Made by a program: the position numbers and the translations under genes. From Planctomycetaceae bacterium (GTDB lineage: Bacteria; Planctomycetota; Phycisphaerae; Sedimentisphaerales; UBA12454), in contig JAJFVK010000004.1 in the NCBI GenBank assembly GCA_021371795.1, positions 1 through 64,000 on the forward strand: a stretch of 64,000 nt of DNA, given 5' to 3'. Below are positions 1 to 64,000 of this stretch, piece by piece (position 1 is the stretch's first letter; every line of letters starts with the position of its first letter). The notes below the pieces were generated by a model. The model worked only from the letters and a program-made list of their open reading frames with translations. It searched no databases and had not been told where the DNA came from.

Positions 1-138
1 ATCAGCACTGGCAAACTGGAGGTGATGAATCGCAAGATTGGCATGCTTCAGCGACAAGCCTGCGGCTACCGAGATGATGAATATCTAAAGCTCCGAATCC
101 TGCATCTGCACAAGGCCACCTACGCATTAACCGGATGA
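1..138 (+). mobile_element. ISL3-type transposase, C-terminal end only
   Basis: The first 45 codons are open to a TGA at 136-138 and read as the tail of a DDE transposase of the ISL3 (IS204/IS1001/IS1096/IS1165) type: a Gly-Lys-Leu-Glu segment, then Asn-Arg-Lys-Ile, the Gly-Tyr-Arg-Asp block and Leu-Lys-Leu-Arg, ending in Tyr-Ala-Leu-Thr-Gly. The start lies outside the window, so whether the element is intact cannot be told. I could not identify a terminal inverted repeat downstream. Confidence 0.65.
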
Positions 139-198
139 ACCAAAATTAATCAGCTTGCCTTGCAACTTTGAGATGTCTTTTTCCCAGAGGATTTTTAT

Positions 199-639
199 AT
201 GCAAACGTTGTTGGCAACATTTTTCCCAAACACGCTGTCAGAAATATCCCTGACAAAGTTGGCCTTTGTATGGACTATCACCAGGAAGATAATTTTTATA
301 CAGATAAAAAATATCGGCAGTCAAGACACCGGTCCGTTAATGGTAGATTTCGAAATTAACGAGGAAAACAGATTTGAAATTAATGTACCGCATATTACTC
401 ACAATCTAATAAACATTGAAAGTGATCAGTCGAGTAATTTAACAGCGGATTTTTCTTCTTTTGCTCTGGCCAGTAATAACTTTCTGGTGGATGCCAATAG
501 AATGTTAATACATGTTGAAGGCGGATCAAGAGAGTTCCTTCCGGAAGTTTGCCGGTCAGAGATAGCAGGAAGTGTGATGGGACATGGAGAGGACCTTGCA
601 AAAACTATGTTACGGAATACACGCAATCAAACAACCTAA
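199..639 (+). CDS. Hypothetical protein, 146 aa, unknown
   Basis: An orphan ORF 60 bp downstream of the transposase tail. An AGAGG motif about 9 nt before the ATG could serve as ribosome binding site. The product has no motif I recognise, no clear signal peptide and no cysteine pattern. The first 40 residues are moderately hydrophobic and the rest is polar and acidic. It may be a fragment of a gene cut by the insertion sequence, or not coding at all, since overlapping minus-strand ORFs are also open. The hairpin at 703-741 could terminate it. Confidence 0.3.
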   Translation: MQTLLATFFPNTLSEISLTKLAFVWTITRKIIFIQIKNIGSQDTGPLMVDFEINEENRFEINVPHITHNLINIESDQSSNLTADFSSFALASNNFLVDANRMLIHVEGGSREFLPEVCRSEIAGSVMGHGEDLAKTMLRNTRNQTT

Positions 640-967
640 CACCTAATTCTTGAGCATAGCGCTCTGTATATATTAATTATAGAGAGTGAGCATCCTAACT
701 CGACGAAGCGGTTAACTATCCATAACCGCTTCGTTTTTTTTGATCAAAATCCAAACAAAATATAGTGTTAACATACTAATTTTCTTAAATGAGATTTTAC
801 CAACTATCAACTAAAAACTATTACCTAACAACCAGCGACTAAAGCCAAATACAATATACAATTTTTTAATGCCTTTGTGTCTTCGTGGCTACAATTACAA
901 ATTCTTGACAATACTGTCGTTATGAATTATTATGCCGGGACTAATCTTAACTATATTAGGAGTTAAA
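640..967. other. Gene-free stretch before purC
   Basis: This 328-bp stretch holds the strong terminator at 703-741, then AT-rich DNA. At about 871-895 there is a copy of a dispersed element of the form CTTTGTGTCTTCGTGG, which recurs just upstream of asd, truA and the PEGA lipoprotein gene. A purC promoter is expected here, but I cannot place -35/-10 boxes with confidence. Confidence 0.5.
703..741. terminator. Rho-independent terminator, 12-bp perfect stem
   Basis: Bases 703-714 pair perfectly with 723-734 around an 8-nt loop, followed by a T run at 734-741. It closes transcription from the ORF/transposase side and insulates the purC operon. Confidence 0.88.
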
Positions 968-1867
968 ATGGCTGACGTAATTCTAAAAACCAATATTCCC
1001 GGCACGAATCCGAAACACGGCAAAGTTCGCGATATTTACGACCTTGGCGACAGGCTGATTATAGCCGCCTCGGACAGAATCAGCGCGTTCGACGTTATAA
1101 TGGCCAACGGGATTCAATATAAAGGTATCGTTCTGACGCAGATTTCGAAGTTCTGGTTCGAGTTTCTGGCAGGTACTGTCGAAAGTCATCTAATCAGCGA
1201 TGATGTTAAGACTTTTCCCGCTCCGTTCTGCGATAACGCTCGTCAGCTTGTCGGCAGGAGTATGCTGGTTAAGAAAACCAAAGTGCTGCCGGTCGAGTGC
1301 GTTGTTCGCGGCTATCTGGCTGGTTCCGGCTGGAAGGAATATCAGAAAACTCAAACCGTATGCGGCCACAAGCTGCCGGCGGGATTAAAACAATGTCAAA
1401 AACTGCCGGAGCCGATATTTACGCCTTCAACGAAGGAAGAACTCGGCAGGCACGATGAGAATATCGATTTCGACAGATGTGTGAAAATCGTCGGCGAGAA
1501 AAACGCCTGTTATTTACGCGATAAGAGTATCGAAATTTTCAAACGGGCAACAGCTTACGCCGAGACGAAGGGCATTATCCTTGCGGATACGAAATTCGAA
1601 TGGGGCGTAGTTGGCGATAAGATAATTTTGATTGATGAAGTACTCACACCTGATTCGTCGAGGTTCTGGCCTGCGGATAAGTATCAGGCCGGCAGAGACC
1701 AGGAAAGCTACGACAAGCAGTTCGTTCGCAATTATCTTGAGAGTATTAATTTCGACAAGTCCGGCAAAGGCATTGAGCTGCCGGCGGACGTCTGCGAGAA
1801 AACGAGCGCCAAATATATCGAGGCCTACGAACAGCTTACAGGCAAAAAATTTACATTTAAGAGCTAA
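968..1867 (+). CDS. purC: Phosphoribosylaminoimidazole-succinocarboxamide synthase
   Basis: SAICAR synthase joins aspartate to CAIR with ATP in purine synthesis. The 299-residue product has the length of the longer (yeast Ade1-like) form. Residues 107-120 (Leu-Pro-Val-Glu-Cys-Val-Val-Arg through Ala-Gly-Ser) match the first family signature, and Ile-Leu-Ala-Asp-Thr-Lys-Phe-Glu-Trp-Gly matches the second. I chose ATG 968 because AGGAG at 958-962 lies 5 nt upstream; a start at 932 would add 12 residues without a good binding site. It is first of a packed run; the next gene begins 5 nt after its stop. Confidence 0.95.
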   Translation: MADVILKTNIPGTNPKHGKVRDIYDLGDRLIIAASDRISAFDVIMANGIQYKGIVLTQISKFWFEFLAGTVESHLISDDVKTFPAPFCDNARQLVGRSMLVKKTKVLPVECVVRGYLAGSGWKEYQKTQTVCGHKLPAGLKQCQKLPEPIFTPSTKEELGRHDENIDFDRCVKIVGEKNACYLRDKSIEIFKRATAYAETKGIILADTKFEWGVVGDKIILIDEVLTPDSSRFWPADKYQAGRDQESYDKQFVRNYLESINFDKSGKGIELPADVCEKTSAKYIEAYEQLTGKKFTFKS

Positions 1868-1872
1868 CGGAT

Positions 1873-3780
1873 ATGCCTCAACAATCCAACAGAGACGTTC
1901 GGATTTCGGATTTCAAGCTTCGGATTTTAATTAGTATCTGTCTTGCCGTCGCGATTTTCGCGGTCTATTGGCAGGTGTACAGTTTTGATTTCATTCGCTT
2001 TGACGACGGCGATTACATTACGCGGAACGTACATATCCGGTCAGGTCTGAACTGGGAGACGATTCGCTGGGCGTTCACGAGCAGCCTCGCGAGCAACTGG
2101 CATCCGCTGACGTGGCTGTCGCACGCGCTCGATTATCAGCTTTTCAAAAATTGGGCGGGCGGCTATCATTTAGTCAACGTCTGGTTTCATTTCGCCAATA
2201 CAATTCTTTTGTTCTATGTTTTGCTGCGGGCGGCGAAAGCGGTTTGGCCGGCGGCATTGGTCGCGGCTCTGTTTGCGCTGCATCCGCTGCACGTTGAATC
2301 TGTCGCGTGGATTTCCGAGCGGAAAGATTTGTTGAGTACGATGTTCTGGCTTTTGACGATGCTGACGTATGTCTGGTATGTCGAGAAGCAAAATGCGGTA
2401 CGGTATTTAATTACGCTGGTGCTTTTTGTGCTGGGGCTGATTTCCAAGCCGATGCTTGTTACGCTGCCGTTTGTTCTGCTGCTGTTTGATTATTGGCCGT
2501 TAGAAAGAAAATTTTCGGTCAGGCTGCTTGCTGAAAAGATTCCTTTTTTTATCTGTGCGTTTGCGGTCTGTGTCGTAACTTACATCGTTCAGAAAAGCGG
2601 CGGTTCGGTTTCGCTGTTTCGGCAATTCAGTTTAAGCATACGCATCAAAAATGTGTTCGTCAGTTATGTCGATTACATCTGGAAAATGTTTTATCCGGAA
2701 AACCTCGCGATTCTTTATCCGCATCCGGGCGATAATATTTCTGCTGCTAAAGCAGTGATATGTGCGATTGTGCTGATTTGCATTACGGCAGCGGTTCTTT
2801 ATTTCGGACGCAAACGGAAATTTCTTATCAGCGGTTGGCTTTGGTATCTCGGCACATTGGTTCCGGTTATCGGTATCGTTCAGGTCGGCGCACAGGCGAT
2901 GGCTGACAGATATACTTATATGACGCTGACGGGGCTGTTTATAATGATAGTCTGGAGCGTGAAAGAATTTGTGCCGGCGAAGAATTATAAACTTGCCGCG
3001 GCGGCTGCGGGTCTGGTTTTGGTTTCTCTTACTGTCGATTCAATAGCCCAGCTGCAATACTGGAAGAACAGTCAGTCGCTGTTTGGGCGGGCAATTGAAG
3101 TTACAAAAAATAATTATATGATGCTCGATAATTACGGAAGTATTCTGGTCGAGCAGGGCAAGGCCAGAGACGCAATTAAATGTTTTAAACAATCGCAGGA
3201 GATTTATCCGGAATCTCCGATGGCGAATAATAATCTCGGCTGTGCACTGCAGGAGATCGGTAATTTTAAAAATGCCGAAACGTATTTCAGGCTTGCAATT
3301 AAAAACGACCCGAATTTCATTCACCCATATATAAATCTCGCGAACAATCTGAAACGGCAGAACAAGCCGGAGGAAATTAATGATGTTTTGACCCAGGCCG
3401 CAAAACTGCCGGAGATGACTTCGGAAACATATACAAGATTCGGGCGAATATTTTTCGATTTGCAAAAATACGAACTGGCGATTGGTGCATTCGACAAGGC
3501 GATAAAACTTGACTCTGAAAATATTGACGCTTACGGGCGGCGGAGTCTGGCATTTAATGCGATTGGAAAAATCGACGAAGCGATAAATGATGTTCGTTTT
3601 GTTTTGAAAGCCAGGCCGAAGGATGTAATGATGTATCGCAATTTGGGAATCTTTCTTGAACGCAAGGGTAATATCGCAGACGCTATTGAGGCATATCGTG
3701 CGGGGCTGCAAGTTGAGCCGAATAATGAGAATTTGCGTCAGCTTCTTGAAGAAGATTTGAAAACGCAAACCGGTCATTAG
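1873..3780 (+). CDS. TMTC-like membrane protein with C-terminal TPRs, paralogue 1
   Basis: A 635-residue protein with about ten predicted membrane segments in the first 400 residues and TPR repeats from about 405 to the end. The membrane half resembles animal TMTC1-4 and other GT-C O-mannosyltransferase-like proteins: an acidic Phe-Asp-Asp motif at 43-45 in the first extracytoplasmic loop, Asn-Trp-His-Pro-Leu-Thr-Trp at 75-81, and His-Pro-Leu-His-Val-Glu-Ser-Val-Ala-Trp followed by Glu-Arg-Lys-Asp. A role transferring sugar from a lipid carrier to exported proteins is inferred from the fold; donor and acceptor are unknown. First of four tandem paralogues. Confidence 0.85.
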   Translation: MPQQSNRDVRISDFKLRILISICLAVAIFAVYWQVYSFDFIRFDDGDYITRNVHIRSGLNWETIRWAFTSSLASNWHPLTWLSHALDYQLFKNWAGGYHLVNVWFHFANTILLFYVLLRAAKAVWPAALVAALFALHPLHVESVAWISERKDLLSTMFWLLTMLTYVWYVEKQNAVRYLITLVLFVLGLISKPMLVTLPFVLLLFDYWPLERKFSVRLLAEKIPFFICAFAVCVVTYIVQKSGGSVSLFRQFSLSIRIKNVFVSYVDYIWKMFYPENLAILYPHPGDNISAAKAVICAIVLICITAAVLYFGRKRKFLISGWLWYLGTLVPVIGIVQVGAQAMADRYTYMTLTGLFIMIVWSVKEFVPAKNYKLAAAAAGLVLVSLTVDSIAQLQYWKNSQSLFGRAIEVTKNNYMMLDNYGSILVEQGKARDAIKCFKQSQEIYPESPMANNNLGCALQEIGNFKNAETYFRLAIKNDPNFIHPYINLANNLKRQNKPEEINDVLTQAAKLPEMTSETYTRFGRIFFDLQKYELAIGAFDKAIKLDSENIDAYGRRSLAFNAIGKIDEAINDVRFVLKARPKDVMMYRNLGIFLERKGNIADAIEAYRAGLQVEPNNENLRQLLEEDLKTQTGH

Positions 3781-3785
3781 AAATT

Positions 3786-5522
3786 ATGAGTTTTAAAATC
3801 AAACAGCAGGAATATTCGAGTAAAAAAACCGCTGTGATAATAAGCGTATGTCTTGCCGCGGCTGTAATCGCTGTTTATGCGCCGGTGTATAAATACGATT
3901 TTACCAGCTTCGACGACAATACTTATGTTGTGCAGAATGTTCACATCCGCGCTGGGCTTATTCAAACCGCACGCTGGGCATTTACCGCAACAACAGCAGC
4001 CAACTGGCATCCGCTGACATGGCTTTCACTTGCGACGGATTATCAGCTTTTCAAAATTCACGCCGGCGGCTTCCATGTTGTCAACGTTCTGTATCATATT
4101 ATAAATACGCTGCTGTTGTTTTATCTTTTTAAATATCTGACGAATACGATTTGGCCCAGTGCGTTTATCGCCGCGGCATTCGCACTGCATCCTTTGCACG
4201 TCGAGTCTGTTGCCTGGGTCGCAGAACGCAAAGATGTTTTGAGCACGATGTTTTGGTTTTTGACGACGCTTGCGTATGTAAGCTATACAAAACAATGTAG
4301 GGGCGAACCGATGTATTCGCCCAATTCAGGGCAGACACACAGGTCTGCCCCTACAAAGTGGTATCTTGCTGCGATAACATTATTTATTCTCGGTTTGATG
4401 TCCAAGCCGATGCTCGTAACGCTGCCGGTGGTTTTGCTGCTGATGGATTACTGGCCGTTGGAAAGAAAAGTTTCGTTTCGATTGTTCATTGAAAAAATTC
4501 CGTTCTTTTTGCTTTCACTTGCTTCCTGCGGCGTAACTTTCATTGTTCAGCGTGACTTTGGTTCAATGTCGTTCGGCGAGACGGTTGGATTAAAAACGAG
4601 AATATGCAATGCGATAGTTTCGTATTCTGTATATTTGTGGAAAACTATTTGGCCGGCAGAACTGGCGATGCTGTACCCTCATCCCGGAGATGAGTTGAGC
4701 AAATATCAAATCGCCTTCAGCGTGCTGCTGCTTGTCGTGATTTTTGTTTGTATTATTTTTCTGCGAAAATATAAATTTTTTACAGTCGGCTGGCTTTGGT
4801 ATTTTGTTACGCTTTTGCCTGTAATTGGTCTTGTGCAGGTTGGCGCACAGGCTTACGCCGACAGGTACACTTATATTCCGCTAATCGGCGTTTTTATGAT
4901 AATGACGTTCAGCAGCGTGCAATATCTTTCAAAGCGGAACTGCGTTTTTCTGTCGATGCTGCTGCTGGCGTGCTGGGCGGTTGTTTCCGGTCGGCAGGTA
5001 CGATACTGGCAAAACGACGAAACGCTGTTTACAAATACTTTGCGGAACACAAAAAATAACGATGTTATTCTCGGCAATTACATAAATTATCTGATTAGTA
5101 AAAACAGAATAGATGAGGCGGTAGCGAAAACGGATGAACTGCTGAAATTTAAACCTGATTCATATCAGGCGCACTGCAATCTCGGCGTAATTCTAATTCA
5201 GAAAAACAAATTCGATGAGGCGGAAAAACACTTTGCGCTGGCTGTAAAATATAATCCCGGCCTTGCGCAGGGATATTTGAATCTCGGCCTTGTCGCAAGT
5301 TACAAGAAAAATACCGACGCGGCTATCAAATATTTCCGGCAGGCGATAGAAACAAAGCCTGATTATATGGATGCTTATATTTGTCTTGCGATAACACTAA
5401 ACAATTTAAATCGGGCCGACGAAGCGGCGGAAATTTGCAGAGTTGGTCTGCGAATCGAGCCGAACAATGAAGTGCTCCAGCGGCAGCTTAAACTTGCATT
5501 AGAAAAAAATGGAACGAAATAA
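3786..5522 (+). CDS. TMTC-like membrane protein with TPRs, paralogue 2, carrying an in-frame repeat insertion
   Basis: A 578-residue paralogue with the same layout: first-loop Phe-Asp-Asp, Asn-Trp-His-Pro-Leu-Thr-Trp, His-Pro-Leu-His-Val-Glu-Ser-Val-Ala-Trp, Ser-Lys-Pro-Met-Leu-Val-Thr-Leu-Pro, then about four TPRs. It begins 5 nt after paralogue 1. Compared with its neighbours it carries about 20 extra residues between the Thr-Lys-Gln and Lys-Trp-Tyr-Leu segments, encoded exactly by the palindromic repeat at 4296-4355. The frame stays open, so the gene is probably still translated. The membrane half is nearly identical in patches to paralogue 3. Confidence 0.85.
   Translation: MSFKIKQQEYSSKKTAVIISVCLAAAVIAVYAPVYKYDFTSFDDNTYVVQNVHIRAGLIQTARWAFTATTAANWHPLTWLSLATDYQLFKIHAGGFHVVNVLYHIINTLLLFYLFKYLTNTIWPSAFIAAAFALHPLHVESVAWVAERKDVLSTMFWFLTTLAYVSYTKQCRGEPMYSPNSGQTHRSAPTKWYLAAITLFILGLMSKPMLVTLPVVLLLMDYWPLERKVSFRLFIEKIPFFLLSLASCGVTFIVQRDFGSMSFGETVGLKTRICNAIVSYSVYLWKTIWPAELAMLYPHPGDELSKYQIAFSVLLLVVIFVCIIFLRKYKFFTVGWLWYFVTLLPVIGLVQVGAQAYADRYTYIPLIGVFMIMTFSSVQYLSKRNCVFLSMLLLACWAVVSGRQVRYWQNDETLFTNTLRNTKNNDVILGNYINYLISKNRIDEAVAKTDELLKFKPDSYQAHCNLGVILIQKNKFDEAEKHFALAVKYNPGLAQGYLNLGLVASYKKNTDAAIKYFRQAIETKPDYMDAYICLAITLNNLNRADEAAEICRVGLRIEPNNEVLQRQLKLALEKNGTK
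4296..4355. repeat. 60-bp palindromic dispersed repeat inserted inside a gene
   Basis: The ends are TGTAGGGG and CCCCTACA. Inside are two hairpins, GGGCGAAC/TTCGCCC-type and GGGCAGAC/GTCTGCCC-type. A second copy of 58 bp lies at 32586-32643 with the same ends and both hairpins. At 60 bp this copy keeps the reading frame of the host gene, and paralogues at the same locus lack it. Confidence 0.9.
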
Positions 5523-7176
5523 AACATCCTTAATAATATGCGTTGCTCTTGTCGCGGCGGTCGTTGCCGTGTATTGGCCGGTGTATAAATTTGAATTTGT
5601 AAGCTACGACGATGAGTCTTATGTAATAAATAACGATAATATAAAAACAGGCTTGAACTTCGACAGCATCCGGTGGGCGTTTACAACCGGTCATGTGGGC
5701 AACTGGCATCCGCTGACGTGGCTTTCACTCGCGTTTGATTATCAGCTTTTCAAAAATCACGCCGGCGGCTTCCACGTAGTTAACGTTTTTTATCATGTTA
5801 TAAATACGCTGCTGTTGTTTTATCTTTTTAAGTATCTGACAAACGCTATTTGGCCAAGTGCGTTTATCGCCGCGGCTTTCGCTGTTCATCCGCTGCACGT
5901 AGAATCTGTTGCCTGGGTTTCAGAACGCAAAGATGTTTTGAGTACGATGTTTTGGTTTTTGACGATGCTTGCGTATGCGAAATTCGTCAAAGACAAAAAT
6001 ATAAAATGGTATTTATCCGCAATCGTGTTATTTGTACTCGGCCTGATGAGTAAGCCGATGCTCGTAACGCTGCCGGTTGTTTTATTATTGCTTGATTACT
6101 GGCCGTTAGAGAGGAAATTTAATAAGCATCTGCTTATCGAAAAAATCCCGTTTTTTGTTCTTTCGTTTTTATCCTGCGTTGTAACTTTTCTCGTTCAGCA
6201 GAACAGTGGCGCGGTTGCGGATATTGAGAAAATCAGTTTAAAACTTCGGTTGTATAATGTTATTGTTTCATACACGGTTTATATTTGGAAAATGATATGG
6301 CCGGCGGAACTGGCGGTTCTTTATCCGTATCCGGCGAGTGGGATTGCGATTACTAAAGTTATCGGCTGCGCGGTACTGCTTGTTCTGATTACAATTCTTG
6401 TGATTCGATTTGGAAAGCGATACAAATTTTTGCCCGTCGGATGGCTGTGGTATGTCGGAACGCTTGTTCCGGTAATTGGGCTTGTGCAGGTCGGCTCACA
6501 GGCTTACGCAGACAGATATACTTACATTCCGCTAATCGGCATTTTTGTAATAATGACGTTCGGCAGCGTACAATATCTTTCAAAACGGAACTGTGTTTTT
6601 CTTTCGATGCTGCTGCTTGTGTGCTGGGCGTTTGCCGCGGGCCGACAGGTACGGTACTGGCAGAACAGTATCACGCTTTACGAAAGGACTTTATCGGTAA
6701 CTAAATATAATTATAATATTCTCGGCAACTATTTAATATGTCTGAATGAAATCGGCGAATTTAATCGTGTGATTGAAATGACTCCGGAATTTTTGGAAGT
6801 GAAACCAGAATCTACCGAAATGCTCAACAATATGGGGATTGCTTTAGCGCAAACCGGCAGGCTGTCGGAAGCGATGGAATATTTTAAAACGGCCTTGAAA
6901 TACAACCCCGCCGATTCACTGGCGAATTTTAATCTCGGCGTGGCGATGCAGAGTCAGAATAAATTGTCCGAATCGGTCGAGTTTTATCGCAAGGCGCTGG
7001 AGAGCAAACCGAAATATATTGCCGCCAGCGTTAATCTTGCAGTTGCGCTGCTGGAACTTGGCGACGCTGAAAAAGCTGCGGATGCTGCGCGCATGGGGCT
7101 GCGATATTATCCGAATGACGGGAATCTGCTCGGTATTATCGATGACGCGATGAATAAAATGAAAGAAAATAAATGA
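5509..7176 (+). CDS. TMTC-like membrane protein with TPRs, paralogue 3
   Basis: A 555-residue paralogue whose ATG lies inside the last codons of paralogue 2 (14-bp overlap), indicating coupled translation. The membrane half keeps Tyr-Asp-Asp in the first loop, Asn-Trp-His-Pro-Leu-Thr-Trp and the His-Pro-Leu-His-Val-Glu block. It shares long near-identical stretches with paralogue 2, for example Leu-Ser-Lys-Arg-Asn-Cys-Val-Phe-Leu-Ser-Met. The C-terminal TPR part differs clearly from paralogue 2, as expected if the repeats select different partners or substrates. Function inferred only from family. Confidence 0.85.
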   Translation: MERNKTSLIICVALVAAVVAVYWPVYKFEFVSYDDESYVINNDNIKTGLNFDSIRWAFTTGHVGNWHPLTWLSLAFDYQLFKNHAGGFHVVNVFYHVINTLLLFYLFKYLTNAIWPSAFIAAAFAVHPLHVESVAWVSERKDVLSTMFWFLTMLAYAKFVKDKNIKWYLSAIVLFVLGLMSKPMLVTLPVVLLLLDYWPLERKFNKHLLIEKIPFFVLSFLSCVVTFLVQQNSGAVADIEKISLKLRLYNVIVSYTVYIWKMIWPAELAVLYPYPASGIAITKVIGCAVLLVLITILVIRFGKRYKFLPVGWLWYVGTLVPVIGLVQVGSQAYADRYTYIPLIGIFVIMTFGSVQYLSKRNCVFLSMLLLVCWAFAAGRQVRYWQNSITLYERTLSVTKYNYNILGNYLICLNEIGEFNRVIEMTPEFLEVKPESTEMLNNMGIALAQTGRLSEAMEYFKTALKYNPADSLANFNLGVAMQSQNKLSESVEFYRKALESKPKYIAASVNLAVALLELGDAEKAADAARMGLRYYPNDGNLLGIIDDAMNKMKENK

Positions 7177-9041
7177 ACAAAAAATTTATTTTAATCAGTA
7201 TTTGCCTTGCCGCTGCGATTGTTGCCGTGTATTGGCCGGTGTATAAATATGATTTTGTAAAATACGACGACGATGCTTATGTAACTGACAATAAAAATAT
7301 TCAGTCCGGTTACACCTGGGAAAATCTGAAGTGGACGTTTACAACCAGACAGGCAAGCAACTGGCATCCTTTGACATGGATGTCTCATACGCTCGATTAC
7401 CGGATTTTTAAGTGGCACGCGGGCGGACATCATATCACTAATGTTTTATTTCATATCGCCAATACGATTCTTCTGTTTTACTTTTTTAAGAAAGTAACGT
7501 CATTGTTGTGGCCGGCGTTTTTTGTCGCTGCGGCTTTTGCACTGCATCCGCTGCACGTCGAATCTGTCGCGTGGATTGCCGAGCGAAAAGATGTGTTGAG
7601 CACGTTCTTTTGGCTGCTGACAATGTTGGCGTATATGAACTACGCGAAGGATCTACAAATTAAGTGGTATTCCACAACGCTGACTTTGTTTGTTCTCGGC
7701 TTGATGTCCAAGCCGATGCTTGTAACGCTGCCGTTTGTTTTATTATTGCTTGATTACTGGCCGCTTGAGAGAAAGTTAAATAAATCTTTAGTTGTTGAGA
7801 AAATTCCATTTTTTATATTCTCGTTTCTGTCCTGCGTTATTACTTATATTTGTCAGCAGAAAGGCGGCGCTGTAACGGGAATCGCGGCCTACGGCTTCAA
7901 GAACAGAGTGGCGAGTATCATTATTTCTTACGCTGAATATCTATGGAAAATGATATGGCCTGCGAAGTTGGCGGTTCTTTATCCTTATCTGGCAGGCAGT
8001 TTTCCGTTGATTAAATTTATAATAAGCGTTTTGGTGCTGCTGCTGATTTGTGTTATTGTGATATGGTTCGGTCGAAGACATAAATTTTTAATATTCGGCT
8101 GGCTTTGGTATCTCGGTACGCTTGTGCCGGTCGTCGGCTTCGTTCAGGTCGGAGCGCACACAATTGCCGACCGATACACTTATGTGCCGCTGACAGGGAT
8201 ATTTCTCATTATCGTTTTCGGCGCAAGGCAGTTATTTCAAAAGCATGTGAAGGTGCTGGCGGTTTTGGGAGTTGCGATTTTGATTGTGTGGGGAGTTGTC
8301 GCCGCCGGTCAGGTGAAATACTGGAAGGACAGTCTGACATTATTCAAGCACACATTGCAGGTAACCAAAAAGAATTATATTATTATGACTAATTACGCGG
8401 CCAGTCTCAATGACGCCGGCCGGTACGAAGACGCAATCACATATTCGCGCGAACTTATCGAAATGCGACCAAACTCGCCGGAAAATCATAACAGCCTCGG
8501 CTGTTCACTGCTAAATGTCGGGAAAAACGATGAGGCAATCGATGAGTTTCGGCTTGCTCTGAAATACAAACCTGATTTTCCACAGGCGTATTATAATCTT
8601 GGAATTGCGGTCAGCGAATTTAATAATTTCGAGAAGGCTGTGATATTTTTTCAGAAGGCGATTGACTGTAAACCGGATTATATCGAGGCGTATGTAAAGC
8701 TGGCGGCAACGCTTAATGATTTGCAGAGATTCGCCGAGACGGTTGAGGCCTGCGATAAAGCGCTGCGAATCGCACCGGAAAATGTGTTCCTGCACGGTTA
8801 TCGCGGAATGGCACTGTCGGGTGTTGGGCGAATTGAAGAAGCGATAGAAGAAATAAAATATGTTGTGAATAAAAGGCCGAACGATGTGCAAATGCGCCGC
8901 AATCTCGGAATTCTGCTTGAGAAAAAAGGATTAAACGCGCAGGCTGCCCAAGAGTATCGCAAGGTACTGCAAAGCGAACCGAATAATACGAATGTTCAAT
9001 GGCTTTTGAATAGATGTTCGAAGGATGCAAATGGAAAATAA
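7173..9041 (+). CDS. TMTC-like membrane protein with TPRs, paralogue 4
   Basis: A 622-residue paralogue overlapping the previous stop by ATGA. It has a first-loop Tyr-Asp-Asp-Asp, Asn-Trp-His-Pro-Leu-Thr-Trp and His-Pro-Leu-His-Val-Glu-Ser-Val-Ala-Trp-Ile-Ala-Glu-Arg-Lys-Asp, then a longer TPR tail (about six repeats from about residue 410). In length and TPR count it is closest to paralogue 1, which suggests an ancestral pair later amplified. The shikimate-kinase-like gene starts within its last codons. Confidence 0.85.
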   Translation: MNKKFILISICLAAAIVAVYWPVYKYDFVKYDDDAYVTDNKNIQSGYTWENLKWTFTTRQASNWHPLTWMSHTLDYRIFKWHAGGHHITNVLFHIANTILLFYFFKKVTSLLWPAFFVAAAFALHPLHVESVAWIAERKDVLSTFFWLLTMLAYMNYAKDLQIKWYSTTLTLFVLGLMSKPMLVTLPFVLLLLDYWPLERKLNKSLVVEKIPFFIFSFLSCVITYICQQKGGAVTGIAAYGFKNRVASIIISYAEYLWKMIWPAKLAVLYPYLAGSFPLIKFIISVLVLLLICVIVIWFGRRHKFLIFGWLWYLGTLVPVVGFVQVGAHTIADRYTYVPLTGIFLIIVFGARQLFQKHVKVLAVLGVAILIVWGVVAAGQVKYWKDSLTLFKHTLQVTKKNYIIMTNYAASLNDAGRYEDAITYSRELIEMRPNSPENHNSLGCSLLNVGKNDEAIDEFRLALKYKPDFPQAYYNLGIAVSEFNNFEKAVIFFQKAIDCKPDYIEAYVKLAATLNDLQRFAETVEACDKALRIAPENVFLHGYRGMALSGVGRIEEAIEEIKYVVNKRPNDVQMRRNLGILLEKKGLNAQAAQEYRKVLQSEPNNTNVQWLLNRCSKDANGK

Positions 9042-9552
9042 ACGAAATATTGTTTTAATAGGTATGCCGGCGGTAGGCAAAAGCACTATTGGTGTCTTGC
9101 TTGCTAAACGGCTCGGCAGATATTTTCTCGATACGGATATTTTTATTCAGGCGATTGTCGGCAAAACTTTACAGCAGATAATCGACCAGCAGGGACTGGA
9201 GGCATTTTGCAAAATTGAAGCTGAACATATTGGGTGTATCGATAAGACAGATTGTGTTATCGCAACAGGCGGCAGCGCGGTTTACAGCGATGCGGCAATG
9301 CAGCATTTGAAAACCAGCGGCATAATCGTTTATCTTGATTTGCCGCTTGAAATGATTAAAAAGCGTTTGACAGATTTAAATATCCGCGGCGTGGTAATGA
9401 GCAAAAATCAAACGCTCGACGATTTGTATGTAAAACGAACCCCGCTTTATAAAAAATGGGGCGAGGTAAAAATTAATTGTGAAAATCTTAGCCACGAAGA
9501 AGTCATAGAGAAAATTATTAAAGATATTCAAGCATTTGGAAATGGAAGATAG
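9031..9552 (+). CDS. aroK: Shikimate kinase-like P-loop kinase
   Basis: A 173-residue nucleoside-monophosphate-kinase fold protein. The Walker A motif Gly-Met-Pro-Ala-Val-Gly-Lys-Ser-Thr lies near residues 11-19, followed by Asp-Thr-Asp, where shikimate kinases bind magnesium and shikimate. Arg-Thr-Pro-Leu-Tyr near the C-terminus matches the lid/substrate arginine. Two usual substrate-site features are altered: Gly-Gly-Gly is Gly-Gly-Ser and the Phe-Arg-x-x-Glu arginine is Cys-Lys. AAGGA at 9021-9025 favours ATG 9031 over ATG 9025. It overlaps paralogue 4 and ends the operon. Shikimate as substrate is likely but not certain. Confidence 0.75.
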   Translation: MENKRNIVLIGMPAVGKSTIGVLLAKRLGRYFLDTDIFIQAIVGKTLQQIIDQQGLEAFCKIEAEHIGCIDKTDCVIATGGSAVYSDAAMQHLKTSGIIVYLDLPLEMIKKRLTDLNIRGVVMSKNQTLDDLYVKRTPLYKKWGEVKINCENLSHEEVIEKIIKDIQAFGNGR

Positions 9553-9625
9553 AAGATTGAAGATTTGTGGAAACGCCTTCGGCGAATCTTTTATTCTTCA
9601 TTATTCAATCTTCAATCTTAAATCG
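9546..9625. repeat. Inverted repeat after the aroK-like gene
   Basis: GAAGATTGAAGATT on the left is mirrored by AATCTTCAATCTT on the right, with a small CGCC-TTCG-GCG hairpin between. A related arrangement of GAATGAAGAATG..., a GCC/GGC pair and CTTCAATTTTC follows truA at 25166-25256. It may stop transcription between convergent genes, but T tracts are poor. Confidence 0.6.
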
Positions 9626-9820
9626 TTACAGTTTCCATGCTTTTGCGAATGATTTGAAGCTGCGGTCGTAAGTTCTTTCAACGTCTTTTGGAAAGCAGCA
9701 GCCGGGCAATTGTTTAGATGCTAAATGATATTGCAGGCACTGACAGCATATTCCTTTGTTATCGCAGCCGGGATATGAACAGGTGCAAAAGCTCAAATTT
9801 TCTTTTTTCTTACATTCCAT
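9626..9820 (-). CDS. DUF6485 family small cysteine-rich protein
   Basis: A 64-residue protein starting Met-Glu-Cys-Lys-Lys-Lys-Glu-Asn-Leu, with about nine cysteines (including Cys-Thr-Cys, Cys-Cys-x-Cys and Cys-Cys-Phe-Pro) and the conserved Glu-Arg-Thr-Tyr-Asp-Arg-Ser near the C-terminus. This matches my memory of DUF6485, found in anaerobes and presumed metal-binding; the function is unknown. It converges on the aroK operon and lies downstream of leuB on the same strand, separated by the hairpin at 9859-9887. Confidence 0.8.
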   Translation of the reverse strand: MECKKKENLSFCTCSYPGCDNKGICCQCLQYHLASKQLPGCCFPKDVERTYDRSFKSFAKAWKL

Positions 9821-9858
9821 AATTAAAAATCAAATATCAAAAATAAAAATTAATGAAC

Positions 9859-9887
9859 CCAGCACCTAAAAATATTTTAGGTGCTGG
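9859..9887 (-). terminator. Hairpin after leuB
   Basis: A perfect 13-bp stem (9859-9871 with 9875-9887) and a 3-nt loop, 17 bp beyond the leuB stop on the minus strand. The T-rich tail follows only after several bases, so it may be a terminator or an mRNA-stabilising end. Confidence 0.65.
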
Positions 9888-9903
9888 ATAATTTTCTTAT
9901 ATT

Positions 9904-10989
9904 TTATTTTGCGACTTCGTTTGCTACCAAATCGCCAACCTGTGATGTTGAGTAGCCCATTTTACCTGCGGCCATACTCTTCATCTTATTCGCTGTTATG
10001 AATCGAACTGCGGTATCGATTTTCTTTGCCGCTGCTTCTTCGCCGAGTGTTTCGAGCATCATTTGAGCTGCGCAAATCGCGGCCAATGGATTGATAACGC
10101 CCATGCCGGTATATTTCGGTGCGCTTCCGCCGATAGGCTCGAACATTGAAACGCCGTTCGGATTAATATTTCCGCCTGCTGCGATACCCATTCCGCCCTG
10201 TGTTATTGCGCCGAGGTCTGTGATGATGTCGCCGAACAAGTTGCCGGTAACAAGAACATCAAACCATTCCGGACTCTTAACCATCCACATACATGTCGCG
10301 TCAACGTGATAATAATCTCTGCGGATGTCTGTATATTCCTTCTGTCCCATTTCGTGGAACGCGCGTTCCCACAGGTCGTAAACGAATGTCAGCACGTTTG
10401 TCTTGCCGACCAGACCGAGCGTATTTTCTTTGCCGACGCCGCGGGCTTTTTTGCCGTGCTTCTTTGCATATTCAAATGCGTACTTCAAACATCTGTCAAC
10501 CTGGAACCTGTTGTAAACCATTGATTGAACTGCCACTTCGTTTGGCGTTCCTTTTAATGTAATGCCGCCCGTGCCGGTATATGCGTCGCCTGAATTTTCG
10601 CGAACAACGACGTAATCTATTTCTTTCGGCCCTTTGTCTTTCAGCGGACATTCAACACCCGGATAAAGTCTTACAGGACGCAGGTTGATATATTGGTCAA
10701 GCGCGAAACGTGCCTTGAGCAAAATTCCCTTTTCAAGAATGCCCGGCTTTACATCCGGATGACCGATAGCGCCCAGCAAAATCGCGTCGAACTTGCGAAA
10801 TTCTTCGATTGCGCTGTCCGGCAGTGTTTCGCCGGTTCTCATATATCTTTCGCCGCCGAAATCAAAGTTTGTCAGATTAACTTTGAATTTGCATTTGTCT
10901 GCTGCGGTCTTCAAAACTTTTACAGCTTCTGCGATAACTTCCGGCCCTGTGCCGTCGCCGCCCATAACTGCGATATTATAACTTTTCAT
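9904..10989 (-). CDS. leuB: 3-isopropylmalate dehydrogenase
   Basis: Oxidises and decarboxylates 3-isopropylmalate in leucine synthesis. The 361 residues have the standard family length. Visible motifs are Gly-Asp-Gly-Thr-Gly-Pro-Glu-Val near the N-terminus, Arg-Glu-Asn-Ser-Gly-Asp-Ala-Tyr, the metal-site Asp-rich segment Leu-Phe-Gly-Asp-Ile-Ile-Thr-Asp, and Glu-Pro-Ile-Gly-Gly-Ser-Ala-Pro of the NAD site. The start is preceded by AAAGGA. Position as last gene of the leu cluster supports LeuB rather than another family member (isocitrate or tartrate dehydrogenase). Confidence 0.92.
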   Translation of the reverse strand: MKSYNIAVMGGDGTGPEVIAEAVKVLKTAADKCKFKVNLTNFDFGGERYMRTGETLPDSAIEEFRKFDAILLGAIGHPDVKPGILEKGILLKARFALDQYINLRPVRLYPGVECPLKDKGPKEIDYVVVRENSGDAYTGTGGITLKGTPNEVAVQSMVYNRFQVDRCLKYAFEYAKKHGKKARGVGKENTLGLVGKTNVLTFVYDLWERAFHEMGQKEYTDIRRDYYHVDATCMWMVKSPEWFDVLVTGNLFGDIITDLGAITQGGMGIAAGGNINPNGVSMFEPIGGSAPKYTGMGVINPLAAICAAQMMLETLGEEAAAKKIDTAVRFITANKMKSMAAGKMGYSTSQVGDLVANEVAK

Positions 10990-11006
10990 GTGTTCCTTTC
11001 TTTTTC

Positions 11007-11037
11007 AACCGCGGATTACGCGGATTTTCACGGATTA
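11007..11037 (+). repeat. CCGCGGATT repeat, copy a (upstream of leuB)
   Basis: It contains AACCGCGGATT, CGCGGATTTTC and CACGGATT in direct succession. The same element lies at 12056-12089 and 12834-12864 in the opposite orientation. This copy lies between the HEPN-like gene and leuB. Confidence 0.85.
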
Positions 11038-11073
11038 TATAATTTTTTAATAAAATTTGTATCTTATTCCGAT

Positions 11074-12051
11074 TTAAGTTGTTTTTGCATACTCGTCATC
11101 AAGTTTGTTAGCACTTTTTATTAAATCTAATATATGTACATTTGCAGAGTCCGCGTACACACGGGCATCTTGCGAATTAAGCGAACTTTTTGAAACATCT
11201 TCAAAATATTTTTTTAGTTTTTCAAGAGGATATTTGGAATGTTCAATGTCAAGACTAACGAAAACATCTTGCACCTCTCTTTCTATTAATTCTTTGTTCA
11301 ATTTATCAATAGATTTAATTAAATCATTGGTATTGGAAGATGCTAAACTTATTCTGCCTTCTCTTCCAATTCTTTGCGGTGTTGTCTCACCTTGGTTTTG
11401 AACATCTATAAGATTTATGGCTTCAAATACTTTGCCGATACAATATTGAGGATCAGTCGGAAAACAATCTCTTAATTTGTTTTGCTTATACTTATCTTTA
11501 TGTTCTTTTTCAATCGATTCCATTTTTTTTATCACTTCCTGAATAATTCCACAAAGCGATTGGTTCTGCTTTTTAATACAATCTGAAATCTTATATTCAC
11601 TGTAACTAAATTGTCCTGTTTCAGTATAACTAAATAGTTCGATAGAATCATTATCTATCAACATACCATGGGTACTGTTTGTATTTCCTTCTTTGGATGG
11701 ATGCCCAATGCCTTTATTGCGTAATTGTCTAATTTCATAAACTTCTGGATATTTTTTCTTAAAATCTTTCTCATTTTCAGGTAAAGGAATACCTATTGAT
11801 TTACACAGGTTTAATACGGCATCCTGTTGAATGTAAAGTGCCTGAAAAAGACCATAGATTATTAGTTTTTGTCCAATATCTTTGATATTTTCTTTGTTTA
11901 GACAATTATACGAATCTATAGCCATTTGAGCGGACTCAACAGTATCAAGACTTCCGCACATAAGGTTCCACCTTTTATGGTCTTTTGATAATAAGCTATT
12001 TAAGATGGACTTATTTATCAGTTCTCTAATTTTATAAATTAGGGATTTCAT
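11074..12051 (-). CDS. Unknown protein with HEPN-like Arg-x5-His motif
   Basis: A 325-residue, lysine-rich soluble protein. Its N-terminal ~120 residues are helical and end in Arg-Asn-Lys-Gly-Ile-Gly-His (111-117). This resembles the Rx4-6H signature of HEPN nucleases and is placed after a long helix as in those domains. The rest is charged with no motif I know. ATG 12051 lies 2 nt after the GxxExxY stop; the repeat just upstream supplies a CGGA that could act as ribosome binding site. Its codon use is more AT-rich than the leu genes, suggesting acquisition. A toxin or defence role is only a possibility. Confidence 0.6.
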   Translation of the reverse strand: MKSLIYKIRELINKSILNSLLSKDHKRWNLMCGSLDTVESAQMAIDSYNCLNKENIKDIGQKLIIYGLFQALYIQQDAVLNLCKSIGIPLPENEKDFKKKYPEVYEIRQLRNKGIGHPSKEGNTNSTHGMLIDNDSIELFSYTETGQFSYSEYKISDCIKKQNQSLCGIIQEVIKKMESIEKEHKDKYKQNKLRDCFPTDPQYCIGKVFEAINLIDVQNQGETTPQRIGREGRISLASSNTNDLIKSIDKLNKELIEREVQDVFVSLDIEHSKYPLEKLKKYFEDVSKSSLNSQDARVYADSANVHILDLIKSANKLDDEYAKTT

Positions 12052-12053
12052 TT

Positions 12054-12467
12054 TTAATCCGCGCAATCCCGCGTTAATCCGCGGTTTTTTTGAAGTATAA
12101 ACCTTTTGTATTTTAAAGACTGTTCACCGAAATTTATTAACAGGCCAACTTCAAGACCTGTTGCTTTCATATAATTTAAAATTTGAGCTTCTTCGACATT
12201 GGAGATAGCTTTCAATGCTTTAAGTTCAACCAAAACTTTTCCGCCGACCAATAAATCACAAATAAACTGTTTTGCCAACAATCCTTTGTAAAAGACATCA
12301 ATCCCTTTTTGTCTTTCATAAGGTATTTTCCGGATATCAAACTCAATAGCCAAAGCTTCTTCATATACATTCTCAAGAAATCCGCTGCCGAGAGTTGTAT
12401 GTACTTCCATAGCAGCTCCAATTATTTCTCGTGTCAGCTCATTATGCAATAAATCAGTTTCAGCCAT
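12054..12467 (-). CDS. GxxExxY family protein (PDDEXK-like)
   Basis: A 137-residue protein with the family hallmark Gly-Phe-Leu-Glu-Asn-Val-Tyr at about 29-35 and the core Phe-Ile-Cys-Asp-Leu-Leu...Val-Glu-Leu-Lys (Asp...Glu-x-Lys), typical of PDDEXK nuclease folds. The family is widespread and functionally undefined. The final eleven residues (Lys-Asn-Arg-Gly-Leu-Thr-Arg-Asp-Cys-Ala-Asp) are translated from dispersed repeat b. It sits inside the leucine operon between two other accessory genes, with 2-nt spacing to each. Confidence 0.85.
   Translation of the reverse strand: MAETDLLHNELTREIIGAAMEVHTTLGSGFLENVYEEALAIEFDIRKIPYERQKGIDVFYKGLLAKQFICDLLVGGKVLVELKALKAISNVEEAQILNYMKATGLEVGLLINFGEQSLKYKRFILQKNRGLTRDCAD
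12056..12089 (-). repeat. CCGCGGATT repeat, copy b (encodes GxxExxY C-terminus)
   Basis: Read on the minus strand, it gives AACCGCGGATTAACGCGG followed by GATTGCGCGGATTAA. It encodes the last residues and supplies the TAA stop of the GxxExxY gene. Same orientation as copy c. Confidence 0.85.
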
Positions 12468-12469
12468 TT

Positions 12470-12820
12470 TTAACTTTCAAATTCACCCTGGCTAATTAAA
12501 TCTTTGCTCTCCTTTTCTTCTGGAGAAAAGATAGCCTTTTTAAAAAACTTATAAAATTCTTCTCGTCCTGCATTACTACCACTCAAAAAAAGATTAAGAA
12601 AAGTTGTGTCTTCTACATTTTCTTTTTGATTATGCAAATCATATTTTATCAATTCTACTGCTGTTTCAAGGCAAGGCCTTGAACAATAAGCATCTAAAAG
12701 ACTAGCGAGTTCCTTTGGAATAAAACTTCCATTTAATGCTGTCTCTAATTTTTCGGCAACAAAATCGTAACGACATCCTTTTAGTAATTTTGCCCAGCGT
12801 CTTTTTTCAAAAAAATTCAT
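12470..12820 (-). CDS. Hypothetical protein, 116 aa
   Basis: A small soluble helical protein starting Met-Asn-Phe-Phe-Glu-Lys-Arg-Arg-Trp-Ala-Lys-Leu-Leu; no family recognised. I chose ATG 12820, which has AGG 6 nt upstream. A longer reading from 12883 would translate repeat c as [10 protein letters not shown] and overlap leuD by 32 nt. It lies between leuD and the GxxExxY gene, which starts 2 nt after its stop. Codon use is AT-rich like the HEPN-like gene. Confidence 0.6.
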   Translation of the reverse strand: MNFFEKRRWAKLLKGCRYDFVAEKLETALNGSFIPKELASLLDAYCSRPCLETAVELIKYDLHNQKENVEDTTFLNLFLSGSNAGREEFYKFFKKAIFSPEEKESKDLISQGEFES

Positions 12821-12833
12821 TTTATACCTAAAA

Positions 12834-12864
12834 AATCCGTGTAAATCCGCGTTAATCCGCGGTT
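12834..12864 (-). repeat. CCGCGGATT repeat, copy c (supplies leuD stop)
   Basis: On the minus strand it reads AACCGCGGATTAACGCGG then ATTTACACGGATT. The last residues of LeuD (Gly-Thr-Ala-Asp) and its TAA stop fall in this repeat. It marks the left boundary of the accessory insertion in the leu operon. Confidence 0.85.
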
Positions 12865-13340
12865 CCCTTTTTAATGTGTTCAAGCAATCCGCCGTCGTTG
12901 ATTATCTCAATCGCGAAATCGGGCAGCGGTTTGAACGTAATTTCTTTTTTCTGCGTTTTATTAGTAATCACGCCTTTTTTGTAATCGATTTCAACTTCAT
13001 CGCCGTCTTTGATTTTTGATGTCGCGTCAGTAAGTTCAATTGGATAGAACCCGCAGTTAATGCAGTTGCGATAAAAAATTCTCGCGAAATTATTTGCGAT
13101 AACCGCGCCGACCTTTGCGCCCTGAAGCGCCCAGACAGCGTGTTCTCTTGATGAGCCGCAGCCGAAATCGTCGCCGGCAACGATGCAGTCGCCCGGCTTG
13201 CATTTCTTTATAAAACCTGTGTCAAGGTCTTCCATACAATGCGTCGCCAGTTCCGCAACATTATCAGTATTCAAATACCGTGCCGGAATAATCTCGTCGG
13301 TATTTATATGATCTCGTTTATAAACATGTGCTTTCGCCAT
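12852..13340 (-). CDS. leuD: 3-isopropylmalate dehydratase small subunit
   Basis: Small (swivel) subunit of isopropylmalate isomerase, working with LeuC. At 162 residues it is the short archaeal/HacB-like form. Residues [10 protein letters not shown] near the N-terminus and [12 protein letters not shown] are the family substrate-recognition motifs. Its 3' end runs into dispersed repeat c, which provides the stop codon. Confidence 0.93.
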
Positions 13341-13388
13341 TTTAAACTCCTTTTGGGGTTTAGGGGATAGAACTGTACCCTATACCCT

Positions 13389-14651
13389 TTATAAATATTT
13401 TCTACAATCTACTAATTTTCCTTCAATCGCGCTTGCTGCTGCTGTTGCCGGAGAAGCAAGATAAACTTCGCTCTTTGGGCTTCCCATTCTGCCGACAAAA
13501 TTGCGGTTCGTTGTACTTATGCATTTTTCGCCCGCGGCGAGAATTCCCATAAATCCGCCAAGGCACGCTCCGCAAGTCGGTGCGCTAACTACGCATCCGG
13601 CAGCGTAGAAGATGTCGAACAGTTTTTCGTCCATCGCCTGTTTCCATATTACAGGCGTTGCCGGCACAATAATCGTTCTAATCTTTACGGTTTTGCCTTT
13701 CATAATCTTCGCGACGATTCGTAAATCTTCAATGCGGCCGTTCGTGCAGCTTCCGATATAAGCCTGATTCATCGCCAGACCTTTGCAGTCGCCGATTTCT
13801 TTTCCGCCGCTTGGCAGATGCGGGAACGCAACCATCGGTTCGAGCTTCGAGCAATTGATTTCAATCGTCTGTTCATATTTCGCATCCGCGTCCGATTCGT
13901 AAACCTTGTACGCCTTTTTGTCTTTCAGATGTTCGTCGAGATATTTTTTCGTAACATCATCGAAGCCGATAATGCCGTTTTTGCCGCCAGCCTCGATTGC
14001 CATATTCGTAATGGTCATTCTCGCTTCCATCGACATACTCTTCAGCGCGGGGCCGACAAACTCCATCGCCTTGTACAGTGCGCCGTCAGTTCCGATTTTC
14101 GCGATTACATCGAGAATTACATCTTTGCTGTAAACGCCTTTCGATAATTTGCCGTTAAGAACAAATTTTATCGATGATGGCACTCTGAACCAAAGTGTGC
14201 CGGTCGCGATAGCCGCAGCTAAATCCGTTGAGCCGATACCTGTTGAAAAAGCAGCGAACGCGCCGTAAGTACACGTGTGGCTGTCGCCGCCGATGATTAC
14301 TTCGCCCGGCTTAATATGTCCCTGTTCGGGAAGCAGCGCGTGGCAAACGCCCGCTTTGCCGAGCGGATAATAATTTTTAATTTTCTTGGCTCTTGCCCAG
14401 TCGTCGAGTCTTTTGTGCAGTTCCGCCGATTTGATATCCTTTGCCGGCTGGAAATGGTCTGGCGTTACGACAATTTTCTTATTGTCGAAAACCTTATCGA
14501 TACCTTTTTCCTTGAGCATTGATATCGCTGCCGGCGTTGTTACATCGTGGCACATTATGCAATCGATTTTCGCATCGATTAAATCGCCCGGTTCTACATT
14601 TTTTTTACCTGCCGACGCGGCAAGTATCTTTTCCGTTATTGTCATTCCCAT
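13389..14651 (-). CDS. leuC: 3-isopropylmalate dehydratase large subunit
   Basis: Aconitase-type large subunit, 420 residues (short LeuC/HacA class). The 4Fe-4S cluster cysteines are visible as Gly-Ser-Cys-Thr-Asn-Gly-Arg and Pro-Thr-Cys-Gly-Ala-Cys-Leu-Gly-Gly. Gly-Gly-Asp-Ser-His-Thr-Cys-Thr and Cys-His-Asp-Val-Thr-Thr-Pro are also standard. The 48-bp gap to leuD contains a GGGTATAGGGTAC word also found after asd; the gap to leuA holds another inverted repeat. Confidence 0.94.
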
Positions 14652-14684
14652 AGTTCAAATATTCCTAAAAAAGTTTTTTATTTA

Positions 14685-14756
14685 GAGGTAAGGATGTAAA
14701 GAATTAACGAAGTAAGGAAACCGGCATTGCCGTTCCCTACATCCTTGTTTCTTACT
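14685..14756. repeat. Intercistronic inverted repeat between leuA and leuC
   Basis: AAGGATGTA and GAAGTAAGG on the left recur inverted as TACATCCTT and CTTACTTCC on the right, around a GCCGGCATTGCCG core. It may modulate expression between leuA and leuC, but no T tract supports termination. Confidence 0.6.
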
Positions 14757-14759
14757 TCC

Positions 14760-16310
14760 CTATTTCTTTGAAACCATTCTATTTAACGCATCGACGAACG
14801 CTTTTGCCGATGCTTCTATAATATCCGTAGAAACACCTCTGCCGGTGAATCTTATTCCTTCGTTGTCGATTACTTTAACCGTCGCTTCGCCGAGTGCTTC
14901 TTTCCCGCCGGTAACGGCTTTAATCGAATACAGGTCAACCTTTGGCGATTGTCCCGTTGCGATTCTTATCGCTTCATAGGCCGCATCGACAGGTCCGTCA
15001 CCACATGCCGCCGCGGTAACGACATCTGCTTTACCGTTCACTTTCATTTTCACGCTTGCTGTCGGAAGAGTTCCCGTTCCGCATGCGACGTGCAAATATT
15101 GAAGTTCATATACCTGCTCTGTTGTTCGTCTTTCATCGCCGACAAGAGCCGCGATATCTTCATCGAAGACTTCTGTCTTTTTGTCCGCGATATTGAGAAA
15201 TCTCTGGTACAGCGTTTCAAGTTCAGCATCTGAAACTTCATATCCAAGCTCGGCGAGTCTGTGTTTCAGGCCGTGCCTTCCGGTTCGCGCGGTCAATACA
15301 ACTGCGCTCTTGGGCTGACCGACATCTTCCGGCCGCATAATTTCATACGTCAGCGGATTTTTCAGAAAACCGTCAACGTGAATGCCGCTGCTGTGCGCGA
15401 ATGCGTTTGCACCGACGATTGATTTATTCGCAGGAACAAAAATGCCGAGCATTTCGGAAACCATTCTGCTTGTCTTGTAAAGTTCCTTCGAGTTAATTCC
15501 CGTATCGCACTTGAAAAAATCTTTTCTGGTTCTAATCGCCATTACAGATTCTTCAAGCGATGCGTTGCCGGCTCGTTCGCCGACGCCGTTAATCGTGCAT
15601 TCAATCTGTCTTGCGCCGTGCGCAACGCCTGCCAGCGTATTCGCGACCGACATTCCGAGATCGTCGTGGCAGTGAACGCTGAAAATAGCTTTCTTTGAGT
15701 TCGGCACATTATTAATTATGCCGGCAATCAACATTCCCCACTGTTCAGGAATCGCATAGCCGGTAGTGTCGGGGATATTAACCGTTGTCGCACCGGCGGC
15801 GATGACCGCTTCGACCATTTTGTACAGATAATCTTTGTCGGCTCTGCCGGAGTCTTCGCAGTAGAACTCGACATCGTCGGTATATTGCTTTGCGCGTTTG
15901 ACGGCCTTAACGCCCATTTCGATAGCTTTAGCTTTTTTCTCTTCGAGCGTTTTGCCGTATTTGTCGTCCTTGAATTTGCTTGCGATGTGAATATCGCTGA
16001 TGCCCAGGCCGGTATGTATTCTGGATTTCTTTGCTTTTTTCAGTGCCGCGCCTGCCGAGTCGATATCCTTATCGACTGCGCGTGAAAGCCCACAAATCGT
16101 CGGGCCGGTAACTTCCTGCGCGATAAGCTGCACAGCCTCGAAGTCCAGCGGCGAAGAAATCGGGAATCCCGCTTCGATAACATCAACGCCGAGCCGCGCG
16201 AGCTGGGTTGCGAGTTCTAATTTTTCGCGCACACCGAGCCTCGTGCCAGCCGCCTGTTCGCCGTCTCTTAACGTTGTATCGAATACTATTATCTTTTCTT
16301 CAGTAGACAT
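14760..16310 (-). CDS. leuA: 2-isopropylmalate synthase
   Basis: Condenses acetyl-CoA with 2-ketoisovalerate, the committed step to leucine. The 516 residues include the HMGL TIM barrel (Asp-Thr-Thr-Leu-Arg-Asp-Gly-Glu-Gln at about 10-18, metal site His-Cys-His-Asp-Asp) and the C-terminal LeuA allosteric domain, so leucine feedback inhibition is expected. It is the first structural gene of the minus-strand leu operon. The 5' region contains a candidate leader peptide ORF about 125 bp upstream. Confidence 0.95.
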   Translation of the reverse strand: MSTEEKIIVFDTTLRDGEQAAGTRLGVREKLELATQLARLGVDVIEAGFPISSPLDFEAVQLIAQEVTGPTICGLSRAVDKDIDSAGAALKKAKKSRIHTGLGISDIHIASKFKDDKYGKTLEEKKAKAIEMGVKAVKRAKQYTDDVEFYCEDSGRADKDYLYKMVEAVIAAGATTVNIPDTTGYAIPEQWGMLIAGIINNVPNSKKAIFSVHCHDDLGMSVANTLAGVAHGARQIECTINGVGERAGNASLEESVMAIRTRKDFFKCDTGINSKELYKTSRMVSEMLGIFVPANKSIVGANAFAHSSGIHVDGFLKNPLTYEIMRPEDVGQPKSAVVLTARTGRHGLKHRLAELGYEVSDAELETLYQRFLNIADKKTEVFDEDIAALVGDERRTTEQVYELQYLHVACGTGTLPTASVKMKVNGKADVVTAAACGDGPVDAAYEAIRIATGQSPKVDLYSIKAVTGGKEALGEATVKVIDNEGIRFTGRGVSTDIIEASAKAFVDALNRMVSKK

Positions 16311-16434
16311 ATCTTGTCTCCTTTATAAGTCCTGTGGTCTCACAAATTGAGAATCCAAAGATTATGCAATAAAATGCTTTAAATTTCAATAAACAATAAT
16401 AAATATGGGAGATAGGAGAGATTAGTGTATGCGC

Positions 16435-16509
16435 CTATTGGCGCAAAATAAGAGCGAGAGCGATAATCGCTGCTGAATTGAATACGATATTTGTTGTCTG
16501 GTTACTCAT
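16435..16509 (-). promoter_or_regulatory. Candidate branched-chain amino acid leader peptide ORF (24 codons) upstream of leuA
   Basis: On the minus strand an ATG opens a 24-codon ORF ending Ala-Ala-Ile-Ile-Ala-Leu-Ala-Leu-Ile-Leu-Arg-Gln: Ile x4, Leu x3 and Val x1. Its TAG stop falls inside a GCGCC-AATA-GGCGC hairpin (16431-16444). The 124 bp between the leader stop and leuA lacks a clear terminator, so control could be by hairpin-dependent translation or readthrough rather than classical attenuation. The rest of the 412-bp leuA/asd gap is AT-rich with no other feature, except a CTTTGTGTCTCTGTGG element just before asd. Confidence 0.5.
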
Positions 16510-16722
16510 AAGCTACTAATTATATAACTAATATTAATAGGATACAACAGAAAAACTGATTTTTGCCATAAATTACCCATCTTTACTTGACTTTTGGTGC
16601 ATATCTATATAGTATGTCTCGGCTTAAATTAATAAACATTCAATAAGCTATTGTTATCCATAGGCTGAACACAGTAAGTTATATCTCAATTTTCTTTGTG
16701 TCTCTGTGGTGAAAGGAATAAA

Positions 16723-17721
16723 ATGTCGAAAAATGTAGCAATCGTAGGTGTAACTGGCGCGGTGGGCCAGGAGTTTATCAGAATTCTTGAACAGAGAGAT
16801 TTCCCTGTTAAGTCTATAAAAATGCTCGCTTCAGCGCGCTCACTCGGCAAGACACAAAAATTTAAGGGCAAGGACTACCCTGTTGAAGAGCTGACCCAAA
16901 CCTGTTTCGCAGGTATTGATATCGCACTTTTCAGCGCAGGCGCATCGCGCAGCCGTGAATTTGCAGACGCTGCCGTTAAAGCCGGTGCGGTTGTTGTTGA
17001 TAACTCCAGTGCGTTCAGAATGGTTCCTGAAATTCCGCTGGTTGTGCCGGAAGTTAATCCGGAAGACATCAAAAAACACAAAGGCATTATCGCCAACCCG
17101 AACTGCTCGACGATTATCGCCAACGTTCCGATTTGGCCGCTGCACAAAGCCAATCCTATTAAAAGGATGGTTGTCAGCACTTATCAGGCCGTCAGCGGCG
17201 CAGGCCAGGCCGGTATGACCGAGCTTTTTGACCAGACAAAAGAAATTCTCGAAGGCAAAAATCCGACTATAAACAAATTCAAATATCAAATTGCGTTCAA
17301 CCTCTTCAGCCACGATTCGGCTGTCGGCCCCAATGGCTACAACGAAGAAGAAATGAAGATGGTAAAAGAGACGCACAAGATTTTCCATTGCGATGATATT
17401 GCGATTACCTGTACTTGTATTCGCGTTCCTGTTCCGAGATGCCATTGCGAGAGTATTAATCTGGAATTCACCGATTCCATTACGCCTGACGATGTTCGCA
17501 AACTTTTAGAGCACGCGCCTGGCGTTTCGCTTATCGACGACCAGAAGAGCAATCGCTTCCCAATGCCGCTCGATGCTGCTGATAATGACGATGTTTACGT
17601 CGGCAGAATTCGTCAGGATGAGTCTTTGCCGGACAATAAGGGCATTAATCTTTGGGTTTCAGGCGACCAGATTCGCAAAGGCGCCGCCTTGAACGCAGTC
17701 CAAATTGCGGAAAAATTATAA
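16723..17721 (+). CDS. asd: Aspartate-semialdehyde dehydrogenase
   Basis: Reduces aspartyl phosphate to the semialdehyde for lysine, threonine, methionine and diaminopimelate. The 332 residues show Gly-Val-Thr-Gly-Ala-Val-Gly-Gln-Glu (NADP fold) and catalytic Cys128 in Asn-Pro-Asn-Cys-Ser-Thr. ATG 16723 is preceded by AAAGGA; a longer start at 16696 would run into a dispersed repeat. Its last 11 codons recur, degenerate, at 24303-24337 on the far side of the stress island. Confidence 0.95.
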   Translation: MSKNVAIVGVTGAVGQEFIRILEQRDFPVKSIKMLASARSLGKTQKFKGKDYPVEELTQTCFAGIDIALFSAGASRSREFADAAVKAGAVVVDNSSAFRMVPEIPLVVPEVNPEDIKKHKGIIANPNCSTIIANVPIWPLHKANPIKRMVVSTYQAVSGAGQAGMTELFDQTKEILEGKNPTINKFKYQIAFNLFSHDSAVGPNGYNEEEMKMVKETHKIFHCDDIAITCTCIRVPVPRCHCESINLEFTDSITPDDVRKLLEHAPGVSLIDDQKSNRFPMPLDAADNDDVYVGRIRQDESLPDNKGINLWVSGDQIRKGAALNAVQIAEKL

Positions 17722-17814
17722 CAAAACAGGGGACAGGGTATAGGGTATAGTTTCTGTACCCTGTTCCCTGTACCCTATGCCCTATGAAAAGAAATATAAA
17801 ACTTACAATTCAAT
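17688..17814 (+). repeat. Left junction of stress island: asd tail plus truA head remnant
   Basis: 17688-17722 is the true asd 3' end. 17790-17814 is 25 bp identical to truA codons 4-11 (24431-24455) and is read from an ATG at 17784 as Met-Lys-Arg-Asn-Ile-Lys-Leu-Thr-Ile-Gln before a stop. Between them, 17728-17786 is an imperfect inverted repeat built of GGGTATAGGGTAT and TACCCTATGCCCTAT words. Confidence 0.85.
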
Positions 17815-18317
17815 TTCCTTAATTTAGCTTTGACATAGTACCACCGCAAAACGGTTGCATTCCAGCCGATTTGACTGCTCATATTTCCATCATTTCATAT
17901 TACATTGCTCCAGTGTGGGGAATTTTACTGACAATGGCAAGACTGTTTGTCCTACATTAAAGTCGGGCTCTGCACTGATTTACACAGTTTGAACTTATGT
18001 TATCATCCTGTTAAGAATTTCCTCTACACGCAGTATTGCGGCAGAAGAAGAAAAGAATATAAATTGTTAAAAAATTTGAATCTTTAGATTCACTCAAGCA
18101 TCTGTTATTTCAGATGATGATAAGCTGATGGGGTCGCAGCTTGCCTTTTGGGCTAAAGGGACCCTGAAATAAAATATGAAACAATTTAAATATAATTTAG
18201 TTGGGCTAAGACAGGTTTTGATATTGATGCAAAATTGGAAGATTTGGTTGTGCAGCCAAGTGTTTAATATGTGACATATCGGGTTATACGGGGAAATCCC
18301 AGATTAGGAGTCTTATC
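17815..18317. other. Gene-free stretch with possible structured RNA
   Basis: About 500 bp with no convincing ORF. The left part (17815-18060) shows nothing I can name. The right part contains the cluster of hairpins at 18077-18172 listed separately, and an AT-rich segment leading to the small ORF at 18318. Confidence 0.5.
18077..18172 (+). ncRNA. Candidate structured RNA with alternative pairings
   Basis: Within 100 bp I see TGAATC-TTTA-GATTCA, CATCTG (18099-18104) with CAGATG (18111-18116), AAGCTG (18122-18127) with CAGCTT (18137-18142), and a long-range TTATTTCAG (18105-18113) with CTGAAATAA (18164-18172). The long-range pairing excludes the CATCTG hairpin, as in a switch. It matches no riboswitch or RNA family I know. 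It could be a leader for the 40-aa gene downstream or chance pairing. Confidence 0.3.
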
Positions 18318-18440
18318 GTGTTTACTGTTATAGCAAATGTTCTTACACCTGTTCTCGCCAGAGGCCCGTACATCTACTGGGGCGGCGGAGGAGGACTTAT
18401 TATTCTTATCATAGTGATTGTGCTCTTGGTTCGCCGTTGA
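18318..18440 (+). CDS. Small hydrophobic membrane protein, 40 aa
   Basis: A GTG start with AGGAG 7 nt upstream (18306-18310) opens 40 codons. After a short N-terminus comes Tyr-Ile-Tyr-Trp-Gly-Gly-Gly-Gly-Gly, then a single membrane helix of Leu/Ile/Val ending Leu-Val-Arg-Arg. It resembles small DUF3309-like membrane proteins that accompany stress genes, but I cannot assign a family firmly. It lies at the start of the stress island. Confidence 0.6.
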   Translation: MFTVIANVLTPVLARGPYIYWGGGGGLIILIIVIVLLVRR

Positions 18441-18551
18441 TTATTAATTAGCCTGTCGATAATTCGAACATAAGCATTCATAATCAATAAAGTCTTACAG
18501 GGATGCAAGTAATGAACCGAGATTAAACTTTAACTTTTTATGAGGTAAACT

Positions 18552-18905
18552 ATGGAAGTAAACAGTAAGACAGTTGATAAATCTGAAGAAACCACGGCGG
18601 AGTCAAAAGGGTCAGGCAAGTCAACCGGTTTCGAAAATGTCAAAAATATTATTGCTGATAAACTGCATAATGTTGCTGATATTATAGGCGAAAAAGCGGC
18701 AGACATGGATGAGCAATCCGGCGCAGCTCAATATGGAAAGCAGGCATCGGAGTGGTTGGATCATTCAGCGGAGTACATTCGGCAATTCGATTATAAGCAG
18801 GCAGATGCCGATGTCAGAGAATATGTAAGGCAGAGCCCGGGACGCAGTCTATTGATAGCAGGAACCGTTGGCCTGATTATCGGGGCTATTTTTCGACGCA
18901 GGTAA
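18552..18905 (+). CDS. ElaB/YqjD-type (DUF883-like) membrane-anchored stress protein
   Basis: 117 residues: a hydrophilic, helical N-terminal 90 residues and a C-terminal anchor from Pro-Gly-Arg-Ser-Leu-Leu-Ile-Ala-Gly to the Phe-Arg-Arg-Arg end, the hallmark of the ElaB/YqjD/DUF883 group. E. coli members are stationary-phase inner-membrane proteins. ATG follows GAGGT. A second protein of the same design is encoded at 19830, and a holin-like and a DUF3618-like gene lie between. Confidence 0.75.
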   Translation: MEVNSKTVDKSEETTAESKGSGKSTGFENVKNIIADKLHNVADIIGEKAADMDEQSGAAQYGKQASEWLDHSAEYIRQFDYKQADADVREYVRQSPGRSLLIAGTVGLIIGAIFRRR

Positions 18906-18924
18906 GTCAGGAGATTTTTTTACA

Positions 18925-19323
18925 ATGAACGGCAAAGAGACAAACAAAGACCCTGCAACACAACGCGAATCCCTCACTGAACTGTTGGAACGGCTTGCCA
19001 AAAATTCAGCCGCCGTGGTTCAGGATGAAATTGAGCTTGCAATTCAGGGGGTTCGGGAAAAGGTGAGAGGTGTTCGAAACGGAGCACTAACGGTTGCGAT
19101 AGGAACGCTCATCAGTTTTGCTGCATTTATGTCTTTTTGTGCCGCATTAATCATCGGACTCACTTCCTATATGGCGCCTGTCTTTGCCGCGATTGTTACT
19201 GGAGCAGCGCTTGCTTTAATCGGTGTTGCCATTGCCTTCATAGGCTGCAGGCGATTGAAGAAATCAGTTTATAAAAAAATAGAAAACAACGCAAACGCTG
19301 AAAGGATAACAAAAAATGGCTGA
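18925..19323 (+). CDS. Phage-holin family (DUF1469/Actino-holin-like) membrane protein
   Basis: 132 residues with an N-terminal amphipathic stretch (Leu-Glu-Arg-Leu-Ala-Lys-Asn-Ser-Ala-Ala-Val-Val-Gln-Asp-Glu-Ile-Glu-Leu-Ala) typical of the Holin-X-x/PF07332 group. Two membrane helices follow at about 55-80 and 85-112, then a basic tail. Despite the name, these proteins usually occur with DUF883 and DUF3618 genes in non-phage stress or envelope clusters, as here. No other phage gene is present. Confidence 0.75.
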   Translation: MNGKETNKDPATQRESLTELLERLAKNSAAVVQDEIELAIQGVREKVRGVRNGALTVAIGTLISFAAFMSFCAALIIGLTSYMAPVFAAIVTGAALALIGVAIAFIGCRRLKKSVYKKIENNANAERITKNG

Positions 19324-19804
19324 AAAAGAATATCTAAGTAATAAAAGGAAAGCGGATGTTGAGCGCAGCGCCAAAGTTATACGTCAGGATATAGCGAAAG
19401 GAGAAGAGAACATTTCCCAAACAGTCGGGCAAATCAGCGAGCGTCTCAAGGAGAAACTGGATTGGCGAGGATATGTCAGGGAATCTCCATACATAGCGAT
19501 TGGGGCTGCCGCAGGCCTTGGATATCTTGTTTCAAAGATGTTTCAAACACACGCCACTCCAAAAGAGCGAATCATGCGGGAAGTTCGCGAATCACTCGGC
19601 GGCCTGCATGCCGGAACCGCCGGGCAAGACTTACTCCGGGTAACACTGTTGGGCATCGCAACGAAGGTTGTTGCTGACTGGATAAACAATGCAACCTCGA
19701 CATCAACGGCAAGCAGTGACCAGGAGAATCAACCATCGGCAGAAAGTGGGTCAACAATTAACTCAAAAGCAGATACATCAAAAGTTGTCAAAATTAAAAA
19801 TTAA
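19316..19804 (+). CDS. DUF3618-like membrane protein
   Basis: 162 residues; the ATG overlaps the holin-like stop by 8 bp. The N-terminal 55 residues are helical (Arg-Gln-Asp-Ile-Ala-Lys-Gly-Glu-Glu-Asn-Ile-Ser-Gln-Thr-Val-Gly-Gln-Ile-Ser-Glu), as in DUF3618. A short membrane segment follows (Pro-Tyr-Ile-Ala-Ile-Gly-Ala-Ala-Ala-Gly-Leu-Gly-Tyr-Leu-Val), and the C-terminus is low-complexity Ser/Thr-rich. Likely coexpressed with its neighbours; function unknown. Confidence 0.65.
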   Translation: MAEKEYLSNKRKADVERSAKVIRQDIAKGEENISQTVGQISERLKEKLDWRGYVRESPYIAIGAAAGLGYLVSKMFQTHATPKERIMREVRESLGGLHAGTAGQDLLRVTLLGIATKVVADWINNATSTSTASSDQENQPSAESGSTINSKADTSKVVKIKN

Positions 19805-19829
19805 CATTTAATATTTTTAGGAGAATAAA

Positions 19830-20183
19830 ATGGATAGCAAAAACGACAAACACACGACCCCAAAACAACAAATAGAAGAAGGAATAGGCAACGCTGCTAC
19901 TGCTGCTCATAGTGTACTGGAACGCGGCACTGAAGTTTACGACCATGCGAAACAGACTGTGAGTGATGTTTATGATAAAACAACCAAGGCGGTATGCAAA
20001 ACCTGTGAACAGGCTAAGAGTTATACAAGCAAAAATCCGGGTAAGACAGTTCTTATCGCATTAGGAGTAGGATTGGGAGTGGGAATTCTCCTGGGTGCAC
20101 GAACTCATCATTCCCGTACAGGTCGATTTGCACAACCCGTGGTCAATGCGCTTTCCGACATTGCTTTGGAGCTTTTCCGTTAA
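19830..20183 (+). CDS. DUF883-like membrane-anchored protein, second copy
   Basis: 117 residues, same design as the gene at 18552: a polar helical N-terminus (His-Ser-Val-Leu-Glu-Arg-Gly-Thr-Glu-Val-Tyr) and an anchor Lys-Asn-Pro-Gly-Lys-Thr-Val-Leu-Ile-Ala-Leu-Gly-Val-Gly. The sequence ends in a basic/polar tail and Leu-Glu-Leu-Phe-Arg. Preceded by AGGAG at a good distance. The two copies are diverged, so not a recent duplication. Confidence 0.7.
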   Translation: MDSKNDKHTTPKQQIEEGIGNAATAAHSVLERGTEVYDHAKQTVSDVYDKTTKAVCKTCEQAKSYTSKNPGKTVLIALGVGLGVGILLGARTHHSRTGRFAQPVVNALSDIALELFR

Positions 20184-20281
20184 ACTATATATCAGACACG
20201 GTGGCAATGACTCTAAAGAAGGTGGTCTCTTAACATCGCCACCCGTTCGTCTGATGGAAAGATGACAACGGGAGAAATAAC

Positions 20282-21559
20282 ATGCCAAACAACTCCAAAC
20301 CAGAGGTGATGCCACACTCGATTTCTTTCTATGTGATCTTGGCCACAGCGTTATTTGCCTTCATCCAAACATTTTCGCTGCTGTCTCCCATTCTGTTGTC
20401 GTTTCTGCTCATTCTGCTTATTTCGCTCGCAATCAATCCAGTAATCTCCCGGATGCGGGCAGTGACGGGTGGAAGAAAAGGCGCAACAGGGCTGGCCGCG
20501 GCGGCATTGGTCGCTGTCATTGTCTTAACGGGCTGGGCTTTCCTTGCTCCGATGAAGGCCTCGTTCACAAACATCTCTAAACAGTTGCCCGGTTACTGGG
20601 AACATCTTCAAAAGCCTCTGATTAAAATGGAGCAAAAAGCCGTACTTTCCGAGGAAAAACTTCAGGCGGAAGTTACCACTGAAATTGCCCAGACCGAGAC
20701 GACCGCGGGCAAACCCGAAGTCACGCAGCGAACCACTCAACCGGCTCCACCCAAAGCCGCGAAAGAATCGGGATATATTCGTTCGAGCTTGAGCAACATG
20801 CTGAATGGCGTGGCCGGCAGTTTCACGGCGGTGGCGTTCAATGCGGCTCAGATACTGGTCGTGTTGGTGACGGTCTTCTTCGGCGTGGCCCTTACACTAA
20901 TGAATCCCCGCCCGATCTTTGGGGCAATGTTTTCCCTTTTACCGGCACAACACCACGATCAAGCGCTGATCATCCTGCAACGCATTGGAAAATTTGTACC
21001 CCGCTGGGCTTTGGCGACGCTGCTGGGGATGGCGACGATTGGCCTGCTGGTTTTTCTGCTCATGTGGCCGATATTCGGATTCATGGACGCGCTGGTTCTG
21101 GGGTTGATCGCGGGCGTCCTGGAAGCTGTTCCCTATCTGGGCCCGATCCTCAGCGCAGTACCGGCACTGCTGCTCGCAGTCGGCAAAGGAGGCATGACCC
21201 CGCTATGGGTCGTGCTCGTCTATATTGCAGTTCAAGCCTTGGAGAACAATGTGACCACTCCCCTCATCATGGCACGCAATATGAAATTGCATCCGGTAGC
21301 GGTGATATTTTCCATGCTTTTATGTGTGGCCGCCTTCGGTGTGCTGGGTGTTTTGATCGCGTCACCTCTGGTTGCCATTGTGAATATCTTGCACGATGAG
21401 CTTTATCGAAAGCGTTTTCTTCCCACGGTAACAGATGCAGACTTGGAAAGACTGGCACAAAACGCCCTGTGTGAAAAGCATTCCGTTGACAAGCGATCCA
21501 GGCAAGCGGCGATCAAGCCACATGAATCTCACCTAGAATATAATGAGGCAAAATCATAA
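20282..21559 (+). CDS. AI-2E family (PerM-type) transporter
   Basis: 425 residues with the usual AI-2E permease layout: two or three N-terminal helices, a long soluble segment (about 95-165, with a Glu/Thr/Pro-rich insert), then five helices. It includes the conserved Gly-Leu-Ile-Ala-Gly-Val-Leu-Glu-Ala-Val-Pro-Tyr-Leu-Gly-Pro. Members export AI-2, indole or ions; substrate here unknown. By eye its codons are more G+C-rich than its neighbours, suggesting a different origin. GGGAGAA precedes ATG. Confidence 0.85.
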   Translation: MPNNSKPEVMPHSISFYVILATALFAFIQTFSLLSPILLSFLLILLISLAINPVISRMRAVTGGRKGATGLAAAALVAVIVLTGWAFLAPMKASFTNISKQLPGYWEHLQKPLIKMEQKAVLSEEKLQAEVTTEIAQTETTAGKPEVTQRTTQPAPPKAAKESGYIRSSLSNMLNGVAGSFTAVAFNAAQILVVLVTVFFGVALTLMNPRPIFGAMFSLLPAQHHDQALIILQRIGKFVPRWALATLLGMATIGLLVFLLMWPIFGFMDALVLGLIAGVLEAVPYLGPILSAVPALLLAVGKGGMTPLWVVLVYIAVQALENNVTTPLIMARNMKLHPVAVIFSMLLCVAAFGVLGVLIASPLVAIVNILHDELYRKRFLPTVTDADLERLAQNALCEKHSVDKRSRQAAIKPHESHLEYNEAKS

Positions 21560-21596
21560 AAGATAATACTTAGGTCAAATTAAAGGAGTCAAAATT

Positions 21597-22217
21597 ATGA
21601 GCAATGAAACAATCACAACTGTATCACCGCATGTTCTGCCAACCCTGCCATACGCGGATAACTCGCTGGAACCGGTAATCTCCGCAAAAACGATTAGCTT
21701 TCACTACGGCAAGCACCACAAGGGATATGTCGATAATCTGAACAAGCTGATAGCAGGAACAGAGTTTGACGATATGCCGCTGGAGAAAATTATCACCGAG
21801 ACAGCCGGCAAGGCCGACAAGACCGCAATCTTCAACAATGCAGCACAAACGTGGAACCATACATTTTACTGGCACAGTCTGAAGCTAAAGGGCGGCGGCG
21901 AACCACCGGCCGTGTTGAAGAAAAAGATTGAGGCTGCTTTTAGTACTGTGGATGCGTGCAAAAAGGAGTTGGCGACTGCGGCAATGGCACAGTTCGGCAG
22001 CGGCTGGGTATGGCTCGTACTTGATGGCGACAAGCTCAAGGTAGTCAAGACAGGCAATGCGGATTTACCTTTGACCAAAGGGATGAAGCCGCTATTGACT
22101 ATCGATGTGTGGGAGCACGCCTACTATTTAGATTATCAGAACCGACGCGCGGACTATGTCAGCGCAGTATTGGATAAACTGATTAATTGGGATTTCGCGG
22201 CAGAGAATTTAGGCTAA
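21597..22217 (+). CDS. sodB: Superoxide dismutase, Fe type
   Basis: 206 residues. Metal ligands are seen in Phe-His-Tyr-Gly-Lys-His-His, Asn-His-Thr-Phe-Tyr-Trp-His and Asp-Val-Trp-Glu-His-Ala-Tyr-Tyr. The Ala-Ala-Gln-Thr-Trp-Asn-His context with glutamine in the N-terminal half favours the iron form. No signal peptide, so cytoplasmic; it removes superoxide. GGAG precedes the ATG. Placed next to the ferritin-like gene, consistent with oxidative stress protection in an oxygen-sensitive cell. Confidence 0.92.
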
Positions 22218-22267
22218 TGTAGTCTGAACAATAGCAAGCGAAAAAAAATTCAGAAAGGAAATTAAAC

Positions 22268-22570
22268 ATGCCGGAATTTGGAACAGCATTTTCAGGATTG
22301 GCCAACGACAGGAAACTCACGGATAATGAGCTTACCAGAGCAATTCGTTTTACGGTGGCTTCAGAGTACGAAGCGATTCAGTTGTATATGCAGCTTGCGG
22401 AGTCAACAAATAACAAGCTTGCCGTGGAAGTGCTCAAGGATATAGCGAACGAGGAACGTGTACATGTCGGAGAGTTTCTTAGATTGCTCTACGAACTTGC
22501 CCCCAATGAAGAAAAGTTTTATGCCGAGGGGGCAAAAGAAGTAGAAACAGAAATAAAGAAAAGGAAGTAA
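22268..22570 (+). CDS. Encapsulin-type ferritin-like (EncFtn-like) protein
   Basis: A 100-residue two-helix protein. Glu32, Glu34, Tyr39, Glu62 and His65 fall at positions matching the ferroxidase and entry-site residues of EncFtn from encapsulin systems. The segment Glu-Glu-Arg-Val-His-Val-Gly-Glu-Phe also resembles the N-terminal domain fused to Pyrococcus encapsulin. No encapsulin shell gene lies within the window, and the C-terminus (Glu-Ile-Lys-Lys-Arg-Lys) has no obvious cargo-loading peptide. Likely iron oxidation/storage paired with SodB. ATG preceded by GAAAGGA. Confidence 0.75.
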   Translation: MPEFGTAFSGLANDRKLTDNELTRAIRFTVASEYEAIQLYMQLAESTNNKLAVEVLKDIANEERVHVGEFLRLLYELAPNEEKFYAEGAKEVETEIKKRK

Positions 22571-22703
22571 ATATTTTCTGAAGACAGGTAGAGTCGAACC
22601 TTAAAAAGAAAGGTATATGATAAAACGCAAACTAATTAATTGGTATTTTACAAGCGTAAATAACAAACAATAACTAAACTCAAATAATGCAAGGATTACT
22701 ATT

Positions 22704-23474
22704 ATGCTAAACAAAGCCAAAACATTAAAAGGTTACAAACTACACGGCCTCGATGGAGAAATAGGAAAGGTCAAAGAATTCTACTTTGACGACCACCACT
22801 GGATGGTTCGCTATCTGGTTGCCGACACAGGAAACTGGCTTACGGGCAGACAGGTGTTGATATCTCCGTACTCGCTGGTAGCCGTGAATAAAGAAGAACA
22901 ATACATCACTATTGATTTAACCAAAAAGCAGATTGAGGACAGTCCATCTCTGGACAGTGACAAGCCCGTCTCGCGACAATTCGAAGATGCCTACTACGGG
23001 TATTATGGCTACCCGATGTATTGGAACGGTCTATACACATGGGGAGCTTATCCGTACATTGTGCATGACCGTGCAATGTGGGGAAAACCCACCAAAGGTG
23101 AGAAAGTGTGGGATCCGAATTTGCGCAGCACTCACGATGTGGACGGCCATCACATCCAGGCCGCAGACGGCGAGATTGGCCATGTCGATGATTTTATCAT
23201 CGATGATGAGACATGGGCGATTCGTTATCTAATCATTGATACACAGAACTGGTGGCCGGGGAAAAAGGTACTGGTTTCGCCGAAATGGATAGAGCGTGTC
23301 AGTTGGAGCGAGTCGAAAGTATTCGTAAATCTCTCCCGCAAGACCATCAAGCAGGCACCGGAATATACAGAGGAGTCTCTGCTAACTCGTGATTATGAAA
23401 CCGAGCTGCATCGATGTTACAATCGCCAGGGATACTGGATTGATGAACCAACTGCTAAGGAGTGCTCACGTTGA
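22704..23474 (+). CDS. Double PRC-barrel domain protein
   Basis: 256 residues with two PRC-barrel domains: about 8-80 ([16 protein letters not shown]...Trp-Met-Val-Arg-Tyr-Leu-Val) and about 150-220 ([11 protein letters not shown]...Trp-Ala-Ile-Arg-Tyr-Leu-Ile). A Tyr/Trp-rich linker joins them. Such proteins are common in stress clusters with DUF883 genes; function unknown. Its stop overlaps a possible TTG start of the next gene. ATG 22704 has only a weak AGGA upstream. Confidence 0.8.
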
Positions 23475-23482
23475 GACAAACA

Positions 23483-24307
23483 ATGAGTACGATTACAACT
23501 AAAGATGGTACGCAGATTTATTATAAGGACTGGGGTAAAGGGCAGCCTGTGGTATTTAGTCACGGCTGGCCGCTTAGTTCGGATAGCTGGGAAGCACAGA
23601 TGATGTTTCTGGCATCCAACGGCTATCGCTGTATTGCCCATGACCGTCGTGGTCATGGTCGGTCGAGCCAGCCATGGAGCGGCAACGATATGAACACCTA
23701 TGCCGACGACCTTTCGGAGCTTATCGAAACGCTCGATTTGAAAAGTGCTGTTCTAATCGGTTTCTCCGCAGGCGGCGGCGAAATTTCCAGATATATCGGC
23801 CGTCACGGTACGAAACGTCTGGCAAAAGCTGCGCTGATATCTGCCGTCCCGCCGCTGATGTTGAAAACGGCGGCCAATCCAGAAGGCCTGCCGATTGAGG
23901 CATTTGACAAAATTCGTCTCGGCTCTGCTGCCGACCGCTCGCAGTTCTACAAAGACCTTGCAAGCGGTCCATTCTTCGGAGCCAACAGACCCGGCGCCAA
24001 AGTCTCGCAGGGTATGATAGACTCATTCTGGCTTCAGGGCATGCAGGCCGGCCACAAGAACACATTCGACTGTATCAAAGCGTTTTCCGAAACAGATTTC
24101 ACAGAAGACCTCAAAAAATTCGACATACCGACTCTGATAATTCACGGCGACGACGACCAGATTGTGCCAATCGCAGCCGCGGCTCTCTGCTCATCGAAGT
24201 TAGTCAAAAACGCAACCCTAAAGATATACGCTGGCGCACCACATGGTATTGCGTACACACACAAAGACAAACTCAACGCCGACCTGCTGGCATTTCTTAA
24301 GACTTGA
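23483..24307 (+). CDS. Alpha/beta hydrolase (non-haem chloroperoxidase-like)
   Basis: 274 residues from ATG 23483. The nucleophile elbow Gly-Phe-Ser-Ala-Gly-Gly-Gly (Ser95), an acid in His-Gly-Asp-Asp-Asp-Gln-Ile-Val-Pro and His in Gly-Ala-Pro-His-Gly form the triad; His-Gly-Trp-Pro is the oxyanion segment. It belongs to the esterase/cofactor-free perhydrolase family. AAGGAG at 23457-23462 suggests the real start could be TTG 23471, overlapping the previous stop (TTGA). The stop lies directly at the degenerate asd tail, marking the end of the island. Confidence 0.88.
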
Positions 24308-24455
24308 ACACAGTCTAAATCGCGGAAAAATTGTAACGTTTACTTATCATAATTTTTAGATTACAATAGGCTCTGAATTATCAGAGCCTTTTTTTGTAAT
24401 TAGTGTTTATTTGTGGTAAAAATGGCAATTAGAAATATAAAACTTACAATTCAAT
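24303..24455 (+). repeat. Right junction of stress island: degenerate asd tail plus true truA head
   Basis: 24303-24337 matches the last 35 bp of asd (17688-17722) at 31 of 35 positions, all four changes being transitions; one makes an in-frame stop. 24431-24455 is identical to 17790-17814 on the left side. So each side of the island carries an asd-end followed by a truA-start. Confidence 0.85.
24368..24395 (+). terminator. Rho-independent terminator before truA
   Basis: A perfect 9-bp stem AGGCTCTGA/TCAGAGCCT with a 4-nt loop, followed by seven T. It ends the stress island transcript and leaves truA to its own promoter. Confidence 0.88.
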
Positions 24456-25165
24456 ATGACGGCAGCGGTTATTCCGGCTGGCAAAAGCAGCCGGGCCGAA
24501 AAACAATCGAAGCCGAATTAATGTCTGCGCTGGGCAATCTTCTCTGCTCCGAAGACGTCAAAATCAACGGCTCAAGCCGAACCGACGCCGGCGTAAGCGC
24601 GCTTGGCCAGGTCGCGAATATCAGAGTCGATACTCCAATTCCAACGGATAGAATGCCAAAAGCGATAAGCATACATTTGCCGAAGGAAATTGCCGTTACC
24701 GAAGCGGTTGATGTCCCCGATGAATTTGACGCGATTACAGATACCAAAACCAAAATGTATCGCTACTCGATTTACACCGGCAAAATTCGTCCCGTGTTGC
24801 AGGTGAACCATTGCTGGCACAGGCCGGGCAAATTAGATATCGTGCCGATGCAGGAAGCCGCGAAAAAATTCGTCGGCGAAAAGGATTTCAAATCTTTCGC
24901 GACCGCAACCGATAAGCGTTCAAGTTCAGTCAGAACAGTTTTGCGCTGCGATGTTACGCAGGAAAAAGATTGGATATATGTTGATGTCGAAGCGAACGGC
25001 TTTTTGTATAATATGGTAAGAAACATTGTCGGCACGCTGGTCGAGGTAGGCCGCGGCCGATGGCAGCCGGAAGTTGTTGATAAAATTCTCGAAGCGAAAA
25101 AACGTACTGCCGCCGGCCCAATCGCACCGGCCTATGGTCTGTGCCTTATGTGGATTAAATACTGA
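24422..25165 (+). CDS. truA: tRNA pseudouridine(38-40) synthase
   Basis: 247 residues. Catalytic Asp55 lies in Ser-Ser-Arg-Thr-Asp-Ala-Gly-Val-Ser-Ala, with Tyr-Asp-Gly-Ser-Gly-Tyr-Ser-Gly-Trp-Gln at the N-terminus and Phe-Leu-Tyr-Asn-Met-Val-Arg-Asn near the end, all TruA hallmarks. It modifies the anticodon stem-loop of many tRNAs. ATG 24422 is preferred to GTG 24413. Its first codons are duplicated at 17790-17814. Confidence 0.94.
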   Translation: MAIRNIKLTIQYDGSGYSGWQKQPGRKTIEAELMSALGNLLCSEDVKINGSSRTDAGVSALGQVANIRVDTPIPTDRMPKAISIHLPKEIAVTEAVDVPDEFDAITDTKTKMYRYSIYTGKIRPVLQVNHCWHRPGKLDIVPMQEAAKKFVGEKDFKSFATATDKRSSSVRTVLRCDVTQEKDWIYVDVEANGFLYNMVRNIVGTLVEVGRGRWQPEVVDKILEAKKRTAAGPIAPAYGLCLMWIKY

Positions 25166-25257
25166 TTTAAGAATGAAGAATGAAAATTTAAAATTTGTAA
25201 AACAACATCGCCAAAGGCGGGACCATAAATCTTCAATTTTCAATTTTCAATTTTATT

Positions 25258-26433
25258 ATGAAGATAGTGCATATTATAACAAGACTAATATTAGGTGGTG
25301 CTCAAGAGAACACCTTAATCACTTGCAAAGAGCTTGCGGCTCGCGGGCATGATGTAACTTTGATTACAGGCCCTGCACTCGGCCCCGAAGGCGAACTGTT
25401 TGAGCAGACCAAAAATCAAAAATACAAAACGATAATCATTGACAAACTCCGCAGGCAGATAAATCCGTTTTATGATATTCCAGCTTATTATGAGTTGAAA
25501 AAAATATTAGCGGAAATTCAGCCGGACATTGTTCATACACACTCGGCCAAAGCCGGCATATTAGGAAGACTTGCGGCGTATAATCTCAAATCTCGTATTG
25601 TTCACGGTGTTCACGGCCTTTCGTTCCACGAATATCAAAATTCGCTGCTCAATAAATTTTATATTACCGCTGAAAAAATCGCCGCAAAAAAAACAGATGC
25701 GTTTATTTGTGTTGCCGATGCGATGACGGAAAAATCTTTAGCCGTTGGAATCGGAAAGCCGGAGCAATATACGACAGCCTATTCAGCGATTGAGGAAGAG
25801 CAGTATTTCAATCCGGCGATACCGCAGCAGCGAAACGAATTCCGCAAAAAATATAATATTTCTGAAAATGCCGTTGTTCTCGTAACGATAGCGAGACTGT
25901 TTCATCTCAAGGGACACGAATATATAATTGAATCAACAAAAGAACTTGCGAAAAAATTTGATAACTGCGTTTGGCTTTTTGTCGGCAATGGAATTTTGAA
26001 AGACAAATTGCAAAACGACATAAATGCTCTTGGCCTTGCGGATAGATTTAGATTTACTGGATTGTTGCCGACTTCACAAATGCCGCTGGTTATTCATTCG
26101 TCTGATATATTGGTTCATTGTTCACTGCGTGAGGGGCTTGCTCGTGTTCTTCCGCAGGCGATGCTCTGCGGCAAACCGGTTGTAAGCTTTGATGTCGATG
26201 GTGCGCCGGAAGTTGTGAATAAAGATACCGGCCGACTTGTCGAACCGAAAAACGTATCGCGGTTGATTGATGTCTGTGCGGAATTGATTGCCGATGAAAA
26301 TTTAAGAAATAAGTTAGGTATGAGTGGCAGAGAATTTGTAAAAGAAAAATTCTCGCCGAAAACAATGGTCGATAAAATCGAAGAAGTTTACAAAAAATTA
26401 ATTTCTAATCAGTGCAATCTGCGTAATCAGTGA
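25258..26433 (+). CDS. Glycosyltransferase family 4
   Basis: 391 residues, GT-B fold. The N-terminal domain begins Met-Lys-Ile-Val-His-Ile-Ile-Thr-Arg-Leu-Ile-Leu-Gly-Gly-Ala-Gln, typical of GT4 enzymes for surface polysaccharides. The C-terminal domain has Glu-Gly-Leu-Ala-Arg-Val-Leu-Pro-Gln-Ala-Met (donor-binding E-x7-E region variant). The last residues (Ser-Asn-Gln-Cys-Asn-Leu-Arg-Asn-Gln) are translated from a dispersed AATCxGTG/AATCTGCG-type repeat that also gives the stop. Acceptor and sugar unknown; no polysaccharide cluster nearby. Confidence 0.85.
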   Translation: MKIVHIITRLILGGAQENTLITCKELAARGHDVTLITGPALGPEGELFEQTKNQKYKTIIIDKLRRQINPFYDIPAYYELKKILAEIQPDIVHTHSAKAGILGRLAAYNLKSRIVHGVHGLSFHEYQNSLLNKFYITAEKIAAKKTDAFICVADAMTEKSLAVGIGKPEQYTTAYSAIEEEQYFNPAIPQQRNEFRKKYNISENAVVLVTIARLFHLKGHEYIIESTKELAKKFDNCVWLFVGNGILKDKLQNDINALGLADRFRFTGLLPTSQMPLVIHSSDILVHCSLREGLARVLPQAMLCGKPVVSFDVDGAPEVVNKDTGRLVEPKNVSRLIDVCAELIADENLRNKLGMSGREFVKEKFSPKTMVDKIEEVYKKLISNQCNLRNQ

Positions 26434-27557
26434 TTAATGGAGTAGTTGCATACCGCATCAGCAATTTGGATTCGTAACTGGCTAACCGAACCTTTATCGT
26501 TTGGATGTACTCTGTTGGTCAATATGATTACGAATTTTTTGCTTTCCGTGTCGCAGACGATTGATGTGCCGGTATATCCGCTGTGGCAGAATGTTTTCGC
26601 ACCGAAGCATTTACCCTTAATCCACGAATGATTGCTGCTGTTGACATCGAAGCCAAAAGCTCTGCCGAAATATTTTCCCGTTGTCAGAAGCGATATGGAT
26701 TGGCTGCTCAAAATTTGTTTGCCGTTTGCCTTACCATCGTTCAAAATCATTCGGCAGTAAATCGTCAAATCCGACGCAGTTGTAAAAACGCCTGCGTTTC
26801 CCGAAACGCCGCCCATTAATTCTGCCAGCGGGTCGTGTACAACGCCGCGATTTAATTTGCCGTCTTTTAATTCAGCCGCTGCGATTCTCGCTTTCATCTC
26901 GGCAGGCGGATTGTAATATGTATCGTGCATACTCAAAGGCTCAAAGATGTTTTCCTTTGCGAAAACGTCTAAAGTTTGCCCTGATACTTTTTCAACGATT
27001 TTTCCAAGTGTGATATAACCCAGACAACTGTAACAGGATTTCTCACCGGGCGCGGATTGCGTTTTCAGCGAACAGATTTTTTCAATAACTTTATCAGGGC
27101 ATGGTGAGCCGTGTTTTTTTTGAATCGGCTCGGCGCTTGTATAGCCCGGCAGCCCCGAAGTGTGCGAAAGCAAATGTTTGATTTGGATTTTTTCTTTGCC
27201 GCAGCCGACAAAAGCGGGAATGAATTTAGATGCGTAATCGTCGAGGCTGATTTTATCCCTGTCGATGAGAATTAAAACACAAACTGCCGTCGAAACAGGT
27301 TTGGATAAAGACGCGATATCGAAAATTGTATCTTTCTGCATCGGCTCGGTATGCGGAACTGTTACCATATTACCAAACGAACCGAAGAATAATTCTTTGT
27401 CATTTTGGCCGGCGTAAATAACCGCGCCGGGAATATTTCCATCGGTGATTTCGCCGTTGACGATTTGGGCAATTTGAGTTTGCAAATCGGCGGCATAAAC
27501 AAACGCGGTGAGATTAAAACATATTATGCAGATTGCGGCTGTTATTTTCAGTTTCAT
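26427..27557 (-). CDS. Secreted serine hydrolase, class C beta-lactamase-like
   Basis: 376 residues with a cleavable signal peptide (about 1-22, ending Val-Tyr-Ala-Ala). Ser-Leu-Ser-Lys forms the nucleophile SxxK motif; the usual Tyr-Ser-Asn is Tyr-Ser-Cys and the usual Lys-Thr-Gly is His-Ser-Gly, so it is unlikely to be a true beta-lactamase. It is divergent from a NamZ gene 85 bp away. In Bacillus the namZ cluster includes an AmlB-type hydrolase of this fold, so a muropeptide-recycling role is plausible. It overlaps the GT4 gene tail by 7 bp. Confidence 0.82.
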   Translation of the reverse strand: MKLKITAAICIICFNLTAFVYAADLQTQIAQIVNGEITDGNIPGAVIYAGQNDKELFFGSFGNMVTVPHTEPMQKDTIFDIASLSKPVSTAVCVLILIDRDKISLDDYASKFIPAFVGCGKEKIQIKHLLSHTSGLPGYTSAEPIQKKHGSPCPDKVIEKICSLKTQSAPGEKSCYSCLGYITLGKIVEKVSGQTLDVFAKENIFEPLSMHDTYYNPPAEMKARIAAAELKDGKLNRGVVHDPLAELMGGVSGNAGVFTTASDLTIYCRMILNDGKANGKQILSSQSISLLTTGKYFGRAFGFDVNSSNHSWIKGKCFGAKTFCHSGYTGTSIVCDTESKKFVIILTNRVHPNDKGSVSQLRIQIADAVCNYSINH

Positions 27558-27642
27558 TTTTTTCTCAAAATCAATAGCAATTTTCTAAAATCTATTATAG
27601 TATATCTTTTCTGAAAGACAATTCATTATCCGGAGACGAATC

Positions 27643-28845
27643 GTGCGATTATTTAAATATATTACGATAGTATTACTGGCCGGCATCAGCGGCTGCGTGC
27701 CCGTGCGTACGGGTCTGGATAATGTCAATTCATATCAGCATATTTTTCAAGGCAAGCGCATTGGCATAATCGCCAATCATACCGCCTGCGACAGCAACGG
27801 CAGGTTCATCACGGATGTTTTTCGGCAGATGCCCGGCGTTAAGGTTACTGCGTTGTTCGGTCCCGAACACGGTTTTGCAGGTACTGCCGCCGACGGCAAA
27901 AAAATCGAAGACAGTCTGGCTGATGGCAATATTCCGGTTTACAGTCTTTACGGCGAAAACAATAAACCGACTGCGGAAATGCTCGAGAATGTCGATGTGC
28001 TCGTTTTCGATATTCAGGACATCGGTAGCAGATACTATACTTATATTTCCACGATGGCTTTGTCGATGGAATCGGCGGCGGCCAACGGCAAAACTTTCGT
28101 CGTGCTGGATAGACCCAATCCTATTAATGCTGTCAACGTGCAGGGCGATGTTCTTGATATAAATTTTTCAACTTTTGTCGGCCTGTATCCGATTGCGACC
28201 CGCCACGCGATGACGGCAGGTGAACTTGCGAAGATGTTCAATGGCGAACATTGGCTAAAGGATAACGCCCAGGCGAAGTTGATTGTTATACCTATGACAC
28301 ATTGCCGGCGTTCATACTGGTATGACCAGACGGGCTTGAAATTTATCAATCCTTCTCCGAATATGACGAGCGTTGATGCTGCGGCCGTCTATACCGGCAC
28401 GTGCCTGATTGAGGGCACAAACATTTCCGAAGGCAGAGGAACAGACAATCCGTTTTTGGTTTTCGGCGCTCCGTGGATTGACGCGCAGAAGCTGACAGCG
28501 GAGTTGAACAAAATTAATTTACCAGGCCTGAAATTTGTGCCGAAGGAACTTACGCCGACGGCATCGAAGTTTAAAGATGAAAAATGTTTCGGCTGTGAAA
28601 TCATTATTACCAACCGAAACAAAATGGACTCTTTTTACACAGGCGTTGCGATTGTAGATACGATAGCGCGTATGTATCCTGAAAATTTCGAGTGGAAGAT
28701 AAAACATTTCGATAGACTCTGCGGCACGGATATAATTAGAAAAGCAATCGAGAAGCGGCAGCCGGTTGCGGAATTAAGAAAGCAGTGGCGAAAAGAGATT
28801 AGTGAATTTAATAAAATCAGAAAACGATATTTAATTTATAAGTAA
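27643..28845 (+). CDS. namZ: Exo-beta-N-acetylmuramidase, DUF1343 family lipoprotein
   Basis: 400 residues starting at GTG 27643 with GGAG upstream. An N-terminal lipobox (Leu-Ala-Gly-Ile-Ser-Gly-Cys) predicts a lipoprotein. DUF1343 motifs include Gly-Pro-Glu-His-Gly-Phe, [13 protein letters not shown] and [11 protein letters not shown]. NamZ removes terminal MurNAc from peptidoglycan fragments. The divergent hydrolase supports a wall-recycling role; MurNAc catabolic genes are not in view. Confidence 0.88.
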
Positions 28846-28853
28846 GAGGTTTT

Positions 28854-29270
28854 ATGAAGACGTTGACAAAAGAACTTTGGATGAATGTGCCGCGGCGGCG
28901 TGCGATTGTTTCTATTCATAATGAGGTTGAAAGGCTGGTTAAAGAATCAGGCGTTCAGGACGGCCTTGTATTGGTCAACGCGATGCACATCACCGCATCG
29001 GTTTTCATTAACGATAACGAGTCCGGCCTGCATCACGATTATGAAGTCTGGCTCGAAAAGCTCGCGCCGGAAAAACCGCATTCGCAATATCAGCACAACG
29101 GTGCGGAGGACAACACCGATGCTCACATGAAGCGGCAGGTAATGGGTCGCGAAGCTGTCGTCGCTATAACCGACGGCAAACTGCACCTCGGCACATGGGA
29201 GCATATCTTCTATTATGAGTTTGATGGCCTGCGCAAAAAACGCATCCTCGTCAAAATCATCGGCGAATAA
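28854..29270 (+). CDS. YjbQ family protein
   Basis: 138 residues, single UPF0047/YjbQ domain. Motifs [12 protein letters not shown] and [13 protein letters not shown] are diagnostic. Some members have weak thiamine-phosphate synthase activity; the physiological role is unclear. ATG follows AGAGG, 8 nt after namZ, so cotranscribed. It ends next to the converging phosphatidyltransferase with no terminator seen. Confidence 0.88.
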
Positions 29271-29945
29271 TTATTTCGGCCTATTCGCCTTGTCCTGCAT
29301 ATCGATTTGCCAGATATATTTCTGCGTGCGGAAAATTACTACGAACAAAACGAGCAGCGAAATAATCAGGATAGGCAGCATTAATTTTTCAATCCACTTC
29401 GTGCCGCAGAAAATCAAAACCGTATTGAGTACAATAAACCAAATACGAATTTCCGTCGGCCCTGTGCCAAGGTATGTAATTTTAAATTCGCCCGTTGCGC
29501 CGAACGAAAGGAACGAACTTACCATAAACGTGCCGAATACACCGATTAGCAGAAAAATAATATCGCGAGGAAACCCAGTCAGCAAAAACGAATAGCCGAT
29601 GAAGATGCAGACCATAAAAACAAAGTCCAGCAGGTGATCCATAAAGAACCCCCACTTCAGCAGCCCTGTGTCTCTGTACCGGCCAATCGCACCGTCAAAC
29701 CCATCCGTGAACCACTGCAAAAACAGCATCAGCGATAAAAGCCACAGCCAGTGCAGATTATTTTTCGCCAGATATCCGAAAACAATCATGCCTGCCGACC
29801 ATAGAAGAGTCGTAAGCGTTAAATGATAAGTTTCAATCCCTTTTGGAATTTTCGCAACATTTCTGTCGATAAACTTTCTCTCTGCTGCTGCTAAAAAAGT
29901 TTTCATCGGTGCTTTTTTATCGCCGGTAAATTTATTTTGCTCCAT
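29271..29945 (-). CDS. CDP-alcohol phosphatidyltransferase family protein
   Basis: 224 residues from ATG 29945 (AAGG upstream); a TTG at 29960 would extend it. Membrane protein with about six helices. The signature is present as Asp-Gly-Phe-Asp-Gly-Ala-Ile-Gly-Arg...Gly...Asp-His-Leu-Leu-Asp, binding CDP-lipid and metal. It makes a phospholipid headgroup or related lipid; the alcohol substrate cannot be told. It lies 20 bp downstream of clpB on the same strand. Confidence 0.82.
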   Translation of the reverse strand: MEQNKFTGDKKAPMKTFLAAAERKFIDRNVAKIPKGIETYHLTLTTLLWSAGMIVFGYLAKNNLHWLWLLSLMLFLQWFTDGFDGAIGRYRDTGLLKWGFFMDHLLDFVFMVCIFIGYSFLLTGFPRDIIFLLIGVFGTFMVSSFLSFGATGEFKITYLGTGPTEIRIWFIVLNTVLIFCGTKWIEKLMLPILIISLLVLFVVIFRTQKYIWQIDMQDKANRPK

Positions 29946-29981
29946 ATCCGTACCTTTCAATATCCCTAATATTCACGCAAT

Positions 29982-32564
29982 CTAAATTTTCTCAAACGTA
30001 AAATTATGCGAGTTCGCGTCAACTTTTACGCTGTCGCCCTCGGCAAATTTACCTTCGAGCAGTTGCCCAGCCAGCGTATTTTCCAGCCTTTGCTGAATCG
30101 TTCTCTTCAAAGGCCTTGCGCCGAACGATACATCATATCCTTCATCCATCAGCAGCATTTTAGCCGCGTCAGTAAATTGAATATTAATGTGTCTGTCCGC
30201 AAGACGCTGCGCCAATCGTTTAAGCTGGATATCGATAATGTTTTTCAGATTATCCTTCGACAGTGTATGGAACACGATGCTTTCATCGATTCGATTCAGA
30301 AACTCCGGCTTGAAATATTTTCGCAATACTTCTTTAACGTGCGCCTCAATTTCCCATTCAGCGCCCTGCTCTTCGGTAAGTTTTATAATTTGTTCGCTCG
30401 CGATATTGCTCGTCATAATAATCACAGTATTCTTGAAATCGACAGTCCTGCCCTGACCATCGGTGAGTCTGCCCTCATCAAAAACTTGCAGCATAACATT
30501 GAACACATCCGGATGCGCCTTTTCAATTTCGTCCAGCAGCACAACCGAATACGGTTTTCGCCGAACAGCCTCAGTCAATCGTCCGCCTTCTTCATAGCCG
30601 ACATATCCCGGCGGCGCACCAATCAAACGCGCAACGCTATGCTGCTCCATAAACTCGCTCATATCCACACGAATCATTGCGTTTGGGTCATTGAACAAAA
30701 AGTCCGCAAGCGCCTTCGACAATTCCGTTTTGCCAACACCAGTCGGTCCCAGGAACAGGAACACGCCGATTGGCCTGCCCGCATCGCCGAGTCCCGCGCG
30801 ATTTCTCCGCACTGCATCGGACAATGCGCGAACAGCCTCATCCTGACCAATGACACGTTTATGCAGTTCATCTTCCATGTGCATTAATCGTTCACGCTGG
30901 CCGCCAAGCAGTTTGGAAATTGGTATGCCCGTCCATTTCGAAACAACCTGCGCGATATGCTCTTCGGTAACTTCGTTGCGAATCATTTTCGCTGCGCTGC
31001 TTTGCGCAAGCAGTTCTTCTTTTTGTTTTACCTGTTTTTGCAAATCGGCAATCGTACTGTATTTGAGCCTTGCCGCTTTTTCCAAATCGCCTTTACGCTG
31101 CGCTTCTTCAAATTCGTTATTCGCGCGGTCGATTTTTTCTTTTATCTCCTTAATGGAATTTATATCCGCCTTTTCGCTTTCCCATTTTGCGGTCAATGCT
31201 CTATCCTGACTCTGCAATTCTGCGAGCTGCTTTTCAAGATGTTCCAATCTTTTCTTGCTCGCATGGTCAGTTTCTTTTTTCAGCGCCTCTTTTTCAATCT
31301 GAAGCTGCATCGCTTTTCGGCGAATATCGTCAAGCTCTGCGGGAAGCGAATCATTTTCGATGCGCAGTTTCGATGCCGCCTCGTCAATCAAATCAATCGC
31401 TTTGTCTGGCAGCCATCTGTCGGAAATATATCTGTTTGACAAAGTCGCCGCCGCCACAATCGCAGCATCGGCAATTCGCACGCCGTGATGGGTGTCGTAT
31501 CGATTTTTCAAACCGCGCAAAATCGCGATGGTTTCCTCGACGCTCGGCGGGTCAACCATTACCGGTTGAAATCTTCGTTCCAGTGCCGCGTCTTTTTCGA
31601 TATATTTACGATACTCATTGAGCGTCGTCGCACCGATGCACCGCAGCTCGCCTCGCGCAAGCGAAGGTTTTAGCAAATTGCCCGCGTCAACAGCTCCCTC
31701 GGCTTTGCCTGCGCCGACAATATTGTGCAGTTCATCGATGAACAGAATAATTTCGCCTGCCGATGATATTACTTCTTTTAGAACAGCTTTGAATCTGTCT
31801 TCGAATTCGCCGCGGTATTTCGTACCGGCTATCAGCGCACCCATATCGAGCGCGATAACTTTTTTATTTTTCAAACCTGTCGGCACATCACCCGCGACGA
31901 TTCGCTGCGCAAGCCCTTCGACGATTGCGGTCTTGCCAACACCCGGCTCGCCGATGAGCACAGGATTATTTTTCGTTCGTCTGTTCAGAACCTGCATACA
32001 TCTGCGGATTTCGTCTTCGCGTCCGATTACTGGGTCGAGTTTGCCGGAGCGTGCCTGCTCGATTAAGTCGATGCCGTATTTTTCAAGAGCTTTGTATTTC
32101 GCTTCCGGATTTTCATCGGTAATTTTTCCACTGCCGCGAATTTGTTTCAGCGCTGCTTCGATTTGCGTTTCGGTTATGGAATTGAGCGCGAGAATTTCTT
32201 TTGCGTTGCTCGGCACAGAGGCCAGCGAAAGAAAAAGATGTTCGACGCTCAAGTATTCGTCTTTCATTTTGTCCGCGCGGTTCTGCGCGTCGAGTATTAT
32301 TTGATTCAGAGCAGGGTCTGGCATAATCTGTCCGTTGACGTTTCCTTTCGGCAGACGTTTGAGTTCGTTTTCGGTTATATCTTTTATGCGGTTGACGGTA
32401 GTGCCGATGGTTTTGAGGATAGAGATAGCGACGCCATCGTCATCGCGCAGAATCGCGGCAAGTAAATGCAGCGGAGTTAGCAGAGTGCTTGATTGCTGCA
32501 TTGCGATTTGCTGTGCGGTTGCCAGTGCTTCCTGTGTTTTCAATGTAAATTTATCAAATTTCAT
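29982..32564 (-). CDS. clpB: ATP-dependent disaggregase ClpB
   Basis: 860 residues. An N-terminal Clp repeat domain is followed by AAA1 with Gly-Glu-Pro-Gly-Val-Gly-Lys-Thr, a coiled-coil middle domain (about 410-520), and AAA2 with Gly-Pro-Thr-Gly-Val-Gly-Lys-Thr and the [10 protein letters not shown] loop. Works with DnaK to rescue aggregates. ATG 32564 has AAGGTGG upstream. A 58-bp dispersed repeat begins 22 bp upstream of the start, in the presumed promoter region; no heat-shock inverted repeat (CIRCE) is visible. Confidence 0.95.
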
Positions 32565-32928
32565 AAAAACCACCTTTCACATCGTTGTAGGGGCGAACCG
32601 AGGTGTTCGCCCAACTTGGCAGACACGCAGGTCTGCCCCTACATTAAATAGCAAAGACTGTGCCTAAACTTGCAGAATTGTAAGTCAGTATAAAACAGGC
32701 AGTTATAATTGCAAAGAAGAATTTGAAAATGCCATTTTGGCATATACAAATCTGGTTAGCCCTGCCGTCACTACGGCAGGGTTTTCTCTTGAATCACTCC
32801 GTGTCATTCTCGCGAAAGGCGGTTGGAGCATTGGCGGAAACCACTGTGGGGGAATCCAGCCGTTTAGCTGCCGCCAACACGGCGATGTCATTGCGAGGAG
32901 TCCCTTTTTTGAAGACGACGAAGCAATC
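32565..32928. other. Repeat-filled gap between clpB and the FRG gene
   Basis: Four dispersed elements lie in 364 bp: the TGTAGGGG...CCCCTACA repeat (32586-32643), a CCCTGCCGT/ACGGCAGGG hairpin with T-rich tail (32760-32790), a GTCATTCTCGCG...GGAATCC element (32802-32856), and a TGTCATTGCGAGGAG...GACGAAGCAATCTC element (32886-32931) that runs into the FRG stop codon. No gene seen. Confidence 0.75.
32586..32643. repeat. 58-bp palindromic dispersed repeat, second copy
   Basis: Ends TGTAGGGG and CCCCTACA with the same two internal hairpins as 4296-4355; it differs by a 2-bp deletion near the centre and a few substitutions. Intergenic here, just upstream of clpB. Confidence 0.92.
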
Positions 32929-33822
32929 TCAATTTTCCGGATTATTAGAAGTATCTTTATGTTTCGAATTTGATTTGATTGCAACGTGTATTTGCCAGTC
33001 AATTTCTTCTTTTATTGCTGCTCCTACTCCGTCTAATCCAGGAAACAATGAAGAAGCTGATATATTAGCAGTATGGAGACGAGCCAAATAATCCCGTTTG
33101 CTTTCCTTGGGTATGACAATCTTGAAATATTTACGCTCAACCAATGGAACATCCGATGATTTATTTTCCCATGTACTGTTAATATTGTTATCAAGAAGAG
33201 ATTGAATAATCAAACCATGATCACTAAAAACATTAATTGTGTATGTTAATTCTGCTTGTTGAACTACTGCTCTCGGATTGCTGTGATTTTTGTCAATCGC
33301 ACGAATAAAATTTATACTTTGAGGGAGGTTTCGCACATACCAAGTATCACTTTCTGTAGTGGAACAACGCTCCTTTTTAATCTCTGCATCCACAGCTTTT
33401 TCCAAGCAACTATAGTTCATTACCCATATAAAACCGTCCCTCTCAAGGTGTTCTATGACTGCAAAATAGGCTGCGACATAAGGAGAGCTAGTCCAGTCTA
33501 ACAATCGTGTTGGTGCCCTATAGTGTTGCATCAATTGCCACCATCCAACTATATCATCATCAGTTGGCACCAGATTTACCAGAAGGTGCTGTCTAGCTGT
33601 GGACATGAATTTTTTCACAACTACTGCTTCAAACGGAGCTAGCAAAAAGCCATAGCCTTCTGTCTGGTTTAGGATTCTAGTGAACGATGGGAAAAGAGGC
33701 CAATCAGCAGATTGGCCCCTAAAGAAAAACCTTTCTTTTAAAAGACGGCCATGGTCTATCATTTGGGTAATGATATTATCAAAATCTTTCCAATTGTTTG
33801 CTACAATTTCTGGCCATTTCAT
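32929..33822 (-). CDS. FRG domain-containing protein
   Basis: 297 residues. The FRG domain occupies the N-terminal ~180 residues with the name-giving Phe-Phe-Arg-Gly-Gln-Ser-x-x-x-Trp-Pro-Leu-x-Pro-Ser-x-x-Arg and the second motif Tyr-Arg-Ala-Pro-Thr-Arg-Leu-Leu-Asp-Trp-Thr-x-x-Pro. FRG proteins are often found in defence islands, but the activity is unknown. Codon use looks less biased than in the neighbours, and repeats flank the 3' end, hinting at acquisition. No partner gene adjoins it. Confidence 0.85.
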   Translation of the reverse strand: MKWPEIVANNWKDFDNIITQMIDHGRLLKERFFFRGQSADWPLFPSFTRILNQTEGYGFLLAPFEAVVVKKFMSTARQHLLVNLVPTDDDIVGWWQLMQHYRAPTRLLDWTSSPYVAAYFAVIEHLERDGFIWVMNYSCLEKAVDAEIKKERCSTTESDTWYVRNLPQSINFIRAIDKNHSNPRAVVQQAELTYTINVFSDHGLIIQSLLDNNINSTWENKSSDVPLVERKYFKIVIPKESKRDYLARLHTANISASSLFPGLDGVGAAIKEEIDWQIHVAIKSNSKHKDTSNNPEN

Positions 33823-34114
33823 GTTTTATGCTTTCAAAACAGGGCATCCGGAATAAAATTATGGAAGTTTGCTCTTTTCACTCTTCACTTAATTATATTC
33901 TCTTTTTTCTTCTCAACAAGCGACATTTTATTTTTCTCGTCGCAGCGTTCCGCATTGGAAGTTCGATGTTGAACGTTAAGATAAAGTTTTTTCGTGTCGT
34001 TTCGTGTTTATTCGTGGTTAAAATAGCGGTTAAAAAGACCCTCTGATTTTGGGGAATAGAATTGACAATTATTGGAAATTCGCTGATAATTTTCGAAAAT
34101 TACGGAGTTATAAT

Positions 34115-34624
34115 ATGGTACGGAAGCTGTTTTTAATCGGATTTTTCATAAGTTCCAGTTTTCTGGTCGGCTGTGTTGAGCGCAAGCTCACAATCACGAC
34201 CGAGCCAGCCGGCGCGCTGGTACTGCTCAACGATGAGGAAATCGGCACCTCGCCGGTAACCGTCGGCTTCGAATGGTACGGCGATTACAACGTCAGAATC
34301 GCCAAAGAAAATTACGCAACCCTCGTTACCCATCGCAACTTACCACGTCCGCTGCGAGATAAATTCCCATTCGATATGTTCGATGATATGTTCCGCACGA
34401 GAATCGATGAATACGCGTGGAATTTCAAACTTGAGCCTTACGTTCCGCCGGTCAAGGAAGATATGATTGACCGTGCCGTCAGCCTGCGTAAAGAAACACT
34501 CATTGACCCAAATGCCGTCAAGCCAAAGAATTATAAGCCCAAATATCCGAAACCGGAAAAAAAGAAAGTGGATAAGAAAAAGAAGACCGCTGACCCGAAC
34601 ACGGTAACGGAAAGTAAAAAATAA
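34115..34624 (+). CDS. PEGA-domain lipoprotein
   Basis: 169 residues from ATG 34115 (CGGAG upstream). A lipoprotein signal ends Phe-Leu-Val-Gly-Cys. A PEGA domain follows (Leu-Thr-Ile-Thr-Thr-Glu-Pro-Ala-Gly-Ala-Leu-Val...Gly-Thr-Ser-Pro-Val), then a lysine/proline-rich tail ending in a run of Lys. PEGA domains bind surface structures; cargo unknown. The 291 bp upstream is AT-rich and contains GTTTCGTGTTTATTCGTGG, a copy of the element also seen before purC, asd and truA. Confidence 0.8.
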   Translation: MVRKLFLIGFFISSSFLVGCVERKLTITTEPAGALVLLNDEEIGTSPVTVGFEWYGDYNVRIAKENYATLVTHRNLPRPLRDKFPFDMFDDMFRTRIDEYAWNFKLEPYVPPVKEDMIDRAVSLRKETLIDPNAVKPKNYKPKYPKPEKKKVDKKKKTADPNTVTESKK

Positions 34625-34648
34625 AGCGAAATGCTTAATATAGATAAC

Positions 34649-34680
34649 AAAAAAGGCCGTATGAAACGGCCTTTTTTATT
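34649..34680. terminator. Bidirectional terminator between PEGA gene and csrA
   Basis: AAAAAAGGCCGT pairs with ACGGCCTTTTTT around ATGAA, giving an A/T-flanked stem usable from both sides. It separates the converging PEGA lipoprotein gene and csrA. Confidence 0.9.
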
Positions 34681-34712
34681 TTGGAGGATAGAAGAAGAAA
34701 AAAGAAATATTG

Positions 34713-34922
34713 TTAAGCTGTCGGTGGTTTGACAGGCTCGTTGTTCTGCTGCTGGGCTTTTTCAGCCTGAATTGCGTTGTAAACCTCCTTGCGGTGAACG
34801 CTTATAGTTTTCGGTGCGGTGATACCAAGTCTTACCTTGTCGCCGCGGACGTCAACAATGATGATTTCCACATCATCGCCAATCATTATCGATTCGTTTT
34901 TTTGCCTGCTTAAGACTAACAT
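34713..34922 (-). CDS. csrA: Carbon storage regulator CsrA
   Basis: 69 residues starting Met-Leu-Val-Leu-Ser-Arg-Lys-like ([12 protein letters not shown]). The RNA-binding Val-His-Arg-Lys-Glu-Val-Tyr follows at about 42-48, as in all CsrA. The C-terminal tail (Gln/Asn/Pro-rich) is typical of longer forms. It binds GGA motifs in mRNA leaders to control translation. GGAG precedes the start. No fliW or flagellar gene is nearby, so the partner and targets are not evident. Confidence 0.95.
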
Positions 34923-35137
34923 TTCCGGTACTCCTTTCTCCGGTTTCAGGTTCCATTCCTGCTTCTTATATTACGTAATATAAGAACATCTGTTTACCGA
35001 ATACTTATACCGAAGTATTATTCGGCAAGATTAATAAGGGGGATAACTGAAAAATTTGAAAATAAAAGATAAAAAATGAGTAATTTAAAGTGTTTGCGGG
35101 AAAAGACTTGCGGAAAACAGAAATAAAATAGTTGGTA

Positions 35138-36061
35138 TTATGCCTCGAATTCGCGCCAATAGCGGTATCGAACCGCCAGCCAATAGCCCCAAACCGACCC
35201 GATAAAGCCGAAAGCGACCATCTGAACCGGCAAAATAGCCAGAACCGTCTTTGTAAAGAATACTGCCGACCATGAACCGGCCATATATTCCAAGGTTGAT
35301 AGCTTAGCGTAAGTTATTATTGAAAATGTGCTTACAAGTGCTGTTCCAATTGCCGGCCAGATATAACCGGCTCCCAAAAATAGCTTGCCGCAAAAGCCGC
35401 AGGCCATAAATGCGATGATAACGCCGAATGCGATTTGCAGATTCGCCGGCTGACCGACAACAAAACCCGCTTTCTGATCATGATAGCTGATGTCCGATGC
35501 TAAAATATTGAGCAGATACGTTGCCGCGATGACAGTGCCTATAACTGTAACTGTAATGCGGGCAATGGGTTGAAGTCTTACCATTGCCTCGAATCTATCG
35601 GGCAAATCGAGTGTGTTTCTTCTGAAAAGTTTGTCAGCGGCATACGCGCCGATAACGCCAAGAAGGGCGAATGTAAGCCAAATGAAACCTTCGTAACGAA
35701 GTGCGTAATATACTGCCAACCTTGAACTTGCGGCAGGAGCAGCCTGGAAAAGAGTAGAAATAGCCGAGCTTTTAAGCGACCAGAATGTCATCCCGGCAGG
35801 TACTGCCAGAATACCCATTTGCATACCCAATGGCGTACAAACCGCCGAAGCTACGAAACCGGCAGCCAAAGCGAGTAGACCGCAAAGCATTAAATCCGAA
35901 AGACTTATACTTCCGGTGAAGAATGCGAAAACGCCGTTGTACGTTGGCTGAATACGTTCCCACGGCAGCAGCCCGACAAGCATAACGCCAATAGCCAGAG
36001 CCAAAGCGAGCCGAATTTTCGACAGCCAGGATAAATCGTTAGATATAAGTATTTCTTCCAT
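35138..36061 (-). CDS. Hypothetical polytopic membrane protein
   Basis: 307 residues with about eight membrane helices and no recognised motif. There are glycine-rich helices, for example Phe-Met-Ala-Cys-Gly-Phe-Cys-Gly-Lys-Leu-Phe-Leu-Gly-Ala-Gly. I know no family. It stands alone between csrA and a 229-bp gap that holds a CCCGC-AA-GCGGG hairpin but no gene. Probably lineage-specific. Confidence 0.7.
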   Translation of the reverse strand: MEEILISNDLSWLSKIRLALALAIGVMLVGLLPWERIQPTYNGVFAFFTGSISLSDLMLCGLLALAAGFVASAVCTPLGMQMGILAVPAGMTFWSLKSSAISTLFQAAPAASSRLAVYYALRYEGFIWLTFALLGVIGAYAADKLFRRNTLDLPDRFEAMVRLQPIARITVTVIGTVIAATYLLNILASDISYHDQKAGFVVGQPANLQIAFGVIIAFMACGFCGKLFLGAGYIWPAIGTALVSTFSIITYAKLSTLEYMAGSWSAVFFTKTVLAILPVQMVAFGFIGSVWGYWLAVRYRYWREFEA

Positions 36062-36290
36062 AGGCCAAAAGTTTACCGTGAATGCTCAAAATTTACAGCA
36101 AAAAAATGCGCAAAATCCTTGCAAACCTGCGTATTATTACACTCAAAAAGTATCAAATTGCATGTATTTACACGCGAAAACACCCAAATTGCCTATATTT
36201 AAACCTAAAAAGCTTTCCCGCAAGCGGGATTTCCGCTTCGCTTCAACAATAATCTGGCGTTTTTCGCAATTTCCGGCAGTGGTCAATTAT

Positions 36291-37331
36291 TTAATCTGCA
36301 ACGATAAATTTTTCCGCACCTTTGCTTTTTATCAATTTGTTTTTATCTTCAATGGGAACGATTATCGCTTCTGTGTTTTCGATTTTTTCAATCAACTCAA
36401 GACCTTTTGCCGCGCCCATAATATTTACCGCAGTTGAGAGTGCATCTGATTGAGTACCGTTCGGGCAGATAATCGTATCGCTTGAAATTAACTCGGCGCT
36501 TTGTTCTGTTTGCAGATTGAAGATATGGCTGAATTTTTTGCCGGCGATTTTGTAAAAGCGTTCGTAATTTCCGCTGGTCGAAGCGGCCATATCTGAAAGC
36601 TCCAGTTTCATAATGATATTGTCGGCTGCATCTCTCGACGGATTGCGAATCCCAATAATCCATTTGCCGCCATTTTGAGTTGTGCCGAAGCATCCGATTT
36701 GTCCGCCTAAATCAACGAGTCCGCCGGTTGCGCCGCGGCTTTCCATTATCGCCTGCGCCTTGTCAGCGGCAAACCCTTTTGCGATTCCACCCAAATCCAG
36801 CCGCATACCTTCGACTGCTAATTTTACGGAATAATCATTAGCGTCGAGGATTATTTTGTCGCAGCCGATAATTTTTTTCACATCGGCAAGCTGCTGTTCT
36901 GTCGGTATCGAATTTGCCTCTGCACATTTTCTCCACATATCCACAAGCGGCCCAACTGTGATATCAAACGCGCCATCGGTTAGTTTGCTGTAATAAATTG
37001 ATTTTTGCAGAATCTCGAACAAATCCCTGTCAACTTTTACCGGCTCTTTCGCCCCCTGACGATTAACGAGCGATAATTGTGAATTAGGGTCGAACCGGTT
37101 CATTAGTTTTTCAAGCCGATACACCTCATCAAACGCGGCGTTGATGCTTGCCTGTGCGGTTTTCTCATCCGGCCCAACCGCTATGATTTTCGCAATGGTG
37201 TTCATCACAAGCCTGTTTGGGCTTTCGACGGATACAAGCCGAGGTGCTTGCTGCATACGGGTTATCAGCAGATAAACAATACTTATGGCAATTAACGAGA
37301 TTGGCAAAATTTTAAATTTCTGATTTTTCAT
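36291..37331 (-). CDS. apbE: FAD:protein FMN transferase
   Basis: 346 residues. An N-terminal membrane anchor (about 8-25) is followed by the ApbE domain: Met-Asn-Arg-Phe-Asp-Pro-Asn-Ser-Gln-Leu-Ser, Gly-Ala-Phe-Asp-Ile-Thr-Val-Gly-Pro-Leu, Asp-Leu-Gly-Gly-Ile-Ala-Lys-Gly-Phe-Ala-Ala-Asp and Gly-Thr-Gln-Ser-Asp-Ala-Leu-Ser-Thr-Ala. It attaches FMN to threonine in RnfG, RnfD and similar proteins, which are encoded at 51.9-53.5 kb. The start is only 21 bp from the divergent radical-SAM gene. Confidence 0.93.
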   Translation of the reverse strand: MKNQKFKILPISLIAISIVYLLITRMQQAPRLVSVESPNRLVMNTIAKIIAVGPDEKTAQASINAAFDEVYRLEKLMNRFDPNSQLSLVNRQGAKEPVKVDRDLFEILQKSIYYSKLTDGAFDITVGPLVDMWRKCAEANSIPTEQQLADVKKIIGCDKIILDANDYSVKLAVEGMRLDLGGIAKGFAADKAQAIMESRGATGGLVDLGGQIGCFGTTQNGGKWIIGIRNPSRDAADNIIMKLELSDMAASTSGNYERFYKIAGKKFSHIFNLQTEQSAELISSDTIICPNGTQSDALSTAVNIMGAAKGLELIEKIENTEAIIVPIEDKNKLIKSKGAEKFIVAD

Positions 37332-37352
37332 ACTTTAGATTATAATAATAAA

Positions 37353-39074
37353 ATGAAGAATAAAAAAGTCAATATTTTGGATGATTTAATCCGGCAGCAG
37401 TTACTGCCGTTTGTGCGCACGCCGTCACGCTATATCGGCGGCGAAGTCAATCAGATAAAAAAAGATTTAGACAAATGCGATTTGAAAATCGGCCTTTGCT
37501 TCCCCGATGTATATGAAATCGGCGCAAGTCATACAGGCCTGGCGATTATATACGAAGCCCTGAACCGACAGCCGAACATTGCAGCAGAGCGGATTTTCCT
37601 GCCCTGGCACGATGCGCAGGATGTAATGAAGCAGAAATACATTCCGCTATATACGCTCGAATCGAAAGCCGCGGCAAAAGACTTCGACGTTATCGGGTTC
37701 AGCCTTACAAATGAGTTATGTTATACAAATGTATTGAACGCACTCGACCTTGTCGGCATTCCATTGCGCAGCGATGATCGCGGCGAAGATGACCCGATTA
37801 TTCTCGGCGGGGCTGGAATGGCGAATTGCTGTGAGCCGATTGCGCCGTTTTTTGATATGTTCCTTCTCGGCCAGGCCGAAGAAGCGATAGTTGAGTTGTC
37901 AAAATTTTTGGTTGAGAATAAAAATCTCTCGAAAAAAGATTTACTCGCCGAGGTTGCGAATAAATTTTCCTTTATTTATGTTCCGCCTTTTTATAAGGCG
38001 GGCATAACAAAAATTTCCGATGCGGTTGTCGATGATTTGGATACTTCAGTTGTCCCAGAAAAACCGATTGTGCCTTTTATGCAGCCGGTGCACGAACGGA
38101 TTAGTATTGAAGTTATGCGAGGCTGTCCCGGCCGGTGTAATTTCTGTCAGGCAAGTTTCTGCCGCAGACCGATTCGCTTTAGAAGTCCGCAGAGAATTTT
38201 GGAGATTGCCAAAAAAGTGTACGACGCCACAGGCTTTGATACGATTGGTCTGTTGAGTCTTTCAACGGCTGACTATCCATATCTTGAAGAAGTGATAGCT
38301 TCTCTCAACGAATATTTTGAGCCGAAGAAAGTTGGAATTTCGCTTCCGAGTTTGCGTGTTGATGTTCAGTTGAAACTGCTGCCGAAATTGGCGACATCAG
38401 TTCGCAAGAGCGGCTTGACAATCGCGGTCGAAGCGGCAAGTGAGCGGTTGAGAAAAATTATCAATAAGCCGATAACCGATGAAAATCTTTTCGCTGCGGT
38501 TGAAGAAGCGTATAGAAATGGTTTCGAGTCTGTGAAATTATATTTCATGACAGGCCTTCCTGGCGAGACGGAGGATGATATTAAAAATATCGTTAAGCTT
38601 TGTTTTGAGCTTGCGACATTGCGAAAGAAAGTTTGCAACAGAACCGCGAGTATCACCGCGGCCGTAAGCTGGTTTGTTCCGAAGCCTCACACGCCTTTCA
38701 GCTGGGCGCCGCAGCAGAGTGCGGAGTATTTCCAGCGGGCAAAGGAAATTATTCTTGATGAGAAAAAAAGGTTTGGCGCAAGATTTTTGAATTTTAAATT
38801 CCATCATATTCAGCGCAGTGTTCTCGAATCCGTGATAGGCCGCGGCGACAGAAAAATCGCTGATGTGATTGAGTATGCGTATAAGACCGGCGCGAGATTT
38901 GATTTGTGGGATGAGTGTTTCAATTTTGAAATCTGGGAAAAGGCGTTTGAGAATTTCGGTTTAAATGTCCATCAGCTTTCGGCAAGAAAATTTGAAGTTG
39001 ATGAAACTTTGCCGTGGGAGCATCTCGGCGGGCCGGATAAAAATTATTTGTTGAAACATCTGCAGCAAAACTAA
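37353..39074 (+). CDS. B12-binding radical SAM protein (TIGR03960-like)
   Basis: 573 residues. An N-terminal cobalamin-binding Rossmann region precedes the radical-SAM core with Arg-Gly-Cys-Pro-Gly-Arg-Cys-Asn-Phe-Cys (CxxxCxxC for the cluster) at about residue 255. The Leu-Ser-Leu-Ser-Thr-Ala-Asp-Tyr motif is typical of TIGR03960. In many bacteria this domain is fused to a TIGR03936/DUF2344 part, which is absent here and not seen nearby. Reaction unknown. Its 3' end overlaps the isochorismatase-like gene by 4 bp (convergent). Confidence 0.87.
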   Translation: MKNKKVNILDDLIRQQLLPFVRTPSRYIGGEVNQIKKDLDKCDLKIGLCFPDVYEIGASHTGLAIIYEALNRQPNIAAERIFLPWHDAQDVMKQKYIPLYTLESKAAAKDFDVIGFSLTNELCYTNVLNALDLVGIPLRSDDRGEDDPIILGGAGMANCCEPIAPFFDMFLLGQAEEAIVELSKFLVENKNLSKKDLLAEVANKFSFIYVPPFYKAGITKISDAVVDDLDTSVVPEKPIVPFMQPVHERISIEVMRGCPGRCNFCQASFCRRPIRFRSPQRILEIAKKVYDATGFDTIGLLSLSTADYPYLEEVIASLNEYFEPKKVGISLPSLRVDVQLKLLPKLATSVRKSGLTIAVEAASERLRKIINKPITDENLFAAVEEAYRNGFESVKLYFMTGLPGETEDDIKNIVKLCFELATLRKKVCNRTASITAAVSWFVPKPHTPFSWAPQQSAEYFQRAKEIILDEKKRFGARFLNFKFHHIQRSVLESVIGRGDRKIADVIEYAYKTGARFDLWDECFNFEIWEKAFENFGLNVHQLSARKFEVDETLPWEHLGGPDKNYLLKHLQQN

Positions 39075-39634
39075 ATTATTTTCGCCTCAATAGCGGAGGC
39101 AATTTCGTCAGTAGTTTTCATTTGTGCATATAAACCATTCAGAGCGGCCATAAAAGCGTCATGTACATCTGTCGCCGAAACCTTGTGGTTGTTAAACATC
39201 ACAGCTTTAGTTGCGCAGGCATCGTGAGCGACAAAGCATTCATATCCAAAATCGCAGGCCGCGCGAGCCGTCGCGTGTACGCACATGTGCGACATCATTC
39301 CGCAAATAATCAGATCATGAATGTTATGTTCCTGTAAAAATTTATTTAGCTCTGTATCTCTGAAACTATTCGGATAATGTTTGACGATGATTTTCTCGCC
39401 TGCGATTGGCGCAACGGAGTTATGAATCTCAACGCCTTTTGTGCCGGCGACAAAAAAAGTTGCGCCCGGCCGTTTGTTTATATGCTGAATATGAATGACA
39501 GGCAATTTTACTTTTCTTGCTGCGGCCAATAATTTAGCGGTATTGTTCGCGGCCTCAACTGTATTTTCCAATTCGAGTGCGCCGCCGGGAAAATAATCAT
39601 TTTGAATATCAATTAACAAAAGTGCAGTTTTCAT
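39071..39634 (-). CDS. Isochorismatase-family cysteine hydrolase
   Basis: 187 residues from ATG 39634, which overlaps the GNAT stop as ATGA. Catalytic Asp in Leu-Ile-Asp-Ile-Gln-Asn-Asp-Tyr, Lys in Ile-Val-Lys-His-Tyr and Cys in Met-Met-Ser-His-Met-Cys-Val form the cysteine-hydrolase triad. The family acts on nicotinamide, carbamoylsarcosine or isochorismate; Met-Ser-His-Met-Cys-Val does not decide the substrate. Last gene of the ftsH-to-isochorismatase run. Confidence 0.88.
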   Translation of the reverse strand: MKTALLLIDIQNDYFPGGALELENTVEAANNTAKLLAAARKVKLPVIHIQHINKRPGATFFVAGTKGVEIHNSVAPIAGEKIIVKHYPNSFRDTELNKFLQEHNIHDLIICGMMSHMCVHATARAACDFGYECFVAHDACATKAVMFNNHKVSATDVHDAFMAALNGLYAQMKTTDEIASAIEAKII

Positions 39635-40125
39635 TTTTTCCTCATACATTTCCATACTATCAGAGAACCGTCTTCCGGGTCTTCTCTTGTCCCTGTTTTT
39701 TTGAAACCGTTTTTCTCAAGCACACGCTGTGAAGCGATATTATCAACAGATGTTTCCGCGGTTACACCTTTTACTTCAGGCCTGTTGAAGGCTTCATTTA
39801 AAATCGCGGCAATACCTGCCGAAGCAAATCCTTTACCGCCGTATGAATCCAAAATTCCGTAACCGATATCTACCAGACCATTGTCTGGCGAATTTTTGAA
39901 ACAAGCCGAACCAACGATTGCTCCGTCAGATAAATTTTTGAAAAATCTCGGCAAGCACCAGAACCAATCCTGTCCGCTGCGATATCGCAACATTGCATCT
40001 TGTGCCACAACTTCAGGAAGCAGGTCTTTTGTAATTTCAAACATCAGACAGTGAGCAATTCCTTCAGCGAGAAATTTTTCAACTGCCTCCGGAGGCATTG
40101 CGACAAGTTCTATTTTATGGCTCAT
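39631..40125 (-). CDS. GNAT family N-acetyltransferase
   Basis: 164 residues in the RimJ/RimL-like group (Acetyltransf_3). The acetyl-CoA site is near Ser-Tyr-Gly-Gly-Lys-Gly-Phe-Ala-Ser (an Arg/Gln-x-x-Gly-x-Gly/Ala variant). Asn-Ile-Ala-Ser-Gln-Arg-Val-Leu-Glu-Lys-Asn-Gly-Phe is the family C-terminal motif. Substrate unknown. Overlaps the isochorismatase-like gene. Confidence 0.88.
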   Translation of the reverse strand: MSHKIELVAMPPEAVEKFLAEGIAHCLMFEITKDLLPEVVAQDAMLRYRSGQDWFWCLPRFFKNLSDGAIVGSACFKNSPDNGLVDIGYGILDSYGGKGFASAGIAAILNEAFNRPEVKGVTAETSVDNIASQRVLEKNGFKKTGTREDPEDGSLIVWKCMRKK

Positions 40126-40135
40126 AGATTAAAAA

Positions 40136-41812
40136 TTATTTCTTTTTATTAAACAACAGTACTCCGCAGGCTTCCTTAATCAGCACCAGACTCAACAGCA
40201 GAAAAACAGTTCCGCAAACGCCCGCGATGATAATGTCTATTTTCACAGTTTGGCCGTGCATAATCGCAGGCAGAGATTTGGCCAGCGGTGTAATTAAATT
40301 AACCAGCGACCACAGCGTCATTACGAGCATAAAAATCATTGGCACAATTGCGTAAATCGCTTTCTTTCCGGTTTTCTTCAGCCAGATTGAAACAGCCAAA
40401 AGCGTAAGCGCCGCCAGCAGTTGATTGCTGCTTCCGAAAATCGGCCATGCGACCAAATAACCTTTTTCCTTTACAAGCATCAGAAAAATAAACGGCAGCA
40501 CCAGACTCGCAACCGCTGCGATAACGCCGCCGATTCTGCTCTGCAAACCCGTCAATTCCTGAAAGATATAACGTGCAAGTCTTGTGCAGACATCGAGCGT
40601 GTCGTAAACAAATGTCGAGAAAACTAAAAGCGCGAAAGGAAAAGCCAGTTGAAATTTTACGCCGACAAGGCCGAGATATCGCGCGATTCCGTTTGCGTAA
40701 ATCAAATTCGGGTCGCCGCTGATAAGCGCATCGCCTTTTGGAAGAATCATAACTGTTATAAGCGCAAGTACTCCGACAAGACTTTCCAGAAGCATCGAGC
40801 CGTAGCCAATCGGCATTGCGTCTTTTTCTTTCGCGAGTTGTTTGGATGTTGTGCCGGAAGAGACTACGCCGTGAAAACCGGAGCACGCGCCGCACGCTAT
40901 AGTGATGAATAATGTCGGTATCAGCATTTTGCCGTTTGCAAGGCTTGCGAAACCATCGAGATTTACAGCCGGATATTGTACCGGAAATTTTCCGCTGAAT
41001 GCGCCGATAAATCCGACAATGATAACGGCATAGAGCATCCATCCGCCGAGATAACCTCGCGGCTGAAGCAGCAGCCACATCGGAATAACCGAAGCGACAA
41101 AACAATACGCCAGCAGAATCACATCCCATTGCTTAACAGAAAGACTCGCCAGCGCATCAAGAACAACCTGCGGACATCTGTGCCCATACCAAACAATAAA
41201 TAAAACCAGCGGAACAAAAATTATCGTTGCCAGTGTGAGATTGATTTTGAAACGGTAAAGTAAAATTCCCAGCGCTATCGCGAGCAGCAGATACATAATA
41301 GAAGACGCGGCGACCGCCGGCCCGTACGCTTCGCTTTGTACTGTGGTTTTAAATGTGTTGGCGGTTATGTCTGTAAAAGCGATGATAACATAAATCAGCG
41401 TAAGCCACACAAAGATAAGAAAACTTATGTAAACTGATTTTGGCGTATATTGTTTGACAATTTCGCCGATACTCGCGGCCTTGTGACGAACCGAAGCGAC
41501 CAGACTGTAAAAATCGTGAACTCCGCCGATGAATATTGCGCCGATAACAAGCCAAAGAAGCGCAGGCAGCCAGCCGAACCAAAGTCCCGCAAGTACAGGC
41601 CCGACAATCGGCCCCGCCGCGGCAATCGCTGAAAAATGCTGACCGAGAAGCATCTGCATTTTCGCCGGCACATAATCAACGCCGTCGTTTATTTCCACAG
41701 CCGGGGTTTTACTGGAATCATCAAGATTCATCTGTTTGGCAATAACGCGTCCATAAGTGCGATAGCCAATAAACAAAATTACCATTGTCAAAATTACAAT
41801 TAGCGGAATCAT
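40136..41812 (-). CDS. cstA: CstA/BtsT-type transporter (carbon starvation protein)
   Basis: 558 residues with about 15 membrane helices. CstA hallmarks include Asp-Gly-Val-Asp-Tyr-Val-Pro, His-Phe-Ala/Ser-Ala-Ile-Ala-Ala-Ala-Gly-Pro-Ile-Val-Gly-Pro, Gly-Gly-Val-His-Asp-Phe and Gly-Ala-Cys-Ser-Gly-Phe-His. Family members import peptides or pyruvate. It is shorter than E. coli CstA (about 700), matching the compact class. Within the minus-strand run between LOG and GNAT genes. Confidence 0.9.
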   Translation of the reverse strand: MIPLIVILTMVILFIGYRTYGRVIAKQMNLDDSSKTPAVEINDGVDYVPAKMQMLLGQHFSAIAAAGPIVGPVLAGLWFGWLPALLWLVIGAIFIGGVHDFYSLVASVRHKAASIGEIVKQYTPKSVYISFLIFVWLTLIYVIIAFTDITANTFKTTVQSEAYGPAVAASSIMYLLLAIALGILLYRFKINLTLATIIFVPLVLFIVWYGHRCPQVVLDALASLSVKQWDVILLAYCFVASVIPMWLLLQPRGYLGGWMLYAVIIVGFIGAFSGKFPVQYPAVNLDGFASLANGKMLIPTLFITIACGACSGFHGVVSSGTTSKQLAKEKDAMPIGYGSMLLESLVGVLALITVMILPKGDALISGDPNLIYANGIARYLGLVGVKFQLAFPFALLVFSTFVYDTLDVCTRLARYIFQELTGLQSRIGGVIAAVASLVLPFIFLMLVKEKGYLVAWPIFGSSNQLLAALTLLAVSIWLKKTGKKAIYAIVPMIFMLVMTLWSLVNLITPLAKSLPAIMHGQTVKIDIIIAGVCGTVFLLLSLVLIKEACGVLLFNKKK

Positions 41813-41830
41813 AGTGTGTCCTGAAAAAAA

Positions 41831-42553
41831 TTATTTTTTATAACAGAATGGATGCAAAGGCTTTTTCAATCCTGCCGGTTCCTGTATTCCACCTTGTTTA
41901 CCGGACTGCTGAAATTCGATAATTATGTCCGCGGCTTTCTGCGGGTCGTCGCAGACGGTGAAAACATCCATATCATTCTGGCCAATATATTTGTGTTTTT
42001 TGAGCATTGTCTTTTTCATCCAATCCACAAGACCGCCCCAATATTCGCTGCCCATAAGAATTACCGGAAAATACGCCTGTTTGAATGTCTGTATCAAAAC
42101 CAGTGCTTCGCTGAATTCGTCAACTGTGCCGTATCCGCCCGGAAAGGCGATAAAGCCGTTGGCGTATTTGAGGAACATCACTTTTCTGCAAAAGAAATAT
42201 TTGAAGTGCAGAGAAAGGTTTTGATATTGATTTGGTTTTTGTTCGTGCGGCAAATCGATATTCAGGCCGACGCTTTTCCCGCCGACTTTAGCAGCGCCTT
42301 TGTTCGCGGCTTCCATAATACCGCCGCCGCCGCCGCTGATGATTGCGAAGCCTGCCTTTGCCAGAATCTCCGCTGTTTTTACAGTGAGCTTGTAATACTT
42401 ATCATTCTTTTTTGTTCGTGCCGAGCCGAATATGGAAACCGCAGGCCCTATTGTCGCAAGCTCTTCAAACGCTTCGACGAATTCAGCCATTATTCTGAAC
42501 ACGCGCCATGTTTCTTCTGCCTCAACGCCGAACCTGTCTATTTTGTCGCTCAT
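41831..42553 (-). CDS. LOG family protein (TIGR00730 phosphoribohydrolase-like)
   Basis: 240 residues; Rossmann fold with Gly-Gly-Gly-Gly-Gly-Ile-Met-Glu-Ala and the active-site Pro-Gly-Gly-Tyr-Gly-Thr-Val-Asp-Glu. LOG proteins hydrolyse nucleoside 5'-monophosphates; some annotations call them lysine decarboxylase, wrongly. Start preceded by AAAGGA; 13 bp downstream of nth, so cotranscribed. Confidence 0.9.
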   Translation of the reverse strand: MSDKIDRFGVEAEETWRVFRIMAEFVEAFEELATIGPAVSIFGSARTKKNDKYYKLTVKTAEILAKAGFAIISGGGGGIMEAANKGAAKVGGKSVGLNIDLPHEQKPNQYQNLSLHFKYFFCRKVMFLKYANGFIAFPGGYGTVDEFSEALVLIQTFKQAYFPVILMGSEYWGGLVDWMKKTMLKKHKYIGQNDMDVFTVCDDPQKAADIIIEFQQSGKQGGIQEPAGLKKPLHPFCYKK

Positions 42554-42566
42554 AGCGATTCCTTTC

Positions 42567-43253
42567 TTATAATAATTTCGGATTATCTATCGCAGGGCAG
42601 TATTTCGCAATCTGGCAGACATCGCATTTTGGTTTTCTTGCCTGACAGATATTTCTGCCGTGAAAAACAATCAGATGACTGAACAGCGTCCAGTTTTTCT
42701 TCGGTACAATTTCCATAAGGTCGAATTCGAGTTTAACAGGGTCGCTGTTTTCCGAAAGCGCCAGCCGTCGGCTCAATCTTATTACGTGAGTATCGCACAC
42801 AACGCCCGGCGTGTCAAACGCATTGCCCAGCAGCACATTCGCGGTTTTTCTGCCAACGCCGTTGAGCGTAAGCAGTTCATCCATTGTTGATGGAACTTTG
42901 CCGCTGAAGTTATCGATGAGTTTTTGACAGGCGTTTTTAATATTGAATGCCTTATTGCGGTAGAAGCCGGTAGTTTTTACATCCTGTTCGATTTGCTCAA
43001 GCGGTGCGTTTGCCCAGTCGGCAGCGGTCTTGTATTTTTTGAAAAGCGTTTTTGTAACGATGTTCACCCGCACATCGGTACACTGCGCCGAAAGAATCGT
43101 TGCGACAAGCAGCTCAAGCGGATTTATGTGGTCCAGCGCGCATTTTGCGTTCGGATATGTTTTTTTCAATATTGGAAAAATCGCTTTTACTCGTTCAGCA
43201 GCTTGTTGTTTGTCTATTTTCAAAGTATTTTTTTTACTCATTTTTTCTGCCAT
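42567..43253 (-). CDS. nth: Endonuclease III
   Basis: 228 residues. Helix-hairpin-helix Leu-Asn-Gly-Val-Gly-Arg-Lys-Thr-Ala with catalytic Lys, catalytic Asp in Val-Cys-Asp-Thr-His-Val, and the 4Fe-4S motif Cys-x6-Cys-x2-Cys-x5-Cys at the C-terminus are all present. It removes oxidised pyrimidines. The start lies inside the end of dsbD (20-bp overlap); Met5 (43241) is an alternative. Confidence 0.94.
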   Translation of the reverse strand: MAEKMSKKNTLKIDKQQAAERVKAIFPILKKTYPNAKCALDHINPLELLVATILSAQCTDVRVNIVTKTLFKKYKTAADWANAPLEQIEQDVKTTGFYRNKAFNIKNACQKLIDNFSGKVPSTMDELLTLNGVGRKTANVLLGNAFDTPGVVCDTHVIRLSRRLALSENSDPVKLEFDLMEIVPKKNWTLFSHLIVFHGRNICQARKPKCDVCQIAKYCPAIDNPKLL

Positions 43254-44979
43254 CTGTAAGACTCTTCAATGTTGTTATAAGCTCGTTTTTAATCAGGTTT
43301 CCTCGTAATCTTACGGGTTCACGTTTTGGCAGAAGCAAAATAGTAACTGGTATAGCAGGTTCATTATAAATGTTTTTTAAAGCGGTGTCTGCCGGGCCAA
43401 AATCTGTAGTATCAGCCATGATTGCAAGAACGCCTTTCTGTTTTATTAAATCAGCCACCTCTTGACTGGAATAAACAGTTTTATCTAATATCTTGCAGGA
43501 AAAACACCAAGTAGCAGTAAATTTTATTAGAACGGGTTTGCCATAGTTTTGTGATTGAGTTATCATGTTGGCGTCGTAAGGCTGCCAGTTAATCGATCTT
43601 TTTTGCGGAGCGGTCAAAAGAAAAAACGAAAAAATCAAAGCCAGCAGTACAGCGATGAATCTGATTGAATATTTTTTCGCCTGTGGAGTGTCATAACTTA
43701 CGCATACTCCCCACAGCCATACGCAAACTGTAAGTACAACTGTATAGTAAAGAATATTTATAATTTTATCTTCACCTAACGATTTTAGAAACCCCACACC
43801 AAGAATTAGCAAAATAAAACCAGTGGCGTGTTTGAATAATTCCATCCATCGGCCAGGCTTTGGAATTTCATTAAGCAGTTTTGGAATCATTGTGAGTATG
43901 ACATAAGGCGCCGCCATCCCAACGCCAATTAGAAGTATTGTTATTGTGGCCAGTGGGATTGGTTGCGTTTGTGCCCAGGCGAGAACAAAAGTAAGAATTG
44001 CGAAACTGCAGGGCGTACTCAAAACCGCGGCGAGAAAGCCCATACCAACAGAGCCGATGAAGCCGCCTTTTTGTTTGCCGCTGCTGACTGATGCGGGAAT
44101 GCCGAAACTAAACAGTCCAAACATATACAGCGCAAGTAAAACAATTAGAAGAGACATACCGGTTCTGAAAACAGGATTTCTGAATTGGTCTGCCCATTGA
44201 AACACAAGGCCGAAGCTCAACTTGAGAATAATATTTACCGCCGCCAACACCGCGAAGAATAAAATTATGCCCAGCCCGAACGCTACGCCGAGCGCAAGAC
44301 TTTTCGCTTTGCCACGTTGTGCCTGTGTTACTAACCGCATTACGATAATCGGCAATATCGGCCAAACACAAGGCATAACATTCAAAAGCAAACCGGCAAG
44401 TATCGCCAAAGGTAAAATGATATGTTTAGCCGTCATCGGTGCGACGACGTTCTGGCTTTGTGCAATTTTCATTGTTTGCGAAGGAATGTCAAACACCGGC
44501 GAATCCATTTGTGCATCCGCGGAGATTGTTATTGTTTTGGAAAGCTGATAGTTTGCTTTCTTGCATAACTGATTATTGCACGCCACGCCTTCAATCACGA
44601 TGTTCACATCCGCGGTTGTACTGTTTGCGTCCGTAGTAAATGGAATGAAAACGCTGAATGTCTCACTGTAAACATTTATGTTTTGATTTGTTAATTTGTC
44701 AAAGTATGGATGCGATTTTGTAAACACAGGTTTGGAAAAATATAGTTTGTTTCCTTGTGCGGTGATTTTGAGTGCGTTTTCACCGTCAGCGTAAAAATGC
44801 CAGTCTTTTGCAACGTCTAATTTTATTTCTATTGCGCTGCTTACGCCGGGCGTAACAGCAGGATGCTGAAGAATAATTTGTATTGCCGCAAGTTCGTCGC
44901 TTACCTGTTCAGCCGCCGTGCAGAAAACCGTCGGCAAAAACGCTGCGATTATTAACGGTATAAACAGTTTTCTGTTCAT
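43234..44979 (-). CDS. dsbD: Thiol:disulfide interchange protein DsbD
   Basis: 581 residues from ATG 44979. A signal peptide precedes an N-terminal alpha domain with Val-Ala-Cys-Asn-Asn-Gln-Leu-Cys. The eight-helix CcdA-like core has Met-Pro-Cys-Val-Trp-Pro and Ser-Thr-Pro-Cys-Ser, and the C-terminal thioredoxin domain has Trp-Cys-Phe-Ser-Cys-Lys. It passes electrons from cytoplasmic thioredoxin to the periplasm. All three redox pairs are intact. It follows ftsH by 37 bp and overlaps nth. Confidence 0.92.
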   Translation of the reverse strand: MNRKLFIPLIIAAFLPTVFCTAAEQVSDELAAIQIILQHPAVTPGVSSAIEIKLDVAKDWHFYADGENALKITAQGNKLYFSKPVFTKSHPYFDKLTNQNINVYSETFSVFIPFTTDANSTTADVNIVIEGVACNNQLCKKANYQLSKTITISADAQMDSPVFDIPSQTMKIAQSQNVVAPMTAKHIILPLAILAGLLLNVMPCVWPILPIIVMRLVTQAQRGKAKSLALGVAFGLGIILFFAVLAAVNIILKLSFGLVFQWADQFRNPVFRTGMSLLIVLLALYMFGLFSFGIPASVSSGKQKGGFIGSVGMGFLAAVLSTPCSFAILTFVLAWAQTQPIPLATITILLIGVGMAAPYVILTMIPKLLNEIPKPGRWMELFKHATGFILLILGVGFLKSLGEDKIINILYYTVVLTVCVWLWGVCVSYDTPQAKKYSIRFIAVLLALIFSFFLLTAPQKRSINWQPYDANMITQSQNYGKPVLIKFTATWCFSCKILDKTVYSSQEVADLIKQKGVLAIMADTTDFGPADTALKNIYNEPAIPVTILLLPKREPVRLRGNLIKNELITTLKSLTDGRKNE

Positions 44980-45016
44980 TCCATCATCCATAATCCATAA
45001 TCCGAATTTTATAATG

Positions 45017-47026
45017 TTAATTATTTTCGGTCTTTTGCTCGCTGCTGTTCTGCTCGGTACTATTTGTTTCTTCCGTTGGTATTGGCGGAGGAACTGCCGC
45101 GGCGGCCTGTTTATCCTGTTCGGCTTTGAGCAAATCGCCTACGGTAGGTTTGTTCAATATCCCGCCGTCGAGAATTGTTTTTACTTCCACAGAGTCGAGC
45201 GATTCATATTTCAGCAGCGCATCGGCTATCGCCTGGAGCTTATCGCGATTCTGTTCGATGACTGCTTTTGCGAGTTTGTATGCCGAGTCGATAAGTTTTT
45301 TAATTTCAGCGTCGATGACTTCGGCGGTCTTTTGCGAATAATCCTGTCCACCCGCGCCAAAATATTCCTGTGGTTTATTTTTGAAATCTATCGGGCCGAG
45401 TGTTTCGCTCATACCCCATTCCTGAACCATTTCTTTTGCGACTGCGGTGGCCATCTGAATATCTGCACTTGCTCCGCTTGAGATATCGTCACAGAAAAGT
45501 TCCTCGGCAATTCTTCCGCCGAAACAAACCTGAAGCTGTGCCATACAATATTTCTTTGTGTAAAAATTTCTATCCTTCTCCGGCAGTGAAAAAGTTGCGC
45601 CGCCGTAAGGGCCTCGCGGTATGATGCTGACTTTGTGCAGTGGGTCGGCGTCTTTAAGCAGCGACTGAATAAGAGTATGTCCGGCTTCATGATAAGCGGT
45701 GTCTTTCTTTTCTGCTTCGTCGATTTTTCTGCTGCGTTTTTGACGACCCCAGCGAACTTTGTCACGTGCCTCTTCGAGGTCGTCCATTTCAACGAATTCT
45801 TTATTGTTCATCGTTGCTGATATTGCAGCTTCGTTGATGATTGCTTCAAGGTCTGCACCGCTGAACATAGGCGTTCCGCGTGCGATTCTTTCAAGTTCAA
45901 CATCCGGCCCCATCTTGACTTTTTTCGCATGGATTTTAAGAATATCTGTTCTGCCTTTCACATCAGGCAGCGGAACAAAAACTTGTCTGTCAAATCTGCC
46001 CGGCCTTGTGAGAGCTTTATCAAGAATATCGCCGCGGTTCGTAGCGGCCATAACAATTACCTGATCATTTGTCTCGAAGCCGTCCATTTCGACAAGAATT
46101 GCGTTGAGTGTTTGTTCTCTTTCATCGTGTCCGCCGCTGACAAAACCCGGTCCGCGTTTCTTGCCGATAGCGTCGATTTCGTCGAGGAAGATAATGCACG
46201 GCGAATTATCTTTTGCCGACTGGAACAAATCGCGCACTCTCGATGCGCCTACGCCGACGAACATTTCAACAAAATCACTGCCGGAAATACTGAAGAACGG
46301 AACGTTTGCCTGACCTGCAATAGCTTTTGCCAGCAGAGTCTTTCCGCATCCCGGAGGGCCGACGAGAAGAATGCCTCGCGGAATTCTGCCGCCGATTTTC
46401 TGAAATTTTTTCGGATACTTGAGGAACTCTATAATTTCCGCGACTTCTTCTTTCGCTTCTTCGATGCCGGCAACATCGTTGAACGTAACTTTCATTTGTT
46501 CTTTGCCGTGCATTTTATGTTTGCTTCTGCCGAAGTTCATCAGCATACCGCCCGGCCCGTTGCGAACGTTCCTGACGAATACGAAATAGAAGAACGCAAT
46601 CATTATCACAAGCGGCACAATCCAGCTCAACAGCGGCATCAGCCATTGCGGCCGCGAGAACGTCCACTTCACCGGCACCGGCGAAGCCTGGATATTTTCG
46701 CTTAATTTGTCGTACATTTCAGAGCGGTAACTTGTTCGGAAGGTTTTCGAACCTTTTGGCCGTGCGGCTATGCCGGCCGCGTTGAATTTGCCGACTATTT
46801 CGGTATCGCCGATTTCAATGCTTTCGATTTTTCCTTCGGCCAGATATTTCTCGAAGTCGTCATTTTGGATTTCATCCGAGGTCTGATAGTTGCCGCGCAG
46901 TAATGATACAACAGCCAGCGCTGCCAGAAGGAATAAAAGCCACTGAAACGGTTTTTTTGGACGATTGACCGGAGGTATTTTTGGAGGAGCCATAGTTTTC
47001 TTTGTATTTTGCCTTTTCTTATTCAT
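45017..47026 (-). CDS. ftsH: ATP-dependent zinc metalloprotease FtsH
   Basis: 669 residues. Two N-terminal membrane helices (about 28-45 and 130-150) flank a periplasmic domain. The AAA module has Gly-Pro-Pro-Gly-Cys-Gly-Lys-Thr and the pore Phe-Val-Glu-Met-Phe-Val-Gly, and the zinc site is His-Glu-Ala-Gly-His. It degrades membrane and regulatory proteins. The Gln/Ala/Pro-rich C-terminal tail ends Lys-Thr-Glu-Asn-Asn. It heads the seven-gene minus-strand run. Confidence 0.95.
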
Positions 47027-47434
47027 TTTTACACTAAATTATAGATTAATCTGAACACTTCATTATATACGAATAATAAGTATCTTGCAAATCGGATTTT
47101 TTTGTCTATTTTTCCGAAAAAAACGGTTAAAATCCGCGTTTTTCTGTTTCAGAGGTCTCAATAATCAAAATATGATCAGAATAACAACAAACCATTACCG
47201 TTTTGGTTCTGATTTTTTTCGAAGGCCATCCCCGAGTCTTCAGGAATTTTATTTTACAATGCCCCTTGCGGAGACCTTGAAAAGAAAATTCATTGGAGCG
47301 AAGCGAAAACCCTCCTAAGGGGAGGGGAAAATTTTTACTTTTAAATTTATTTATGACTTGTTAATTTGATGTTATTAAAAGGTGTTGCCCTGCGGCTAAC
47401 ATAAATGGACTTTTTAACAGCAGGCGGTGTAATT
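47027..47434. other. Gene-free gap between ftsH and the esterase region
   Basis: 408 bp without a convincing gene. It contains the presumed ftsH promoter (divergent) and a CCCTCC-TAA-GGGGAGGGG hairpin near 47311-47330. I see no RNA gene. Confidence 0.5.
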
Positions 47435-47584
47435 ATGAAAAAATTTGGTTATATACTGATCGCGATTGAATTTTCCCGCCAATCCGTGGGTAAGTGCTTT
47501 GATAATAACAAATTACTATTTCAATCGCGGGAATTTACTACCCTGAAGGGTATAATTGTTTTTTATTTGGAATTATCATTATGA
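47435..47584 (+). CDS. Small ORF overlapping the esterase start (disrupted signal peptide?)
   Basis: AGGCGGTG upstream of ATG 47435 opens 49 codons starting Met-Lys-Lys-Phe-Gly-Tyr-Ile-Leu-Ile-Ala-Ile, like the start of a signal peptide. The reading then turns polar within a region of inverted words (CGCGATTGAA at 47461 and TTCAATCGCG at 47520; TTCCCGC and GCGGGAA). It stops as ATGA on the esterase start codon. The most likely reading is the original signal-peptide start of the esterase, separated from it by an insertion; alternatively a coupled leader ORF. Confidence 0.4.
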   Translation: MKKFGYILIAIEFSRQSVGKCFDNNKLLFQSREFTTLKGIIVFYLELSL

Positions 47585-48411
47585 CAGCTATTTCAGCCGG
47601 CGAAACATTCGCCGAAGAACGCAGCCCTGACGATACGATAATTTTATGGCCTTCACAGCCGAAAATTACACTGGAAGTTTTCCTTCCGAAATCGAACCGC
47701 AACGGCACAGGTGTTATCGTCTGTCCCGGCGGCGGATATTGCGGTCTCTGTAAAACCTACGAAGGCTATGATGTCGCCGACTGGCTGAACTCCATCGGCA
47801 TCACGGCGTTTGTCCTGAATTATCATATTGACCCGGAACCGAACACTGTTTTGTATCCCTGGCCGATAAAGGATGGCAGAAAAGCGATAAGTTTCGTTCA
47901 CGCAAATGCAGCCAAATATAATCTGAAGCAAAATCAAATCGGCATTCTTGGTTTTTCCGCCGGCGGACATCTTGCTTCGTCTATTGGCACACACTGGCAG
48001 AAACCTGATGCTGATGATATTGTTAATGATGCTTCGTGCAGGCCGGACTTTATGATTCTGCTCTATCCGGTCATTTCTTTCCAGAAGCAATACACACATA
48101 AAGGCTCAAGAGATAATCTGATTGGACGCGATGCAAACGATGCGCAAGTCAATGAGTTTTCGAATGAGATGCAGGTCAACGCAAACACACCGCCGACGTT
48201 TATCATCCACGCCGCTGACGATGATGTTGTACCGGTCGAAAATACGCTTATGTTTTTTACTGCGTTGAAAAACGCCGGCGTGCAAAATTGTGAAATGCAC
48301 ATATTCAGCAAAGGCGGTCACGGCTTTGGAATGGGTTTCCGTGAGGGCCGGCATTGCGATTGGAGCCCAAACTGCACTCAATGGCTGAAAAATCTAAAAC
48401 TTGTAGAATAA
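47581..48411 (+). CDS. Alpha/beta hydrolase, acetylxylan-esterase-like
   Basis: 276 residues. Gly-Gly-Gly-Tyr (oxyanion), nucleophile Gly-Phe-Ser-Ala-Gly-Gly-His, acid in Asp-Asp-Asp-Val-Val-Pro and His in Gly-Gly-His-Gly-Phe-Gly-Met are visible, as in BD-FAE/Axe-type esterases that deacetylate plant polysaccharides. The N-terminus Met-Thr-Ala-Ile-Ser-Ala-Gly-Glu-Thr-Phe-Ala-Glu-Glu looks like the end of a signal peptide. The in-frame DNA just upstream encodes further hydrophobic residues (Phe-Leu-Phe-Gly-Ile-Ile-Ile) but has no start codon. The protein may now be cytoplasmic or poorly exported. Confidence 0.82.
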   Translation: MTAISAGETFAEERSPDDTIILWPSQPKITLEVFLPKSNRNGTGVIVCPGGGYCGLCKTYEGYDVADWLNSIGITAFVLNYHIDPEPNTVLYPWPIKDGRKAISFVHANAAKYNLKQNQIGILGFSAGGHLASSIGTHWQKPDADDIVNDASCRPDFMILLYPVISFQKQYTHKGSRDNLIGRDANDAQVNEFSNEMQVNANTPPTFIIHAADDDVVPVENTLMFFTALKNAGVQNCEMHIFSKGGHGFGMGFREGRHCDWSPNCTQWLKNLKLVE

Positions 48412-48585
48412 ATTGCCGTATCAGAACCGTAAGTTTAGCCGTCGCCGGCACGGCGATGCGTTCATCTGCCATGAGCGCTGAAGCGAAGCGTCGGAGCGGA
48501 GCGTAGACCCTGCGCAAGGGTAAGCGAGGGGTAATCAAAATCGGTTAGCCTCGCCATCATATGACGGGGTTCTCAAGGAGTTGAA
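48412..48585. repeat. Cluster of TTAGCC-type palindromic repeats
   Basis: TTTAGCCGTCGCCGGCACGG (48430-48449) and GGTTAGCCTCGCCATCATATG...CGGGG (48543-48568) are stem-forming elements. Related ones occur at 32755-32781 (GGTTAGCCCTGCCG), 32863-32885 and 63561-63584 (GTTTAGCCGCCTCCGGCACGG). They separate the esterase from the next small gene. Confidence 0.6.
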
Positions 48586-48744
48586 ATGCTTTTCAAAAAA
48601 CGTATTGGGGCTGACGAAGAATTTATTGCAAAGATTCGCAAATAACTCAAAACCGGCCGAAGACTATCAATTTTCTTTATGGCTTCTGCCTGTTTCTCAT
48701 TTATTATAGGTATCGGTTTTGTAATCTTGCTAAATTACATATAG
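48586..48744 (+). pseudogene. Small membrane protein gene interrupted by one stop codon
   Basis: AAGGAG (48575-48580) lies 5 nt before ATG 48586. The frame reads Met-Leu-Phe-Lys-Lys-Arg-Ile-Gly-Ala-Asp-Glu-Glu-Phe-Ile-Ala-Lys-Ile-Arg-Lys and then TAA (48643-48645). It continues without interruption as Leu-Lys-Thr-Gly-Arg-Arg-Leu-Ser-Ile-Phe-Phe and a membrane helix to TAG at 48742-48744 (52 sense codons plus the TAA). A single CAA-to-TAA change would explain it. Family unknown. Confidence 0.5.
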
Positions 48745-48764
48745 TCGCAATGACAAGTGAGCGG

Positions 48765-49796
48765 TTAGTCTTCAGAGGATGATGTAGAAATATTATATCT
48801 TTCGAGCAGACGATTTAATTTTCGTCTTTCAAGGCCGAGGATTTTAGCAGCGGCCATTTTTCTTCCGCCGGAGGCTGTCAGTGCCTGCATAATTACATTC
48901 TTTTGCGCCTCATCGAGTGTCGGCAGACGTCCCTGGCCTTTTGCCATCGGGACAGCAACGAGAATTTCCGTCGGCAGCGAGGCGGGCTTTATTGTCTCTG
49001 TATTTGTCAGAACATACGCCCTTTCCATAACGTTGGCAAGTTCACGCACGTTGCCGGGCCAGGAATAATTGACCAGAAGCTTCTTCACCTCATCGCTCAA
49101 AATTTTATAAGGCTCATCATATAATTCCGACTGACGCGAAAGGAAATGCTCCGCAAGATTTAAAATATCTTCCGGCCTTTCACGCAGAGGCGGAACGTAA
49201 ACCGTAACGACATTCAAACGATAATACAAATCCGCACGGAATTTATTATCGTTGACCATTTGTTTCAAATCGCGGTTCGTCGCGCACAGAATGCGGATAT
49301 CTATCGGATGTGATTTCACCGAGCCGACAGGTGTAACTCTGGATTCCTGAAGAACGCGCAGAAGTTTTGCCTGCAGGTCGAGGGGGATTTCACTGATTTC
49401 ATCGAGGAAAATTGTTCCGCTGTCGGCTGCTCTGAAGAAACCGAGCGTATCGCTGACTGCGCCGGTAAACGCGCCGCGGACATGGCCGAATAACTGGCTT
49501 TCAAAAAGCTGGCCTGTCAGCGTCGTACAATCGACGGGTACAAAGACTTTATCTTTGCGGTCGCTGCAGTTGTGGATTCTCCGCGCGACCATTTCCTTGC
49601 CTGCTCCTGTCTCGCCGCTGATAATCATCGAACATTGTCTTGATGCTACAGCGCTGATTGTTTCGAGAATAGAGCTAAAAGCAGGAGACGTGCCGACAAC
49701 AAACTGCTGGCGCAATACCTGCACCGCTGATGTGTTTGACGCATCACCCATTTCAGAACCGTTCCCTGGCGTAAATTGTGCTCTTTCCTGTTCCAC
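48765..49796 (-). CDS. Sigma-54-dependent transcriptional activator without sensor domain
   Basis: 343 residues from GTG 49796; ATG 49751 is an alternative and would move the start clear of the 5S-like sequence. The AAA domain has Gly-Glu-Thr-Gly-Ala-Gly-Lys-Glu (Walker A) and the sigma-54 loop Gly-Ala-Phe-Thr-Gly-Ala intact, with Phe-Leu-Asp-Glu as Walker B. A Fis-type HTH ends the protein (Met-Ala-Ala-Ala-Lys-Ile-Leu-Gly-Leu). There is no receiver, GAF or PAS domain, as in PspF. Divergent from the rnf operon; I could not find a -24/-12 site before rnf. Confidence 0.9.
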   Translation of the reverse strand: MEQERAQFTPGNGSEMGDASNTSAVQVLRQQFVVGTSPAFSSILETISAVASRQCSMIISGETGAGKEMVARRIHNCSDRKDKVFVPVDCTTLTGQLFESQLFGHVRGAFTGAVSDTLGFFRAADSGTIFLDEISEIPLDLQAKLLRVLQESRVTPVGSVKSHPIDIRILCATNRDLKQMVNDNKFRADLYYRLNVVTVYVPPLRERPEDILNLAEHFLSRQSELYDEPYKILSDEVKKLLVNYSWPGNVRELANVMERAYVLTNTETIKPASLPTEILVAVPMAKGQGRLPTLDEAQKNVIMQALTASGGRKMAAAKILGLERRKLNRLLERYNISTSSSED

Positions 49797-49819
49797 TATA
49801 CGCGCAGAAATAAACTCTA

Positions 49820-49945
49820 ATTTTTCAGCGTACTTGGAATTTCACTGTTCGGTACGCTACGTGTTCGGCTTAATTAACTTAACGAGAGTTCGGGAATGGG
49901 AACCAATGTCTTCTATCTCTACCTCCCAAACTCCAAACTAATATA
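49820..49945 (-). rRNA. 5S rRNA-like sequence (possibly degenerate)
   Basis: On the minus strand, GTTCCCATTCCCGAAC and then GTTAAG reproduce the 5S helix III/loop C core at the right spacing. This is followed by an AGCGTAC...GTACGCT hairpin in the helix IV/V position and preceded by about 35 nt beginning GTTTGGAG. I could not pair convincing helix I or a GC-rich helix II, so it may be a decayed or very divergent 5S. Ends are approximate. The rest of the gap to 50258 is AT-rich with no other feature. Confidence 0.35.
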
Positions 49946-50258
49946 CGTCACAAATTTTACACTGTCCTATAATGTAAAGCAAGACAAAAATGTGAATTTA
50001 GGAAAAATCGTCTGCCTCACTTCATGATTGTCCAACATCATTTATATATTGTCAATTCGTCATTTTATAGGACGTTTCTTTAATAATTTTATAACTTATT
50101 TATTAACAATAGTTTATGTGATTTATAATTTTTTTCTGATTTATCATAATAATACGGTATTGAACGGCCTTTAAATCCGTTGATTTGTTAAAAATTGGCT
50201 TGCAAAATAGACCACTTTAATTTATAAGAGCGGCTTATTCTATATTTCAGGCTCAATA

Positions 50259-50546
50259 ATGGACCAGCAGCAATGTCAGAGCTGCGGAATGAAAGATCAT
50301 TGCCAGGAAGTTTATAAAAAGCTTGGCAAATCTGATGCCCCGAATGTTCTGACTAAAGTAATCTTGGCCTTTCTCGTGCCGCTGATTCTTTTCATTTTTT
50401 CTATCGTTGTCGGTGAAAGACTTTTAATAGAAAAACTGAAAAACGCAAAGGCGGTAAATATAATCGCGTTCGCTTTGGCGATAGCGATTGTTTTATTGTA
50501 TGTATTTACTTTGAAACTTTTGAAATTTCGGAGAAGACAAAATTAA
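50259..50546 (+). CDS. Small Cys-containing membrane protein upstream of rnfC
   Basis: 95 residues. The N-terminal Cys-Gln-Ser-Cys-Gly-Met-Lys-Asp-His-Cys is followed by two membrane helices (about 32-52 and 64-85) and a basic tail. The layout resembles RseC/SoxR-reducing-system proteins, which also associate with Rnf/Rsx complexes, but is shorter and the similarity is weak. The cysteines could hold a metal or Fe-S cluster. It starts the rnf operon; rnfC begins 13 bp after its stop. Confidence 0.7.
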   Translation: MDQQQCQSCGMKDHCQEVYKKLGKSDAPNVLTKVILAFLVPLILFIFSIVVGERLLIEKLKNAKAVNIIAFALAIAIVLLYVFTLKLLKFRRRQN

Positions 50547-50559
50547 TATTGCAGGAAAA

Positions 50560-51900
50560 TTGACGTTCAAGGGCGGAGTTCATCCGGCAGACAGCAAAAA
50601 ATTAAGTTCACACTGCGCAATAAAACCAGTTCCTGTGCCTAAACAGCTTTCAATAATGCTTAGTCAGCACATCGGCGCTATTTGCACACCATTGGTGAAC
50701 AAGAAAGACGCTGTAACCGCAGGCCAGCTCATCGCAAACGCTGATGCGTTCGTGTCCGCACCGCTTCACTCGCCTGTCAACGGCATCGTTAAGGATATCG
50801 CACTTTGCTCTCATCCGGTACTCGGCAGAGCGCAGGCGATTATAATAGAATCCAGCGCAGAAAATCAGCCCAAACAGCCTTACCCGGCAAGGTTCGATTC
50901 GACTTTCGACATCGCTCCATTTTCAGCGGAACAGATTTTCAACGCTGTGCGAAACGCCGGCATCGTCGGAATGGGCGGCGCGGGTTTTCCGACAAGCGTT
51001 AAAATCAAGGCGAATCCTCAAGCACCAATCAAAGATATAATAATCAACGCCTGTGAATGCGAACCGTATATTACGTGCGATTATCGAATGATGATCGAAT
51101 GGACGTACCAGATTCTGGCCGGCGCTGCATTAATCGGAAAGACGCTGAACTGCGGCAACATATATATAGGTATAGAATGCAACAAGCCGGACGCGATTGA
51201 AATATTTGAAAAAGCAATTAAAGCTGCTCCGTTCGCGGTAGGTATGAAAATCGCTCCCCTGCACACAAAATATCCGCAGGGCGGCGAAAGACAACTCATC
51301 AAAGCTGTTTTAAATAAAAATGTTCCGACAGGCGGAGTTCCGCCGATGATTGGCGTGCTTGTAAGTAACGTCGCGACCGCCGCGGCAATCGCTGAAGCTG
51401 TTGCGATGAACAGTCCTCTTACGCATCGTGCAGTTACCGTCAGCGGACACGGAATTAAAAACCCGGGCAATTTTTACGCACCTATCGGTATGGCTGTCGG
51501 CGAACTTATCGAACTTGCCGGCGGATTAAAAGACAACGCGGTTAAAGTGATTCTCGGCGGACCGATGATGGGCTTTGCTGTCGCGGATTTATCAACGCCG
51601 CTGACTAAAACTTCCGGCGCTGTTACAGTCTTTACAGAAAATGACATCGTCAAACGAAAAGAAACGGCCTGTATCAGGTGCGGAAGATGTATCGCAGGCT
51701 GTCCGATAAATATAAATCCGACGAAAATCGCGCACGCGGTTAAAAACAATATGCTCGACATCGCACAGCAGTATTATTTGTCGGCCTGCATCGAATGCGG
51801 CTGCTGCACTTACATCTGCCCGGCTGATATCGAACTGACAGGTTATATAAAAACCGGAAAAATTCTCGTCGCAAGACAGAAAAAACTTATGCCGAAATGA
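50560..51900 (+). CDS. rnfC: Rnf complex subunit RnfC
   Basis: 446 residues; peripheral NADH-side subunit of the ion-translocating ferredoxin:NAD oxidoreductase. Phe-Lys-Gly-Gly-Val-His-Pro at the N-terminus, Gly-Met-Gly-Gly-Ala-Gly-Phe-Pro-Thr (FMN/NADH) and two 4Fe-4S motifs (Cys-Ile-Arg-Cys-Gly-Arg-Cys...Cys-Pro and Cys-Ile-Glu-Cys-Gly-Cys-Cys...Cys-Pro) are clear. The start is TTG 50560 with AGGA upstream. First of rnfCDGEAB. Confidence 0.95.
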   Translation: MTFKGGVHPADSKKLSSHCAIKPVPVPKQLSIMLSQHIGAICTPLVNKKDAVTAGQLIANADAFVSAPLHSPVNGIVKDIALCSHPVLGRAQAIIIESSAENQPKQPYPARFDSTFDIAPFSAEQIFNAVRNAGIVGMGGAGFPTSVKIKANPQAPIKDIIINACECEPYITCDYRMMIEWTYQILAGAALIGKTLNCGNIYIGIECNKPDAIEIFEKAIKAAPFAVGMKIAPLHTKYPQGGERQLIKAVLNKNVPTGGVPPMIGVLVSNVATAAAIAEAVAMNSPLTHRAVTVSGHGIKNPGNFYAPIGMAVGELIELAGGLKDNAVKVILGGPMMGFAVADLSTPLTKTSGAVTVFTENDIVKRKETACIRCGRCIAGCPININPTKIAHAVKNNMLDIAQQYYLSACIECGCCTYICPADIELTGYIKTGKILVARQKKLMPK

Positions 51901-51913
51901 TTAGGAAGAATAA

Positions 51914-52942
51914 ATGGCACAAATTTTAACAGTTTCACCTTCACCGCATATAAACAAGCATCACTCGACGCAGAGCATAATGCTTGATGTTGTTATTGGT
52001 CTTGTACCGGCGGCAATTGCTTCGTTTGTGTTTTTCAGAATGAAAGCCGTGGTCGTGCTGGCAAGCTGCATCATCTCGTGTATGGTTTTCGAGGTGATAT
52101 GCAACTGCATCCGCAAAAAACAGAACACGCTTGGTGATTTGAGCGCAGTAGTTACGGGCATTATTCTGGCGTTCTCACTTCCGCCGACAATTCCGTTCTG
52201 GGCGTGTATTATTGGTTCAGGCTTTGCAATCGTGATCGGTAAAATGGTTTTCGGCGGACTTGGCGCAAACATTTTCAATCCCGCGATGGCAGGCAGATGT
52301 TTCCTGACGGCCTGTTTCGGCGGAATGATGGTTTCATGGACGGTGCCTGCGACATTAGACAATAATATGCCGAAAGTCGGAGCATCTTCAGTTGCACCGG
52401 CTGCTATCACACAGGCAACACCTTTGGGATTAATTAAAGAAGCATTGAAAAATAAATCCGCACCGCAGGATGAAAAAATCGCGGCAATCAGAGGCATTTT
52501 CAAAAATATGTTAATCGGCTCAACGGCAGGCTGTCTTGGCGAAACAAGCACGATAGCGCTGCTGATTGGCGGAATTTATTTAATTATCAGAAAAACAATC
52601 GACTGGATTATACCTGTTGCGGTTCTCGGCTCGGCATTTATTTGCGCGTTTATCGCCTGCGAGCTTGACCCGCATCATTATGTCGCACCGTGGCTGCATT
52701 TGGCAAGCGGCGGTTTACTGATTTGTGCGTTCTTCATCGCGACAGACCCTGTTACCGCACCGCTGACGAAAAAAGGAATGTGGATTTTCGGTGCAGGCGT
52801 CGGCGCTTTGACAATGTTAATCAGACTCGTCGGCGAATATCCGGAAGGTATTATGTTCGCTGTTTTATTGATGAACTCTGTGAGCCCGCTTATCGACCGT
52901 TTCACAAAACTTACGCCGGCAGGAGGTAAACCAAATGTTTAA
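51914..52942 (+). CDS. rnfD: Rnf complex subunit RnfD
   Basis: 342 residues, about nine membrane helices. The segment Thr-Gln-Ala-Thr-Pro-Leu near residue 175 occupies the position of the covalent FMN threonine (usually Ser-Gly-Ala-Thr-Pro-Leu), here with Gln for Gly. Asp-Pro-Val-Thr-Ala-Pro is conserved. Preceded by AGGAAG; 13 bp after rnfC. ApbE at 36.3 kb could load FMN. Confidence 0.94.
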   Translation: MAQILTVSPSPHINKHHSTQSIMLDVVIGLVPAAIASFVFFRMKAVVVLASCIISCMVFEVICNCIRKKQNTLGDLSAVVTGIILAFSLPPTIPFWACIIGSGFAIVIGKMVFGGLGANIFNPAMAGRCFLTACFGGMMVSWTVPATLDNNMPKVGASSVAPAAITQATPLGLIKEALKNKSAPQDEKIAAIRGIFKNMLIGSTAGCLGETSTIALLIGGIYLIIRKTIDWIIPVAVLGSAFICAFIACELDPHHYVAPWLHLASGGLLICAFFIATDPVTAPLTKKGMWIFGAGVGALTMLIRLVGEYPEGIMFAVLLMNSVSPLIDRFTKLTPAGGKPNV

Positions 52943-53546
52943 GGCTATCACTGAATATTTCGAGAAAAGCTGGCTGCTGATTTTTTCGGCATTTATTTTC
53001 GGGCTGCTGCTTGCGCTGACGAACTCGGCGTGGTCCGGCAAAATAGAGCAAAACAAAGCCGGCAAACTTAGCGGACTTATGAGTACCCTTATAACAGACG
53101 CGAACAAATTTGAAGTCGTAATGCCGGCAGTTAAAATCGAATTGAGTAAAGGCAAATTCGCTACGACAGATATATACAAAGCTGTCGCGGGCGATAAGAC
53201 CGTCGGTTTCTGTTTCAAAGCAGAGGGAACCGGCTTCGCGGACAAAATTGAACTGGTAATCGCGGTTGACGCGGCTTTTGAAAAAATCCTCGGCTTCAAC
53301 GTCTTGGCCAGCAGTGAAACGCCGGGCTTCGGCGATAAAATCGCGAAAAGCTTTTACAACGACCAATACAAAGGCGCACCGGCTGAAATGTTAAATCTCG
53401 TCAAAAAAGGCGACGACAAAATTATTGATAATGAAATCGTCGCAATTAGCGGCGCAACTGTCAGCAGTACGGCGGTAGTAACTATTTTCAATCATTATAT
53501 TGAACCTGTAAAACAACAGCTCAAGCAAAAAGGAATAATTAAATAA
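52935..53546 (+). CDS. rnfG: Rnf complex subunit RnfG
   Basis: 203 residues with one N-terminal membrane anchor and an FMN-binding domain. Ser-Gly-Ala-Thr-Val-Ser-Ser is the covalent flavinylation site, and Glu-Thr-Pro-Gly-Phe-Gly the family motif. ATG overlaps rnfD by 8 bp, preceded by GGAGG. Electron carrier between RnfD/B and RnfC sides. Confidence 0.94.
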   Translation: MFKAITEYFEKSWLLIFSAFIFGLLLALTNSAWSGKIEQNKAGKLSGLMSTLITDANKFEVVMPAVKIELSKGKFATTDIYKAVAGDKTVGFCFKAEGTGFADKIELVIAVDAAFEKILGFNVLASSETPGFGDKIAKSFYNDQYKGAPAEMLNLVKKGDDKIIDNEIVAISGATVSSTAVVTIFNHYIEPVKQQLKQKGIIK

Positions 53547-54154
53547 TGGCAGCAAATTCAATGACAGCTAAACAGGCCGTTGTCGGCGGATTGTGGACGG
53601 AAGTTCCGGTTCTGCGTCTGGTGCTCGGTATGTGTCCGACGCTGGCGGTAACAGCATCAGTTAAACCGGCCTTGACAATGGGATTGAGCGTTTTGTTCGT
53701 GCTCTTTTGCAGTAATATCGTTGTCAGTCTTATGCGGAATCTTCTCAAACCGCATCTGCGGATTTTGATGTTCACATTGACCATCGCGACATTTGTTACT
53801 ATCGCGGATTTATTTTTGAAGGCGTTTATGCCGGAGATGAGTGAAGTGCTCGGCCCGTATGTCGGCCTGATTATCGTAAACTGCATTATCATCGCCCGCG
53901 CAGAAGCGTGTGCAAGCAAAAACGGAATATTCATAAGCGCTGTTGACGCGATAAGTATGGGCGTTGGCTTTACGATTGTTCTGTGTCTGCTGGCTTCTGT
54001 CAGAGAGCTGATTTCGGCAGGAACGATTTTCGGCGTTCAGATTATGTGGAAAAGTTTTGTTCCCTGGGTCGCGATGTCGCTGCCGGTCGGTGCGTTTATC
54101 ACACTCGGTCTGATGCTGGGTCTTGTTAATTTATTAACCGGTAAAAAATCCTAA
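53546..54154 (+). CDS. rnfE: Rnf complex subunit RnfE
   Basis: 202 residues, six membrane helices. The motif Gly-Met-Cys-Pro-Thr-Leu-Ala-Val-Thr at about 29-37 holds the cysteine that shares the intramembrane 2Fe-2S cluster with RnfA. Cys in Val-Asn-Cys-Ile-Ile is the second ligand. Start overlaps rnfG stop by one base. Confidence 0.94.
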   Translation: MAANSMTAKQAVVGGLWTEVPVLRLVLGMCPTLAVTASVKPALTMGLSVLFVLFCSNIVVSLMRNLLKPHLRILMFTLTIATFVTIADLFLKAFMPEMSEVLGPYVGLIIVNCIIIARAEACASKNGIFISAVDAISMGVGFTIVLCLLASVRELISAGTIFGVQIMWKSFVPWVAMSLPVGAFITLGLMLGLVNLLTGKKS

Positions 54155-54165
54155 AGGATTTAACT

Positions 54166-54756
54166 ATGGATAAAATTTCTGTTTTAGTACTGGCTTTCAC
54201 ATCGATAGTGATAGTCAACAACCTGGTACTCACCAAATTTCTTGGTATCTGTCCATACCTCGGCGTTTCGGGCAGAATCGATATGGCGTTCGGAATGGGA
54301 ATGGCTGTTACGTTCGTGATTACGCTGGCCGGCTGTCTGACGTGGCTCATCGACCATTTGATATTAGTGCCGTACGGACTGGAAATTACACGTTATGTTT
54401 GCTACATATTGGTTATCGCCGGCGCGGTGCAGCTTGTCGAAATGTATTTGCGAAAATTTTTCCCGCCGCTGTATGAAAGCTTCGGAATATTTCTGCCGCT
54501 GATTACAACCAACTGCGCGATATTGGGTTTGTGTTTATTCCTTAACGTGTGGAATGTTGATAACTTTCCGCTGGCGGCTGTTTTGAGTTTCGGAGCGGGC
54601 ATCGGCTTCACTCTGGCAATCTGTATTATGGCGGGTATTCGTGAACAGCTTAACTTTTCAGATGTGCCGGCGGCTTTGCGAGGCGCTCCGATTACTTTGA
54701 TAACGGCAGGTATTATGACGATGGCATTTATGGGTTTTGCAGGAATGATTAAATAG
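54166..54756 (+). CDS. rnfA: Rnf complex subunit RnfA
   Basis: 196 residues, six membrane helices, paralogous to RnfE in inverted topology. Cluster cysteines in Leu-Gly-Ile-Cys-Pro-Tyr-Leu-Gly-Val and Thr-Asn-Cys-Ala-Ile. AGGA precedes the start, 11 bp after rnfE. Confidence 0.94.
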   Translation: MDKISVLVLAFTSIVIVNNLVLTKFLGICPYLGVSGRIDMAFGMGMAVTFVITLAGCLTWLIDHLILVPYGLEITRYVCYILVIAGAVQLVEMYLRKFFPPLYESFGIFLPLITTNCAILGLCLFLNVWNVDNFPLAAVLSFGAGIGFTLAICIMAGIREQLNFSDVPAALRGAPITLITAGIMTMAFMGFAGMIK

Positions 54757-54761
54757 GATTA

Positions 54762-55598
54762 ATGATGATTTTAGCTGATATAATTACACTTTGGAATAAC
54801 TCCTGGCCGGCAGGCTTGACAATGTTTGCACTGGCCGTGGCTTTTTCTATTATACTTTTAGTAGCGGACAAAAAACTTAAGGTCGCGGTTGACCCGAAAA
54901 TCGAAAGCATTTACCAGGCTCTTCCGCGTATCGACTGCGGCACATGCGGTTACGCAGGCTGCTCTTCGTACGCAAAGGCAGTTGCCGCCGACCCGACACT
55001 ACTCGGCAAATGTTCGCCCGGCGGAGCGGGGGCATCTCAAAAAATAGCTGAAATCCTTAATCTGAAAATCAGCTCCGGCGGCGCACTGAAAAGACCGGTC
55101 ATTCACTGCCATTCTACAAAAGACAATAAAACCTATTTCGGCAACTACGCCGGCATTCAGTCCTGCACTTCAGCCAACGCAATCGCCAATGTTCAGGCCT
55201 GCAAATTCGGCTGTCTCGGTTTTGGCGACTGCAAGGCAGCGTGTAAATTTAACGCTATCCAAATGGTAAACGGTCTCTCGACAATCGATTACAACAAATG
55301 CACCGGCTGCGGAGCCTGCGTGAAAGCCTGTCCGAGAGGAATTATTGAAATGGTTCCGTTCACACAGAATAAAATTATGACCGTCGCGTGCAGAAGTCAG
55401 GAAACAGGAAAAGACACAAAAGCATTCTGCAAAGTCGGCTGCATCGGCTGTAAATTATGCACAAAACAAACAGACGCCTTTACAGTAAATAACAATCTCG
55501 CAAAATTAGATTACGCCAGATATGAACCAAGTGAACAATTCAAAACAGCAATGGAAAAATGCCCGACAGGCGTAATTGTTTATCGCGGCAAAGAATAA
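54762..55598 (+). CDS. rnfB: Rnf complex subunit RnfB, ferredoxin-accepting
   Basis: 278 residues. An N-terminal membrane helix is followed by the Fe-S domain Asp-Cys-Gly-Thr-Cys-Gly-Tyr-Ala-Gly-Cys...Cys and two further ferredoxin-type clusters (Cys-Thr-Gly-Cys-Gly-Ala-Cys...Cys-Pro and Cys-Ile-Gly-Cys-Lys-Leu-Cys). It takes electrons from reduced ferredoxin. Met1 and Met2 are both possible starts. Last gene of the operon, before the terminator at 55777. Confidence 0.94.
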   Translation: MMILADIITLWNNSWPAGLTMFALAVAFSIILLVADKKLKVAVDPKIESIYQALPRIDCGTCGYAGCSSYAKAVAADPTLLGKCSPGGAGASQKIAEILNLKISSGGALKRPVIHCHSTKDNKTYFGNYAGIQSCTSANAIANVQACKFGCLGFGDCKAACKFNAIQMVNGLSTIDYNKCTGCGACVKACPRGIIEMVPFTQNKIMTVACRSQETGKDTKAFCKVGCIGCKLCTKQTDAFTVNNNLAKLDYARYEPSEQFKTAMEKCPTGVIVYRGKE

Positions 55599-55776
55599 AT
55601 TATATCAAATTCAGTTTAATCGAGCCGATACACTGATACTGTCATTCCCGCGCAGGCGGTTGGAGCGAAGCGGAACTTCGGTGGAATCTATCCTGTTATG
55701 CCGCTATGTGTGTTGGAATCTTTCGGCTCTTTTTAACTAAAACTATTATTACTATAAGTTTCCTTAACACCATAAA

Positions 55777-55806
55777 AAAAGCCTTCAGAATTATCCGAAG
55801 GCTTTT
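55777..55806. terminator. Bidirectional terminator between rnfB and the TPR lipoprotein gene
   Basis: GCCTTC/GAAGGC stem with a 10-nt loop, A-rich on the left and TTTT on the right, usable from both sides. Just left of it, at about 55640-55735, is a TGTCATTCCCGCGCAGGCGG-type dispersed repeat. Confidence 0.8.
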
Positions 55807-55839
55807 ACTTTTTATATCTAACTATTTTAAATCATCCGC

Positions 55840-56541
55840 TTAGTCAATCTGGCCCTGACCGCTGATTTGTTTTTTCTTGTCGAGCTTCTTTATACCTTTT
55901 GCTTTCTTTGGAATCTCAACCTGAACGCCAAGTTTGCCCAACTGGGATGCAACATCAGGCTGATACGGGTCAAGCTCAAACGACCTTCGCAGATAAATTT
56001 CGGCGTTGGCGTTATCGCCTTTAAGCAGGTAGAAATAGCCAAGCTGTTTATTAATCACAACTGAATTCGGTGCGAGCCGATGCGCCTGTGTATAAGACTG
56101 CAAAGCATATTCGTCCATGCCCCTGTCCTGAAACGCGCGTCCCAGCAGCAATGAATTTTTCGCGCTGACGCTGGCCTGATTAATATATTGCTCGGCAAGC
56201 ACATCGCTTCTCTGCTTTTCACCTTTGTCTGCGCTCAACTTTACAATAGAAGCCTGCGCTTCAAAGTTAGCAGGATTAAACGCTAGAGCCTTACTGTATT
56301 CCCATTCAGCCTTGTCCCATTGGCCTTCACGGTGATAAATTTTGCCAAGTTCATAATGCGATTTGGCGTCAGTATATTTTCTGTCGAGTTTCCGTTCCAA
56401 CTGCTGCTTTTGCTTGTCGGACGTACTGGCCAACTTTTTATCATTAATTTTTTCGCCGGCCGCTACCTTTTGTTTGCTGTTACATCCACCCAAAACAACG
56501 CAAATCATCGTTATCATTAAGACATTGAAAATCGTTTTCAT
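55840..56541 (-). CDS. TPR-repeat lipoprotein
   Basis: 233 residues. Lipobox Val-Leu-Gly-Gly-Cys at about 16-20, a Lys/Gln-rich linker, then four TPRs (for example Ala-Lys-Ser-His-Tyr-Glu-Leu-Gly-Lys-Ile-Tyr) and a Lys-rich tail. Likely a periplasm-facing scaffold; partners unknown. Short monocistronic gene between the rnf operon and gyrB. Confidence 0.85.
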   Translation of the reverse strand: MKTIFNVLMITMICVVLGGCNSKQKVAAGEKINDKKLASTSDKQKQQLERKLDRKYTDAKSHYELGKIYHREGQWDKAEWEYSKALAFNPANFEAQASIVKLSADKGEKQRSDVLAEQYINQASVSAKNSLLLGRAFQDRGMDEYALQSYTQAHRLAPNSVVINKQLGYFYLLKGDNANAEIYLRRSFELDPYQPDVASQLGKLGVQVEIPKKAKGIKKLDKKKQISGQGQID

Positions 56542-56639
56542 CTCTCAATCCTTTCAAGTTTGCTACCATTAAGTGTAACAAATCCGTTGTCTATGTCAAT
56601 CTTATACCAAATACATTAAAAAATACCTGTGGTATTATA

Positions 56640-59099
<2,460 letters not shown>

Positions 59100-59215
59100 C
59101 TATCTACAATACTGGTTCTAAAAAATTCTCGGGCGGTGCTCCGCGGGGAAAGCGAAGCAGGTTGCGAAGTTACAAACTTCACGACGCGCGAGCAATAATA
59201 CCAATTGGTATAAAA

Positions 59216-59557
59216 TTAACCTGCTATTATTTTAATTTCATTAATATTCGACGAAGGATAAGCCGTTTGCAACTGCCGTAAAATTTCGCCGCTCATATTC
59301 CGCATCTGAAACATATACGGCCCGGACCTCACCTTTATTTTCAATACACCGCCTCTAATTGAATCCGCCTTGCAATGGATCATCATTTCACTGCCGACTA
59401 TTTGCTCGAGTAATGTTAATATGCTCGTATTTTTTTTTGTGTTCTTTGTGTATTTGCTAAGCCAGTTATAAACATCCCTGCCGATTGGTTCTGCGGCGGC
59501 AGGTCTGTTGGCAAGTATTTTTTTATTCGTCTGACTTAATATAAATTCTTCATTCAT
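59216..59557 (-). CDS. DUF721/DciA-like protein
   Basis: 113 residues. The DUF721 core Ile-Val-Gly-Ser-Glu-Met-Met-Ile-His-Cys-Lys...Gly-Val-Leu-Lys-Ile-Lys-Val-Arg-Ser-Gly-Pro-Tyr-Met resembles DciA, a helicase-loading/replication protein that replaces DnaC in many bacteria. Its place between dnaN and gyrB supports this. 11 bp after the dnaN stop, so same transcript. Confidence 0.75.
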   Translation of the reverse strand: MNEEFILSQTNKKILANRPAAAEPIGRDVYNWLSKYTKNTKKNTSILTLLEQIVGSEMMIHCKADSIRGGVLKIKVRSGPYMFQMRNMSGEILRQLQTAYPSSNINEIKIIAG

Positions 59558-59567
59558 ACCAATCAGC

Positions 59568-60674
59568 TTATGTCAAACTTACAGGCATCACAATATAAAC
59601 GTAATTGCTTCCGCTTTTTATCATACCCGGCCTGTCGGACTGCCCTAATTGCAGCTCGAATGAATCTTCGTGTATAACCCGCAGCATATCCACAAGGAAT
59701 TGCGGATTGAATCCGATTTCCATCGGTTCGCCTTTATAATCGACTTCCATCGCAATTTCCGCATCGCCCATTTCCGGCGCTCTGCTTGTAAACACTAATG
59801 ACTTTTTACCCAGCGCGAGTTTCACGCCTTTGGAATCTTCATTCGTTAAAAGCGCGGCTCTTTTCACTGCGCTCAAAGTCGCGGCTGTATTTAACTGCAC
59901 TTTATTTTTGTAATCGGCTGGAATAATATCTTCATATTTCGGGAAAGTGCCTTCCACAAGATTTGTACTGATAACAACTTTTCCACAGGCAAATATTGCT
60001 TTACTGTCGGCGAAACGAACTGAAATTTTATCTTTTTCGCCGGCTCCAACTTTATCCAAAAGCACCATAGCTTTGGCGGGAATAATATACTTTTCGCCTT
60101 CGAGTTTTTTATCCACTTCGGCGTTCAAGGCAAGTTTATACTTCGCGAGTCTTCGGCCGTCAGTGCCAACAAGTGTTAATTTTTTGCCGGACGGCTCCCA
60201 CAAAATGCCGCTCAATGCATATCGGGTATTTTCCTTTGCGGTTGCGAACAGACAATGCTTCAGCGCTTCCTGAAGTTTCACAAGGTCAGCTTCAATTTGT
60301 GCCTCACCGTCAAAGCCCGGCACCTGCGGATACTGTTCCGGCTGATGTCCGTAAATCGTAAAGTGACTGTCGCTGCCCTTAATTCTGCATGTAGCTTCTG
60401 AAACTTCCATCACAAGCACTTCATCAACACATTCCCGAACGATAGCTGCCAGTCTTTCGGCTGGAACAACCGCCTGCCCTTCCTTTTCGACTTCCGCCTG
60501 CGAAAGCATACAGGTGATTCCCATTTCAAAATCCGTTGCGCTGATACAGACTTTATCCTTGTCCGCTTGTATCTTCAAACCCTGCAGGATCGGTTTAGTC
60601 GTTCGTGCGGGTACTACTGTTGTTACCAGGCCAAGTGCTTCGGAGAGTGCCGCTCTGTTAAACTTTACTTTCAT
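59568..60674 (-). CDS. dnaN: DNA polymerase III beta sliding clamp
   Basis: 368 residues with the three-domain clamp layout: Met-Lys-Val-Lys-Phe-Asn-Arg-Ala-Ala-Leu at the start, a domain-2 Tyr-Ala-Leu-Ser-Gly-Ile region and C-terminal Tyr-Val-Tyr-Ile-Val-Met-Pro-Val. Processivity factor for replication. The ATG has only a weak binding site. The 372-bp gap upstream (60675-61046) is the candidate origin; dnaA itself is not in the window. Confidence 0.95.
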   Translation of the reverse strand: MKVKFNRAALSEALGLVTTVVPARTTKPILQGLKIQADKDKVCISATDFEMGITCMLSQAEVEKEGQAVVPAERLAAIVRECVDEVLVMEVSEATCRIKGSDSHFTIYGHQPEQYPQVPGFDGEAQIEADLVKLQEALKHCLFATAKENTRYALSGILWEPSGKKLTLVGTDGRRLAKYKLALNAEVDKKLEGEKYIIPAKAMVLLDKVGAGEKDKISVRFADSKAIFACGKVVISTNLVEGTFPKYEDIIPADYKNKVQLNTAATLSAVKRAALLTNEDSKGVKLALGKKSLVFTSRAPEMGDAEIAMEVDYKGEPMEIGFNPQFLVDMLRVIHEDSFELQLGQSDRPGMIKSGSNYVYIVMPVSLT

Positions 60675-61080
60675 TGTCCATACCTCAAAAAGTATTATTT
60701 TCTTCCATAAATTGAAACCGCTATTTTACACGAAAAGAAAAGGTTTAGCAAAAAAGTTTTCCAATATATTCTTATAACCTTTCAGATATTTTTCTGCTCT
60801 GTCCGTTATTACTTCTAATAGTAATATATTAAAATATTATTAGTAGTATTATAGCGTATAAAATTGTTACGACTGGGTGTATGCCAGGGTATAACCCTTT
60901 AGTAAGCAATGGTTTATGCTTTAATATCGCTCGCCGGCCGTTGTGGAAAACTTGTTACGAAGGGTGTTAGGCAAAACCCGCCATCTCACATATCAGTACT
61001 GATAACAGCCAAGCCGTCGACTTACTCACAGAACCTGTTGTGGAACTCACAGGTTGTGCACATCGCAACTCACAGGCTCG
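60675..61080. other. Candidate replication origin (oriC) next to dnaN
   Basis: An AT-rich stretch with short inverted words (about 60800-60870) is followed by DnaA-box-like sites: TTTTCCACA on the minus strand at 60942-60950 (8/9 to consensus), TTGTGCACA at 61054-61062 (7/9), and GTTGTGGAAC. ACTCACAG occurs three times between 61020 and 61075. dnaN, DciA-like and gyrB run away from it on the minus strand. The right end overlaps the 3' end of the WYL regulator gene. No dnaA neighbour, so support is moderate. Confidence 0.45.
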
Positions 61081-62054
61081 GTTTGAAAATTTTTATGATT
61101 TTCAATCATTTTTTTTGCTCGCTCAACAACTTTATCTCTTAAAGTCGCCGGCGAGATGACCTGAACCTGGTCGCCATAGCTTAAAACCCACCAACTAATT
61201 TCGTTGATGCCGTCCACACGAAAGGCAAGTGTAACAGAACCATCTTCGTGCCATTGTGCCTGCTGTGTTTGATGCCATTGCACTTCCGCAACATTTTTGG
61301 CGACCATCGGTGTGAACAGTAGTTTAACGTCGTATAACTTACCTTCCGGAATCAAAGACCATGCCCTGCCGATATAATCATTAACATCGAAATTATTGCC
61401 GTCTGCGAAGCATTTTTCAAGAACACTAATTTTCTCGATCCTCGCTAAATTGAATGTACGTACAGAGTTATGCAATGTTGAAAAACCAATTACATACCAG
61501 GCTCTGTTTTTGTAGAGTAAATGGTATGGGTGCAAAACGGTATTAATCCCGCCGTTTTCGAACAAAGAGGCGTAATCGATTTGCAGCATTGTTTTTTTTC
61601 TAATTGCCTGCTGAATCGTATGATAAATCACATCGAGTTGTTTGACGGAGGAATGCTGCTCTTTTGCGACGGTGATTTTAGCCAGCGAGCTCTGACAATA
61701 TTGCCGGATATCGGCGGGCAGATTGTTTTCTATCTTCATTCCCGCCAGCAAGGCCGAGTTTTTGTACGGCAGCGGTAAATTGTGCCGCATCTTGTGTACA
61801 AGCATTAAGACGCTCAATGCTTCCTGAAGGTTAAAATCAATCGGCGGCAGGAAAAATTTGGGGTCGATTTGGTAGCAGCCGCCTTCTTTGTCGTATTTAT
61901 ATGGAACGCCAATGGTTTGCAGCTCTTTCAGGTCCCTAAATACAGTGCGTTTGCTGATACCTAAGAGTTTTTCGAGGTCGGCAGGCGTATATTTTTGGCC
62001 CGACTGGAGCGTTGTCAGGATGCTTACTATTCTGCTTACCCTGCTGTGTTTCAT
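61047..62054 (-). CDS. WYL-domain transcriptional regulator
   Basis: 335 residues. An N-terminal DeoR-like HTH (Tyr-Thr-Pro-Ala-Asp-Leu-Glu-Lys-Leu-Leu-Gly-Ile-Ser-Lys-Arg-Thr-Val-Phe-Arg-Asp-Leu) and a WYL domain (Tyr-Lys-Asn-Arg-Ala-Trp-Tyr-Val-Ile-Gly-Phe) are present, then a WCX-type C-terminal part. WYL domains bind single-stranded nucleic acid or small ligands. Targets unknown. The start is followed by a 169-bp gap to the divergent mltA gene. Confidence 0.9.
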   Translation of the reverse strand: MKHSRVSRIVSILTTLQSGQKYTPADLEKLLGISKRTVFRDLKELQTIGVPYKYDKEGGCYQIDPKFFLPPIDFNLQEALSVLMLVHKMRHNLPLPYKNSALLAGMKIENNLPADIRQYCQSSLAKITVAKEQHSSVKQLDVIYHTIQQAIRKKTMLQIDYASLFENGGINTVLHPYHLLYKNRAWYVIGFSTLHNSVRTFNLARIEKISVLEKCFADGNNFDVNDYIGRAWSLIPEGKLYDVKLLFTPMVAKNVAEVQWHQTQQAQWHEDGSVTLAFRVDGINEISWWVLSYGDQVQVISPATLRDKVVERAKKMIENHKNFQTEPVSCDVHNL

Positions 62055-62223
62055 AGTTTCTCTCTAATGAAATTCGCGAGTTGTAAAGTATCCAATTTGC
62101 AAACTACCAGAAACACAAATATTTTTCAACCTTGAATAATAAATATCTCTTTAACGTTTTCGATAAGATAGGTATAATCCACCATTCGCGTATATTATTA
62201 TTTTAATGGATTTGAGGTATATT

Positions 62224-63414
62224 ATGAAACGGACTTTACTGATTGTAGAACTAACACTTATAGCATTCTTTTCCGCAAGCTGCCACAAGGCAGTAAAAAT
62301 TGAACCGGAAAGAGCTAAGCCGCAGTATGATAAGCCATTGCCGCCCGGCGAACTGGCTTTGCGGAAGATCACGAACCCTGCGGACATTCCAGATTTTACT
62401 TTTGCCTGCTATGACCTGACAAATCTTGAAAAGGCAATCGATAAAAGTCTTAACTATTTAAAGAAACCGTCGGCACAGCAGTACTATCCTTACGGCGACA
62501 TTCCGCGCGAACAGGCGATTGACAGTTTAAAAATGTTCAAGGATTTGATGAAGTCCGGCTTGAGAGGCGAAAAACTCAACACCGCGATTCGCGAGAAATT
62601 TGATGTTTACATTTCCGTCGGCTGCGATGACAGAGGCACGGTATTATATACCGGTTATTACACGCCGATATTCGACGGCTCAATGACACGAACTGAAAAA
62701 TTTCAGTATCCGCTTTACAAAATGCCAAAAGATCTTGTGAAAGGTAACAAGGGTGAAATCCTCGGCCGTAAAACAGAAGCGGGCGTTGTGCCGTATCCTC
62801 CACGAGATGAAATTGAAAAATCAGGTATGCTAAAAGGTTCGGAGTTGATTTGGCTCGGCGACCCATTTGAAGTTTACATCGCGCACGTACAAGGCTCGGC
62901 GAAAATTCGTTTGTCTAACGGCAAACTTACCGGCGTTGGCTATACCGCCAGCAACGGTCAGGAATATAAGAGTGTTTCCAAAGCGATGCTTGAAGCCGGC
63001 AAATTTAACGGCGAACACATGAGTTTGAAAGCGATGATTGAATATTTTAAACAGCATCCGGATGAAGTTGAAAGTTACACGAAGACGAATCCGCGTTTTG
63101 TATTTTTCCAGATTGAAAAAGGCGAACCGCGCGGCAGCATCAACGAAGAAGTAACGGCATATAGAACTATCGCTACGGACAAAACGATTTTCCCGCCGGG
63201 CTGCCTTGCTTTCCTTTCGACAGTATTACCTGTTGAAAAAGGCGGCGTGATTACTGACAGCCCATACGCAGGCTTCGCGCTCGACCAGGATACAGGCGGT
63301 GCAATTCGTGCTCCCGGCAGATGTGATGTCTATATGGGTCAGGGCGATAAAGCCGGCTCGCTTGCGGGCAGAACTTATCAGGAAGGTAAACTTTATTACC
63401 TGTTTGTAAAATAA
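62224..63414 (+). CDS. mltA: Membrane-bound lytic murein transglycosylase A-like lipoprotein
   Basis: 396 residues from ATG 62224. Lipobox Phe-Ser-Ala-Ser-Cys. The MltA double-psi barrel domain has Gly-Tyr-Tyr-Thr-Pro near residue 145, and the C-terminal 3D domain ends with Asp-Thr-Gly-Gly-Ala-Ile-Arg-Ala-Pro-Gly-Arg-Cys-Asp-Val-Tyr-Met-Gly, including the catalytic Asp region. Cleaves peptidoglycan glycan strands, producing anhydro muropeptides. Closed by the hairpins at 63424-63516. Confidence 0.9.
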   Translation: MKRTLLIVELTLIAFFSASCHKAVKIEPERAKPQYDKPLPPGELALRKITNPADIPDFTFACYDLTNLEKAIDKSLNYLKKPSAQQYYPYGDIPREQAIDSLKMFKDLMKSGLRGEKLNTAIREKFDVYISVGCDDRGTVLYTGYYTPIFDGSMTRTEKFQYPLYKMPKDLVKGNKGEILGRKTEAGVVPYPPRDEIEKSGMLKGSELIWLGDPFEVYIAHVQGSAKIRLSNGKLTGVGYTASNGQEYKSVSKAMLEAGKFNGEHMSLKAMIEYFKQHPDEVESYTKTNPRFVFFQIEKGEPRGSINEEVTAYRTIATDKTIFPPGCLAFLSTVLPVEKGGVITDSPYAGFALDQDTGGAIRAPGRCDVYMGQGDKAGSLAGRTYQEGKLYYLFVK

Positions 63415-63423
63415 CCTACGTTT

Positions 63424-63469
63424 AACCCCGTCATCATTTTAATCCCCCCTGCGGGACTATGACGGGGTT
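63424..63469. terminator. Hairpin after mltA
   Basis: AACCCCGTCAT (63424-63434) pairs perfectly with ATGACGGGGTT (63459-63469), followed by a short T/A-rich tail. The T tract is weak, so it may also be one of the dispersed CCCCGTCAT repeats (compare 48550-48568). Confidence 0.65.
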
Positions 63470-63483
63470 TTATAATATAACAC

Positions 63484-63516
63484 AAAAAAGGCGAACGCGC
63501 GTGTTCGCCTTTTTTT
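63484..63516. terminator. Strong bidirectional terminator
   Basis: AAAAAAGGCGAAC pairs with GTTCGCCTTTTTT around a GCGCGT loop, giving a usable stem and T run on both strands. It separates mltA from the DUF262 remnant. Confidence 0.9.
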
Positions 63517-63727
63517 ATGGAATGGTAAATGTGTTTTCTGAAATCTTAAATCCGAATCGTGTTTAGCCGCCTCCGGCACGGAGGCCTCTTAATTCAGTAA
63601 TTCCACAATTTTGCATTTTGATATTTGATTTTTAATTTTATTTTACGCTCTCCAGCAGCACGGATAATTTTTTACCATCACTTACAGATTCGATAACCTT
63701 TCCATCCGGCCCAATGTTGTGTTTATC

Positions 63728-64000
63728 TCACAAAACAAGGCGGCATACAACAATTAGCCCCCGCACCTGCCTGCACTCGCAGTCGAAGACAAGGGTGTGG
63801 CGGGGGATATAAAAACAGCAATTCCAATTCATTTGACCGATTGATAAATCCTCTGGCATTAATTCGATATACGCCAAATCAGCCTCGCTCTGCATTTTTG
63901 AAAATAAATAATTTTTTAATAGATCTGCAGGTGTAAGTTCCATACCTCTGGCATTCAACGTTTCAAATATTACAACCTCACGTTTACTATCTACTGACAA
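63728..64000 (-). pseudogene. DUF262/GmrSD-like protein, truncated, runs off the window
   Basis: The minus-strand frame from 64000 encodes Ile-Phe-Glu-Thr-Leu-Asn-Ala-Arg-Gly-Met-Glu-Leu-Thr-Pro-Ala-Asp-Leu-Leu-Lys-Asn, the ParB/Srx-like nuclease motif of DUF262 (GmrS) restriction-type proteins. After about 58 residues homology stops at an imperfect GC-rich inverted repeat (63758-63806) and the frame closes at 63728. The N-terminus is beyond the window. Likely a decayed defence gene. Confidence 0.65.

Follow-up and report, generated by a model that had tools for sequence, protein, structure and literature searches.

We consider it highly probable that a mobile palindrome, an inverted doublet of GTAG-type REPs (REPIN) that would have been moved by a REP-associated tyrosine transposase (RAYT), was inserted in frame into a loop of one TMTC-like membrane protein of a planctomycete, that the residues it encodes are tolerated, and that its retention reflects survival. 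The element occupies positions 4296-4355 of the window, by which we mean the whole 64,000-nucleotide stretch analysed (positions 1 to 64,000 of contig JAJFVK010000004.1). Its 60 bp, TGTAGGGGCGAACCGATGTATTCGCCCAATTCAGGGCAGACACACAGGTCTGCCCCTACA, lie in frame within the plus-strand ORF at 3786-5522, which TPR matches and a helix model mark as a TMTC-like multi-helix membrane protein with C-terminal TPRs, and they encode the peptide CRGEPMYSPNSGQTHRSAPT, residues 171-190 of the host protein. This gene is the second in an array of four plus-strand paralogues, overlapping or almost adjoining by their ORF coordinates, the others lying at 1873-3780, 5509-7176 and 7173-9041. In paralogue 2 the loop reads KQ, then the 20 residues, then KWYL; it is short in homologues, as in KDKNIKWYL (paralogue 3), KDLQIKWYS (paralogue 4) and KNPKIKWYL in the closest orthologue (genome G004), which at 60% protein identity offers no exact pre-insertion site for comparison. 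Because the insert is absent from paralogues 1, 3 and 4, from the G004 orthologue and from every other homologue whose loop was compared, we regard it as an insertion and not as an old feature of the protein.

A preliminary description of this DNA had placed an in-frame 60-bp palindrome here and had found paralogues 1, 3 and 4 to lack it; the sequence, the ORF, the fold and the empty loops bear this out. It had also counted 20 added codons between two membrane helices. Twenty residues do occupy the predicted loop, between helices modelled by AlphaFold at 145-171 and 190-204, but the net gain over the empty loops is 17 codons, about three native codons being missing. Distant orthologues with the same 20 residues, which that description had named as the sign of an old protein feature, were looked for, and none was found among the TMTC homologues compared. 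With pLDDT below 50 at residues 176-179 and 181-187, the insert is predicted to form a disordered, flexible loop. The same loop in two TMTC paralogues of a congener (G005) holds a different dispersed palindrome, GTCATTGCGAGG...GAAGCAATC, and the loop is therefore permissive. These two adjacent G005 genes (L024) share the palindrome and similar flanks, with 45 of 51 bases alike over the upstream flank and the start of the palindrome, and are more diverged overall; gene conversion is possible there, to judge from the aligned sequences.

By its sequence features, the element is a GTAG-type REP doublet, or REPIN, of a family of about 58 bp. The first REP (4297-4322, plus strand) consists of a GTAG foot and a GGGCGAA...TTCGCCC stem-loop, and folds in isolation at -10.3 kcal/mol; the second (4329-4354, minus strand) is its inverted counterpart, with a GTAG foot and a GGGCAGAC...GTCTGCCC stem-loop that folds at -14.8 kcal/mol. 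Between them lies the spacer AATTCA (4323-4328), the part whose length varies most in the alignment of copies. As RNA the whole element folds at -34 kcal/mol, whereas shuffled sequences give -14.7 +/- 2.8 (z = -7). Each half thus has the GTAG end, 7-8 bp stem and loop of the GTAG REP superfamily, and the whole has what defines a REPIN: an inverted pair of REPs separated by a short variable spacer, the ability to form a hairpin, and dispersal, here in 12 copies. An Rfam search of the window gave no match, and no relevant paper turned up for the literal motif GTAGGGGC.

Copies were counted with pattern and covariance-model searches, the latter scoring 150 candidates in each genome. Matches to the end-to-end pattern number 12 in the 2.85-Mb genome (G000), against 0 for a reversed control. 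Two genus-mates, G001 and G005, carry about 9-10 copies each, and the other four have none or a single weak match; genome by genome, G007 of the same family has one copy, G004 one weak match, and the other eight genomes searched none. Among the matches listed (L117-L235), REPINs that are near-identical and have the same 13-base ends come from many phyla, including Chloroflexota, Desulfobacterota, Nitrospirota, Bacteroidota, Omnitrophota and Armatimonadota, and isolate genomes of Dysgonomonas are among their carriers. The second copy in the window (32586-32643, plus strand, 58 bp) is real, as the preliminary description had it; that it would break a frame is moot, since it is intergenic, some 22 bp upstream of clpB, which starts near 32564 on the minus strand. 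Less than 250 bp from this copy, at 32887-32928, lies the palindrome GTCATTGCGAGG...GAAGCAATC, which has five full copies in the genome. Three intergenic REPINs (L004, L005, L008) are flanked by arms resembling TTTAGCCGTA / TACGGCTAAA, and from their sequence look as if nested in another palindrome.

The TMTC gene is one of several hosts. In G000 and G001 a 57-bp REPIN lies in frame at the same site of MnmE, ahead of the TKCD motif, where it takes the position of 4-5 codons in empty homologues; because each genome has one near-full-length MnmE match, the gene with the insert appears to be the sole copy. The G001 MnmE (L080) has, besides, an extra stretch close to its N-terminus, NAAHCEKKGTDTAYGGQTPRF..., that is absent from the other members of the genus. 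A PabB-like gene of G000 carries a 57-bp copy in frame, PriA of G001 a 60-bp one, and a PfkB-like kinase of G001 and G005 a 59-bp one, at the same site and in frame by way of a flanking change; PfkB of G000 has a short native stretch at this site, and that of G004 (L098) has there, in frame, a different GTAG palindrome, GTAGGGTGGGCTTCAGCCCACGC. In other phyla, Pfam matches support in-frame copies in a P-type ATPase, Mfd, HsdS, an M15 peptidase, GpmI, KsgA, TruB, UvrA, a radical-SAM protein and a heptosyltransferase/HAD fusion; seven ORFs across copies that had no Pfam match were excluded as probably not genes. A second dispersed palindrome of G000, GTCATTCCCGCGNNNGCGGGAATCC, is found at 22 sites with at most three mismatches, some in frame in genes: in PabB, where it is a second insert, in a radical-SAM/TRAM protein and in an FAD-oxidase/CCG protein (C6:117621, L241; C8:82321, L243; C2:21110, L248).

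The length of the TMTC copy had been taken as apparently tuned to three, a view we reject in favour of survivorship. Copies range from 54 to 73 bp with all three phases represented. The frame is kept by the 59-bp PfkB copies and by three Uhrbacteria copies of 67-68 bp in which the outermost base pair is disrupted; it follows from these that only the net change need keep the frame. Multiples of three are indeed enriched within genes, as a comparison of genic with other copies shows: 15 of 19 verified in-frame copies against 39 of 109 others, across phyla and among the matches listed (Fisher p = 0.0007), and 4/4 intragenic against 2/8 other copies in G000 alone (p = 0.06), both p-values being indicative because the list of intragenic copies was drawn up manually once the copies had been viewed. 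The enrichment arises because other lengths would have broken the gene. Being in frame with a length divisible by three is hence no evidence of domestication.

We propose that a GTAG-type REPIN entered the short inter-helix loop of one TMTC paralogue in frame, replacing about 9 bp, although a later loss, or a loop that was short beforehand, could also account for the apparent replacement. The REPIN would have been moved as single-stranded DNA by a REP-associated tyrosine transposase (RAYT/TnpA-REP), and genic copies would be kept only at surface loops and with a net change that preserves the frame, so that genic retention would be selection by survival rather than a matter of tuned length. A candidate for the cognate mover, suggested by sequence context, is a RAYT-like gene on contig C20, where REPIN copies lie at 53596, 53923 and 54350, two flanking the gene and one inside it. 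The internal copy, of 66 bp, keeps the frame and separates the HUH block from the C-terminal (Y) block, and the protein reads MPNHFHG...[REPIN]...LWQRNYYEH. Its best NCBIfam match is to NF047646 (REP_Tyr_transpos) at 55 bits, below the curated cut-off of 80, probably because the embedded REPIN splits the match. RAYT homologues are present in G001 and G005, and also in genus-mates that do not have this REPIN. A GTAG hairpin lies between HUH and Y in 12 of 25 related planctomycete RAYTs, and in-frame REPINs inside a RAYT occur as well in a Zixibacteria, a Phycisphaerae and the isolate Dysgonomonas sp. 25.

The sites shared between species hold an odd detail, in that between-species divergence is lower in the inserted DNA than in its host genes, an unexplained and testable anomaly. 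Between G000 and G001 the MnmE insert is identical at 54 of 57 positions, against 75.1% of aligned DNA for the host gene, and at 19/19 third codon positions, against 54.7%; between G001 and G005 the PfkB insert is identical at 55 of 59, against 71.1% for the gene and 53.1% for its third positions. Under the host rates, with sites treated as independent, such identities have a probability of about 1e-4 (MnmE) and 3e-5 (PfkB). All three MnmE differences alter the amino acid and none is synonymous, so selection on the peptide, as far as these codons tell, does not fit the MnmE pair. The high identity points, on sequence comparison, to recent insertion or to renewal in place; both repeated insertion into one loop and the overwriting of an old insert from a mobile pool would fit, and the two shared-site pairs are too few to decide between these readings. 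Nearest-neighbour distances were tried as a test of shared ancestry against re-insertion and gave no discrimination, the orthologous inserts being no closer to each other than to several non-orthologous copies. Sites common to two species account for 4/8 intragenic copies and 0/19 intergenic ones. We raise, as a tentative idea that is rather less than even in likelihood, that REPINs in core genes are renewed in place, a case of concerted evolution in which the mobile element lies within coding sequence: an ancestral in-frame insertion would be followed by repeated overwriting or re-insertion from the mobile pool, which would keep the insert DNA from departing from the family consensus as the host gene diverges. 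Shared-site pairs make it possible to test directly what intragenic REPINs are: relics that persist passively, insertions at a hot spot, or copies that conversion keeps fresh.

Other interpretations of the TMTC insert can be weighed against a tolerated REPIN insertion. The preliminary description saw a dispersed repeat being turned into protein, which stands insofar as copies are found genome-wide and the orthologue and paralogues are empty, but is not supported in the sense of domestication. That the 20 residues acquired a protein function and are retained for it seems to us very unlikely: the MnmE insert is kept at the same site in two species, but its all-nonsynonymous differences and unchanged third positions are the reverse of protein-level constraint, the same peptide is found in unrelated proteins, and the TMTC insert is predicted to be disordered. 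Most likely the 20 residues are tolerated rather than useful. An ancient protein feature that merely resembles a repeat has nothing in its favour except being in frame; the homologues without the insert led us to reject it, and with DNA that matches dispersed copies from end to end, we give it next to no credence.

REPs affect mRNA stability in other bacteria, and the hairpin could instead work in the mRNA, for example on translation or decay within the four-gene TMTC array. The very stable fold and the overlapping or almost adjoining genes speak for such a role, which we nevertheless hold to be improbable given the lack of an Rfam match in the window and the presence of inserts in unrelated genes in either orientation. 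An assembly or binning artefact would be conceivable in genomes that are mostly metagenome-assembled, yet it is scarcely credible when many loci are affected, the MnmE insertion is repeated in an independent assembly (GWF2_42_9), and the isolate genome of Dysgonomonas sp. 25 has an in-frame RAYT copy.

A tolerated, RAYT-moved REPIN has close counterparts in known systems. The REPINs of Bertels and Rainey (2011; PMC3116915), moved by RAYTs, likewise consist of two REPs, inverted, with a short variable spacer between them, form hairpins and lie near a RAYT gene; those of Pseudomonas are described as extragenic, whereas the present family is low in copy number (12) and one third intragenic. Quentin et al. 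(2018; PMC6006769) describe a TnpA-REP subclass 2.4 (RAYT group 4) with a REP inside the transposase gene, and having already reported such cases they deprive the REPIN within its own RAYT gene of novelty. As in that subclass, the C20 gene has an in-frame REP between HUH and Y with GTAG at both ends (the "double foot") and a phylum-scattered distribution; its protein shows the NH[IFV]H and WQ motifs and is one residue off YIxNNP (YILKNPSNW; relatives L229 and L234 have YIVENP and YINNNP), a putative assignment by motifs and arrangement and not by tree. In its main text, Di Nocera et al. (2013; PMC3733652) place GTAG-tagged inverted REP doublets inside genes, including those for DNA repair and tRNA-modifying enzymes, with REP dimers or groups encoding 20-30 residues and a neutral-loop explanation proposed. 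The present elements are likewise inverted doublets in frame, encoding about 19-20 residues; the consensus GTAGGGGCGAACC...GGTCTGCCCCTAC and the planctomycete genus are not found in that main text, and relative to it the empty-site and between-species comparisons are made here. The Rickettsia palindromic elements (RPEs), summarised in PMC3767692 as 100-150 bp, are also dispersed palindromes in frame in unrelated genes, with sites common to species and different families at or near one site. Their sequence differs, the cited literature names no transposase for them, and the CGTC end that the main text of PMC3733652 reports for the RPEs of R. conorii is GTAG here, so that our REPIN works like an RPE without belonging to that group. 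The main text of PMC3733652 and, for Rickettsia, PMC3767692 have thus already described in-frame REPs, sites common to species and the presence of different palindromes at a single site, and to these systems the present family adds a clean case of a mobile palindrome lengthening proteins, the single-copy MnmE among them.
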